40,441 nt of DNA from Bacillota bacterium (GTDB lineage: Bacteria; Bacillota; Dehalobacteriia; UBA4068): the NCBI GenBank assembly GCA_017440145.1, contig JAFSHU010000083.1, positions 1 to 40,441 of the forward strand, written 5' to 3'. Below the pieces are notes generated by a model. The model had not been told where the DNA came from, made no database searches, and saw only the letters and a program-made list of their open reading frames with translations. Positions 1 to 40,441 of the stretch are shown here, piece after piece. Position 1 is the first letter of the stretch, and the number at the start of each line of letters is the position of its first letter. A program made the position numbers and the translations under genes.

Positions 1-897
1 ACCCTCTTTGCCCAGACCTTAGCGAAAATTCTGGATGTTCCCTTCGCCATTGCCGATGCGACGAGCCTGACGGAAGCCGGCTATGTGGGCGAGGACGTGG
101 AGAACATCCTGCTCAAGCTGATCCAGGCTGCGGATTGGGATATCGAACAGGCGCAGCGGGGCATCATCTATATCGATGAAATCGATAAGATCGCCAGAAA
201 ATCCGAAAACCCCAGCATCACCCGGGATGTCTCCGGCGAAGGTGTGCAGCAGACCCTGCTGAAGATCCTGGAGGGCACCGTGGCCTCCGTTCCGCCCCAG
301 GGCGGGCGGAAGCATCCCCACCAGGAATTCATCCAGATCGATACCACCAACATCCTTTTCATTTGCGGCGGCGCTTTCGGCGGCATCGAAAACATCATCG
401 CCAACCGCCAGGGCCGGAATATCATGGGCTTTGGCTCTGAGTTGCGCAGCAAGGTGGATAACCAGAGTGCAGACCTGCTGAAAAGCGTGCTGCCGGAGGA
501 TCTGCTGAAATTCGGCCTGATCCCGGAATTTGTCGGCCGTCTGCCCATCATCGTCACCCTGGAATCTCTGGATGAAGAAGCCCTGGTTCGGGTACTCACC
601 GAGCCCAGAAATGCCCTGACCAAGCAATATACAAAGCTTTTCCGCATGGATGACACAGAGCTGGAATTCACCGAGGAAGCCATCCGGGCCATCGCCAGGG
701 AGGCCCTGACCCGCAAAACCGGGGCCAGAGGCCTGCGTGCCATCCTGGAAGGCCTGCTGCTGGACGTGATGTTTGAGACCCCCTCCCGGGAGGATGTCTA
801 CAAATGCGTCATCACCGAAGACACCGTAACGAAGCGGGAAGCGCCGCTGCTCCTCTCTCAGGGGCAGGCTCTGATCCCGCCCGGCGCAGCATCCTGA
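1..897 (+). CDS. clpX: ATP-dependent Clp protease ATP-binding subunit ClpX (5' end cut off by the window)
   Basis: ClpX is the hexameric AAA+ unfoldase that feeds tagged proteins to ClpP in the cytoplasm. The frame is open from base 1 and starts just after the expected Walker A loop, with TLFAQTLAK as the first residues. It then shows the Walker B segment IIYIDEIDK, the conserved stretch [23 protein letters not shown], the sensor region [10 protein letters not shown] and the sensor-2 motif TGARGLRAI. The zinc-binding N-domain and Walker A lie outside the window. The gene ends with TGA at 895-897 and is followed at once by a strong terminator. lon follows about 1 kb downstream, a common clpX-lon order in Firmicutes. 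Identity is secure; only the start is unknown. Confidence 0.97.
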
Positions 898-924
898 GCT
901 TTGCCTTTGCCAAAATACCATGCA

Positions 925-957
925 AAAACGGCGGGAGGCCTCCCGCCGTTTTCTTTT
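925..957 (+). terminator. Rho-independent terminator of clpX
   Basis: A perfect 28-base palindrome (925-952) has arms AAAACGGCGGGAGG and CCTCCCGCCGTTTT and is followed by a T-rich tract to 957. It lies about 30 bases after the clpX stop codon. Confidence 0.9.
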
Positions 958-964
958 TCGCAAA

Positions 965-1250
965 CCCCAGTTTCCGTTCCCGAAGGAAGGCCCCTTGCAT
1001 AAAGGGAGGCGACAGCTCCTTTTTATAAGGGTTTCCGCGCCAGCGGAAACCCGGGGACTGCCTGATGCAGCTTTCAAGCAAGCTCCCTTTCAACCCCTCA
1101 GTCAGTCTGCCGGCTGATAGCTACCTTTGCACAGGGGAGCCTTTGGCTGTGTTGCTTGGCAAGAGCTACAAAGTGGAATTGGGACTTCCCAAAAGCGCTT
1201 CTCTGCTCCCTGGCTCCTGCAGCAAGGGAGAGGAGGCAGCGTACTCCCCC
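965..1250. repeat. Patch of degenerate intergenic palindromic repeats
   Basis: This gene-free stretch between the clpX terminator and the next gene is built of short inverted repeats. A module at 981-1030 contains CCCCTTGCATAAAGGG-type arms and GACAGCTCC. A perfect hairpin sits at 1029-1052 (GGGTTTCCGC/GCGGAAACCC, 4-base loop). A second module lies at 1094-1145 (CCCCTCAGTCAG, GGCTGATAGCT, TTTGCACAGGGGAGCC). Another hairpin has arms CTCCCT (1206-1211) and AGGGAG (1225-1230). From memory, the CTCAGTCAG...CTGA.AGCTcCC...GGGGAGCC pattern resembles palindromic repeats scattered between genes in many gut Firmicutes genomes. The copies here are eroded. I see no protein in it. Confidence 0.55.
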
Positions 1251-1267
1251 AGGAAAGGAGAAGGAAC

Positions 1268-1813
1268 ATGGCAAAAGTGATGAAAAGCATCGCGCTCTGC
1301 ACCTCTTTGCTCAGCCTTTTGTTGGCATTCCTCTATCTGCATTTCCGGGCAGCGCTTTTCTATAGCCTGGCCATCAGCTGCGGAACCATCGCCTACCATT
1401 TTTGCATGCGGCTCCTGGTGGGCTATCTGCTGCTGAAGGTCCCCGAAGGCTGGCTTTCCCGGAAAAGAAAATGTTTTCAGCCCCTGCCCTTTGAGGAAGC
1501 ACTCTACAAAAGGCTGCGTGTTAGCAGCTGGAAGGACAAAATGCCCAGCTACGCGCCGGAAAACTTCTCCCTGCAGAAGCACAGCCTGGAAGAGCTGACC
1601 CGGGAAATGTGCCGGGCGGAGCTGGTGCATCTCTGCATCATTCCACTCAGCTTCCTACCCCTTCTGGCTGCCCTGGAATTCGGCAGCTTCTGGGTATTCG
1701 CCAGCACCTCCCTGCTTTCAGCCGGATTCGACTTGCTTTTTGTGATCCTGCAGAGATACAATCGCCCCCGGCTGCTGCGCATCCTTCAAAAAAAACAGGC
1801 CCGCTCTGCCTGA
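1268..1813 (+). CDS. CrtO-like membrane acyltransferase family protein
   Basis: This 181-residue membrane protein starts at the ATG preceded by AGGAAAGGAGAAGG. It has hydrophobic segments at about residues 7-27, 32-54, 117-137 and 142-158. The middle and end match what I recall of glycosyl-4,4'-diaponeurosporenoate acyltransferase (CrtO) of Staphylococcus: RLRVSSWKDKMP, then RAELVHL, then QRYNRPRLLRIL near the C-terminus. CrtO acylates a sugar on staphyloxanthin at the membrane. No carotenoid gene is visible here, so the substrate is unknown and may be another membrane glycolipid. It sits alone between the clpX terminator and lon, where Clostridia usually have no gene. Family assignment is fairly good; the function is inferred only. 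Confidence 0.65.
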   Translation: MAKVMKSIALCTSLLSLLLAFLYLHFRAALFYSLAISCGTIAYHFCMRLLVGYLLLKVPEGWLSRKRKCFQPLPFEEALYKRLRVSSWKDKMPSYAPENFSLQKHSLEELTREMCRAELVHLCIIPLSFLPLLAALEFGSFWVFASTSLLSAGFDLLFVILQRYNRPRLLRILQKKQARSA

Positions 1814-1966
1814 AAGCAGAAGCGGAGCAGGCAGAAAAAGCAAAAAAGGCCAGGCACAGGAATATCCAGAATTCCCATATAATGATTCAGCTTCTGCTAT
1901 AGCTTTTGCGGGAAAGCCATGTTATAATGTTCCCAATGTAAATTTCGCAGCAAAGAGGTAGTTTCT

Positions 1967-4336
1967 ATGATCGAAAACAAAATACAAGATCCCCAGGCTG
2001 GCCTGAATCCCCGCCCCGTGGTGGGGGATTGGCAGATCCTGCCGGCTATGCCCCTGCGCGGTCTGGTGGTCTACCCCTATATGATGACCCAGCTGGATGT
2101 GGGCCGTGATCTGTCCATCAATGCCGTGGATGAAGCCATGCGGGATGGCAGCAATCTGATTTTTCTGGCCATGCAGAAGGACAGCAATATCGATGACCCG
2201 GCGATGGAGGACATCCACGAGATCGGCACCGTATGCAAGATCTGCCAGGTGCTGAAGCTTCCCGGCGGCACAGTCCGCCTGATGGTGGAAGGACAATACC
2301 GGGCCCGGCTGCTGGGCACCCTGCAGGAACGTCCCTTCATTATGGCGGAAATTTCCCCCCGCCCGGACGATTTTGACTGCAGCGCAGCAGAGCTGGAGGC
2401 CTACCGCCGCATCATGTGGGAGCGCTTCGAGCATTATGCACAGGAATCCCGCCGCATTTCCCCGGATATGCTGGCCGGCTTCTCCACCGTGGAGGATGGC
2501 TCCCAGCTGGTGAATCTCATCGCCGGGCAGCTGAATCTTTCCATGGAGCAGCGCCAGCAGATGCTGGAGATCCTTTCCCTGCGCCAGCGCATCGAAAAGC
2601 TGCTGGATCTTTTGGATTGGGAAATGGAAGTCTTTGAGATGGAGCGGAGCATTGCCAACCGCACCCGGCAGCAGATGGAAAAGAGCCAGCGGGATTATTA
2701 CCTGCGGGAGCAGATCAAATCCATCCAGGTGGAGCTGGGCGAGGACGGCGAGCGCGCCGAGGAAGTGGCGGAATACCGGGCCAAAGCGGAAGCAGCCCAG
2801 CTGCCCAAGCACGCGCTGGATCGCTTCAACGTGGAGCTGAAGCGTCTGGAAAAGACCCCGGCGCAAATGGCGGAAGCCAATGTGATCGCCAACTATCTGG
2901 ATCTCCTTCTGGATCTTCCCTGGAACAAAACCACCGAAGAAAATCGGGACATACATAAAGCCCAGCGCATCCTGGATGCCGACCATTATGGTCTGGAAAA
3001 GCCCAAGGAACGCATTCTGGAATACCTGGCCAGCTGCCAGCTGAAAAAGGGCATGAAAGGCCCCATCCTCTGTCTGGTGGGCCCCCCCGGCGTGGGCAAA
3101 ACCTCTCTGGGGCGCTCCATTGCCCGGGCCACGGGCCGGGAATTTGTCCGCCTGAGCCTGGGCGGCGTGCGGGATGAAGCGGAGATTCGCGGTCACCGCC
3201 GCACCTATATCGGCTCCATGCCCGGACGCATCCTCCAGTGTATCAAAGAGGTGGGCTGCAACCACCCCCTCTTCCTTCTGGATGAGGTAGACAAAATGGC
3301 CAGCGACTGGAAGGGCGACCCCACCAGCGCACTGCTGGAAGCACTCGATCCGGAGCAGAACAGCACCTTCTCCGATCATTATCTGGAGATTCCCTATGAC
3401 CTTTCTCAGGTCATGTTCATCACCACCGCAAATTACCGCAGCAACATCCCTGCTCCTCTGCAGGACAGAATGGAGATCATCGAGGTTTCCAGCTATACGG
3501 AAGTGGAGAAGCTGAACATCGCCAGGAAGCATCTGGTTCCGAAGCAACTTGCCGAACACGGCATCGAAAAGAACCAGCTGAAGATCGGCAGCCCTGCCCT
3601 GAAAAAGCTGATCCGGGATTATACCCGGGAGGCAGGTGTTCGTGAGCTGGAGCGGCGCATCGGCAAAATCTGCCGCGTGGCGGCCCGGGATATCGTGGGC
3701 GGCGACCCCGGCCCCTTCTCCGTCACCCCCACGAATATGGAAAGCTATCTTGGCAGACCGAAATATCGGGATGACAAGCTGATCCGCGAGCCTCAGGTGG
3801 GCGTGGCCATCGGCCTGGCCTGGACGGAGGTGGGCGGCGAGATTTTGCAGGTGGAAGCCCAGACCATCCCCGGCAAGGGCAAATTCACCATCACCGGCCA
3901 GCTGGGCGATGTGATGGTGGAAAGCGTGAAAGCCGCCTACACCTATCTGCGGACGGTAGGTTCTCAGTATAATATTGAAGACAATGTGGAAGAAAAAACC
4001 GACATCCATGTGCATGTGCCAGAAGGCGCTGTGCCCAAGGACGGCCCCAGCGCCGGTGTGACCATCACCACTGCGCTGGCCTCCCAATTCTCCGGCAGGC
4101 CTGTCCGCTGCGATGTGGCCATGACCGGGGAGATCAGCCTCCACGGGCGTGTCTTGGCAGTGGGCGGCATCAAGGAAAAGCTGCTGGCTGCTTATCGCAA
4201 CGGCATCACCGAGATCATCCTGCCCAAGGCCTGTGAGCGGGACTTGGAAGACCTGCCCACGGATGTGCGGGAAAAGATGCAGTTCCATTTGGTAGAGCAT
4301 CTCAGTCAGGTGCTGGAGCTGGCTCTGGTAAAATAA
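1967..4336 (+). CDS. lon: ATP-dependent protease La (Lon)
   Basis: Cytoplasmic AAA+ serine protease of 789 residues that degrades misfolded and regulatory proteins. The N-terminal substrate domain ([15 protein letters not shown]) covers about residues 20-215. The AAA+ module has Walker A GPPGVGKT at 372-379 (Lys378), followed by [18 protein letters not shown]. The protease domain carries the catalytic dyad Ser695 in KDGPSAG and Lys736 in [10 protein letters not shown]. All key residues are intact and the length is typical. The ATG at 1967 follows AAAGAGGTAG. A TATAAT hexamer at 1923-1928 could be the -10 box, but no clear -35 or CtsR site is visible. A terminator follows directly. Confidence 0.97.
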
Positions 4337-4349
4337 GCTTTGCGAGCAC

Positions 4350-4382
4350 AAACTCCCCGCTGAATCAGTGGGGAGTTTTCAT
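4350..4382 (+). terminator. Rho-independent terminator of lon
   Basis: Arms AAACTCCCC (4350-4358) and GGGGAGTTT (4370-4378) enclose an 11-base loop and are followed by TTC. It starts 14 bases after the lon stop codon. Confidence 0.85.
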
Positions 4383-4449
4383 CTCCACAAAAAAAGCAGG
4401 GAATCATCCCTCAAAAAGTCTGCTTTATCTGGTCTCTCCGGAAAATCTC

Positions 4450-4492
4450 TTGTTTTCTGTTCTGCGATATGCTAAAATGATTTTGGTATAAT
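4450..4492 (+). promoter_or_regulatory. Two overlapping sigma-A-type promoter elements for the peptide-modification cassette
   Basis: The first has TTGTTT (4450-4455), a 17-base spacer and TAAAAT (4473-4478), with TG one base before the -10 (extended -10). The second is an extended -10, TGGTATAAT (4484-4492), without a clear -35. Both lie in an AT-rich stretch between the lon terminator and the gene at 4542. Confidence 0.55.
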
Positions 4493-4541
4493 TTTTCTAT
4501 TTTATAAATTTTTGATCAAAAAGGAAAGGCTGGCGATCTTC

Positions 4542-5138
4542 ATGGGAAACACGAATGACGAACTGAAAATCAAAGAATTGCTGCAAAAAGATGCAGAAAC
4601 TGTTGCGATCAGAAAAAAACATGCTGAAGCCCTGAAAAAGGTGGAATTCTCCCCCATCGAAGCGCAGATCGCTTTCATCAAAGAACTGGTCAAGGATGAA
4701 GCGGAAGCAGCAAAATTCCTGAAAGCGCCGAAGGAATATGCCCTGGAACATAACATTCGCCTCGCTCCTGAAACTGTTGAGGAACTGCTTGATTCCGTCA
4801 TCTTCAACGAGGACATCACCGACCCGCTCAAGGATCAGCTGGGTGCCAATGGCTTAAAAGATCTGGTGGATCTGCGGCAGATGGCCAGCGGTAACAACGC
4901 TCTCGTTAGTGCTTCCAGTGTTATGGCCGGTGCAGCAGTCGTAGCAGCAGTGGCAGCAGTGGCAACAGCGGTTATTTCCGCGACCCGCTCGACTAAGCCT
5001 TCTGACCTCTCTGCCATCCGGGATATCAGCAGCAAGGATCCCTCTTCCATCCGGGATCTGAACAACTCGCCCCTCATCCGTTTGCCCAAGGGAAAGACCT
5101 TCATCCAGAGAGATCCCATTCGCAAAATCAGAAAATAA
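4542..5138 (+). CDS. Candidate RiPP precursor-like protein: helical leader, Ala/Val segment, repeated C-terminal tail
   Basis: A 198-residue protein with no known family that I can name. The ATG at 4542 follows AGGAAAGG by 12 bases; an upstream TTG in frame has no ribosome site. Residues 1-110 are charged and helical. The stretch FLKAPKEYALEHNIRLAPE (about 59-77) recalls the F-x-(A/L)-x-P-...-GI-x-LPE signature of nitrile-hydratase/Nif11-type RiPP leaders. An Ala/Val-rich hydrophobic stretch of about 20 residues follows (MAGAAVVAAVAAVATAV). The basic tail repeats an 11-residue unit, SAIRDISSKDP then SSIRDLNNSPL, followed by more Ile-Arg pairs (LIRLPKGK, DPIRKIRK). It is the first gene of a cassette with a radical SAM enzyme, a radical-SAM-like partner and a kinase, and a hairpin separates it from them. 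The precursor role is an inference. It could instead be a single-span membrane or exported protein. Confidence 0.5.
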   Translation: MGNTNDELKIKELLQKDAETVAIRKKHAEALKKVEFSPIEAQIAFIKELVKDEAEAAKFLKAPKEYALEHNIRLAPETVEELLDSVIFNEDITDPLKDQLGANGLKDLVDLRQMASGNNALVSASSVMAGAAVVAAVAAVATAVISATRSTKPSDLSAIRDISSKDPSSIRDLNNSPLIRLPKGKTFIQRDPIRKIRK

Positions 5139-5152
5139 GCTTGTTCTTCTTC

Positions 5153-5187
5153 CGGGGTTCCTGCTGATACAGGAACCCCGTCGTTTA
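5153..5187 (+). terminator. Internal hairpin between precursor-like gene and modification genes (leaky terminator or mRNA stabiliser)
   Basis: A perfect 11-bp stem, CGGGGTTCCTG (5153-5163) and CAGGAACCCCG (5170-5180), has a 6-base loop and is followed by TCGTTTAG, a weak T tract. Its place between a putative precursor and downstream enzymes would let the first gene be made in excess. Confidence 0.6.
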
Positions 5188-5227
5188 GAAGCAGCCACAG
5201 AATACAGCTCACAAGGATGACAGAATC

Positions 5228-6301
5228 ATGAATGAACACCTATCAGAAAATCAGAAGCTTCTGCGCTATGCCCTGCTCCTGAACATGCCGCTGCACTACA
5301 ACGGCCTGGTTATGGAGAACACGAACCGCTGCAATGCCCGCTGCGCCATCTGCTACCAATCCGCAGGGGGCCAGGAAAACAATACCCGGCTGGATCTGGA
5401 AACGGCAAAAACCTGCATCCGGGAGGCGGCGGAGATCGATTGCATCGAGCCTCGCTTTCACCTGGCCGGCGGGGAAGCTTTTTTATACCCGGAAGATTGC
5501 TTTGCACTCTTCCAAACGGCAAAAGAAGCCGGTTATACAATGATCACCGCAACCACCAACGGCTTTTGGGGCAAAGACCTGCAGAAGGCCCGGCAGACCT
5601 GTCAGCATCTGCGGGAATGCGGACTCACATCCATGGAGCTTTCCTGGGATTACTGGCACAGCGAATTCATCCCCGCCGCTGCCATGGACAACTGCCTGCT
5701 GGCCTGCAGGGAATATGAGATCGGCACGAACCTGCGCCTGCTCACCACCAAAAGCCATGATATGGAGGAAGCCCTCTCCAGGCTGAACCCGGAAGCGCTG
5801 CGTGCAGCGGATAAAATCACCAGCGCACCGGTTTTCGCCACGGGCAGAGCAGCACAGATCCTGCCCAGGGAGGATTTCTATCACTCCCGGGTGGGGCTGG
5901 ATGACAACTGCCACTCCACGCTGAACCTCACGGTAAATAGCTTCGGGGAGGTTTTCCCCTGCTGCGCCGGTATGGATACCTGCCGGGATTGCGCCGGCGG
6001 AAACATCTACCAGCAGCCCATCTCCCACATCGTGGAGAGCATGAATGCCGACCCGCTTCTGCGGCAGCTGGTCTTTTTGGGTGTGAAATCCTTCCTCCCT
6101 CTGCTGCGCGCCAATGGCTGTGAGATCGACGAAGAAAAATACTTCTCCATCTGCCAGCTGTGCAGCAGCATTTTTTCAAACCCGGAATATCTCGCCATCA
6201 TTCAAAACGAATTCAACAAAAAGCGGCAATCCGCGCTGGAAAAAGCGGTTGCCCGCCTGGAAGCCAAATTTTTAGGGCAGGAGAAACAGAACGATGCTTG
6301 A
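5228..6301 (+). CDS. Radical SAM enzyme with SPASM-like C-terminal cysteine region
   Basis: 357 residues; the ATG follows AAGGATGA by 7 bases. The SAM-binding [4Fe-4S] motif is CX3CX2C at Cys35, Cys39 and Cys42 (NRCNARCAICYQ). The GGE motif follows at about residue 81 (LAGGEAF), then TTNGFWG and ELSWDYWHSEFIP. The C-terminal third holds further cysteines: DDNCHSTLNL, then FPCCAGMDTCRDCAGG, NGCEID and ICQLC. They resemble a SPASM/Twitch region binding auxiliary Fe-S clusters, as in peptide-modifying radical SAM enzymes. It overlaps the next gene by 8 bases. Context suggests the substrate is the tail of the protein encoded at 4542. The chemistry (epimerisation, crosslink or other) cannot be read from the sequence. 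Confidence 0.8.
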   Translation: MNEHLSENQKLLRYALLLNMPLHYNGLVMENTNRCNARCAICYQSAGGQENNTRLDLETAKTCIREAAEIDCIEPRFHLAGGEAFLYPEDCFALFQTAKEAGYTMITATTNGFWGKDLQKARQTCQHLRECGLTSMELSWDYWHSEFIPAAAMDNCLLACREYEIGTNLRLLTTKSHDMEEALSRLNPEALRAADKITSAPVFATGRAAQILPREDFYHSRVGLDDNCHSTLNLTVNSFGEVFPCCAGMDTCRDCAGGNIYQQPISHIVESMNADPLLRQLVFLGVKSFLPLLRANGCEIDEEKYFSICQLCSSIFSNPEYLAIIQNEFNKKRQSALEKAVARLEAKFLGQEKQNDA

Positions 6302-7154
6302 TAAAAAAGCACAGCTCATCAGCAATTTTCAATCTATCATGCTTATTTTGGAGCCGGATGAAGCAGGCAGCGATTTTTCCCTTCCCGGGGAAAGCATCTG
6401 CGATTGGCTGCGTCGGTATGAGCAATGGTTTGACCAAAACTGCGGCCTGAGTGAAAAAAAACGCGGTCTCCTTCTCTATGGGCGGAACATCAGCATTAGC
6501 GGCACCGGCCTCCTGCAGCGGAAGGCGGCTCTGAAAAATCTGCTCCGTAGGCTCACGGAAATGAACCAATCCATCTCTTTGCACCTGAATTTCCGGGAAA
6601 TTTATGAAGATTTTTCCTTCCTGGAAGAGATTTGCGGAGAAAGCGCCATCAGCTCCCTGGGACTCAATATCGATGGCAACGGGCTATCTCCGTCAGCAGA
6701 GGAGCTGGAAGCCTTTCTGCAAAAGCTCCGCGGCCTGCGCCGTTCTTTGATACTCTTCGGCAGCATGGATGAGATGCGGCAGCTGAAGCTTTTTTCCTCC
6801 CCTGCCTTGAACAGCACGGATTTGAGCGTATCCCTCTATCCGGAGGAAAGCGCGGAAGCCCCCAGTGATTTCGTCCGCCCCTGCGCCAACCGCCTGATGC
6901 TTTGCATCGCGCCGGATGGAAAGCTCTACCCCTGTCTTGGCCTGATAGGCTTTGAGAAATTTGCGCTGGGCTCCGTCTACGATCAGGACGAAGAAAATCT
7001 GCTCCTGCTGGAAAACCACCCCTTGAATCTGCTCCGGCTCAAGGCAGAAGGCCCCAGCCTGCTCCATGAGGATGTGATCGACAGCAGCACCACCCTTCCC
7101 TGGATGTGCAAGCTGCACAGAGGAGAATTGCTGGAATATGATGAACTCCAATAA
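6294..7154 (+). CDS. Radical-SAM-like partner protein lacking the CX3CX2C motif
   Basis: 286 residues, with an AGGAGA site before the ATG inside the end of the preceding gene. No known family is certain. The N-terminal two thirds look like an alpha/beta barrel with no SAM-cluster cysteine triad. The C-terminal part has a SPASM-like pattern, PCANRLMLCIAPDGKLYPC then GLIGFEKFALGSVYD, and a last MCKLH. This resembles the C-terminal domain of radical SAM maturases (C...C-xxPDGxxYPC...GxxxF.LGnV). I infer a catalytically dead subunit that binds an auxiliary cluster or the peptide and pairs with the enzyme at 5228. Alternatively it may be an unrelated barrel. The overlap with its neighbours implies co-translation. 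Confidence 0.6.
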   Translation: MLDKKAQLISNFQSIMLILEPDEAGSDFSLPGESICDWLRRYEQWFDQNCGLSEKKRGLLLYGRNISISGTGLLQRKAALKNLLRRLTEMNQSISLHLNFREIYEDFSFLEEICGESAISSLGLNIDGNGLSPSAEELEAFLQKLRGLRRSLILFGSMDEMRQLKLFSSPALNSTDLSVSLYPEESAEAPSDFVRPCANRLMLCIAPDGKLYPCLGLIGFEKFALGSVYDQDEENLLLLENHPLNLLRLKAEGPSLLHEDVIDSSTTLPWMCKLHRGELLEYDELQ

Positions 7155-8073
7155 ACCCTTCCTCCAGCAGCTGCGGATCCTCTTTCCCGAAGAACAGCAG
7201 CTCTGGATGCGCCTCCCCTCCACACGAAATCTTCTCTACAAGGTGCGCCTGAAGGAGGGCAGCCGGATCGTAAAGCTTTACCCAGAGGAGCGAAAAAACA
7301 ATATGCTGGCCGAATATGGCGTAATTTCCTGCAACGCCTTCCCGCTGAAGGCATACCCCTGCCCGGAGCAGGATTGCTTCCAAAAGGGAGAAGAGCGCTT
7401 TTACGCCAGGATCTACAGCTTTCTGGAAGGAAAGCCGATCCCCGAGACGGCGGAGGGCTTCTTTCAGCTGGGGAAAGCCATCGGCAGCCTGCACAAATTC
7501 TGGTCGGAACGGGAAAAGCCCGATTGGCTGCCGAGCATCGGCCCGGAAGAGCTGATCACGCGGCCTTTGGAACAGCTGGCTGCGGTGGTGAAAGAAGAGG
7601 AGCTGGAACTCCCCCGCTGCTATGCAGAGCAGGTCGAGGAGATCCTGCAAGCCTACCGGCAGCCGGAATTTCTTGGCTTCTGTCATGGAGATACCCACAG
7701 TCAAAATGCCTGCTTACTTCCGGAGGGCAGGGCAGCACTTTTTGATTTCGAGGATGCCTGCTGGCAATGGCCCGCCTACGACCTGGCCACCGCCATTTGG
7801 GGGACCTTCCGCTTTGGCGGCGGCCCTGCGCTTTGGAATCCTCTGATCGAAGGCTATGAGACAGAGCTTCCTCTGGATGCTGTGCAGGGTGGTCTGCTTC
7901 CCTACCTGCTCTTTGCCCGGCACCTGTGGTGGCTGGGTCTTTATGCGGAAAACTGGGAGAGCTGGCAGCTGGGAAAAGAAAAAGAGAGCTTCTTTTCCGG
8001 CGGGCTTTCGCTGCTGCAGTCCATCGCGGAGGAATCCTGCGGCCTGGAGGCGCAGGAAGGGCTTTCGTCTTGA
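7138..8073 (+). CDS. APH/choline-kinase-fold phosphotransferase
   Basis: 311 residues. The ATG at 7138 overlaps the end of the previous gene by 17 bases and follows AGAGGAG by 12 bases. The kinase signature is intact: HGDTHSQN (catalytic loop, Asp then Asn) and LFDFEDACW (metal-binding Asp). The N-lobe shows VKLYPEERKNNMLAEYG with a candidate ATP-binding Lys and a helix Glu. The family covers aminoglycoside, homoserine, choline and fructosamine kinases, so the substrate cannot be told from the motif. Its place as last gene of the cassette suggests it phosphorylates the peptide, a carrier or a small precursor. APH-fold kinases do occur in some RiPP clusters. Self-resistance by phosphorylating the product is another option. 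Confidence 0.75.
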   Translation: MMNSNKPFLQQLRILFPEEQQLWMRLPSTRNLLYKVRLKEGSRIVKLYPEERKNNMLAEYGVISCNAFPLKAYPCPEQDCFQKGEERFYARIYSFLEGKPIPETAEGFFQLGKAIGSLHKFWSEREKPDWLPSIGPEELITRPLEQLAAVVKEEELELPRCYAEQVEEILQAYRQPEFLGFCHGDTHSQNACLLPEGRAALFDFEDACWQWPAYDLATAIWGTFRFGGGPALWNPLIEGYETELPLDAVQGGLLPYLLFARHLWWLGLYAENWESWQLGKEKESFFSGGLSLLQSIAEESCGLEAQEGLSS

Positions 8074-8089
8074 TCAGAATTGCATACAA

Positions 8090-8121
8090 AAAGTCCTGGG
8101 AGCTGTGCTCCCAGGACTTTT
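8090..8121. terminator. Bidirectional terminator between the cassette and the SLH-chagasin gene
   Basis: A perfect 13-bp stem, AAAGTCCTGGGAG (8090-8102) and CTCCCAGGACTTT (8108-8120), has a 5-base loop. T tracts on both strands serve the convergent genes ending at 8073 and 8148. Confidence 0.88.
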
Positions 8122-8147
8122 ATGTATCTTTTAGCAAAAGCAGCAGA

Positions 8148-9032
8148 TTAGCGGGTCAGCTGAACGACTTTGCCTTCCGCATCTACGGCTACGGTCATAT
8201 GCATTTCATCCGCAGCATCTTTCACGTCTTCACCGGCGCGGGTGTAGAAGAAATCCAGAACAGCGCGGCCTTCCTTCATGCCGTAAATGGCAAAACGGAA
8301 GTTGCTGAGGGTACCGACCAGGCCTTCTTCAGACTGGCTTTCTTCATAGCCCAGGGCATCCACGCGAACGATGGATTCATCATAAGCAGCGACGCTCCAG
8401 GAATAGCCGGTGCTGACATTGCCGGGGAGGGAGATGACCAGGGGCAGATTTTCGCAGCTGGGGGCCAGCTTCTGCAGGATGGTGGCTGCTTCGGCACGGG
8501 TCAGCATGTTTGCCGGGCGGAAGGTGCCATCCGGGAAGCCGTTCATCAGAGAGGTGTTCTGCATCAGCTGCACTGCGGAAACTGCGGCAGCACTGATCTG
8601 CGCCTGATCTTCAAATTCACGGGGAATATTCAGGGTGGCGGGCATATTCACCACTGCGTTGAGGATAAAGCTCTGCAGAGCCTGAGCCACTTCCTGGCGG
8701 CTGATGCTCTGGCTCAGATCACTGCCTTCCGGAAGGATACCCAGAGAAACAGCCCAGCCGGAGACGGTTTCCGCATCCGCTTCGGTGCTGCCATTGGCCA
8801 GCTTCCAAAGGGCGGTGGCGAAATCCTGCTTGCTGATGAGAGTGCCGGGGCCGTAAAGATCAACGGAAATACCGGGAAGGATTTGTGCTGCGGAAAGCTC
8901 CTGCACAGCTTCATAATACCAGGCGTCTGCGCTGATATCCGTATAGGAAGCATTCCCTGCAGCCAGGGCAGAGCTCATCAGGCAAGGGAGAACAGCAGCA
9001 GTAGCAAAGATGCGAACCAAAGATTTTTTCAT
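8148..9032 (-). CDS. Exported SLH-domain protein with C-terminal chagasin-like (I42) domain
   Basis: 294 residues with a signal peptide ending near ALAAG. Two SLH-type repeats follow: about 28-75 (YTDISADAWYYEAVQEL) and about 145-190 (NTSLMNGFPDGTFRPANMLTRAEAA). SLH repeats anchor proteins to pyruvylated secondary wall polymers. The last roughly 100 residues carry the chagasin loop pattern LPGNVSTGYSWSV, then FRFAIYGMKEGRAVLDFFYTR. This matches the NxTTGYxW, W/FxF..xxxGxxxLxFxYxR scheme of I42 cysteine-protease inhibitors. The predicted product is a wall-anchored inhibitor of papain-like proteases. The start follows GGAGG on the minus strand. The SLH call is secure; the inhibitor domain is likely but partly degenerate. 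Confidence 0.75.
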   Translation of the reverse strand: MKKSLVRIFATAAVLPCLMSSALAAGNASYTDISADAWYYEAVQELSAAQILPGISVDLYGPGTLISKQDFATALWKLANGSTEADAETVSGWAVSLGILPEGSDLSQSISRQEVAQALQSFILNAVVNMPATLNIPREFEDQAQISAAAVSAVQLMQNTSLMNGFPDGTFRPANMLTRAEAATILQKLAPSCENLPLVISLPGNVSTGYSWSVAAYDESIVRVDALGYEESQSEEGLVGTLSNFRFAIYGMKEGRAVLDFFYTRAGEDVKDAADEMHMTVAVDAEGKVVQLTR

Positions 9033-9117
9033 GAAATTCGTCCTCCAAAAAAATTTTTATGGCTTATTTTGTTTTTATGCGTATTTTATTCGCTTCTGAA
9101 TACTTAGATGGAGCAAC

Positions 9118-10095
9118 TCAAGAAAAGGTTCCCCATTTTCTTAAGAAATTTTTAATTTTTTCGGAAACCCGGGGTTCATCCACCAGATAGCTGAGACCAT
9201 GGCGGGCGCCCTCCACCAGAAGCAGCTCTTTCGGGGCAGCGCAGGCTTCATAATTCCGCCTGCTCATCTCCGGCGGTACAAAGGTATCTGCCAGACCATG
9301 GACGAAAAGCATGGGGATCTTGTTCCCAGCCAGAGCATCTATACTGCTGCATTCCCGAAAGCCAAAGCCGGCGATGCAGCGGCAAAGCAGATCTGCGATC
9401 TCAATGGTGGGATGCACCGGCAAATGGAAGCGCCGGGGAAGCACATGGGCAAATTGTTCCCAGGGAGAGGTAAAACCACTGTCCGCCAGGATGCCGCGAA
9501 CATTGGCAGGCAACTCCAGACCGGTGGCCATCATCACAGAAGCCGCACCCATGGAAATGCCGCTGAAAAAGATGTCATGCTCCGGGCCAAAGCGCTCCGC
9601 CACATAGCGGGCCCAGCTCTGGCAGTCATAACGCTCCTTCACCCCAAAGCAGGTAAAGCAGCCCTGGCTTTCCCCGTGGGCGCGCTGGAATATATTCAAT
9701 ATGTTATAGCCCAGGCCATGATAATATTGATAGGCGCAGCTGAAATCATTGTAGCCACTGCTGCGCCAGCCGTGAACCAGAATGATCGTGCCCTTTGGCT
9801 GGGCTTCCGCAGCGGGGAGAAAAAGCGCCGCCAGCTTCAGCCCATCATAGCTTCTGATGCAAATTCGCTCCGTATCCTGCTGCCGCATCCAGGCTACGCC
9901 ATCCCGGACCCGCTGCTCCCATTTCCCGCTCACACCGGGGGGAATGGCGTCTGCCAGCGCCCGGTTTGGCCAGCGGCAGATGCCAACATAAAACAGAACC
10001 CCAAACAGCAGAAGAGCGGCAAAGAGCAAAGCCAAAAGAATCCACAGAACCAGCAAGGGATGCGCCTCCTTTCCCAGTGGGAAAAAGCTATGCAT
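9118..10095 (-). CDS. Membrane-anchored alpha/beta hydrolase
   Basis: 325 residues: one N-terminal membrane segment (about 13-38) followed by an alpha/beta-hydrolase domain. The oxyanion region is ILVHGWRSSGYND and the nucleophile elbow is GISMGA. The acid is in HGLADTFVPP and the histidine in GARHGLS, so the triad is complete. It resembles YqkD-type S33-like hydrolases of Firmicutes, which have no settled substrate. It is encoded downstream of ctpA on the same strand, with a short hairpin between them. The start codon has only a weak ribosome site (GGCGGG) lying within that hairpin, so translation may be damped. Confidence 0.8.
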   Translation of the reverse strand: MHSFFPLGKEAHPLLVLWILLALLFAALLLFGVLFYVGICRWPNRALADAIPPGVSGKWEQRVRDGVAWMRQQDTERICIRSYDGLKLAALFLPAAEAQPKGTIILVHGWRSSGYNDFSCAYQYYHGLGYNILNIFQRAHGESQGCFTCFGVKERYDCQSWARYVAERFGPEHDIFFSGISMGAASVMMATGLELPANVRGILADSGFTSPWEQFAHVLPRRFHLPVHPTIEIADLLCRCIAGFGFRECSSIDALAGNKIPMLFVHGLADTFVPPEMSRRNYEACAAPKELLLVEGARHGLSYLVDEPRVSEKIKNFLRKWGTFS

Positions 10096-10100
10096 AAGGA

Positions 10101-10122
10101 TACCCGCCCCAGAGGACGGGTA
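10101..10122 (-). other. Hairpin between ctpA and the hydrolase gene
   Basis: Arms TACCCG (10101-10106) and CGGGTA (10117-10122) lie 8 bases after the ctpA stop on the minus strand. There is no clear T tract, and the 3' arm covers the only candidate ribosome site of the hydrolase gene. It may be a weak terminator or a translation-damping hairpin. Confidence 0.4.
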
Positions 10123-10130
10123 CAGTTTCC

Positions 10131-11285
10131 TTATTTATTATCCAGAAAATCTCTGGCAGCGTCCAGGCAGGGATTCAGTTCCGGATCTGTGGACCAGTAT
10201 TCTTCCCCGGTCAGATCCTCCGGCAGGGGAACCTCCACATCCACAGGCAGACCCACGCCATGCAGGTCGTAATCCTTGGGCGTATAATAATGGCTGCGGG
10301 TATAGCGCAGCCCGGCGCCGGAATCCAGAGTGATCAGGGCCTGCGTGATGCCCTTGCCGTAGGTATTGGAGCCGATCAGGGCCGCTCCGGCCTGCTCCCG
10401 CAGGGCGGCAGCCAGCACCTCAGAGGCAGAGGCAGAGTATTCATTCACCAGAACCACCAGCTCCATCCCGGCAAGCTGCCCATCCACGGATTCGTATTCC
10501 GCCATGCCCTCCACGGTCTTTTCCTTCAGAAGGATCTCCCCCGGGGGGATAAAGAAATTGGCAATGTTCAGGGCTGCATCCAGCGCCCCGCCGCCATTGC
10601 TGCGAAGATCGATAATGAGCGTGTTCAGCACCCGATCCTTTCGCAGGCTCAGATAGGTATCAATGAATTCATCCGTGGTCTGTTCATTAAAATCATAGAT
10701 ATAGATATATCCGGTGTTGGGGTGTTCCTCGAAGAGCTCCCCTTCCACGGATTCGGCGATGATCTCCTCCCGCACGATGGTGACGCTGTATTCCCGGCCG
10801 TCCGGATGCCGCAGCTCCAAAGTGACCGGCTCGCCAATCTCCCCGCGAACCTTGCTCACAGCCAGGGAGACATCATAGCCCAAAAGACTTTCCCCATCCG
10901 CAGAGAGGATCACATCCCCGATGCTGATTTCCGTATCAATGGAGGGGCCTTTTTCCAGGACGGAATAAACCTCGATATTCCCCTCTTCATTGTTGATCAT
11001 GGAAATACCAACGCCGCCAAAGCTGCCTTCATAATCCTCCAGCAGCACCTTAAATTCTCCTTCGGTATAATAATAGGCGTAATCATCATAAAGCTCCGCG
11101 ATATGCCCGCGCAGCTCCTCCTCCCCCTGCAGAGCTGCGCGGCCCTGGGGGCTTTCCAAAAGCTCCTCCATGCTCAGGATGGGAAGATCCGGATCGATCA
11201 CGGGGGCGGTATCCCCCACGAAAAAGCCATAAAGCTCCATGGTCAGCAGAAACAGGGGCAAAAAGAAGCCGGTAAAGATTCCCAT
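10131..11285 (-). CDS. S41-family carboxyl-terminal processing peptidase
   Basis: 384 residues: an N-terminal signal anchor (GFFLPLFLLTMELYGFF), a helical N-domain, a PDZ domain at about 90-170 (GGVGISM, GDVILSADGESL) and an S41 tail-protease domain. Catalytic Ser lies in YSASASEVLA and Lys in SNTYGKGITQA, both present. CtpA-type enzymes cut the C-termini of envelope proteins. The gene begins 12 bases after the M23 hydrolase and has the site AAGGAG. The order ftsE-ftsX-M23-ctpA is common in Firmicutes and points to turnover or control of septal peptidoglycan hydrolases. Confidence 0.92.
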   Translation of the reverse strand: MGIFTGFFLPLFLLTMELYGFFVGDTAPVIDPDLPILSMEELLESPQGRAALQGEEELRGHIAELYDDYAYYYTEGEFKVLLEDYEGSFGGVGISMINNEEGNIEVYSVLEKGPSIDTEISIGDVILSADGESLLGYDVSLAVSKVRGEIGEPVTLELRHPDGREYSVTIVREEIIAESVEGELFEEHPNTGYIYIYDFNEQTTDEFIDTYLSLRKDRVLNTLIIDLRSNGGGALDAALNIANFFIPPGEILLKEKTVEGMAEYESVDGQLAGMELVVLVNEYSASASEVLAAALREQAGAALIGSNTYGKGITQALITLDSGAGLRYTRSHYYTPKDYDLHGVGLPVDVEVPLPEDLTGEEYWSTDPELNPCLDAARDFLDNK

Positions 11286-11297
11286 GATATGCTCTCC

Positions 11298-12512
11298 TTA
11301 TTTCAGGTAATTCCAGGGGCTGGTGCTGCTACCGTTCAAACGAACCTCAAAGTGCAGATGATTCCCGGTGGAGGCGCCGGTGGTGCCCACATAGCCGATC
11401 ACATCGCCGGGAACCACATATTCGCCAACGGAAAAATTCCCGTAGCCGCTCAAATGCCCGTAAAGAGAAACCACCTGGTCACCGTGGTCGATCATCACGC
11501 AGTTGCCGTAGCCGCCGATCCATTCCGCATAAATGACCTTGCCCTCCGCCACAGCATAAAGGGGGGTGCCGCCATCTGCCGGAATATCAATGCCGTTATG
11601 GAAGCGCTGATCCCCATAAAGGGGGTGGGTACGCCAGCCGTATTCGGAGCTGACATAGGTCCAGGCAGCGGGCAGGGGCCAGATGAAGGAGCCGCCGAAG
11701 CTGAGGGTGGAATCAGAGATCATATCCCGCAGCAGCTCTTCTGCCTGTTCGCCTGCAGCCACTTCCTGCTGCCACAGAGCTTCCAGCTCCTCCAGGGTGG
11801 TGCCGGCCTCTGCGACCTTGGCTTCATACTGATTGCAAAGGGCATTCAGATCCGCCTTTTCATCCTCCAGATCATGCATCAGGCTTTCCTGCTCCACCAC
11901 GGCCTCCTGGGCCAGCTTCTTATTATATTCAATATTGGTCTTTTCCGTATTGATCTGGTGGAGAAGCACCTCATCCTGCTCCATAATGCGCTGGGTCAGA
12001 TCATAGACAGAAAGGAAATCCTCAAAGCTGTCTGTGCCAAAGACCACATCCAGCATGGTAACATCCCCATAGACATAGAGATTCACCAGGCGCTGCTGCA
12101 AAAGGGCCTGCCGCTCTGCCAGGCGTTCCTCCGCAGCGGCGATTTCCAGCTCACATTCATCCACCACAGCCTGATAGGCGGCAATGGTCTGATTCGTGGC
12201 ATCGATTTTCTCCTGAACCAGGCTCATCTGCCCTTCCAGAGTAGAAATCTGCGCTTCCAGATCGCTGATCTGCCCTTCCTGGGCATCGATCTGATCCTGC
12301 AGCCGTTCCTGGCGGATGGAGATCTCTTTCATGTATTCCCGCAGCTCATTCACATCCATATCCTCCATATTCGGGGGATCATCCGCTGCGGAGACTGCTT
12401 CCGGCGCAGCCAGCTCCATGGCCAGGGCGGGCAGATACGCCGCACCAAAGGCCAGAATGCCGCAGAGCAGCAGGATCAGCAGGCCGGAAAGCCACTTTTG
12501 TTTTCTACCCAT
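11298..12512 (-). CDS. EnvC/PcsB-like peptidoglycan hydrolase: coiled coil plus M23 peptidase
   Basis: 404 residues from the ATG at 12512, chosen because GGAGAG lies 7 bases before it. An ATG 15 bases upstream has no ribosome site. There is a signal anchor (about 7-30), then a long coiled coil (about 55-245, with many EEQ, LEAQIS and LEGQM heptads). The C-terminal M23 metallopeptidase domain has zinc ligands in HNGIDIPADGG and GNHLHFEVRLNG. Such proteins are activated at the division site by FtsEX, which is encoded immediately upstream. Both zinc motifs are intact, so it is probably active, unlike E. coli EnvC, which only activates amidases. Confidence 0.92.
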   Translation of the reverse strand: MGRKQKWLSGLLILLLCGILAFGAAYLPALAMELAAPEAVSAADDPPNMEDMDVNELREYMKEISIRQERLQDQIDAQEGQISDLEAQISTLEGQMSLVQEKIDATNQTIAAYQAVVDECELEIAAAEERLAERQALLQQRLVNLYVYGDVTMLDVVFGTDSFEDFLSVYDLTQRIMEQDEVLLHQINTEKTNIEYNKKLAQEAVVEQESLMHDLEDEKADLNALCNQYEAKVAEAGTTLEELEALWQQEVAAGEQAEELLRDMISDSTLSFGGSFIWPLPAAWTYVSSEYGWRTHPLYGDQRFHNGIDIPADGGTPLYAVAEGKVIYAEWIGGYGNCVMIDHGDQVVSLYGHLSGYGNFSVGEYVVPGDVIGYVGTTGASTGNHLHFEVRLNGSSTSPWNYLK

Positions 12513-12536
12513 ATACCATCTCTCCATAAGGAATTT

Positions 12537-13421
12537 TTATACATCCAGAAAACGGGCCAGCGGGAACATGCTGCCGATCAAACCCAGCAGGAAGCCGGCG
12601 GCCAGGGTAAAGCCGGTGGCAGGCGCCCAGACGGCAGAAAGCGGCAGGATATTCAGGAAGCCGATATTGATGCTGACATAAAGCGCCGCCCGGCTGTAGA
12701 GGAAAAGCAGCAGGCCCAAGGCCAGAACTGCCCCCACCAGGCCCAGGATCATGCCTTCCAGGATGAAGGGCCAGCGAATGAAGGCATCCGTGGCGCCCAC
12801 CCATTTCATGACCATGATCTCCTTCTTTCGGGTCTGTACGGTCAGGCGGGTGGCCATGGCGATCAGCACCACCGCGCAAAGGGCCAGCAGACCCATGATC
12901 ACATAGCCGAATTTCCGCAGGCCATCCGTGAGGCTGAGCAGCTTCTCTACAGTTCCTTCGCCATATTGGACTTCATAGATCCCTTCGATCTGAGAAACAG
13001 CCTCTGCAATGGCGCTGACCTGATTCGTATCGATGGCGGTGATGGAGAACATATCCGGGAGCGGATTCACCCCGCCCAGGGATTCCACCAGGTCACTGTC
13101 CCCATAGCGTTCCTCCAGAGTATGAATGCCCTGCTCCTTCGGGACAAAGCTCACATCCGCCACGCCGGCGATCCATTTCAGCTCCTGCTCGATCTCCTTC
13201 CGCTCTGCAGGAACCACATCAAAATCCACATAAGCAAGAACGCGGACATCCTTTTCCACATCCGTCACATTGGCGTTGATATTCAGCAGCAGCAGCCAGA
13301 AGAAGGCGCAGAGAAAGAGGGAAATGGTGATGGTGATGATGGCCGCTGCCGTCATCCAGCCGTTGTTCCGCATGGATTTGAAGCACTGCGGCGCGATATA
13401 ACGAAAGCTGCTTAATTTCAT
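12537..13421 (-). CDS. ftsX: Cell division protein FtsX
   Basis: 294 residues. It forms the membrane part of the FtsEX complex, which passes ATP-driven shape changes to peptidoglycan hydrolases. The N-terminal transmembrane helix (TAAAIITITISLFLCAFFWLL) is followed by an extracellular loop of about 130 residues and three more helices. KKEIMVMKWVGATDAFIRWPF is the conserved FtsX cytoplasmic segment. The ATG overlaps the ftsE stop codon (ATGA), with GGGGGG as ribosome site 8 bases before it. A GTG nine bases upstream is less likely. Confidence 0.95.
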   Translation of the reverse strand: MKLSSFRYIAPQCFKSMRNNGWMTAAAIITITISLFLCAFFWLLLLNINANVTDVEKDVRVLAYVDFDVVPAERKEIEQELKWIAGVADVSFVPKEQGIHTLEERYGDSDLVESLGGVNPLPDMFSITAIDTNQVSAIAEAVSQIEGIYEVQYGEGTVEKLLSLTDGLRKFGYVIMGLLALCAVVLIAMATRLTVQTRKKEIMVMKWVGATDAFIRWPFILEGMILGLVGAVLALGLLLFLYSRAALYVSINIGFLNILPLSAVWAPATGFTLAAGFLLGLIGSMFPLARFLDV

Positions 13422-14098
13422 AGCTGCCACCCCCCCACTGCATCCCCGATCAAATGACCGGATTTCAGGGTCAGCACCCGTTTCTGCATCCGCTCCACGA
13501 TGATCTGATCGTGGGTGGCCATAACGATGGTGGTGCCCTCTTTATTGATCTCGTCAAAGAGCTGCATCAGCTCCCCGGAGGTTTTGGGGTCCAGATCCCC
13601 GGTGGGCTCATCCGCAAAGAGGATCAGGGGGTTATTGATGATGGCGCGGGCCACAGCCACACGCTGCTGCTCCCCGCCGGAAAGATTCATCACATGCTCA
13701 TGCTCCCTGCCCCCCAGGCCCACACGCTCCAGAACCTCCGGAACCCGGCGGCGGATCTCCGGCCAGGGGCGTTCCACCGCCTTCAGGGCAAAGCTCACAT
13801 TGTCAAAGACAGTCCCCTTTTCCATCAGGCGGAAATCCTGAAACACAACGCCGGTATTCCGGCGCAGACGCACCATTTCCGGCACTGTCAGCCGGGTAAC
13901 GCTGCGGCCGCCGATCATGATCTGCCCGGCGGTGGGCGGCTCCTCCCGGAAGAGCAGGCGGATCAGGGTACTTTTCCCGGCACCGGAAGCGCCGGTCAGG
14001 AAAACGAACTCACCGTAATCTATGCTCAAGTTAATATCCGTCAAAGCGGCAATCCCATTCTTATAGGTTTTGCCCACATTAAACGTTTGTATCAGCAT
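13418..14098 (-). CDS. ftsE: Cell division ATP-binding protein FtsE
   Basis: 226-residue ABC ATPase partner of FtsX. Walker A is GASGAGKST (Lys42). The signature is LSGGEQQRVAVARA, Walker B is LILFADEPTGDLD, and the H-loop is MATHDQ. Length and motifs are typical. The site AGGAGG lies 4 bases before the ATG. It is the first gene of the minus-strand envelope run. The 228 bp between it and the divergent hpf gene must hold both promoters. Confidence 0.96.
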   Translation of the reverse strand: MLIQTFNVGKTYKNGIAALTDINLSIDYGEFVFLTGASGAGKSTLIRLLFREEPPTAGQIMIGGRSVTRLTVPEMVRLRRNTGVVFQDFRLMEKGTVFDNVSFALKAVERPWPEIRRRVPEVLERVGLGGREHEHVMNLSGGEQQRVAVARAIINNPLILFADEPTGDLDPKTSGELMQLFDEINKEGTTIVMATHDQIIVERMQKRVLTLKSGHLIGDAVGGWQL

Positions 14099-14326
14099 GT
14101 GTCCTCCTAATAATATACAAAAACAAATTCACCACCTGTTTTTATTCCACATTTACAGGCTATCCCCTTTTCTTCCCCAAAAAATTCACACAAGGACTGA
14201 TCAATTCCCAGAATTTTACTATGCATTCAAAAGAAAAAAGGATTTTTTCGATCTATAGAGAATGTTTATATATACCATCTGTGTATCATCTGATCGGATG
14301 GAAGCTGAAGAAAGAGGTGAGCTTTT

Positions 14327-14848
14327 ATGTTAGTCAATTTCAAAGCACGCAACCTGGAAGTCACCGATTCCCTCAAAGAGTATACGGAGAAACGCTTATC
14401 CAAATTCGACAAATTGATTGGCGAAGCTGAGGCCACCGTTACGATGCGCTGCATCAAGGATCGGCAGCGCGTGGAGGTGACCATCCCATATAACGGCATC
14501 GTCATCCGTGGCGAGGAAGAGGGCTACGATATGTATGCCTGCGTGGATATGGTCACGGATAAGCTGGAAAGCCAGCTGCACAAATATCGCACCCGCCTGA
14601 TCAAGCGGGGCCGCGGTGCCAAAGCCGAGGCAGAAGCCGCCCTGCCGGAAGTCCATTGGCAGGAGGATGATGAGCCTGTCCGTATCAAGCAGTTTTCCAC
14701 AAAGCCCATGACCGTGGAAGAAGCCATCATGCAGATGAACCTGCTGGGCCACAGCTTCTTCGTATTCTTCAATACGGATACGGGTAAAGTAAATGTGGTT
14801 TATCGTCGGCAGGATCGGGACTATGGCCTGCTGGTGCCGGAGGAATAA
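14327..14848 (+). CDS. hpf: Ribosome hibernation promoting factor, long form
   Basis: 173 residues. The N-terminal S30AE/YfiA domain (about 1-100) starts NFKARNLEVTDSLKEYTEKRL and binds the 30S decoding centre. The C-terminal domain (about 118-173) carries KPMTVEEAIMQMNLLGHSFFVFFN and mediates 70S dimer formation in long HPFs. The start follows AAAGAGGTGAG. The AT-rich upstream region has TATA-like stretches near 14265-14275 but no convincing -35. A strong terminator follows. Confidence 0.95.
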   Translation: MLVNFKARNLEVTDSLKEYTEKRLSKFDKLIGEAEATVTMRCIKDRQRVEVTIPYNGIVIRGEEEGYDMYACVDMVTDKLESQLHKYRTRLIKRGRGAKAEAEAALPEVHWQEDDEPVRIKQFSTKPMTVEEAIMQMNLLGHSFFVFFNTDTGKVNVVYRRQDRDYGLLVPEE

Positions 14849-14881
14849 AACAAAGGCGCTGCTTCTTTTTAAAAATATAGC

Positions 14882-14910
14882 AAGGCCGGGCATTTTGCCC
14901 GGCCTTTTTT
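14882..14910 (+). terminator. Rho-independent terminator of hpf
   Basis: Arms AAGGCCGGGC (14882-14891) and GCCCGGCCTT (14897-14906) enclose a 5-base loop and run into six T. On the other strand it may also end the gene at 14938. Confidence 0.92.
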
Positions 14911-14937
14911 ATGCTCTTTTCTACGACAAACAACCGA

Positions 14938-15393
14938 CTAATGCGCTTCCCCTGTTTCCGCGAAAAAATAGCGCATAGGGGTAAAGCGGATGCCGTCCCG
15001 CTGCTGCTCCGGGCCTTCTGCCAGAAAGCCCAGGCGCGCATAAAAGGGCACTGCATAAGGAGAGGAATTCACTGTCAGCACCGGGCCCGGGCAAAGGGGC
15101 AGCAGAAAGCGGAACAGCGCCTTTCCGATGCCCTTCCGCATATGCGCCTCCGAAACGAAAAATAGTGTGATGTGGCTGCGCTCACTGCGGGTGGCGATCA
15201 CAGCCAGCATTTCCTCTGCTTCGAAGGCAGCCCAGAACTCCAGAGCCGCGCAAAATTCCTCACTCTCCAGGGAGGCGCGAAACGTGGCCACACCCTCCGG
15301 CGCATATTCCGGCGCTTCATAGGCCAGAAAGCTCTTCCAGACCAGGGCCAGGGCGCGAGGAAGCTCTTCCGGCTTCAGGCTGCGAATCTCCAT
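14938..15393 (-). CDS. GNAT family N-acetyltransferase
   Basis: 151 residues with the GNAT fold. The acetyl-CoA loop is HMRKGIGKALFRFLL, followed by the beta-5/alpha-4 segment SSPYAVPFYARLGF. The acceptor substrate is unknown. The chosen ATG (15393) lies 4 bases after the aminotransferase stop codon. The frame stays open upstream inside that gene, but those residues look like shadow sequence. The two genes are probably co-transcribed and translationally coupled, since the ribosome site is weak. Confidence 0.85.
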   Translation of the reverse strand: MEIRSLKPEELPRALALVWKSFLAYEAPEYAPEGVATFRASLESEEFCAALEFWAAFEAEEMLAVIATRSERSHITLFFVSEAHMRKGIGKALFRFLLPLCPGPVLTVNSSPYAVPFYARLGFLAEGPEQQRDGIRFTPMRYFFAETGEAH

Positions 15394-15397
15394 CTTC

Positions 15398-16573
15398 TTA
15401 ATCCCGAACCCGGGCAATGGCTGCTTCCAGCCGATCCAGAGCCTCCTGCACATAGCTGCGGGGGCAGGCCATATTGAAGCGGACAAACTGGCCCCATCTG
15501 GCGCCGTAATCCGTACCCGCATTCACAGCCAGGCCGCATTCCTCCACGAAGAAACGGCGCAGCTCCGTATCGGAGAAGCCCAGACCGCCGCAATTCACCC
15601 AAAGCAGATAGCTGCCCTCTGCCGGGCGTACCTGCAGCAGGGGCATGTCCTTTTCCACACGGCGGCAGAAATAGTCCATATTGCCCTTAATATAGAGCAG
15701 CAGCTCCTCCAGCCAGCCCTCCGAATGCTCATAAGCGCCCAGCAAAGCAGGCTCGCTGAAGGAATGGGGGCCCACATGGTGTTTTTCCAGGCAGGCCTGG
15801 AAGCGCTGCCGAAGCTCCGCATTGGGGATGATGATATTGGAAACCTGCAGATCTGCCAGGTTAAAGGTCTTGGTGATGGCTGTGCAGATGATGCTCCGCT
15901 CCTCCACATCTGCCCCCAGGCGGCCCAGAGTGGTGAAGCTTTCCCGGTCATAGACCAGGTCGTTATGGATCTCGTCATCGATGATATAGAGATCATGCCG
16001 CTTACAGAAATCCACCACCTGCTCCAGCTCCTGCCGAGTCCAGACCCGACCCACCGGATTGTGGGGGCTGCAGAAGATCAAAGCCTTTGTTTTCGGGCTG
16101 ACTGCCCGCTCCATGGCCGCCAGATCCAGGCCATAGCCGCAGACGCCATCATGAAACAGAGGGGCATCCACGATCTTCCGCCCCTGCTTTTCAATGCTGG
16201 CATAAAAGGGACCATAAACAGGAGAGAGCAGCATCACTTCATCCCCGGGCTCCGTCAGGCATTCCACCGCAAAATACAGTGCGCTGACCACGCCGGAGGT
16301 ATAGCAGATCCACTCCGGCTGAATCTGCCAGTGATGCCGCCGCTCCATCCAGGAGACCACCGCCTCATAATAGGCCGGGGAAAGCTGGCTGTAGCCGTAA
16401 ACCCCATGCTCCACACGTCTTTTCAGCATTTCCGTAACACCGGGAGCTGTGGCAAAATCCATATCCGCCACCCAGAGGGGCAGCAAATCCGCTTTCCCGA
16501 AAAATTTTTCTGTTTTATCCCATTTCAGGCAGCTGCTGCCTCTGCGATCCACGATTGCATCAAAATTATACAT
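15398..16573 (-). CDS. PatB/MalY-type PLP-dependent aminotransferase (probable cystathionine beta-lyase)
   Basis: 391 residues, fold-type I PLP enzyme. The N-terminus has the family hallmark WVADMDFATAP. Other motifs are SPHNPVGRVW, the PLP phenol-binding DDEIHNDLVY, the Schiff-base lysine in TAITKTFNLADLQ, and the C-terminal arginine in FVRFNMACP. PatB/MalY enzymes cleave C-S bonds of cystathionine or cysteine conjugates, giving pyruvate, ammonia and a thiol. The pattern is complete and the length typical. It heads a two-gene minus-strand unit with the GNAT gene and is divergent from cobT. Confidence 0.88.
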   Translation of the reverse strand: MYNFDAIVDRRGSSCLKWDKTEKFFGKADLLPLWVADMDFATAPGVTEMLKRRVEHGVYGYSQLSPAYYEAVVSWMERRHHWQIQPEWICYTSGVVSALYFAVECLTEPGDEVMLLSPVYGPFYASIEKQGRKIVDAPLFHDGVCGYGLDLAAMERAVSPKTKALIFCSPHNPVGRVWTRQELEQVVDFCKRHDLYIIDDEIHNDLVYDRESFTTLGRLGADVEERSIICTAITKTFNLADLQVSNIIIPNAELRQRFQACLEKHHVGPHSFSEPALLGAYEHSEGWLEELLLYIKGNMDYFCRRVEKDMPLLQVRPAEGSYLLWVNCGGLGFSDTELRRFFVEECGLAVNAGTDYGARWGQFVRFNMACPRSYVQEALDRLEAAIARVRD

Positions 16574-16776
16574 AAGAACACCCTTTCTTCAGGCTGATTT
16601 TCCCATACAGGAAGGAAAGGGTCAAAAATCACCCCTTCATACTGCCAGTATAACGGAAAACAGCCTTTTTGTCACGCTTTTCCTACGTTTCATAAACAAA
16701 TCAGGCTTTATTCTTCCTCCGAGAACAAGCTCCGGGGAGGCCCCCAAATTTGTCCTCTCCCGACCCGGTCAGGGGT

Positions 16777-16805
16777 TTGCTTTTGCGGAGGGAAAGTATT
16801 ACACT
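16777..16805 (+). promoter_or_regulatory. Possible promoter of the cobamide operon
   Basis: TTGCTT (16777-16782), a 17-base spacer and TACACT (16800-16805) lie 38 bases before the cobT ATG. The match is modest. I looked for cobalamin riboswitch core sequences upstream and saw none. Confidence 0.35.
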
Positions 16806-16842
16806 ATTGGCAGAACAAAGCGCACAGAAAAAGGAGGCAAAC

Positions 16843-17904
16843 ATGAATCTTCAGGAACTGTGCAGCAGGATCACAGAGCCCTCGGAGCAGGCAGCCGCTG
16901 CGGCCAGGCAGCAGTGGGACAGTGTGGCAAAGCCCCTGGGCAGCTTAGGCCTGCTGGAGGATGCGGTGATCCGTATCGCGGCTCTCAATGGGGAGAAAAA
17001 CATCTCCATCCACCCCCGGGCGGTGCTGGTCTTCTGTGCGGATAACGGCGTGGTCCAGGAAGGCATCAGCCAGAGCGGCAGCGAGGTGACAGCCCTGGTT
17101 GCCGGGAATATCGCCAGAGGAGAAGCCTCCGTTTGCCATATGGCCACCCTGGCCGATGCAAAGGTGCTGGCCATTGATATGGGCATGAATGAGGCTGTCC
17201 CCGGCTGTCTGGACAGGCGCATCGCAGCCGGTACGGGGAACATCGCCCGGGGGCCTGCCATGCGCCGGGAACAGGCGGAGGCTGCAATTCTCTGCGGTGC
17301 AGAGCTGGTACGGGAGCTGAAAGCGCAGGGCTATCGCCTGCTGGCCACCGGAGAAATGGGCATCGGCAATACCACCAGCTCCAGCGCAGTGGCCTCTGCC
17401 CTTTTGGGGCTGGAGCCCGCTCTGCTCACCGGCAGGGGCGCCGGGCTTTCCGATTCCGGGCTGAAACGAAAAATTGCCGTGGTGGAGCAGGCGCTGGCTG
17501 TGAACCGGCCCGATCCCGAGGATCCCCTGGACGTGCTGGCAAAGCTGGGCGGCTTTGATATTGCCGCCATGTGCGGGGTCTTTCTGGGGGGTGCAGCCTA
17601 TCAGCTGCCCATTCTGCTGGATGGGTTGATCAGCTGCGTTTCCGCTCTGCTGGCCTATCGCCTTTGCCCACAAAGCCGAAAGGCCATGCTGGCCAGCCAT
17701 TGCTCTGCAGAGCCTGCGGCCAGGCTGCTGCTGGAAGCCCTGGAGCTTTCTGCCCCCATTCAGGCCGGTCTGCGGCTGGGGGAAGGCAGTGGCGCAGTCT
17801 GCCTGATGCCCCTGCTGGATATGGCTCTTTCGGTTTATGAAGAAATGTCCACCTTTGAACAGATCGGCCTCACAGCCTACAGCCATTTGGAGGGAAAAGC
17901 ATGA
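16843..17904 (+). CDS. cobT: Nicotinate-nucleotide-dimethylbenzimidazole phosphoribosyltransferase
   Basis: 353 residues; the ATG is chosen by AAGGAGG 5 bases upstream. CobT makes alpha-ribazole 5'-phosphate (the cobamide lower-ligand nucleotide) from nicotinate mononucleotide and a benzimidazole-type base. Visible motifs are KPLGSLGLLE near the N-terminus, FCADNGVV, GEMGIGNTTSS and the C-terminal catalytic-Glu segment GEGSGA. First gene of the operon; it overlaps cobU by 4 bases (ATGA). No genes for base synthesis are seen, so the base is probably scavenged or made elsewhere. Confidence 0.96.
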   Translation: MNLQELCSRITEPSEQAAAAARQQWDSVAKPLGSLGLLEDAVIRIAALNGEKNISIHPRAVLVFCADNGVVQEGISQSGSEVTALVAGNIARGEASVCHMATLADAKVLAIDMGMNEAVPGCLDRRIAAGTGNIARGPAMRREQAEAAILCGAELVRELKAQGYRLLATGEMGIGNTTSSSAVASALLGLEPALLTGRGAGLSDSGLKRKIAVVEQALAVNRPDPEDPLDVLAKLGGFDIAAMCGVFLGGAAYQLPILLDGLISCVSALLAYRLCPQSRKAMLASHCSAEPAARLLLEALELSAPIQAGLRLGEGSGAVCLMPLLDMALSVYEEMSTFEQIGLTAYSHLEGKA

Positions 17905-18425
17905 TCTTTCTTCTGACAGGGGGAGCTGCCTGCGGAAAAAGCAGCTATGCCGAGCAGCTGGCTCTGCGGCTGGGCAGCCCCCGCTATTATATTGCCTCTA
18001 TGCAGCCTTATGGGGAGGAAGGGGAGCTGCGCATTCGTCGGCACCGGGCCATGCGGGCAGGAAAGGGCTTTCAGACCATCGAACGCTATACCGACCTGCA
18101 GGGGCTGGAGCTGCCGGAGAAAGATGCTGTTGTCCTGCTGGAATGCCTCTGCAACCTGACGGCAAACGAAATGTTTTCCCCGGAAGCAGAAGGAAGCGAC
18201 TGCGTGGAACGGGTTCTTTCCGGGGTGGAAAGGCTGGCCGGGCAGTGCAGGCAGCTCATCCTCATCACGAATGAGATCGGCGGGGATGGCGGCGGCTACC
18301 TGGATCGCAGCGGAGAATACATAGAAGCCCTGGGCCGCATCAATCAGGCTCTGGCCAGACGAGCGGATCATGTCTGGGAGATGGTCTGCGGCATCCCTGT
18401 CCTCCGAAAGGGAGAACTGGTGTAG
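17901..18425 (+). CDS. cobU: Bifunctional adenosylcobinamide kinase / cobinamide-phosphate guanylyltransferase
   Basis: 174 residues. CobU phosphorylates adenosylcobinamide and transfers GMP to give AdoCbi-GDP. P-loop TGGAACGKS opens the protein. RIRRHRAMR holds the His that is guanylylated in the family. VVLLECLCNLTANEMF and ITNEIGGDGGG follow, then the C-terminal ALGRINQALARRADHVWEMVCGIP. All expected segments are present and the length is near the usual 180. It overlaps cobT by 4 bases. A second, shorter CobU-like protein lies two genes on. Confidence 0.93.
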   Translation: MIFLLTGGAACGKSSYAEQLALRLGSPRYYIASMQPYGEEGELRIRRHRAMRAGKGFQTIERYTDLQGLELPEKDAVVLLECLCNLTANEMFSPEAEGSDCVERVLSGVERLAGQCRQLILITNEIGGDGGGYLDRSGEYIEALGRINQALARRADHVWEMVCGIPVLRKGELV

Positions 18426-18652
18426 TCCGGACGCAGACAGCCCCAAAAACGCCACACGGAAGCAATGGCTTGGTTTGGCTTCCCCAAACGCCTAAAACCT
18501 GGCTGCTGCGGCAATGAGCAACAAAAGCCCTCCCCCTGCTGTGGCTACGGCCCACTTCGGGGCGGCTTGCCGCGAGAACGGCCCCCTCTTCTGAAGAGAG
18601 ATTTACAGGCACCGGCCCGGGAGCCGGATCCTGCCCGAAAAGGAGAATGAGT
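18426..18652 (+). other. Gene-free gap inside the cobamide operon
   Basis: 227 bases between cobU and cobS, in a run whose other joints overlap or are short. It holds a CCGGC/GCCGG hairpin near 18612-18627 and other GC-rich partial inverted repeats. There is no clear terminator, promoter, riboswitch or reading frame with a ribosome site. It may be an eroded repeat or a decayed gene. Confidence 0.4.
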
Positions 18653-19426
18653 ATGTACTTCTTTCGCAGCATTGCCGCTGCTTTTTCCATGTTTTCCCGA
18701 ATCCCCATGCCACAGGTAAAATGGGATGAAAAAACCACCACCTACCTGCTCTGCGCCTTTCCGCTGGTGGGCCTGCTCATCGGCGGCGCAGAGCTGCTCT
18801 GGTTGCAGCTTTCTCAGCTGCTGCAGCTTGGCGGCCTGCTTCGGGCGGTGGGCATCACCCTGCTGCCCCTGCTTCTCAGCGGCGGCATCCATATGGATGG
18901 CTTCTGCGATGTGCAGGACGCATTGGCCTGCCACGGCAGCCCGGAGCAGCGGCGGGAGATCCTGAAGGATCCCCGCTCCGGCGCCTTAGCCATCATCGGG
19001 GCGGCTGTCTATCTGCTGGCCTGGCTGGGACTGGCCTCTGAGCTGCCTGCGGAAGGAGAAGCAAGCCTGCTCTTCGCCCTTTCCTTCCTGCTCAGCCGCA
19101 GCCTCAGCGGGCTGGTCTCCCGCTCTTACCCCAAGGATGCAGGGGAAGGGCTGCTGCACATTTTCCGCAGAGGACAAAGCCAAAAAGCCCCCATGCTGCT
19201 GCTTCTGCTCTGGAACGTAGCCATTCTTTCGGCCATGTTCCTGCTGGAGCCTTTGCGGGGCAGCGCCATGCTGCTTGCTGCTGCACTCTGCCTGCTGCGC
19301 CTGCTCTTCCTGGCAAAGAAAAAATTCAATGGCATCAGCGGCGATCTTTCCGGCTGCTTCCTGCAATGGGCAGAACTGGCCATGCTGGCTGCTTTGATCT
19401 TAACAGAAAAGGTGGTTTCCTTATGA
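18653..19426 (+). CDS. cobS: Adenosylcobinamide-GDP ribazoletransferase (cobalamin synthase)
   Basis: 257-residue membrane enzyme joining AdoCbi-GDP to alpha-ribazole (phosphate). The signature GGIHMDGFCDVQDAL carries the metal-binding acidic residues, and SGALAIIGAAVYLL follows. Several hydrophobic helices cover the rest. KFNGISGDLSGC near the C-terminus is the second conserved motif. The ATG at 18653 is chosen because AGGAG lies 7 bases upstream; an ATG six bases earlier is too close to that site. It overlaps the next gene by 4 bases. Confidence 0.94.
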   Translation: MYFFRSIAAAFSMFSRIPMPQVKWDEKTTTYLLCAFPLVGLLIGGAELLWLQLSQLLQLGGLLRAVGITLLPLLLSGGIHMDGFCDVQDALACHGSPEQRREILKDPRSGALAIIGAAVYLLAWLGLASELPAEGEASLLFALSFLLSRSLSGLVSRSYPKDAGEGLLHIFRRGQSQKAPMLLLLLWNVAILSAMFLLEPLRGSAMLLAAALCLLRLLFLAKKKFNGISGDLSGCFLQWAELAMLAALILTEKVVSL

Positions 19427-19767
19427 TTTTGCTGATCGGCGGCCGGGCCTCCGGCAAACGAGACTATATCACAGCCCTGGGTTACCGGGAGGAGGACATC
19501 GCAGATGCGGTGCTGGATTCCCGGCCGGTGCTCTATAACCTGCAGGAGCTGATCCGGCAAAATCCGGCGCAGGCAGAAGAGCTGCTCCCGGCACTGCTGG
19601 AAAAAGAAGTACTGGTCTGCGATGAGGTGGGCCTGGGTGTGATCCCCCTGCAGAAGGAGGATCGGCTCTATCGGGAGGCAGTGGGTCGGCTCTGCATTCT
19701 GCTGGCAAAAGAAGCGGAGCAGGTGATCCGCCTGGTCTGCGGCATCCCCCAGGTCATCAAGGGCTGA
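19423..19767 (+). CDS. Miniature CobU-like nucleotide-binding protein
   Basis: 114 residues, start overlapping the cobS stop (ATGA) with AAAGGTGG upstream. It opens with a P-loop-like GGRASGKRDY. It ends with a CobU-type C-terminus: VLVCDEVGLGVIPLQKEDR, then EAVGRLCILLAKEAEQVIRLVCGIPQVIKG. About 60 residues present in full CobU are missing between these. The missing part includes the RxxHxxxR segment with the guanylylated histidine. It may be a kinase-only or regulatory paralogue, or an accessory subunit. It is kept in frame between cobS and cobC, so it is unlikely to be decay. Confidence 0.75.
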   Translation: MILLIGGRASGKRDYITALGYREEDIADAVLDSRPVLYNLQELIRQNPAQAEELLPALLEKEVLVCDEVGLGVIPLQKEDRLYREAVGRLCILLAKEAEQVIRLVCGIPQVIKG

Positions 19768-19783
19768 GAAAAAGGAGAAGGCT

Positions 19784-20398
19784 ATGGAAATTTATCTCAT
19801 CCGCCACGGGAAAACCCCGGCCAACGAAAAGCATCTCTATTGCGGGCGCACAGATGTGCCTTTATCGGAACAGGGAATCTCCGAAGCAAAAAGCATCTGC
19901 TACCCCCTGCAGCCTCGCTTTGTCTATGTCAGCCCCATGCTGCGGGCCCGGCAGACGGCAGCCCTGCTCTTCCCCCAGGCAGAGCAGATGATCGTGGAAG
20001 GTCTGCAGGAGATGGATTTCGGCGCCTTTGAGGGGCGCAGTGCAGAAGAAATGCGGGAGGATGCGGACTACCAAAAATGGGTGGACAGCAAATGTCTGCT
20101 CCCCTGCCCCGACGGAGAGGATATCGCAGGCTTTGCCGAGCGGATCCGGCAGGCGCTTTATCCCCTGGTGCAGCAGGCCATTGCCGCCAGGGAAAAGGAG
20201 CTGGTGATCGTATCCCACGGGGGCAGCATCATGGCCGCCATGGCCAGCTATGCCCGGCCTGCTCAGGAATATTTTCACTGGGGCGCAGCAAATTGTGGCG
20301 GCTACCGGGCCCACATTCGGGAGGAGGACTGGGAAAAAAGCCCGGCCTTCGAACAATGGGAAAGCCTGGAAGCCACAAAGGAGAATGCGGAGGCATGA
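19784..20398 (+). CDS. cobC: Histidine phosphatase, probable alpha-ribazole phosphatase
   Basis: 204 residues. The catalytic motif LIRHGKTPAN is at the N-terminus, followed by CGRTDVPLSEQG, the acid region QEMDFGAFEGR and the second histidine in VIVSHGGSIMA. The branch-wide fold also covers phosphoglycerate mutases. The cobamide operon makes CobC, which removes the 5'-phosphate from alpha-ribazole phosphate or adenosylcobamide phosphate, the best call. The stop codon overlaps the next start (ATGA). Confidence 0.88.
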   Translation: MEIYLIRHGKTPANEKHLYCGRTDVPLSEQGISEAKSICYPLQPRFVYVSPMLRARQTAALLFPQAEQMIVEGLQEMDFGAFEGRSAEEMREDADYQKWVDSKCLLPCPDGEDIAGFAERIRQALYPLVQQAIAAREKELVIVSHGGSIMAAMASYARPAQEYFHWGAANCGGYRAHIREEDWEKSPAFEQWESLEATKENAEA

Positions 20399-21369
20399 AA
20401 ACGCTCTTTAATCTGACCACCAGCCGGGAGGATCTGGATCGTTACCAAAACGGGCAGGAGCTGCTGGAGATGCTGCAGGGCTTCGATGGGCTGGAGCTGA
20501 TGCACTTTGAAGCGGACAGCAGGGGCATCATCCCCAAGGAAAAGGTGATCGGCCTGCATATGCGATTCCCTGCCTGCTGGCTGGATTTCTGGAGGCAAGA
20601 TGAGGAGGCCCTGCTGCAGGAATTCGGCTCTTTGGAGGACTGCGAGGCCTGCTACGGCGGGCTGGAGCGGGAGACGCTCTGCCAATGGCTGCTGCGGGAT
20701 CTGGAGCAGGCGCGGAACTATGATGTGGAATACCTGGTCTTTCATGCAGCGGAATGCAGCGCGGGGGAAGCCTTCACCCAGCGCTACCGCCACAGCGACG
20801 AAGAAGTGATCCGGGGACTCTGCGAGATTCTGAACCAGGTTTTCACAGAAAAAGACGGCCCCCTGCTTCTGCTGGAAAATCTCTGGCATTCCGGCTTCCG
20901 CTTCACAAGGCCGGAGATCACAAAAAGCCTGCTGGATGCAGTGAATTATCCCCGGACGGGCATCATGCTGGATACGGGGCACCTGCTGCACACGAAGCGC
21001 AGTCTGCGCAGCCCTTCCCAGGCGGTGGAATACATACACAGCCTGCTGGATGCCCACGGGGAGCTCTGCCAAGGCATCCACGGCGTACACCTGAACCTTT
21101 CCCTGAGCGGCGACTATGCGGAGCAGGTCATGGCGAATCCGCCCCGGCTTTCCCCGGACTATATGGAACGCAGCGGGCAAGTCTTTTCCCACATCTTCCG
21201 GCAGGATCAACACCGCCCCTTTCTCTGCCCGGAGCTGGAAGGCCTGCTTCGGCGCATCGCTCCCCAATATCTGACCTATGAATTCATCAGCGACAGCAAA
21301 GCGCAGCATCGGGAATTTCTGACTGCCCAGCGGCAGGCGCTGGCTGGCTTATATGCGAGCTTACGCTAA
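20395..21369 (+). CDS. CbiR-like cobamide remodelling phosphodiesterase (AP endonuclease 2 / xylose isomerase-like TIM barrel)
   Basis: 324 residues; GGAGGC directly precedes the ATG, which overlaps the cobC stop. The fold shows metal-ligand positions of the xylose-isomerase-like barrel: LVFHAAE, LLLENLW, GIMLDTGHLL, HGVHLNLS and YEFIS. CbiR of Akkermansia, a member of this superfamily, hydrolyses cobamides to cobinamide phosphate so that a new lower ligand can be attached. Here the gene closes a cobT-cobU-cobS-cobC operon, exactly the genes needed for the rebuilding steps. The enzyme class is clear; the CbiR assignment is inferred from superfamily plus context. Confidence 0.75.
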   Translation: MKTLFNLTTSREDLDRYQNGQELLEMLQGFDGLELMHFEADSRGIIPKEKVIGLHMRFPACWLDFWRQDEEALLQEFGSLEDCEACYGGLERETLCQWLLRDLEQARNYDVEYLVFHAAECSAGEAFTQRYRHSDEEVIRGLCEILNQVFTEKDGPLLLLENLWHSGFRFTRPEITKSLLDAVNYPRTGIMLDTGHLLHTKRSLRSPSQAVEYIHSLLDAHGELCQGIHGVHLNLSLSGDYAEQVMANPPRLSPDYMERSGQVFSHIFRQDQHRPFLCPELEGLLRRIAPQYLTYEFISDSKAQHREFLTAQRQALAGLYASLR

Positions 21370-21457
21370 AGAAAGACCGGCGCAGCACCCCTATACAACA
21401 GGAACAAAAAGCAACCAAGGACATCCGCTCAGAGCGCTTTTGCTGTTTTCCCGCCCC

Positions 21458-21480
21458 GCCCCGAAAGCGGGGCTTTCTTA
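21458..21480 (+). terminator. Rho-independent terminator closing the cobamide operon
   Basis: Arms GCCCCG (21458-21463) and CGGGGC (21468-21473) enclose loop AAAG and are followed by TTTCTTA. The rest of the 285-bp gap up to 21655 shows no clear promoter. Confidence 0.75.
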
Positions 21481-21654
21481 TGCAAAGCTTTCAGCCGACG
21501 CAAAAGGCATTTTTCCTGCCGGTTTGCCAAAAGCAGCTTTTCTTCACCCTTCCTCTGCATTTTTCTTTGGCAGGCAGATTTATTCTCACTTGAGAAGGAA
21601 ATCAAAGCCCATTTCCCGAAAAAGAAACAGTAAATTCCGAGAAAGGCAGGAACA

Positions 21655-22290
21655 ATGGAAACGAAAAGCAAAACCGGCGCTGTGATCGTTGCAGCAGGAA
21701 TGTCCAGCCGCATGCAGGCCTTCAAGCCCATGCTTCCACTGGCAGAGGATACACTGATCCGCACACTGATCCGGCAGCTGCTGGCGGCCGGAGCCAGCCC
21801 CATCGTGCTGGTGGTGGGCAGAAACGGGAAGGAGCTGACGGCCCATGTCTCTGATCTGCCGGTGGAGTGTGTCTGCAACCCGGACTACGCCAGCACAGAT
21901 ATGTTCTGCTCTGTACGCATTGGCATGGAGCAGATCCGGGGCCGCTGTGAAAGCGTCCTCTTCTCTCCGGGGGATTGCCCCTGCTTTTCCCCGGAAAGCG
22001 CAAATGCCCTGCTCCGGGAAATGGAAACAAGCCAATGCCCCGTCTTTATCCCCACTTATCAGGGGCGACGGGGGCATCCGGTGCTGCTCCGGCAGGAGAT
22101 CATAGAACACATCCTTTCCTATACTGGCGAAGGTGGGCTGCGGGGTGCGCTGCAGGCCTACCCCGGGGAGCAGCATCTTTTGCCGCTGGAGGACCCGGGG
22201 CTGTGCATGGATGCGGACAAGCCGGAGGATTACCAGCGCCTGCTGGCCTACGCGCAGGCGCAGAAGGCAGCGCAAAAAGACAAATGCTAG
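21655..22290 (+). CDS. MocA/MobA-like nucleotidyltransferase (DVU_1551-type NTP transferase)
   Basis: 211 residues with the GT-A-like nucleotidyltransferase fold. The nucleotide loop is VIVAAGMSSRMQAFKPML, the metal-binding part is SPGDCPCFSPES, and GRRGHPVLL and MDADKPEDYQRLL follow. These are the motifs of MocA-type molybdenum-cofactor cytidylyltransferases, which convert Mo-molybdopterin to the dinucleotide form. No molybdoenzyme is in the window. The gene instead starts a tight set with a radical SAM enzyme, a methyltransferase and a ligase-like protein. A role in making a nucleotide-linked cofactor is plausible but not shown. Confidence 0.82.
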   Translation: METKSKTGAVIVAAGMSSRMQAFKPMLPLAEDTLIRTLIRQLLAAGASPIVLVVGRNGKELTAHVSDLPVECVCNPDYASTDMFCSVRIGMEQIRGRCESVLFSPGDCPCFSPESANALLREMETSQCPVFIPTYQGRRGHPVLLRQEIIEHILSYTGEGGLRGALQAYPGEQHLLPLEDPGLCMDADKPEDYQRLLAYAQAQKAAQKDKC

Positions 22291-22330
22291 CGCAGAATCG
22301 CAAAAATATAAGAAAAAGGGGAATCAAGCT

Positions 22331-22771
22331 ATGCTGAATCGTGATCAGATTTTGGAAAAAAGTCGCGGCAATATCCATTGCTCCCAGATCGTCCTGGGGG
22401 AGCTGGCAGAGGAACTGGGCTATGATAAAGAGGAGCTTTATCGCATGGCCTGCCCCTTTGGGGGCGGCATGGGTCTGGGGGATACCTGCGGCTGCGTCAC
22501 CGGGGCGCTGATGGCCATCGGCATGGCCTTTGGCAACAGCGAGCCCGGCAACGTGGAGCAGGATCAGCTCTGCCGGGAAAAGGCCAGCCGCTTCCAGGAG
22601 GAATTCACCCGCCTGCGCCAGAGCACCATCTGCCGGGAGCTGCTGGGTTATGATTTCCGCGACCCAGAACAGCGCAAAGAAGCCAAGGAAAACGGCGCAA
22701 CTGCCCAGCTCTGCCCTGACCTGATGATGGACGCCATCCGCATCGCGGCAGAGATCATCCGGGAGGGCTGA
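22331..22771 (+). CDS. C-GCAxxG-C-C family redox-type protein (DVU_1555-like)
   Basis: 146 residues, with AAGGGG before the ATG. Conserved cysteines are in NIHCSQIVLGE, RMACPFGGGMG, DTCGCVTGALMAIGMAFG, STICRELLGYD and AQLCPDL. This is the spacing of the C_GCAxxG_C_C family (PF09719), thought to bind metal or an Fe-S cluster; biochemical roles are mostly unknown. Second gene of the six-gene set, 4 bases before the radical SAM gene. Members with this neighbourhood are known from Desulfovibrio and Clostridia. Confidence 0.85.
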   Translation: MLNRDQILEKSRGNIHCSQIVLGELAEELGYDKEELYRMACPFGGGMGLGDTCGCVTGALMAIGMAFGNSEPGNVEQDQLCREKASRFQEEFTRLRQSTICRELLGYDFRDPEQRKEAKENGATAQLCPDLMMDAIRIAAEIIREG

Positions 22772-22775
22772 TTTT

Positions 22776-24038
22776 ATGCAGCGCATCAGCTATACCCGCA
22801 GCATCTGCCCGGTCTGCGGCTGCCAGATCCCGGCACAGAGAGTGCAGGAAAACGGAAAGGTCTATCTGCAGAAAAGCTGCCCGCTTCATGGGGAATTCAC
22901 CACGCTGATCTGGCGTGGCCCCGTGGATTATGTGGCCTGGCAGGGAGGCAGCCTGGATTATACGGAGCTGACATCCTGCCCGAAAAACTGCGGCATCTGC
23001 AGCAAGCACCAGCAGGGTACCTGCTGCGTTCTTTATGAAGTTACCAGCCGCTGTGATCTGGGCTGCCGCTTCTGCTTTGCCAATGGGGGGAATGGAGAAG
23101 ACATCCCCCTGGAGCAGGCAAAAGCGGATATTTCGGCGATTGCCGGCCACGGCAGGCCGCTGATCCAGCTTTCCGGCGGCGAGCCCACACTGCGGGATGA
23201 TCTGCCGGAGCTGATCGCCCACGCCAAGGAGGCGGGCTGCTCCTATGTGCAGCTGAACACAAACGGCCTGCGTCTGGCCAGGGATGAAGCCTTTCTGGCG
23301 GAATGCGCGAAGGCAGGGCTCTCCTTCGTATTCCTGCAGTTTGACGGCACCCGGGATGAGATTTACCAAAAGCTGCGGGGCCGGGCGCTGCTGGAAGAAA
23401 AAAAGCAGGCCATTGCTGCCTGCGCTAAATATCGCTTGGGCGTCACCCTGGTTCCCACGCTGGTGCCGGGCGTGAACACGGACAACATCGGGGAGATGCT
23501 GCGCTATGCCGTCTCTCTCTCCCCCACGGTGCGGGGCATACACTTCCAGCCGGTATCTTACTTTGGCCGCTACCCCCAGCCCCCGGCAGAGGAGGATCGC
23601 TATACCCTGGGTGATCTGCTGGCGGACATCGAAAGCCAGAGCCAGGGGCTGCTCAGCCTGAAAAACATTGCGCCCTCCCACTGCGACCATCCGCTTTGCG
23701 GCTTTCACGGCAGCTTTATCGCAGAGGAGGACGGCAGCCTGCTGCCGCTGACACAGCCCTCTTCCTGCTGCTGCCAGAGCACAGCGGAGCAAAACCGCAG
23801 CTACATCGGGACACGCTGGCAGAGAGGACCGGAAGAGGGGCCGGACACGCCCGAGGATGAGATGGAGGCCTTTTTGCGGAAGGCAAAGGAACGTGCCTTC
23901 ACCGTGACCGCCATGGCCTTCCAGGATGCCTGGAATCTGGATATCGCCCGGCTGCGCCGCTGCAGCCTGCATGTCTACAAAGAGGGCAAGCTGCGGCCCT
24001 TCTGCGCCAATTATCTGAGCCTGGCGGAGGAAGCATGA
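22776..24038 (+). CDS. Radical SAM protein with zinc-ribbon-like N-terminus (TrsS / MJ0619-like)
   Basis: 420 residues; GGGAGG precedes the ATG by about 10 bases. The N-terminus SICPVCGC...QKSCPLHGEF is a cysteine/histidine knuckle also found in MJ0619-like and tetraether-synthase-like radical SAM proteins. KNCGIC follows. The SAM cluster motif is CX3CX2C in TSRCDLGCRFCFA, then SGGEPTLR. Later cysteines (HCDHPLCGFHG, SSCCCQS, RRCSLHV, PFCANY) probably hold auxiliary clusters. Relatives methylate or couple unactivated sp3 carbons. From memory, the databases call the DVU-neighbourhood version TrsS, sometimes a selenoprotein; here no in-frame TGA is used. The substrate is unknown. Confidence 0.85.
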   Translation: MQRISYTRSICPVCGCQIPAQRVQENGKVYLQKSCPLHGEFTTLIWRGPVDYVAWQGGSLDYTELTSCPKNCGICSKHQQGTCCVLYEVTSRCDLGCRFCFANGGNGEDIPLEQAKADISAIAGHGRPLIQLSGGEPTLRDDLPELIAHAKEAGCSYVQLNTNGLRLARDEAFLAECAKAGLSFVFLQFDGTRDEIYQKLRGRALLEEKKQAIAACAKYRLGVTLVPTLVPGVNTDNIGEMLRYAVSLSPTVRGIHFQPVSYFGRYPQPPAEEDRYTLGDLLADIESQSQGLLSLKNIAPSHCDHPLCGFHGSFIAEEDGSLLPLTQPSSCCCQSTAEQNRSYIGTRWQRGPEEGPDTPEDEMEAFLRKAKERAFTVTAMAFQDAWNLDIARLRRCSLHVYKEGKLRPFCANYLSLAEEA

Positions 24039-24664
24039 GCGGCCTGCGCCCCGGCGGGGCAGAGCTGACACGGCAGCTTTTGGCAAATGTGCAGCTGCAG
24101 CCCGGGGATAGTGTGCTGGATCTGGGCTGCGGCAAGGGAGAAAGCCTCTCCCTGCTGCGGAAAGAATACCATTGCTGCCCCACGGGGCTGGAGCCAAACC
24201 CGGAGCATCGGGCGGCGGCAGAGGCAGCGAACCCCGGAATCCCGGTTCTGGAGGGGCGCGCGGAAAGCCTGCCCTTCCCGGAGCAAAGCTTTCAGCTGGT
24301 GCTGGCAGAATGCGTGCTTTCCCTCTGCGAGCCGGTGGAAACGGCTCTTTCAGAGATCAAACGGGTGCTGCTCCCCGGCGGTACCCTGCTGCTGAGCGAT
24401 GTTTATGCCCGGAAGCAGCCCCTTTCCGGTGGCTGCGGCATGCTGCGACAGCTCTATTCCCTGCCGCAGCTGGAAAGCTTTCTGCAGCAGGCGGGCTTCT
24501 CCATTCGAAAGACAGAAAACGCCAACGCAGAGCTTCTGCAGATGCTGGGGCAGCTCATTCTGGAGAAAGGGCCGGATGAGGCCTATGCCTGCCTGGGTTT
24601 GGATGCCTGTGCCCTGAAGCAGGCCGGCCCCGGCTATATCCTCATCACAGCGGAGGCGATATGA
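24035..24664 (+). CDS. SAM-dependent methyltransferase (DVU_1556/TrsM-like)
   Basis: 209 residues, overlapping the radical SAM gene by 4 bases (ATGA) and the next gene by 4. It is a class I Rossmann methyltransferase with motif I VLDLGCGKGESL. The acidic end of strand 2 is LEPN, motif II/IV is LVLAECVLSL, and the post-motif is IKRVLLPGGTLLLSDVY. This is the methyltransf_11/UbiE type, usually acting on small molecules. The substrate is not readable. The tight overlap implies it works on the same intermediate as the radical SAM and ligase-like proteins. Confidence 0.85.
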   Translation: MSGLRPGGAELTRQLLANVQLQPGDSVLDLGCGKGESLSLLRKEYHCCPTGLEPNPEHRAAAEAANPGIPVLEGRAESLPFPEQSFQLVLAECVLSLCEPVETALSEIKRVLLPGGTLLLSDVYARKQPLSGGCGMLRQLYSLPQLESFLQQAGFSIRKTENANAELLQMLGQLILEKGPDEAYACLGLDACALKQAGPGYILITAEAI

Positions 24665-25632
24665 AGGAATTGACTTTGGATCAATGGATCGGACTCCGCA
24701 GCGGCCTGGAGGAAAAGCTCAGCCCGGAAAGACTGGCCGCCTGGCAGCTGCAGAAGCTAAAAGCCCAGGCCAGATACGCCGTGACACACAGCCGCTTCTG
24801 GCGGCAGTTCTATACCGGGGTGGATTTGGAGCAGCCGGAGAGCTGGCCTCTTCTGGATCAGGATACCCTGCGCAGCGCAGGGATGGACATGCTCTGCCTG
24901 CCCCAGCGAGAGATCCAGCGGGTCTCTACCCTGCTCAGCTCCGGCAGCAGCGGCCTGCCCAAGCGGCTCTATTTTTCCCAGGATGACCTGGAGCTGAGCA
25001 TCGATTTTTTCGCCTATGGCATGGCTACGCTGACCCAGCCCGGGGATCGGGTCTGGATCGCCATGAATGGCCCCGCAGCGGACAGCCTGGGGGATCTGCT
25101 GGCCCGTGGGCTGCGCCGCATGGGCAGAAAGCCCCTGATTTATGGGGAAATTGCAGATTTGCAGCAGGCCAGAGCTGCTGTACGGAAGGAGCATCCCCAT
25201 TGTCTGGTGGGGCTTTCCCGGCAGATGCTGGCACTTTGCCGGGAAACGCCGGAGCTGCGGCCCCGGACGGTGCTGCTTTCTGCAGAAAATGTGCCGGAGG
25301 CTCTGCGGCGGGAGATTCAAAACACCTGGCAAACAGAGGTCTATGCCCACTGGGGTATGCGGGAGACCGGCCTGGGCGGGGCTGTGGAATGCAGCGCCCA
25401 CGCAGGCTATCACATCCGCCACGGGGATCTCTTTCTGGAGATCATTGACCCGGAGAGCGGAGAAAGGCTGCCGCTGGGACAACGGGGGGAGCTGGTCATT
25501 TCCACCCTGAACCGGCAGGCCATGCCCCTGCTGCGCTATCGCAGCGGGGATTTTGCAGAGCTTTTGGGCGGGAGCTGCCCTTGCGGCAGTTCCTTGATCA
25601 GATTAGGCTATGTGGAGGGACACGAAAAATGA
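24661..25632 (+). CDS. Short PaaK-like adenylate-forming enzyme lacking the C-terminal lid (DVU_1553-like)
   Basis: 323 residues. It resembles the large N-domain of phenylacetate-CoA ligases: LLSSGSSGLPKRLYFS (AMP/phosphate loop), HWGMRETGLGGAVEC (A5) and MPLLRYRSGDFAEL (hinge Asp). The protein stops about 20 residues after the hinge, at PCGSS...GYVEG. The roughly 100-residue lid with the catalytic lysine is therefore absent. It may adenylate without thioester formation, transfer to an acceptor from another protein, or only bind an acyl-AMP. The frame is intact and coupled to its neighbours, so truncation looks evolved rather than accidental. Confidence 0.8.
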   Translation: MKELTLDQWIGLRSGLEEKLSPERLAAWQLQKLKAQARYAVTHSRFWRQFYTGVDLEQPESWPLLDQDTLRSAGMDMLCLPQREIQRVSTLLSSGSSGLPKRLYFSQDDLELSIDFFAYGMATLTQPGDRVWIAMNGPAADSLGDLLARGLRRMGRKPLIYGEIADLQQARAAVRKEHPHCLVGLSRQMLALCRETPELRPRTVLLSAENVPEALRREIQNTWQTEVYAHWGMRETGLGGAVECSAHAGYHIRHGDLFLEIIDPESGERLPLGQRGELVISTLNRQAMPLLRYRSGDFAELLGGSCPCGSSLIRLGYVEGHEK

Positions 25633-26003
25633 ATATCGCTATCGCGACCCAGGGACAGGAGGCCCAATCCCTGATTCCGGAAAAGCTGGTGGATGCCGGC
25701 TATCTTTTCATCGTGGATGTGGAGGCCTTCGAGGTGAAGCAGATCCTCAGCGCGGTGAAGGAAAAAACCGATGTATATTTCGCCAAAGAGTGCGTAGAGC
25801 AGGATTGCGAGGCCATCCTCTGCGGGGAGATCGAGAAAGAAGCTTTCGAGATTCTGGCCAAGGCCTCTGTGAGCCGCTACAATGCCAGCGGCCACAGCGC
25901 TACCCAGGCTGTGAAGCTGATGAATGCCTATCAGCTGCCCCTGATCCGGGAATACAAAGGCGGGCCCGGCTGCGGCGGGGATCAGCACCATCACCACGAA
26001 TAA
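25629..26003 (+). CDS. NifX/NifB-C-type dinitrogenase iron-molybdenum cofactor family protein
   Basis: 124 residues; the ATG overlaps the ligase stop (ATGA) with GGAGGGA upstream. The fold begins NIAIATQGQ and has the VDVEAFEV and ILCGEIEKEAFEILAKASV segments of the PF02579 family. Members carry or bind Mo-Fe-S clusters (NifX, NafY) or occur as orphan proteins in non-fixers. The tail GGPGCGGDQHHHHE is a Gly-Cys-His metal-binding end. As last gene of the set it may be the metallocluster carrier for the pathway. No nitrogenase genes are present. Confidence 0.78.
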   Translation: MNIAIATQGQEAQSLIPEKLVDAGYLFIVDVEAFEVKQILSAVKEKTDVYFAKECVEQDCEAILCGEIEKEAFEILAKASVSRYNASGHSATQAVKLMNAYQLPLIREYKGGPGCGGDQHHHHE

Positions 26004-26006
26004 AAC

Positions 26007-26058
26007 AAAAGCAGCGCGGAAGAGGAAGCAATTCTTCTCTCCCGGCTGCTTTTCTTTT
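26007..26058 (+). terminator. Terminator of the six-gene operon
   Basis: Outer arms AAAAGCAGC (26007-26015) and GCTGCTTTT (26045-26053) enclose an imperfect inner stem and are followed by CTTTTTC. It begins 3 bases after the last stop codon. Confidence 0.8.
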
Positions 26059-26307
26059 TCGTTGAAGGCTTCTCTGCAGGGGCAATTCCCAAAAACTGCC
26101 GGCAAAGAATTTTTTTGATCGACCCGCTTCAGGCACTTTGCGTCCGGAGTGCTTGCCGGGCTGCCACCAAAACAGTTTTCCGGGCAGGCCCCAGAGCCCG
26201 GATAGCGGCCCTGAACAGGAACAGCCGGGCTGCAATTTCTCCCGGCTGTTCCGCATTCGGATTCTTCAGCTATTATTCCCCTGCCAATACAGGCCGGGAA
26301 AGACGGG
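26059..26307. other. Gene-free stretch with a 12-bp perfect hairpin
   Basis: No coding sequence is recognisable. The stretch holds GGAACAGCCGGG (26218-26229) and CCCGGCTGTTCC (26241-26252) with an 11-base loop and no T tract on either side. It may end the minus-strand unit finishing at 26308, or it may be a repeat relic. Confidence 0.4.
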
Positions 26308-26679
26308 TTATGCCCCGTAGGACAGTTGGATGCCAAAAAATTCGATAACAAAATGCGCCTCTTCTATATTTGTTCCCGGGTAGGATGCAGCGGGGCGAAA
26401 TTCCACCTGATCGATCCAGTGGCGGTATTCCGGCTCGCAGGCCCCAAACACCACATACTGACAGCAGCAGTATTCCAGCATACCCTTTTCATCCGGCTCC
26501 AGCGGAGAATTCTCCAGGGGCTTCTCAATATCAACGCCCAGGGAACCCAAATAGGCTGCGATTTTCGGAAAGGCAGCGCGGATCTGCGCGCGGTAATTCC
26601 GACAATAGGCACAATCACACAAGGAAGAGGGGCTGATGGAGGCATAATAAGCTTTTGTTCTGGCCACATCTGCCTGCAT
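26308..26679 (-). CDS. Small cysteine-rich conserved protein of unknown function
   Basis: 123 residues. The ATG at 26679 is chosen because GGAGGTG lies 7 bases before it; a TTG upstream in frame has no site. Cysteines cluster in LCDCAYCRNYRAQIR (about 20-34) and EYCCCQYVVFGAC, which could form a zinc or Fe-S site. The end VIEFFGIQLSYGA is rich in aromatic and beta residues. There is no signal peptide or membrane helix. I do not recognise the family with certainty. It follows the M18 aminopeptidase gene on the same strand. Confidence 0.65.
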   Translation of the reverse strand: MQADVARTKAYYASISPSSLCDCAYCRNYRAQIRAAFPKIAAYLGSLGVDIEKPLENSPLEPDEKGMLEYCCCQYVVFGACEPEYRHWIDQVEFRPAASYPGTNIEEAHFVIEFFGIQLSYGA

Positions 26680-26761
26680 TCGGGCACACCTCCAATCCAA
26701 CGACAGTGCCAGTCCAAAGCTGCCCCGCAGGCAGCGTCGGCTTTCCCCTGCTTCTCACAGC

Positions 26762-28138
26762 TTAGCCCAGCAGGAAGGCCTTATAGCCCCGGTAGGCCTC
26801 AAAAACATCGGCCTTGCTGGAAAGCTCCCAGGGCGCGTGCATGGAAAGAAGCGGTACACCGCTGTCGATGACCTGCATGCCGTAAAGAGCCATCACATAG
26901 GCGATGGTGCCGCCACCGCCCAGATCCACCCGACCCAGCTCGCAGGTATGATAGCAGACCCCGGCTTCGTCCAGGATGCGGCGCAGCTCCGCGATGTATT
27001 CCGCATTGGCATCATTGGCACCGGATTTCCCGCCGGAGCCGGTGAATTTGTTGAAGCACAGCCCCCGGCCCAGGTATCCGGCGTTTTTCTTCTCAAAGGC
27101 AGAGGCGTAGAGCGGATCAAAGGCCGGGCTCACATCAGAGCTGAGCATGCGGGAATTGGCCAGGCAGCGGCGAAGAGAGAGGGGGCTGCCACAGCCACAG
27201 CGATCCAACAGCTCCGCCACGGTATTTTCCAGGAAAAGGGAGCGCGCGCCGGTAGCGCCCACGCTGCCGATCTCCTCTTTATCGCAGAGGAAGCAGCAGG
27301 CAGTCTGCCGGGGCGCATCCAGCTCCAGCATGGCCAGCAGGGAGGTATAAGCGCAAACCCGGTCATCCTGCCCATAGGCCAGGATCATGCTGCTGTCCAG
27401 GCCTGCATCCCGGGCCGGGCCCGCAGGAACCAGCTCCAGCTCCGCAGAGAGGAAGTCCTCTTCTTCCATATCGTATTTTTCTTTTAAAATCTCCAGCACC
27501 TTGCCGCGAACCGCATCCTTTTCCTCATCCGCCAGGGGCAGGCTGCCAACGATCACATCCAGCTTCTCGCCTTCCACCACTTTTTTGGCGTTCTTTTCCA
27601 TCTGCTCCTGAGCCAGATGGGGCAGGAGATCGGTGATGACCAGCACCGGATCCTCCGCTTTCTCACCCAGGCAGACCTGAACAAGAGAGCCGTCCTTCTT
27701 CGCGATGACACCGTGGAGGGCCAGAGGAATGGTGACCCACTGGTATTTCTTCACGCCGCCGTAATAATGAGTATCCAGATAGGCCATGCCCCCCTCTTCA
27801 TAGAGGGGGTTCTGCTTCACATCGATGCGGGGGGAATCGATATGCGCCCCCAGAATGGCCATGCCCTTTTCCAGGGGATCTGTGCCAATGTGGAAAAGCA
27901 GCAGGCTTTTTTTCATATACTGAGCATAGACCTTATCCCCGGGCTGCAGGCTTTCCCCGGCAGCAATCACATCCGCCAGATCGCGGAAGCCCTTTTCTTC
28001 TGCCATGCGGATGCTTTCGGAAACGCATTCCCGCTCTGTTTTGCATTTCGTAAGAAAATCCTTGTAGCCGCCGCAGAAGCCTTCCAGCTGCTGCAGCTGT
28101 TCTTCGCTATATTCGTTCCAGGCAATTTTTCTTTCCAT
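26762..28138 (-). CDS. M18 family aminopeptidase
   Basis: 458-residue zinc aminopeptidase of the aspartyl-aminopeptidase (M18) type, forming cytoplasmic dodecamers in the family. Metal and active-site motifs are LGAHIDSPRIDV, YYGGVKKYQW, CDKEEIGSVGATG, SSDVSPAFDP, and the C-terminal histidine in LSMHAPWELSSKADV. Length is typical for the bacterial branch. It starts at the ATG preceded by AAAGGAGAACTCC. Likely role is release of N-terminal residues from peptides. Confidence 0.93.
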   Translation of the reverse strand: MERKIAWNEYSEEQLQQLEGFCGGYKDFLTKCKTERECVSESIRMAEEKGFRDLADVIAAGESLQPGDKVYAQYMKKSLLLFHIGTDPLEKGMAILGAHIDSPRIDVKQNPLYEEGGMAYLDTHYYGGVKKYQWVTIPLALHGVIAKKDGSLVQVCLGEKAEDPVLVITDLLPHLAQEQMEKNAKKVVEGEKLDVIVGSLPLADEEKDAVRGKVLEILKEKYDMEEEDFLSAELELVPAGPARDAGLDSSMILAYGQDDRVCAYTSLLAMLELDAPRQTACCFLCDKEEIGSVGATGARSLFLENTVAELLDRCGCGSPLSLRRCLANSRMLSSDVSPAFDPLYASAFEKKNAGYLGRGLCFNKFTGSGGKSGANDANAEYIAELRRILDEAGVCYHTCELGRVDLGGGGTIAYVMALYGMQVIDSGVPLLSMHAPWELSSKADVFEAYRGYKAFLLG

Positions 28139-28291
28139 GGAGTTCTCCTTTACATACAGATTTGCAGGCCTGCCCCGGCTCCGAAAGGACTGCCGCGGGC
28201 AATCTTATGTTGCAGCTTAGCTTTATAGTAACAAATTCGCTCCTTTCCTGCAATATCTGACTGTTTCCCCGGGAAAAGACAAATATTTCTT

Positions 28292-28319
28292 TTGCAGTTC
28301 TGCGGCAGTGTGCTATAAT
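28292..28319 (+). promoter_or_regulatory. Sigma-A-type promoter of the gene at 28357
   Basis: TTGCAG (28292-28297), a 16-base spacer and a perfect TATAAT (28314-28319) lie 37 bases before the ATG. Confidence 0.65.
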
Positions 28320-28356
28320 AAAAGAGCTTTATAGATTTTCCAAAGGAGTGCGAAAC

Positions 28357-28890
28357 ATGATCAAAAGCATTAAAGTGAATTTGAATATCCTGGAATATAT
28401 GCTCTATTTCTGGCAGGCCTCCAGCGAAAACGAAAAGGTGAACGAGGAGTATCTGACGGAGATCACCGCCCAGCCGGAAATGGCCACCCTCTATACGGAG
28501 GATTTCACTGCTGCTGACCTGCGGAAGGTACTCAGCGCCCTGACCAACCGGGAAAAGCTCAGCGACATCAGCGATGTGGCCTATAACTTCATGCGGAACA
28601 ATATGTGGGTCATGGATGACATGGGCCTGCTCAGCTTCATGGTGGCCCCCATCAAGGTTCTGAATGTGGATGAGCTGGTGGAAAAGGTCAATGCCGCCAA
28701 GGACATCCCCTATGAAAACGTGGAAGTCATCTTCCTGCCCGGCACCACTGCGGATTATTTCATCCGGGAGAACAAGCTCTACATCAACTTCTTCAAGGTG
28801 CAGGCGGATATTTACGACGAAACCAACGTGACCATCGACGGCGTGGCAGTTCGTGAGTATATCGAAGCCAAGCTGCTGGAATTGGCATAA
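28357..28890 (+). CDS. Conserved protein of unknown function (TDE2712-like)
   Basis: 177 residues, ATG 8 bases after AAAGGAG; a GTG three codons upstream overlaps that site and is rejected. The protein begins MIKSIKVNLNILEYMLYFWQ and has an acidic helical middle with NREKLSDISD. FMRNNMWVMDDMGLL and VAPIKVLNVDEL follow, then an end with beta segments (EVIFLPGTTADYF). It recalls a family found in Firmicutes and spirochaetes that I believe is named after Treponema TDE2712; I cannot verify this. No export signal. It is a stand-alone gene with its own promoter and terminator. Confidence 0.75.
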   Translation: MIKSIKVNLNILEYMLYFWQASSENEKVNEEYLTEITAQPEMATLYTEDFTAADLRKVLSALTNREKLSDISDVAYNFMRNNMWVMDDMGLLSFMVAPIKVLNVDELVEKVNAAKDIPYENVEVIFLPGTTADYFIRENKLYINFFKVQADIYDETNVTIDGVAVREYIEAKLLELA

Positions 28891-28898
28891 GAAACCAC

Positions 28899-28925
28899 AA
28901 GGCAGGCCCCGGGGCCTGCCTTTTC
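28899..28925 (+). terminator. Rho-independent terminator
   Basis: The perfect palindrome AAGGCAGGCCCC/GGGGCCTGCCTT (28899-28922) is followed by TTC, 8 bases after the stop codon at 28890. Confidence 0.88.
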
Positions 28926-29065
28926 TGCTTCCCCGGCAAATCCCTCCGGGCAAAAGGCCTGCAGTTTTTCGCTGTATCAGCGGCTGCTCCGGGATAGAAA
29001 AGCCGGGCAGGGGCAAAATGAAAGTGCAGGCATCGGTCTTTATTTCAGCTTTTGGGAGAAGAACA

Positions 29066-29395
29066 ATGGAAAACACTTTCCAGCGCATCTATGCACTGAT
29101 CGGGCGCATCCCATCGGGGCGGGTCAGCACCTATGGGCAGATCGCCCTCTTTCTGGGGAACCCGCGCATGGCCCGGGTAGTGGGCTATGCTCTGCATGTG
29201 GCTCCACCGGAGCTGCCCTGTCATCGGGTGGTGAATCGCTTCGGCGGGCTGAGCGAGGCCTTTTCCCCCTTTGGGCGGGAGAGCCACCGTCAGCTGCTGG
29301 AGGAAGAGGGCGTGGGCTTTTTGGAGAATGGCAATGTGAATCTCTCTGCCTTTCTCTGGGAAGGGCCGGAAGCAGAGGCAGAACAGGAAGGCTGA
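29066..29395 (+). CDS. Single-domain methylated-DNA-protein cysteine methyltransferase-like protein
   Basis: 109 residues, ATG preceded by GGGAGAAG. It has the winged-helix DNA-binding domain of O6-alkylguanine transferases: IPSGRVSTYGQIA, GNPRMARVVGYAL (with the Arg finger) and the active-site PCHRVV with its cysteine. The N-terminal Ada/Ogt domain is absent. Alkyltransferase-like (ATL) proteins of this size usually have Trp in place of the cysteine; this one keeps Cys, so it may really remove alkyl groups. Alternatively it is an ATL-type lesion-flagging protein. Confidence 0.85.
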   Translation: MENTFQRIYALIGRIPSGRVSTYGQIALFLGNPRMARVVGYALHVAPPELPCHRVVNRFGGLSEAFSPFGRESHRQLLEEEGVGFLENGNVNLSAFLWEGPEAEAEQEG

Positions 29396-29399
29396 ACAG

Positions 29400-29441
29400 A
29401 AGCAGCTGCGGATCCGGGATGGGCTTTGCGGCTGCTTTTTG
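29400..29441 (+). terminator. Possible terminator of the alkyltransferase gene
   Basis: Arms AAGCAGC (29400-29406) and GCTGCTT (29431-29437) have a 24-base, partly paired loop and are followed by TTTG. It directly follows the stop codon. Confidence 0.5.
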
Positions 29442-29507
29442 TATGCAGCGGAGCTTCCGGGACTGAGCCTGTATTTTCTCTCGAAAAAGCCCGGCGCACA
29501 AGCACAC

Positions 29508-29544
29508 AAAAGAGGACGCTATTTTCATAGCGTCCTCTTCTTTT
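29508..29544. terminator. Bidirectional terminator between alkyltransferase and PFOR genes
   Basis: A perfect 12-bp stem, AGAGGACGCTAT (29511-29522) and ATAGCGTCCTCT (29527-29538), has a TTTC loop. T-rich flanks on both strands lie between convergent genes. Confidence 0.88.
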
Positions 29545-29582
29545 CACATCAACAAGCTTCAGCTGCAGTTTTCCGCAGCAGA

Positions 29583-32500
29583 TTATTCCTCAGCCAGCTT
29601 CTTGTAAGCCGCATAGCGTTCCTTGGCCTGTTTCTCCGCCTCAGCAAAGAGGGTCTTGGCATTTTCGGGGAAGGTGATATCCAGAGCAGCGTAGCGGGTC
29701 TCGCCACGGAGGAAGGTCTGGAAATCCAGGCTGGGTTCGCCGCTGTCCAGGGTGAATTTGTGTTCTTCCTTGGCCGGGTCGTAGCGGTAGAGCGTCCAGT
29801 AGCCCGCATCCACAGCCTGCTTCATTTCCTGCTGCACGTTGGCCATGCCGCATTTCAGGCCGTGGCTGATGCAGGGGGTATAGGCCACGATGAGGGAGGG
29901 GCCGGGATAGGCTTCCGCCTCGGTGATAGCCTTCACCAGCTGGTTCGGGTCGGCACCCATGGCCACGGAGGCCACATAGCAGTTGCCATAGCCCATCATC
30001 AGCTTGCCCAGGTCTTTCTTGGGGCTCTTCTTGCCCGCTGCCTGGAACTGAGCGCTGGCGCCCAGGGGGGTAGCCTTGGAGCTCTGGCCGCCGGTGTTGG
30101 AATAAACTTCCGTATCGATGACGAAGATATTCACATCCTCGCCGGTGGCGATCACATGATCCAGGCCGCCGAAGCCGATGTCATAAGCCCAGCCGTCACC
30201 GCCGTACATCCAGATGGTCTTCTTGGCCAGCTGATCTTTGTGGGCCAGAACCTGCTGACGCAGCTCTTCTGCTTCGCCGCTGAGGCTGGCTGCTTCCAGC
30301 TCTGCCCGGAGGCTCTGGGAAGCGCACTGAGAAGCGTTCAGTTCATTATAGGTTTCCTGCCATTTGGCGATGGCATCCTTCAGGGAAGCGGGGATCTCCA
30401 GCTCCAGCATACGGGCCAGCTGACGGGCAACCTTGTTCCGCTGCTGTTTCACAGCCAGCGCCATACCCAGGGAGAATTCAGCGTTGTTCTCAAAGAGGGA
30501 ATTGCTCCAGGCCGGGCCGTGACCCTGCTGGTTGGTGGTATAGGGGAAGCTGGGCATGGGGCTGCCCCAAGCCTGGGAGCAGCCGGTGGCGTTTGCCCAG
30601 TAGATCTTATCGCCGAAGAGCTGGGTCAGCAGCTTGGCGTAAGGAGTTTCGCCGCAGCCCGCGCAGGCACCGGAGAATTCGCAGAGCGGGCGTTTGAACT
30701 GACTGCCCTTGACGCTGTTCACATCAAAGACATCCGCACGTTCCGGCAGGGAGAGGCCGTATTCCCAGACCGCCGCATCGTATTCCACCTGGGGAGCAGG
30801 GGTCATATGCAGGGCTTTGCCCTTGGCGGGGCAGACAGCCGCGCAGGAGCCGCAGCTGGTGCAGTCCAGATTGCTGACCTGCAGGGAGTAGAGCAGATCC
30901 TTGGCAGCGCCGCCCTTGGCGGGAGCGGTCTTGAAGCCGGCCGGAGCCTTGGCAGCTTCTTCCTCGCTCAGCAGATAGGGGCGCAGTACGCCGTGGGGGC
31001 AGACATAGGAGCAGCGGTTGCACTGGATGCAGGCTGCGGGATCCCAGACCGGCAGCTCCGTGGCGATGCCGCGTTTTTCGTAAGCCGTGGTGCCCAGGGG
31101 CATGGTGCCGTCCGCATAATCCACGAAAGCGGAGACCGGCAGGTCATCGCCCTTCTGTGCGTTGATGGGGCTGAGAATATCCTTGATGAAGGCAGGCCAT
31201 TCTGCCTTGGGCTGATCCATGGCCGGGCCATCCTGTGCTTCCAGCCAGGCAGCGGGCACTTCCACAGGCTTCACGCCGCTGATGCCGCTGTCAATGGCCG
31301 CCATATTCATGCGGACCACATCCTCGCCCTTGCGGCGGAAGGTCTTCTCCACGGCATCCTTCATGTAGGAAACCGCCTGCTCTGCCGGGATCACATCCGC
31401 CAGGTTAAAGAAGGCAGCCTGCAGAACCATGTTGGAGCGATTGCCCAGACCCAGAGCGCGGGAAATGGCGTTGGCATCGATCACATAGAATTTGGCCTGC
31501 TTGGCGGCAAGGGTGCGCTTCACCTGGGCAGGCAGATGGGCAGCCACCTCTTCCGGGGACCATTCGCAGTTCAGCAGGAAGGTGCCGCCGGTTTTCAGCT
31601 CACTGACCATGTCGTATTTGTATAAGTAGGACTGATTGTGGCAGGCCACGAAATCCGCCTGCTTTACCAGATAGGTGGAAAGGATGGGATCATGGCCGAA
31701 GCGCAGGTGGGATTTGGTGATGCCGAAGCTCTTCTTGGTGTCGTATTCGAAGTAAGCCTGGGTATACATATCGGTGTATTCGCCGATGATCTTGATGGAG
31801 TTCTTATTGGCGCCAACCGTACCGTCAGAGCCCAGACCCCAGAATTTGCAGGCCACGCAGCGGCCGCCCAGATCCAGCGCCTCACCCACAGGCAGGGAGA
31901 GATGGGTCACATCATCCTGGATGCCGATGGTAAAGCCGTTCTTGGGGCTGACAGCTGCCAGGTTATCAAAGACAGCCTTGATCTGTGCCGGGTCAGTATC
32001 CTTGGAGCTGAGACCATAGCGGCCGCCCACAACCAGAGGCGCATCGGCCTTGTTGGCCAGAACCGCGCAGACATCCTGGAAGAGCGGCTCACCGATGGCG
32101 CCCATTTCCTTGCAGCGATCCAGAACAGCGATCCGTTTCACGCTGGCAGGCAGAGCCTTCAGGAAATGCTCGGCGGAGAAGGGACGATAGAGATGGACCT
32201 GAATGAAGCCCACCTTTTCGCCTTGGCGGTTCAGGTATTCCACGGTTTCCCGGACTGCGCCGGAGACGCTGCCCATGGCGATGATGACCCGTTCCGCATC
32301 GGGCGCGCCGTAGTAATTGAAGAGATGATATTCCCGGCCGGTGAGGGCAGAGATCTTGCCCATGTATTCTTCCACCAGAGCGGGCAGATCATCATAGAAG
32401 CGGTTGTTTGCTTCCCGGAACTGGAAGTAGACGTCCGGGTTCTGAACGGTATTCCGCAGGGTGGGATGCTCCGGATTCAGCGCTTCTGCCCGGAACTGCT

Positions 32501-33104
32501 CCACAGCCTGCCAATCCAGCAGCTGGCCCAGCTCATCGTATTCGATGGCTTCGACCTTCTGGATCTCATGGCTGCTGCGGAAGCCGTCAAAGAAGTGCAT
32601 GAAGGGGATGCGGCCCTTGATTGCGGAAAGATGGGCCACACCGGCCAGATCCATAACCTCCTGCACGCTGCCGGAGCTGAGCTGTGCCCAGCCGCACTGA
32701 CGGCAGTTCATCACGTCGCTGTGATCGCCGAAGATGGACATGGCATGGGTGCCCACGGTGCGGGAAGCCACATGCAGCACGCCGGGCTGACGGGTGCCGC
32801 TGATGCGGTGCAGCACCGGGATCATCAGCATCAGACCCTGGGAGCTGGTGAAGGAGGTGGCCAGCGCGCCGGCCTCCAGAGCGCCGTGGACCGCGCCGAT
32901 GGCGCCGGCCTCAGACTGCATCTCTACCAGAGAGACTTCCTGGCCGAAGAGATTTTTCCGCCCATTGGCAGACCATTCGTCGGTCTTTTCCGCCATGGGG
33001 GAGCTGGGAGTGATGGGATAGATGGCAGCCACTTCCGTGAAGGCATAGGCGATATACGCCGCGGCCTCGTTGCCATCGATGACCATGGTTCTTCTTTTGT
33101 CCAT
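29583..33104 (-). CDS. nifJ: Pyruvate:ferredoxin (flavodoxin) oxidoreductase
   Basis: 1173-residue single-chain PFOR. It converts pyruvate and CoA to acetyl-CoA and CO2 and reduces ferredoxin. Domains in order: pyruvate-binding domain I (AAIYPITPSSPMAEKTDE), CoA-binding region (about 420-560), and two-cluster ferredoxin domain (CIQCNRCSYVCPHGV and CTSCGSCAAVCPAKG). The TPP domain has CAGCGETPY, the GDGWAYDIGFGGLDH motif and NTGGQSS. All cluster cysteines are present. The ATG at 33104 is chosen because GGAGG lies upstream; an ATG six codons earlier has no site. Length fits the family, and the gene indicates anaerobic fermentation. Confidence 0.97.
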   Translation of the reverse strand: MDKRRTMVIDGNEAAAYIAYAFTEVAAIYPITPSSPMAEKTDEWSANGRKNLFGQEVSLVEMQSEAGAIGAVHGALEAGALATSFTSSQGLMLMIPVLHRISGTRQPGVLHVASRTVGTHAMSIFGDHSDVMNCRQCGWAQLSSGSVQEVMDLAGVAHLSAIKGRIPFMHFFDGFRSSHEIQKVEAIEYDELGQLLDWQAVEQFRAEALNPEHPTLRNTVQNPDVYFQFREANNRFYDDLPALVEEYMGKISALTGREYHLFNYYGAPDAERVIIAMGSVSGAVRETVEYLNRQGEKVGFIQVHLYRPFSAEHFLKALPASVKRIAVLDRCKEMGAIGEPLFQDVCAVLANKADAPLVVGGRYGLSSKDTDPAQIKAVFDNLAAVSPKNGFTIGIQDDVTHLSLPVGEALDLGGRCVACKFWGLGSDGTVGANKNSIKIIGEYTDMYTQAYFEYDTKKSFGITKSHLRFGHDPILSTYLVKQADFVACHNQSYLYKYDMVSELKTGGTFLLNCEWSPEEVAAHLPAQVKRTLAAKQAKFYVIDANAISRALGLGNRSNMVLQAAFFNLADVIPAEQAVSYMKDAVEKTFRRKGEDVVRMNMAAIDSGISGVKPVEVPAAWLEAQDGPAMDQPKAEWPAFIKDILSPINAQKGDDLPVSAFVDYADGTMPLGTTAYEKRGIATELPVWDPAACIQCNRCSYVCPHGVLRPYLLSEEEAAKAPAGFKTAPAKGGAAKDLLYSLQVSNLDCTSCGSCAAVCPAKGKALHMTPAPQVEYDAAVWEYGLSLPERADVFDVNSVKGSQFKRPLCEFSGACAGCGETPYAKLLTQLFGDKIYWANATGCSQAWGSPMPSFPYTTNQQGHGPAWSNSLFENNAEFSLGMALAVKQQRNKVARQLARMLELEIPASLKDAIAKWQETYNELNASQCASQSLRAELEAASLSGEAEELRQQVLAHKDQLAKKTIWMYGGDGWAYDIGFGGLDHVIATGEDVNIFVIDTEVYSNTGGQSSKATPLGASAQFQAAGKKSPKKDLGKLMMGYGNCYVASVAMGADPNQLVKAITEAEAYPGPSLIVAYTPCISHGLKCGMANVQQEMKQAVDAGYWTLYRYDPAKEEHKFTLDSGEPSLDFQTFLRGETRYAALDITFPENAKTLFAEAEKQAKERYAAYKKLAEE

Positions 33105-33347
33105 AATAAGATACGCCTCCATTTTCCGGCGGGAAACCCGCCTGCTCTTTAGCCAAAGGCAGGGAAAAGCCTTCTTCCTGCATTTGGCTGTGAATAAGGA
33201 TTGTGTATAAAAATAAAAGAAAACATAAAAACGAGTTTATTTCCCGGAAAGCAGGCTATAGGAATACAGCCTGTCCCCTTCCCTGCTGCCGAATCCGGCT
33301 GCGAAAGCCGCACTTCCGGCAGATGGGCTGACAGCAAAGGAATTTCC

Positions 33348-33375
33348 GAAAAAACTGCGGGGAATTTTCCCCTGC
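33348..33375 (-). terminator. Terminator of the exonuclease III gene
   Basis: On the minus strand, GCAGGGGAA and TTCCCCGC pair with one bulged base and run into AGTTTTTT (33349-33356). It lies 9 bases after the stop codon at 33385. The rest of the gap to PFOR (33105-33347) is AT-rich and should hold the PFOR promoter; no clear -35 is seen. Confidence 0.75.
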
Positions 33376-33384
33376 TTCCTGCCT

Positions 33385-34137
33385 TTACAGATCGATCTCC
33401 AGACCCACCGGGCAATGATCGCTGCCCAGGATCTGGTTATAGATGCGGGCCTCTTTGATCCGCTCCGCCAGGCGCGTGGAAACCACGAAATAGTCGATGC
33501 GCCACCCCGCGTTGTTCGCTCTGGCCCGGGCCCGATAGGACCACCAGGAGTAGGCGTCCCGCAGATCAGGATAGAGATAGCGGAAGGTATCCGTAAAGCC
33601 CGCAGCCAGCAGTTCACTGAATTTCCCCCGCTCTTCATCGGAGAAGCCTGCATTGCCCCGGTTCGTTTTAGGGTTTTTCAGGTCGATCTCCTCATGGGCC
33701 ACGTTCAGATCCCCGCAGAGGATCACCGGCTTGTCCTGATCCAGCTTGCACATATAATTCCGCAGGGCATCTTCAAATTCCATGCGGTAATCGATGCGCG
33801 CCAGACCATCCTGGGCATTTGGACTGTAGCAGGAGAGCAGATAGAAGCCGGGGTATTCCGCAGTGATCAGCCGCCCCTCGTCATTGTGGCCGCCCTCAAT
33901 ACCAAAGACCACAGAGAGGGGTTCCGCCTTGCTGAATACGGCTGTTCCGGAATAGCCCTTTTTCACGGCGCTGTGAAAATAGCTGTGATAGGGCCCCGGG
34001 TCAAAATCCGCCTGCCCGGGCTGCATCTTTGTCTCCTGCAGGCAGAAGCAATCCGCATCCTCTGCCCGGAAAAAATCAGCAAAGCCCTTTTGCAGACAGG
34101 CACGGAAGCCATTTACATTCCAGGAAATCAATTTCAT
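33385..34137 (-). CDS. xth: Exodeoxyribonuclease III / AP endonuclease
   Basis: 250 residues of the exonuclease III family, which repairs abasic sites and 3' blocks. Motifs in order are ISWNVNGFRA, CLQETKM (metal Glu), CYSPNAQDGLARIDYR, ILCGDLNVAHEEIDL (Asp and Asn), RIDYFVVS and GSDHCPVGLEI (catalytic His). All are intact and the length is typical. The ATG follows GAGGT by 8 bases. Monocistronic, with its own terminator. Confidence 0.95.
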   Translation of the reverse strand: MKLISWNVNGFRACLQKGFADFFRAEDADCFCLQETKMQPGQADFDPGPYHSYFHSAVKKGYSGTAVFSKAEPLSVVFGIEGGHNDEGRLITAEYPGFYLLSCYSPNAQDGLARIDYRMEFEDALRNYMCKLDQDKPVILCGDLNVAHEEIDLKNPKTNRGNAGFSDEERGKFSELLAAGFTDTFRYLYPDLRDAYSWWSYRARARANNAGWRIDYFVVSTRLAERIKEARIYNQILGSDHCPVGLEIDL

Positions 34138-34251
34138 ACTTGAATACCTCGACTTTGACCGTGATTTTTGCTAAAATAAAGCCAGCGGCAAGGCAGCCCG
34201 CAAGAAGCAGCTTGCAAAGGGCTGCGCTTTGCTTTTCAAAAAAAGCATACC

Positions 34252-34284
34252 GGTAATATGACCACAGGATTCAGTCATATTACC
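34252..34284. promoter_or_regulatory. Perfect 11-bp inverted repeat upstream of the phosphodiesterase gene (possible operator)
   Basis: GGTAATATGAC (34252-34262) and GTCATATTACC (34274-34284) are separated by 11 bases and followed by AGTATAGCAC. The AT-rich arms and lack of a T tract suit a protein-binding site better than a terminator. It lies 47 bases before the ATG at 34331. Confidence 0.5.
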
Positions 34285-34330
34285 AGTATAGCACAAAGGA
34301 ACAAATAAAGAAAGATAGAGGTTCAGAAAG

Positions 34331-34876
34331 ATGAAATTGATGGTTGCCTCTGACCTGCATGGGTCGGCAAATTATGTGGAGCAGCTGCTGCAGGCTTTTC
34401 AGCGGGAAGAGGCGGATCGCTTGCTGCTGCTGGGGGATCTGCTCTATCACGGCCCCCGCAATGCCCTGCCCCAGGGCTATGAAACAAAGGATGTGGCAAG
34501 CCAGCTGAACGGCATCAAAGAGCAGCTGCTTTGCGTCCGGGGGAACTGTGATGCGGAGGTGGACCAGATGGTGCTGGATTTCCCCATTGATGCGGAATAC
34601 TGCATCCTCTGGCTGGGCAAGCGCATGGTTTTTGCTACCCATGGCCACCGCTACAGCCCGGAGAACCCGCCCCAGCTGCGGCCGGGGGATATTCTGCTCA
34701 CCGGGCACACCCACATCCCGGCCTGCCGCAAGGAAGCAGGGGGCTTCCTCTATGTGAACCCCGGCTCTGTTTCCATTCCCAAGGGCGGCTCTGAGCACAG
34801 CTATATTATAATGGAAGAAAATTGCATCCGCTGGAAGACTCTGAAGGGAGATACCTATCGGGAATACCCGCTTTAA
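34331..34876 (+). CDS. YfcE/MJ0936-type metallophosphodiesterase
   Basis: 181-residue calcineurin-like phosphoesterase. The five metal motifs are ASDLHG, LLGDLLYHGPRN, VRGNCD, FATHGH and TGHTHIP, followed by NPGSVSIPKGG, the hallmark of the YfcE branch. E. coli YfcE cleaves phosphodiesters such as bis-pNPP in vitro; its natural substrate is uncertain. The start follows AGAAAGATAGAGG. A perfect inverted repeat upstream may regulate it. It converges with the gene ending at 34883. Confidence 0.9.
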   Translation: MKLMVASDLHGSANYVEQLLQAFQREEADRLLLLGDLLYHGPRNALPQGYETKDVASQLNGIKEQLLCVRGNCDAEVDQMVLDFPIDAEYCILWLGKRMVFATHGHRYSPENPPQLRPGDILLTGHTHIPACRKEAGGFLYVNPGSVSIPKGGSEHSYIIMEENCIRWKTLKGDTYREYPL

Positions 34877-34882
34877 ACCGGG

Positions 34883-35560
34883 CTACTCCAGAGAGGGCGG
34901 GGTGATCATCAGCTCTTTTCCCAGGTCAGACAGCTCCAGGGCCAGGGAAAGCCGGGTATCCGGATCCTCCTTCAGCGCGGCCTGCAGCTCTGCCCGGAGC
35001 AAAGAACGATCCCGGCAGCTGATCCACAGCCGATAGCAGACATCGGTAAAATATTCCCCCACCCAGCCGCCGGCGATGGGCCGGAGCTGAACCAAATGCT
35101 GCTTCCCCTGCCCCAGCTCCTCTTCCCCCAGATATTCGAAGCTCTCTATTGCTGTGCAGCTGAAAGCAGAGGCCGGATCCAGCTCCGCGAAAAGGGAAAC
35201 CGCCTGCTGCACATCGGGGACCTGATTGACGCGCCATTTTCCCTCTCCGTTTCTTTGGTAAAGCACATCCTCCACCAGGTAAAGCTCCACCTCTGTTCCC
35301 AGGATCGACCCGAAAAAGTGGCTGTTTTGCCCGGATTTTTCCCCGGAGAGCAAAAAATATTCCCGCTGCTCCCCTTCGGTGCTTACATAGCACTGGCTGG
35401 CAAAACGATAGCTGCCCCCGGCGGATAAGCTCTGCAGCAAAGCCTCTGCCTCTGCCTGATCCGGCGGTGGAGAGGAAAACAGCCCGGAAAAGATCCCGAT
35501 CAGCACAGCAGCCAGCAGCACAAGAACAAGGCCAATCAGCAAAGTCCGTTTTTTCTTCAT
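34883..35560 (-). CDS. Membrane-anchored extracytoplasmic protein of unknown function
   Basis: 225 residues: a short basic N-terminus (MKKKRT), one hydrophobic helix (about 6-28), then an extracytoplasmic domain rich in beta strands with conserved-looking FLLSGEKSGQ, VELYLVEDVLYQ and CYRLWISCRDRSLL. The layout resembles LolA/LppX-like lipoprotein domains in outline, but I cannot place it in a family. There is no lipobox cysteine. The ATG at 35560 follows GGGAGGTG by about 12 bases. An in-frame GTG fifteen bases upstream overlaps that site and is less likely. Confidence 0.65.
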   Translation of the reverse strand: MKKKRTLLIGLVLVLLAAVLIGIFSGLFSSPPPDQAEAEALLQSLSAGGSYRFASQCYVSTEGEQREYFLLSGEKSGQNSHFFGSILGTEVELYLVEDVLYQRNGEGKWRVNQVPDVQQAVSLFAELDPASAFSCTAIESFEYLGEEELGQGKQHLVQLRPIAGGWVGEYFTDVCYRLWISCRDRSLLRAELQAALKEDPDTRLSLALELSDLGKELMITPPSLE

Positions 35561-35818
35561 TATATATAGCAGCACCTCCCAAGGGCGATTCTGCTTCAGA
35601 ATATGCCGCCGAAGAAAGAAATATGAAAGTTTTGGCCCCGTCCCGGCAGGTATTTATCTGACCGGCAAGAATAATAGAATAGTGGCTTCTATTACAAGAA
35701 TCCACATAAACAGAAAAGAAACGTCCTCTCTCCCCGGAGAATGGACTTCGGCCCGGCTGCTTCGGGCCTGTATTTTCAAATATAAAAGATACGCATTCAG
35801 CAGAAAGGGGTGGTCAAT

Positions 35819-36388
35819 ATGAATTTCTGGCAGCAGCATCAGTCCGATAATATCGGCAAAATTCTTCTTGACGAAAACACCATACAGCAGCGTGTATCAG
35901 AGCTGGCGAAAGAAATCACCGAAGACTATGTCCGTATGGGCGCAGATGAATTGGTCACGGTGGGTATTCTTCGCGGCTCTGTTTTGTTTCTCAGTGACCT
36001 GATCCGCCGCATCGAATTGCCCGTGGATCTGGATTTCATGGCAGTCAGCAGCTATGGCGGCTCCACCACCAGCTCCGGCGAGGTCCGCATTATGAAGGAT
36101 CTTTCCCATCGCATCCAGGGGCGGCATGTGCTGATCGTGGAGGATATTGTGGATACCGGCAGAACCCTGCAATTCCTGAAGAATTTGCTGGGCACCCGGC
36201 AGCCTGCCTCCCTGAAGATCTGCACCCTGCTGGACAAGCCCTCCCGCCGCCTGGTGGATATGGAAGCGGATTACGTGGGCTTTGAGGTACCGGATGAATT
36301 CGTGGTGGGCTATGGCCTGGATTTCGACGATGCCTGGCGGCAGCTGCCCTATATCGGCGTTTTGAAGCCGGAAGCTTATGGGAAATAA
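35819..36388 (+). CDS. hpt: Hypoxanthine phosphoribosyltransferase
   Basis: 189-residue type I phosphoribosyltransferase salvaging hypoxanthine (and often guanine) with PRPP to make IMP or GMP. The PRPP motif is VLIVEDIVDTGRTL. Other features are ILRGSVLFLSDLIRRI, DFMAVSSYGGSTTSSGEVRI (flexible active-site loop), DKPSRR, and the purine-binding VGFEVPDEFVVGYGLDF. All are typical. The ATG at 35819 follows AAAGGGG by 8 bases. Here hpt stands apart from its frequent partners tilS and ftsH. Confidence 0.95.
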   Translation: MNFWQQHQSDNIGKILLDENTIQQRVSELAKEITEDYVRMGADELVTVGILRGSVLFLSDLIRRIELPVDLDFMAVSSYGGSTTSSGEVRIMKDLSHRIQGRHVLIVEDIVDTGRTLQFLKNLLGTRQPASLKICTLLDKPSRRLVDMEADYVGFEVPDEFVVGYGLDFDDAWRQLPYIGVLKPEAYGK

Positions 36389-36442
36389 CATAAAACAACA
36401 CAAATACCCAAGCATAAAAGAGTGAACAAAGGAGATGAGCCA

Positions 36443-37015
36443 ATGACCGGAGATATGATCGCATGGGAAGAACGTCAGGCGCTGACAGAACAGCTCCTGA
36501 CCATCGCCAAAGCATTTGATGAAGAAGCAGAAGCTGCATTAAAAGAGAAAACCGGTCTCTACGCATTGATTTATACCGGCAAAGAGCTGGGGGGAAGCCT
36601 CTGGGAGGAGCCAAAGGCCCAGATCGTTTATGTCGGCCGCAATGGGAAAGACAGCATCCGCCATTGGCAGGAGGATACAGGGGTATCCACCGTGCGGCGC
36701 TCCCTTTCCGCCATGCTGCAAACCGCTTACGACTTGATTCCCATCCCCAAATCCGATGATCCGGATGACGAAGATCGCTTTGCCAACTATAAGCTGACTG
36801 CAGAAAGCGAAGAAAAACTCACGGCCTGGATGAAAGAAAATCTGCAGATCGCCTTCCTGGAAGTGGAAGAAGAAAAGCTGGAAGCCTGCTATCTGGGGCT
36901 GCTGGATTATAACACCCCGATGTTCAACTTCCAGAACAACCCCAACAACACCTTCGGGCATCAGGTAAAAGCCTATCGGCTCCGCATGTCTGAGATGGCA
37001 GCCACCCAGGCCTAA
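36443..37015 (+). CDS. GIY-YIG-like nuclease domain protein
   Basis: 190 residues; AAAGGAG precedes the ATG by about 9 bases, and an in-frame GTG upstream overlaps the site. Central motifs fit a GIY-YIG fold: TGLYALIYTGKE as the GIY strand, QIVYVGRNGKDSIRHW as the YIG strand with Arg, then STVRRSLSAMLQ. A Glu lies in EEEKLEACYLG, and NTPMFNFQNN ends the domain. Similar small proteins occur widely in Firmicutes, with unknown roles in DNA processing. The second half is acidic. It lies 54 bases after hpt, possibly co-transcribed. Confidence 0.65.
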   Translation: MTGDMIAWEERQALTEQLLTIAKAFDEEAEAALKEKTGLYALIYTGKELGGSLWEEPKAQIVYVGRNGKDSIRHWQEDTGVSTVRRSLSAMLQTAYDLIPIPKSDDPDDEDRFANYKLTAESEEKLTAWMKENLQIAFLEVEEEKLEACYLGLLDYNTPMFNFQNNPNNTFGHQVKAYRLRMSEMAATQA

Positions 37016-37035
37016 TCAAACAAACAATAAAAAAT

Positions 37036-37074
37036 CAGAACCCGCTGTTTGCTGAAAAGCTGCAGCGGGTTCTG
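37036..37074 (+). terminator. Strong hairpin after the GIY-YIG-like gene
   Basis: A perfect 12-bp stem, CAGAACCCGCTG (37036-37047) and CAGCGGGTTCTG (37063-37074), has a 15-base loop. No T tract follows directly, so termination is likely but not certain. Confidence 0.6.
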
Positions 37075-37237
37075 TGCGTGAAAAATATAGTTTTTCTTGC
37101 CAATCCTATCCTGAAAAAAGAATTAAAAAAGCAACAAATAAAAGACTCTCAAATTGCAGGATAAATTTCCTAAAACAAATATTTCCTCTTATTATTCAAA
37201 ATTAGGGGAAAGAATCGCCTTCGGCAGAAGCAATAAA

Positions 37238-37266
37238 TTGACTTCCAGCTTAAATTTCGATATAAT
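37238..37266 (+). promoter_or_regulatory. Near-consensus sigma-A promoter of the S-layer-like gene
   Basis: TTGACT (37238-37243), a 17-base spacer and a perfect TATAAT (37261-37266). It is the best promoter match in the window and lies about 305 bases before the GTG start, implying a long leader. Confidence 0.85.
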
Positions 37267-37272
37267 TAAGAT

Positions 37273-37570
37273 TGCATGGGTAAAATGTGGACTAAGTGCA
37301 AACTGAGTACAGGTTTATGAATTTACCTCCCATTTTGCTCAATGTGAACTGTTAGTTTTTTAGTAGGTGTTTGAAAAATCTACTATTAGGAGGTGTTGTC
37401 TGTAGGCTGAAAAAACAAAGTTTTCTTATTCCTTGCACCCGTCACCCCAAAGACCTTGCGGCGCAAGCTGCAAGGGGCTAAAGGCTTCTGCTTTTCTCAA
37501 AAAGCAGAAGCTCCATGTAGGTATAATGAAACAAATCTGCATCACTATTAAAAAGAGGAGTGAAAAAACT
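37273..37570 (+). other. Long structured 5' leader of the S-layer-like mRNA
   Basis: The untranslated region between the promoter and GTG 37571 holds several hairpins. TAGTAG/CTACTA is at 37361-37385 and CCTTGC/GCAAGG at 37454-37475. A perfect 12-bp stem, GCTTCTGCTTTT (37484-37495) and AAAAGCAGAAGC (37500-37511), has a 4-base loop. A TATAAT at 37522-37527 has no matching -35. Long folded leaders are known to stabilise S-layer messages in other bacteria. No reading frame with a ribosome site is seen. Confidence 0.6.
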
Positions 37571-40441
37571 GTGAGTAATCTCTTTAAGAAACACAGTTCC
37601 TCCCTGATGACTCTGTTCGTACTCGTTATGGCGATGCTCATCACCTGCGGCTATGCTCCCGAAGCTCTGGCAGCCGATCTGGGTGACATCACTCTGATTT
37701 CTGAAGATGTGATCGAAATCGAATATAACGAACCCGTTACCTCTAACGAACAGGCTCAGGGAATCTTTACCATCGAATACGATGGCGAAAAAGTCGAGTG
37801 GGAATTCCTGTCCTACTTCGATTTTGGTCCCTACGCTGCCCGCGGCGGCGTTGTCAACGTCCGCCTGAAGGAAGCTCTGGAAGTGGGCCAGCCCCGCATC
37901 CAGCGCCGCGAAGTTGACCTGTTTGCGGATACCCAGTCTCAAATGGGCCCCGCAGCAGCAGCCAAGCTGACTGTTAACGCCAAAACTGCTGAATTCGTTC
38001 CCTTCTTTGAAGAAATTCAGCGCGGCCATATGTCCTCCATGGATGCCTGGGGTTCCACCCTGGCCGGCAACGTGGAAGCCACCGGCAGCAAATGGTCTGA
38101 CAACAAAAAAGCTGACGTCAGCTTCTCCTCCACGCCCAATGACAAGATTCGTCAGTATACCACTGACTACATCACCAAGGCAGTGGGCGAAGGCATCAAC
38201 GGCATGGTTGGCCGTTCCGAATATCTGAACCTGCCCGCCATGGAAGCCGGTCTGTGCATGCACATTGTTGGTGCTGAACAGTCCGTCTACGAAGATCCTG
38301 CATACCGTGGTCTGTATGTCTACGGCGAAACCGAAGACACCTACAGCCGCACCGGTATCGCCGGTTCCGTTGAGAAACCCATCCTGGTCACCACCGCTGA
38401 CGAAGTTATGCGTCACGACAGCGAAGTGCTGAACGATGACGGCACTCCCGCTCGTGTGAACGACGACTTCTTCCAGCTGGGCGAAGACTTCCTGCGCCTC
38501 TACTATCAGTTCGGCGTTGTGGAAGGCAGCCTGCGCTTCCCCGTTGGCTTCTTCTCCGCAGAAGATACCTTCCGCTATGACCTGCAGCTGGCTGAAGCTT
38601 ATGAAGCAGCCAAAGCCGCCGGTCTGTGGGCTGGTACCAAAGCCATCGAAAGCCTGGAGAACTACTATGTTTACGGCGTACTGACCCACTTCGAGATGAT
38701 CCCCGAATCCGCTGACGGTTCCTGGGGTACCGATCGCTTCCCGGTCAATACCCGTGAAGAGCTGCATGATTACGATGAAGCTCTGTACAATGTCATCGCT
38801 GGTATTCATGGCCGTTATCACTGGTTCACCGGTAACAACAGCCAGTCCATCACCAGCAATGACTTCCGCAACGATGTTCTGAAGAACAGCCATCCCTGGT
38901 TCTGGCAGAGCCAGGTCGATAACTACAGCGCTGAAGGCGAACGCGCAGCTCTGGGTATCGAACACGTGGACATCATTGCCGACAACATGCTGGAAATCAA
39001 ATTCGACCGCGAAATCAGCACCATCACCCCTGCAGCCGATGCTGCAAACTGGGAAGTCACCATCGATGGCAAAAAGGTCGAAGGCATTTCCATGCAGGGC
39101 GGCTATGTCTGGCGCACCATCACCCTGCGCATGCCCAACGGCACTGTCCTGGACAATGGCAAGCCTTACGGCAAGGACTTCAAGGGCTTCACTGCTGAAG
39201 ACATTGAAGAACGCAAAGTCTCCAACGGCGGCTGGATCGCTGATGATGAGCAGCCCGGCGAATACGCTCTGGGCTACGGCGAAATGGTCACCCTGGAACA
39301 GGCCATTAACGAATACGGCGCCGGCGCAGTCGGCAAAGTTGAAGTCAAGTATGTCGGCGCTGAACCCATTCTGGACTGGGCAGGCAATGCTCTCTCCAAC
39401 GAAGCTGTTGAAGCAAACTTCAACCCCTGGATGGGTACTGTTTACCGTTCCCCGCTGACCGGTATCTACATCTATGCTGACTCTGTTGCCAGCGAAGAGA
39501 GCGTTAAGGTTGCAGCACACCTCTATGACTCCTCCCTGGTCAACAACAGCACCATCCACTATGATCTGACTGCCGGCGGCGAAGATCTGCCGGAAGATAT
39601 CGTTGGCACCGTGACCAACGGCGCTGGTTCCATGCAGAACAACTCTGACCGCAATGCGGCCAACAAGCTGGCTGCCAGCCCGATCCTGACCGAAGGCGTC
39701 ACCTATGACAACCCCGGTCAGAGAATCGCTGACGGCGCTACCAAACGCGGCGGCGGCATGCAGCTGATCGGTGGCTACACCTATACCCACCATGCAGCCA
39801 TGCAGCCCACCCACCGCAACCAGATCAGCAATGGTTTCCATGTCTGGCTCTATGTTGAAGGTTGGGGCGGTACCACCTTCCAGGCTGACGAAACCATGGT
39901 TGAAAAGAATGCTCAGATGACTCGTTACAAGAACGAGAACCTGGTCTACCATGAAGGCGGCCACGGCATCGACTCCTTCACCAGCGGCAACGGCTGCTAC
40001 GGTATGGACATGTATAACGACATGACCGCTGCCTGGCTGACTGCTGTTGCTCCTGAAAACGGTCGTGCCTGGTGGAATGAAAACAACACCGAAGGCGCTT
40101 ACCTGCGCAACCGCGGTGAATACATCTCCACCGGTTCCACCTTCTTCCACAGCACCATGCGTGAACAGTTCATGGGCATCAACGATGGTACCTGGACGCC
40201 CATCAACACCCGTGAAGAACTGTTCCGTTATGAACCTTATGGCTTCGAACTCTTCAAACGCCTCTTCTTCAACGGCGACCTGGGTCTCTGGTACACCGAT
40301 GAAGAAGGCAACTCCCACATCGGTGATCCGGAATACCGCGTCATCCCCGAGGACTGGGAAGTTCTGAAGGAAGCTTATCCGGAACGCTTTGGTGACTGGG
40401 ACAGCGTTGATGACCTCATCGCCTGGGCCTGCACCATCGCT
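37571..40441 (+). CDS. Large exported S-layer-like protein with HEGGH zincin motif (3' end beyond the window)
   Basis: 957 codons are open to the window edge. GTG is the start: AGAGGAG lies 10 bases before it, and the signal peptide (MSNLFKKHSSSLMTLFVLVM...ALAA) begins there. Two beta-sandwich stretches, DVIEIEYNEPVTS (about 48-110) and NMLEIKFDREIST (about 470-600), look like S-layer Ig-like domains. HEGGH (residues 794-798, bases 39950-39964) in LVYHEGGHGIDSF has the HExxH zinc-peptidase form, followed by acidic residues that could supply a third ligand. Codon use is strongly biased: Arg almost only CGC/CGT, Leu CTG, Glu GAA, unlike neighbours that use CGG freely. That bias and the strong promoter point to very high expression. 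It may be the surface-layer protein itself with a peptidase-like domain; activity is unproven. Confidence 0.7.
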   Translation, partial: MSNLFKKHSSSLMTLFVLVMAMLITCGYAPEALAADLGDITLISEDVIEIEYNEPVTSNEQAQGIFTIEYDGEKVEWEFLSYFDFGPYAARGGVVNVRLKEALEVGQPRIQRREVDLFADTQSQMGPAAAAKLTVNAKTAEFVPFFEEIQRGHMSSMDAWGSTLAGNVEATGSKWSDNKKADVSFSSTPNDKIRQYTTDYITKAVGEGINGMVGRSEYLNLPAMEAGLCMHIVGAEQSVYEDPAYRGLYVYGETEDTYSRTGIAGSVEKPILVTTADEVMRHDSEVLNDDGTPARVNDDFFQLGEDFLRLYYQFGVVEGSLRFPVGFFSAEDTFRYDLQLAEAYEAAKAAGLWAGTKAIESLENYYVYGVLTHFEMIPESADGSWGTDRFPVNTREELHDYDEALYNVIAGIHGRYHWFTGNNSQSITSNDFRNDVLKNSHPWFWQSQVDNYSAEGERAALGIEHVDIIADNMLEIKFDREISTITPAADAANWEVTIDGKKVEGISMQGGYVWRTITLRMPNGTVLDNGKPYGKDFKGFTAEDIEERKVSNGGWIADDEQPGEYALGYGEMVTLEQAINEYGAGAVGKVEVKYVGAEPILDWAGNALSNEAVEANFNPWMGTVYRSPLTGIYIYADSVASEESVKVAAHLYDSSLVNNSTIHYDLTAGGEDLPEDIVGTVTNGAGSMQNNSDRNAANKLAASPILTEGVTYDNPGQRIADGATKRGGGMQLIGGYTYTHHAAMQPTHRNQISNGFHVWLYVEGWGGTTFQADETMVEKNAQMTRYKNENLVYHEGGHGIDSFTSGNGCYGMDMYNDMTAAWLTAVAPENGRAWWNENNTEGAYLRNRGEYISTGSTFFHSTMREQFMGINDGTWTPINTREELFRYEPYGFELFKRLFFNGDLGLWYTDEEGNSHIGDPEYRVIPEDWEVLKEAYPERFGDWDSVDDLIAWACTIA

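What the first reader, a model, noticed from the sequence alone, without database searches (positions are those of the whole stretch)
4450..8121. Undescribed-looking peptide-modification cassette: repeat-tailed protein, radical SAM enzyme, dead radical-SAM-like partner and APH-fold kinase
Four plus-strand genes lie between two terminators with their own promoter elements. The first encodes a small protein with a leader-like N-half and a repeated tail. The three enzyme genes overlap each other. I know of no characterised RiPP class with exactly this set (radical SAM with CX3CX2C, a SPASM-only homologue and a Brenner-motif kinase). The gene order and overlaps are seen directly; the RiPP reading is inference.
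Basis: partly seen in the sequence, partly recalled or inferred. Interest (0 to 1): 0.78.

Follow-up and report, generated by a model that had tools for sequence, protein, structure and literature searches.

The report
Peptide-epimerase cassette with dead twin
Four neighbouring genes in a Bacillota genome, found in the same order on a marine alphaproteobacterial plasmid, look like a small production line that flips amino acids of a dedicated protein to their mirror form and phosphorylates it, using an enzyme paired with an inactive twin; this set does not match any described peptide class that I could find.

Summary
The four genes are real and form one operon-like set: precursor-like protein (4542-5138), radical SAM enzyme (5228-6301), SPASM-only protein (6294-7154), APH-fold kinase (7138-8073), with a terminator at each end. 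The radical SAM enzyme is a homologue of the peptide epimerase YydG/EpeE (about 27% identity, E 1e-26 to PDB 8AI1-6) and keeps the radical SAM cysteines, the auxiliary-cluster cysteines and the hydrogen-donor cysteine. The "dead" partner is a degenerate relative of the same fold: no CX3CX2C, donor Cys replaced by Leu, last CxxC replaced by CxxH. The same order recurs in a sister species and, decisively, on a plasmid of the alphaproteobacterium Tropicibacter oceani (radical SAM 48%, partner 29%, kinase 28%, precursor leader 35% identity), where a second radical SAM/dead-partner pair lies beside a second precursor. Precursor tails share a short motif. The precursors have no usable Cys, which excludes thioether chemistry; no HopA1 lyase or C39 peptidase was found in the genome. 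Best reading: a RiPP-type cassette that epimerizes and phosphorylates its precursor, distinct from epipeptides, proteusins and class V lanthipeptides. The chemistry is inferred, not shown. The cassette is rare in Bacillota.

The parts
4349..4379 (+). terminator hairpin of the upstream gene (lon); left edge of the cassette
   Evidence: RNA fold -24 kcal/mol, z -5.0
4451..4480 (+). promoter-like TTGTTT-17 nt-TGCTAAAAT
   Evidence: block identical in sister species amid diverged sequence; not reported by the consensus scan
4542..5138 (+). precursor-like protein, 198 aa: leader (about 1-115), Ala/Val-rich segment (about 127-147), tail with repeated DLSxIRDL-like unit and IRLPKG
5153..5180 (+). 11-bp hairpin between precursor and enzyme genes (possible attenuator or mRNA-end protector)
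   Evidence: conserved in sister species; a hairpin at the same place in Tropicibacter
5228..6301 (+). YydG/EpeE-type radical SAM protein, 357 aa, putative peptide epimerase
   Evidence: TIGR04078 E 1e-34 but below its cut-off; PDB 8AI1-6 E 1e-26; catalytic and cluster cysteines kept
6294..7154 (+). SPASM-only pseudo-epimerase, 286 aa
   Evidence: no CX3CX2C; profile match to the partner epimerase; Foldseek top 9 hits all EpeE
7138..8073 (+). APH-fold kinase, 311 aa, with Brenner motif HGDTHSQN and DFE
   Evidence: PF01636 E 2.5e-22
8089..8121 (+). terminator, 15-bp stem followed by T-rich tail; right edge of the cassette

Best explanation
A RiPP-type modification cassette. The 198-aa product of 4542 is the substrate: its N-terminal ~115 residues are a leader, followed by an Ala/Val-rich hydrophobic stretch and a short variable tail carrying the conserved pattern DL..[IL][RK]...[IV]R[LM]P.G. 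The 5228 product is an EpeE-like radical SAM epimerase: it abstracts a C-alpha hydrogen from one or more residues (most likely the conserved Ile/Val of the tail, or Val/Ala of the hydrophobic stretch) and its Cys246 gives a hydrogen back from the other face, leaving a D-residue. The 6294 product, a degenerate copy of the same fold without the SAM cluster and without the donor Cys, works as its non-catalytic partner, binding leader or tail. The 7138 kinase phosphorylates Ser/Thr in the tail (hydroxyls at R[ST][ST]Kx[ST]DL are shared by the two phyla). Shown: genes, homologies, motifs, co-occurrence. Inferred: reaction type, sites, partnership, kinase target, release.
For: Radical SAM homologous to EpeE over 300 residues with SAM-cluster C35/C39/C42, auxiliary C228/C245/C309/C312 and C246 = EpeE Cys223 all kept; Cys223 is the proposed H donor (PMC8326336). 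Four-gene order conserved in Bacillota and on an alphaproteobacterial plasmid. Precursor homology E 3e-20 and 2e-13. Tropicibacter carries two precursors and two radical SAM/dead-partner pairs but one kinase, so the pair duplicates as a unit. Partner is EpeE-like. Between the two sister species the precursor's leader and hydrophobic part differ at 5/462 nt, the tail at 11/96 plus a 36-nt indel. No Cys in the window precursor or Tropicibacter precursor 1, so the C-alpha radical has no peptide thiol with which to form a thioether. The APH-like kinase CaoK phosphorylates Ser/Thr of a RiPP precursor (PMC9486802).
Against: EpeE Asp210, mutated in structure 8AI6, is Asn here, and the TIGR04078 cut-off is not reached (120 of 300 bits), so another radical reaction is possible. 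No protease or exporter sits in the window cassette and no C39 peptidase was found in the genome, which is 84% complete. The precursor is long for an epipeptide and matches no known leader family. Only one sister pair and one distant plasmid (with two copies of the core pair) were seen.
Confidence: 0.58

Rival explanations
1. Same substrate and enzymes, but the radical SAM enzyme catalyses another reaction on the tail (C-C or C-N cross-link, or backbone cleavage), the YydG likeness marking ancestry only.
For: EpeE Asp210 is not kept and the equivalog cut-off is missed; YydG-like proteins occur in unrelated contexts, such as G022 with a B12 radical SAM methyltransferase.
Against: The donor Cys and all cluster Cys are kept; the cassette precursors hold no Cys in hydrophobic part or tail and the window one no Trp, removing the usual partners of thioether and Trp cross-links.
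Confidence: 0.2
2. The kinase starts a dehydration pathway: phosphorylation of Ser/Thr followed by elimination to dehydroamino acids, as in class V lanthipeptides and thioamitides.
For: APH-like kinases do this in class V lanthipeptides (PMC9486802).
Against: No HopA1-like lyase found in the genome and none annotated in either cassette; no Cys for lanthionine.
Confidence: 0.06
3. The substrate is not a secreted peptide but a resident, possibly membrane-attached, protein whose tail is modified, so the system is protein maturation rather than a RiPP.
For: No protease or exporter in the cassette; no C39 peptidase found; one predicted helix spans the hydrophobic segment 126-149 (low confidence).
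Against: The tail diverges much faster than the leader between sister species; in Tropicibacter a trypsin-like and an M23 peptidase gene follow in the same run of overlapping genes.
Confidence: 0.14
4. The kinase acts on a small molecule or gives self-protection, and is not part of peptide maturation (compatible with the epimerase part of the best explanation).
For: Its nearest named relatives are homoserine and antibiotic kinases.
Against: Same place and order, overlapping the partner gene, in two phyla.
Confidence: 0.25

Closest known systems
Epipeptide system epeXEPAB (yydFGHIJ) of Bacillus subtilis
   Same: homologous radical SAM epimerase next to a precursor gene; same cluster and donor cysteines
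   Different: no short YydF precursor, no EpeP protease, no EpeAB transporter; adds a dead epimerase twin and a kinase; the canonical layout is seen in Macrococcoides
Proteusins (PoyA/PoyD, OspD)
   Same: long leader and Ala/Val-rich stretch; epimerization expected
   Different: [quoted passage not shown] leader not recognised as NHLP
Class V lanthipeptides (CaoK/CaoY)
   Same: APH-like kinase beside a precursor
   Different: no HopA1 lyase, no Cys, radical SAM enzymes instead
TIGR03913 GDL-motif peptide (DUF1843) maturase systems
   Same: a TIGR03913-like radical SAM gene is in the Tropicibacter run
   Different: no annotated DUF1843 peptide there; absent from the window cassette

Membership tests
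Epipeptide (EpeXEPAB) | YydG equivalog radical SAM epimerase | tested here: not met
   TIGR04078 120 bits against a cut-off of 300, although clearly homologous
Epipeptide (EpeXEPAB) | short YydF-family precursor | tested here: not met
   198 aa; no YydF hit
Epipeptide (EpeXEPAB) | membrane protease and ABC transporter next to the epimerase | tested here: not met
   neither in the window cassette nor in the Tropicibacter run; compare
EpeE/YydG-like radical SAM proteins | CX3CX2C, auxiliary-cluster Cys and donor Cys223 | tested here: met
   C35/C39/C42, C228/C245/C309/C312, C246
EpeE/YydG-like radical SAM proteins | epimerase activity | not testable with these tools
   needs an assay
Proteusin | NHLP (nitrile hydratase-like) leader | tested here: not met
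   no NHLP or Nif11 hit at E up to 10 in any of four precursors
Proteusin | PoyD-type epimerase | tested here: not met
   the enzyme matches YydG
Class V lanthipeptide | HopA1-like lyase | tested here: not met
   PF17914 not found in the genome (84% complete); rings in a control genome
Class V lanthipeptide | APH-like kinase | tested here: met
   PF01636 E 2.5e-22
Sactipeptide/ranthipeptide | Cys in core for thioether | tested here: not met
   no Cys in window precursor or Tropicibacter precursor 1; the one Cys of Tropicibacter precursor 2 is in the leader
RiPP (general) | precursor gene beside modifying enzymes, conserved leader and variable tail | tested here: met
RiPP (general) | proteolytic release of a modified peptide | not testable with these tools
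   needs mass spectrometry

The most novel reading that the evidence does not exclude
A new RiPP class, spread between phyla, whose maturase is a two-protein epimerase made of an active EpeE-like subunit and a dedicated catalytically dead twin, with a kinase that phosphorylates the D-residue-containing tail.
Probability: 0.42. Interest if true: 0.78.

Novelty: new variant of a known kind. Interest (0 to 1): 0.62.

Why it matters
Radical SAM epimerases are few, and how they choose residues in a peptide is poorly understood. A naturally occurring pair of active enzyme and dead twin, kept together in two phyla, would make the substrate-guiding part separable from the catalytic part and so testable. 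Combining D-residues with phosphorylation on one ribosomal peptide would be unusual chemistry. The tail, varying fast behind a fixed leader, suggests a natural library.

Tried and rejected
NHLP/Nif11 leader: no hit. Prophage or virus origin: no PHROGs family for precursor or partner, no match in phages, no viral-contig locus. Defence system: the radical SAM protein hits viperin models only through the general fold; precursor, partner and kinase hit none. RNA element: no Rfam match. Thioether or lanthionine chemistry: no Cys, no lyase. The precursor's structure model is of very low confidence (pLDDT 47) and carries no argument; the partner's model is also weak (pLDDT 47 overall, 70-80 in residues 80-150), so its EpeE match counts only together with the sequence evidence. 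The tree of epimerases resolves only the cassette clade (89/97) and has long branches.

Full report
What is there. Between lon and a minus-strand gene of unknown kind the plus strand carries four genes: 4542-5138 (198 aa), 5228-6301 (357 aa), 6294-7154 (286 aa) and 7138-8073 (311 aa). The last three overlap by 8 and 17 bp. The lon terminator (about 4350-4378) and a 15-bp terminator at 8089-8121 bound the set. A promoter-like TTGTTT-17-TGCTAAAAT at 4451 to about 4480 lies in a block that is identical in a sister species while the sequence around it has diverged. An 11-bp hairpin stands between the first gene and the radical SAM gene; it is kept in the sister species, and a hairpin is at the same place in the distant relative described below. 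Such a hairpin fits the common need to make more precursor than enzyme (inference).

The radical SAM protein. It matches the YydG peptide-epimerase model at E 1e-34, though below that model's cut-off (120 of 300 bits), and the solved EpeE/YydG structures 8AI1-8AI6 at E 1e-26 over 300 residues, about 27% identity; a profile of the cassette enzymes reaches 3e-39. The SAM-cluster cysteines 35/39/42, auxiliary cysteines 228/245/309/312 and Cys246, which aligns with EpeE Cys223, the proposed hydrogen donor (PMC8326336), are present in all eight YydG-like proteins compared. EpeE Asp210 is Asn here. That these cysteines play the same roles as in EpeE is inference from the alignment.

The dead partner. 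The 6294 product has no CX3CX2C. Its C-terminal part aligns by profile with the partner epimerase's SPASM region (E 8.5e-5). Read along that alignment, the donor Cys has become an invariant Leu (YPCLG against FPCC), and by position the last CxxC has become CxxH, invariant in all four partners. A template-free model, weak overall but with a fair beta-alpha core, gave nine Foldseek hits below E 0.001, and all nine are EpeE structures. It is best read as a pseudo-epimerase that may still hold an auxiliary cluster.

The kinase. It belongs to the APH family (E 2.5e-22) and has HGDTHSQN and DFE. An APH-like kinase, CaoK, phosphorylates Ser/Thr of a RiPP precursor (PMC9486802), but the lyase that goes with it there has no counterpart found in this genome (genome 84% complete).

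Recurrence. The same four genes lie at the same place in a sister species (MAG S16M_St_76). In 43 genomes of the class only these two carry the set; a third genome, G022, has a distant YydG-like protein in a different cluster. Among 399 drawn from the phylum the only other hits, G149 and G241, lack the set. A single-sequence scan of 11 million named contigs with the partner found only the sister species. Among 72,556 plasmids one holds it: Tropicibacter oceani NZ_CP124618.1, an alphaproteobacterium, in the same order: precursor, radical SAM (48% identical), partner (29%), phosphotransferase (28%). Behind these follow a TIGR03913-like radical SAM gene, a trypsin-like peptidase and an M23 peptidase, then a second precursor and, facing it, a second radical SAM/partner pair. 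Radical SAM and partner thus duplicate together, while the kinase is single. The four cassette radical SAM proteins form one clade (89/97). An ordinary YydG locus lacks the partner and the kinase.

The precursor. Leader homology across phyla is firm (E 3e-20 and 2e-13), and the part behind the leader is also alike (score 98 against a shuffled mean of 32, sd 5). The tails share DL..[IL][RK]...[IV]R[LM]P.G, and the precursors next to a kinase share R[ST][ST]Kx[ST]DL; the third, whose radical SAM/partner pair has no kinase of its own, reads GKIDPDEL at that place. The window precursor and Tropicibacter precursor 1 have no Cys. Between the sister species leader plus hydrophobic part differ at 5 of 462 nt, the tail at 11 of 96 plus a 36-nt indel (Fisher p 5e-6): a fixed leader with a changing tail.

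Exchange. Synonymous divergence between the sister species is 0.07 in the precursor, 0.05 in the radical SAM gene, 0.15 in the partner and 0.23 in the kinase, against 0.55-0.92 in three flanking genes. The cassette, most of all its first half, has probably been exchanged recently between the species.

How it probably works. The leader brings the protein to the epimerase and its dead twin; the epimerase turns one or more tail or hydrophobic residues to the D-form; the kinase phosphorylates tail Ser/Thr. Genes, motifs and co-occurrence are shown; chemistry, sites, release and function are inferred. No C39 peptidase was found in the genome, so release may use a housekeeping protease, or the product stays in the cell.

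Known or new. The set is not an epipeptide locus, a proteusin or a class V lanthipeptide: a defining feature of each was tested and not met. Searches of the paper library found no description of this set, but most subscription journals are missing there. I file it as a new variant of a known kind: a RiPP-type system built on an EpeE-like epimerase with a dedicated dead twin and a kinase.

Noticed in passing
window 1967-14098 against L012: Synonymous divergence drops about tenfold over the precursor and radical SAM gene compared with lon, FtsE and the hydrolase gene: a sign of recent exchange of the cassette between sister species.
   Followed up: partly
L009 5714-10522: A separate RiPP-like cluster in the same class: 65-aa NHLP-like peptide, B12 radical SAM C-methyltransferase (TIGR03975), distant YydG-like protein and a membrane protein with an HExxH-type M50-like look.
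   Followed up: partly
L013 6662-16217: A full gltX and two copies of its 5' part flank islands, one of them with a broken YydG-like gene, M50-like and ABC genes; looks like repeated integration at gltX.
   Followed up: no
L016 11902-13524: Tropicibacter TIGR03913-like radical SAM gene (elsewhere beside DUF1843 'GDL motif' peptides) sits in the cassette run without any annotated DUF1843 gene.
   Followed up: partly
L014 3814-4965: A distant YydG-like radical SAM gene preceded by a 103-aa ORF of unknown kind on a short contig.
   Followed up: no
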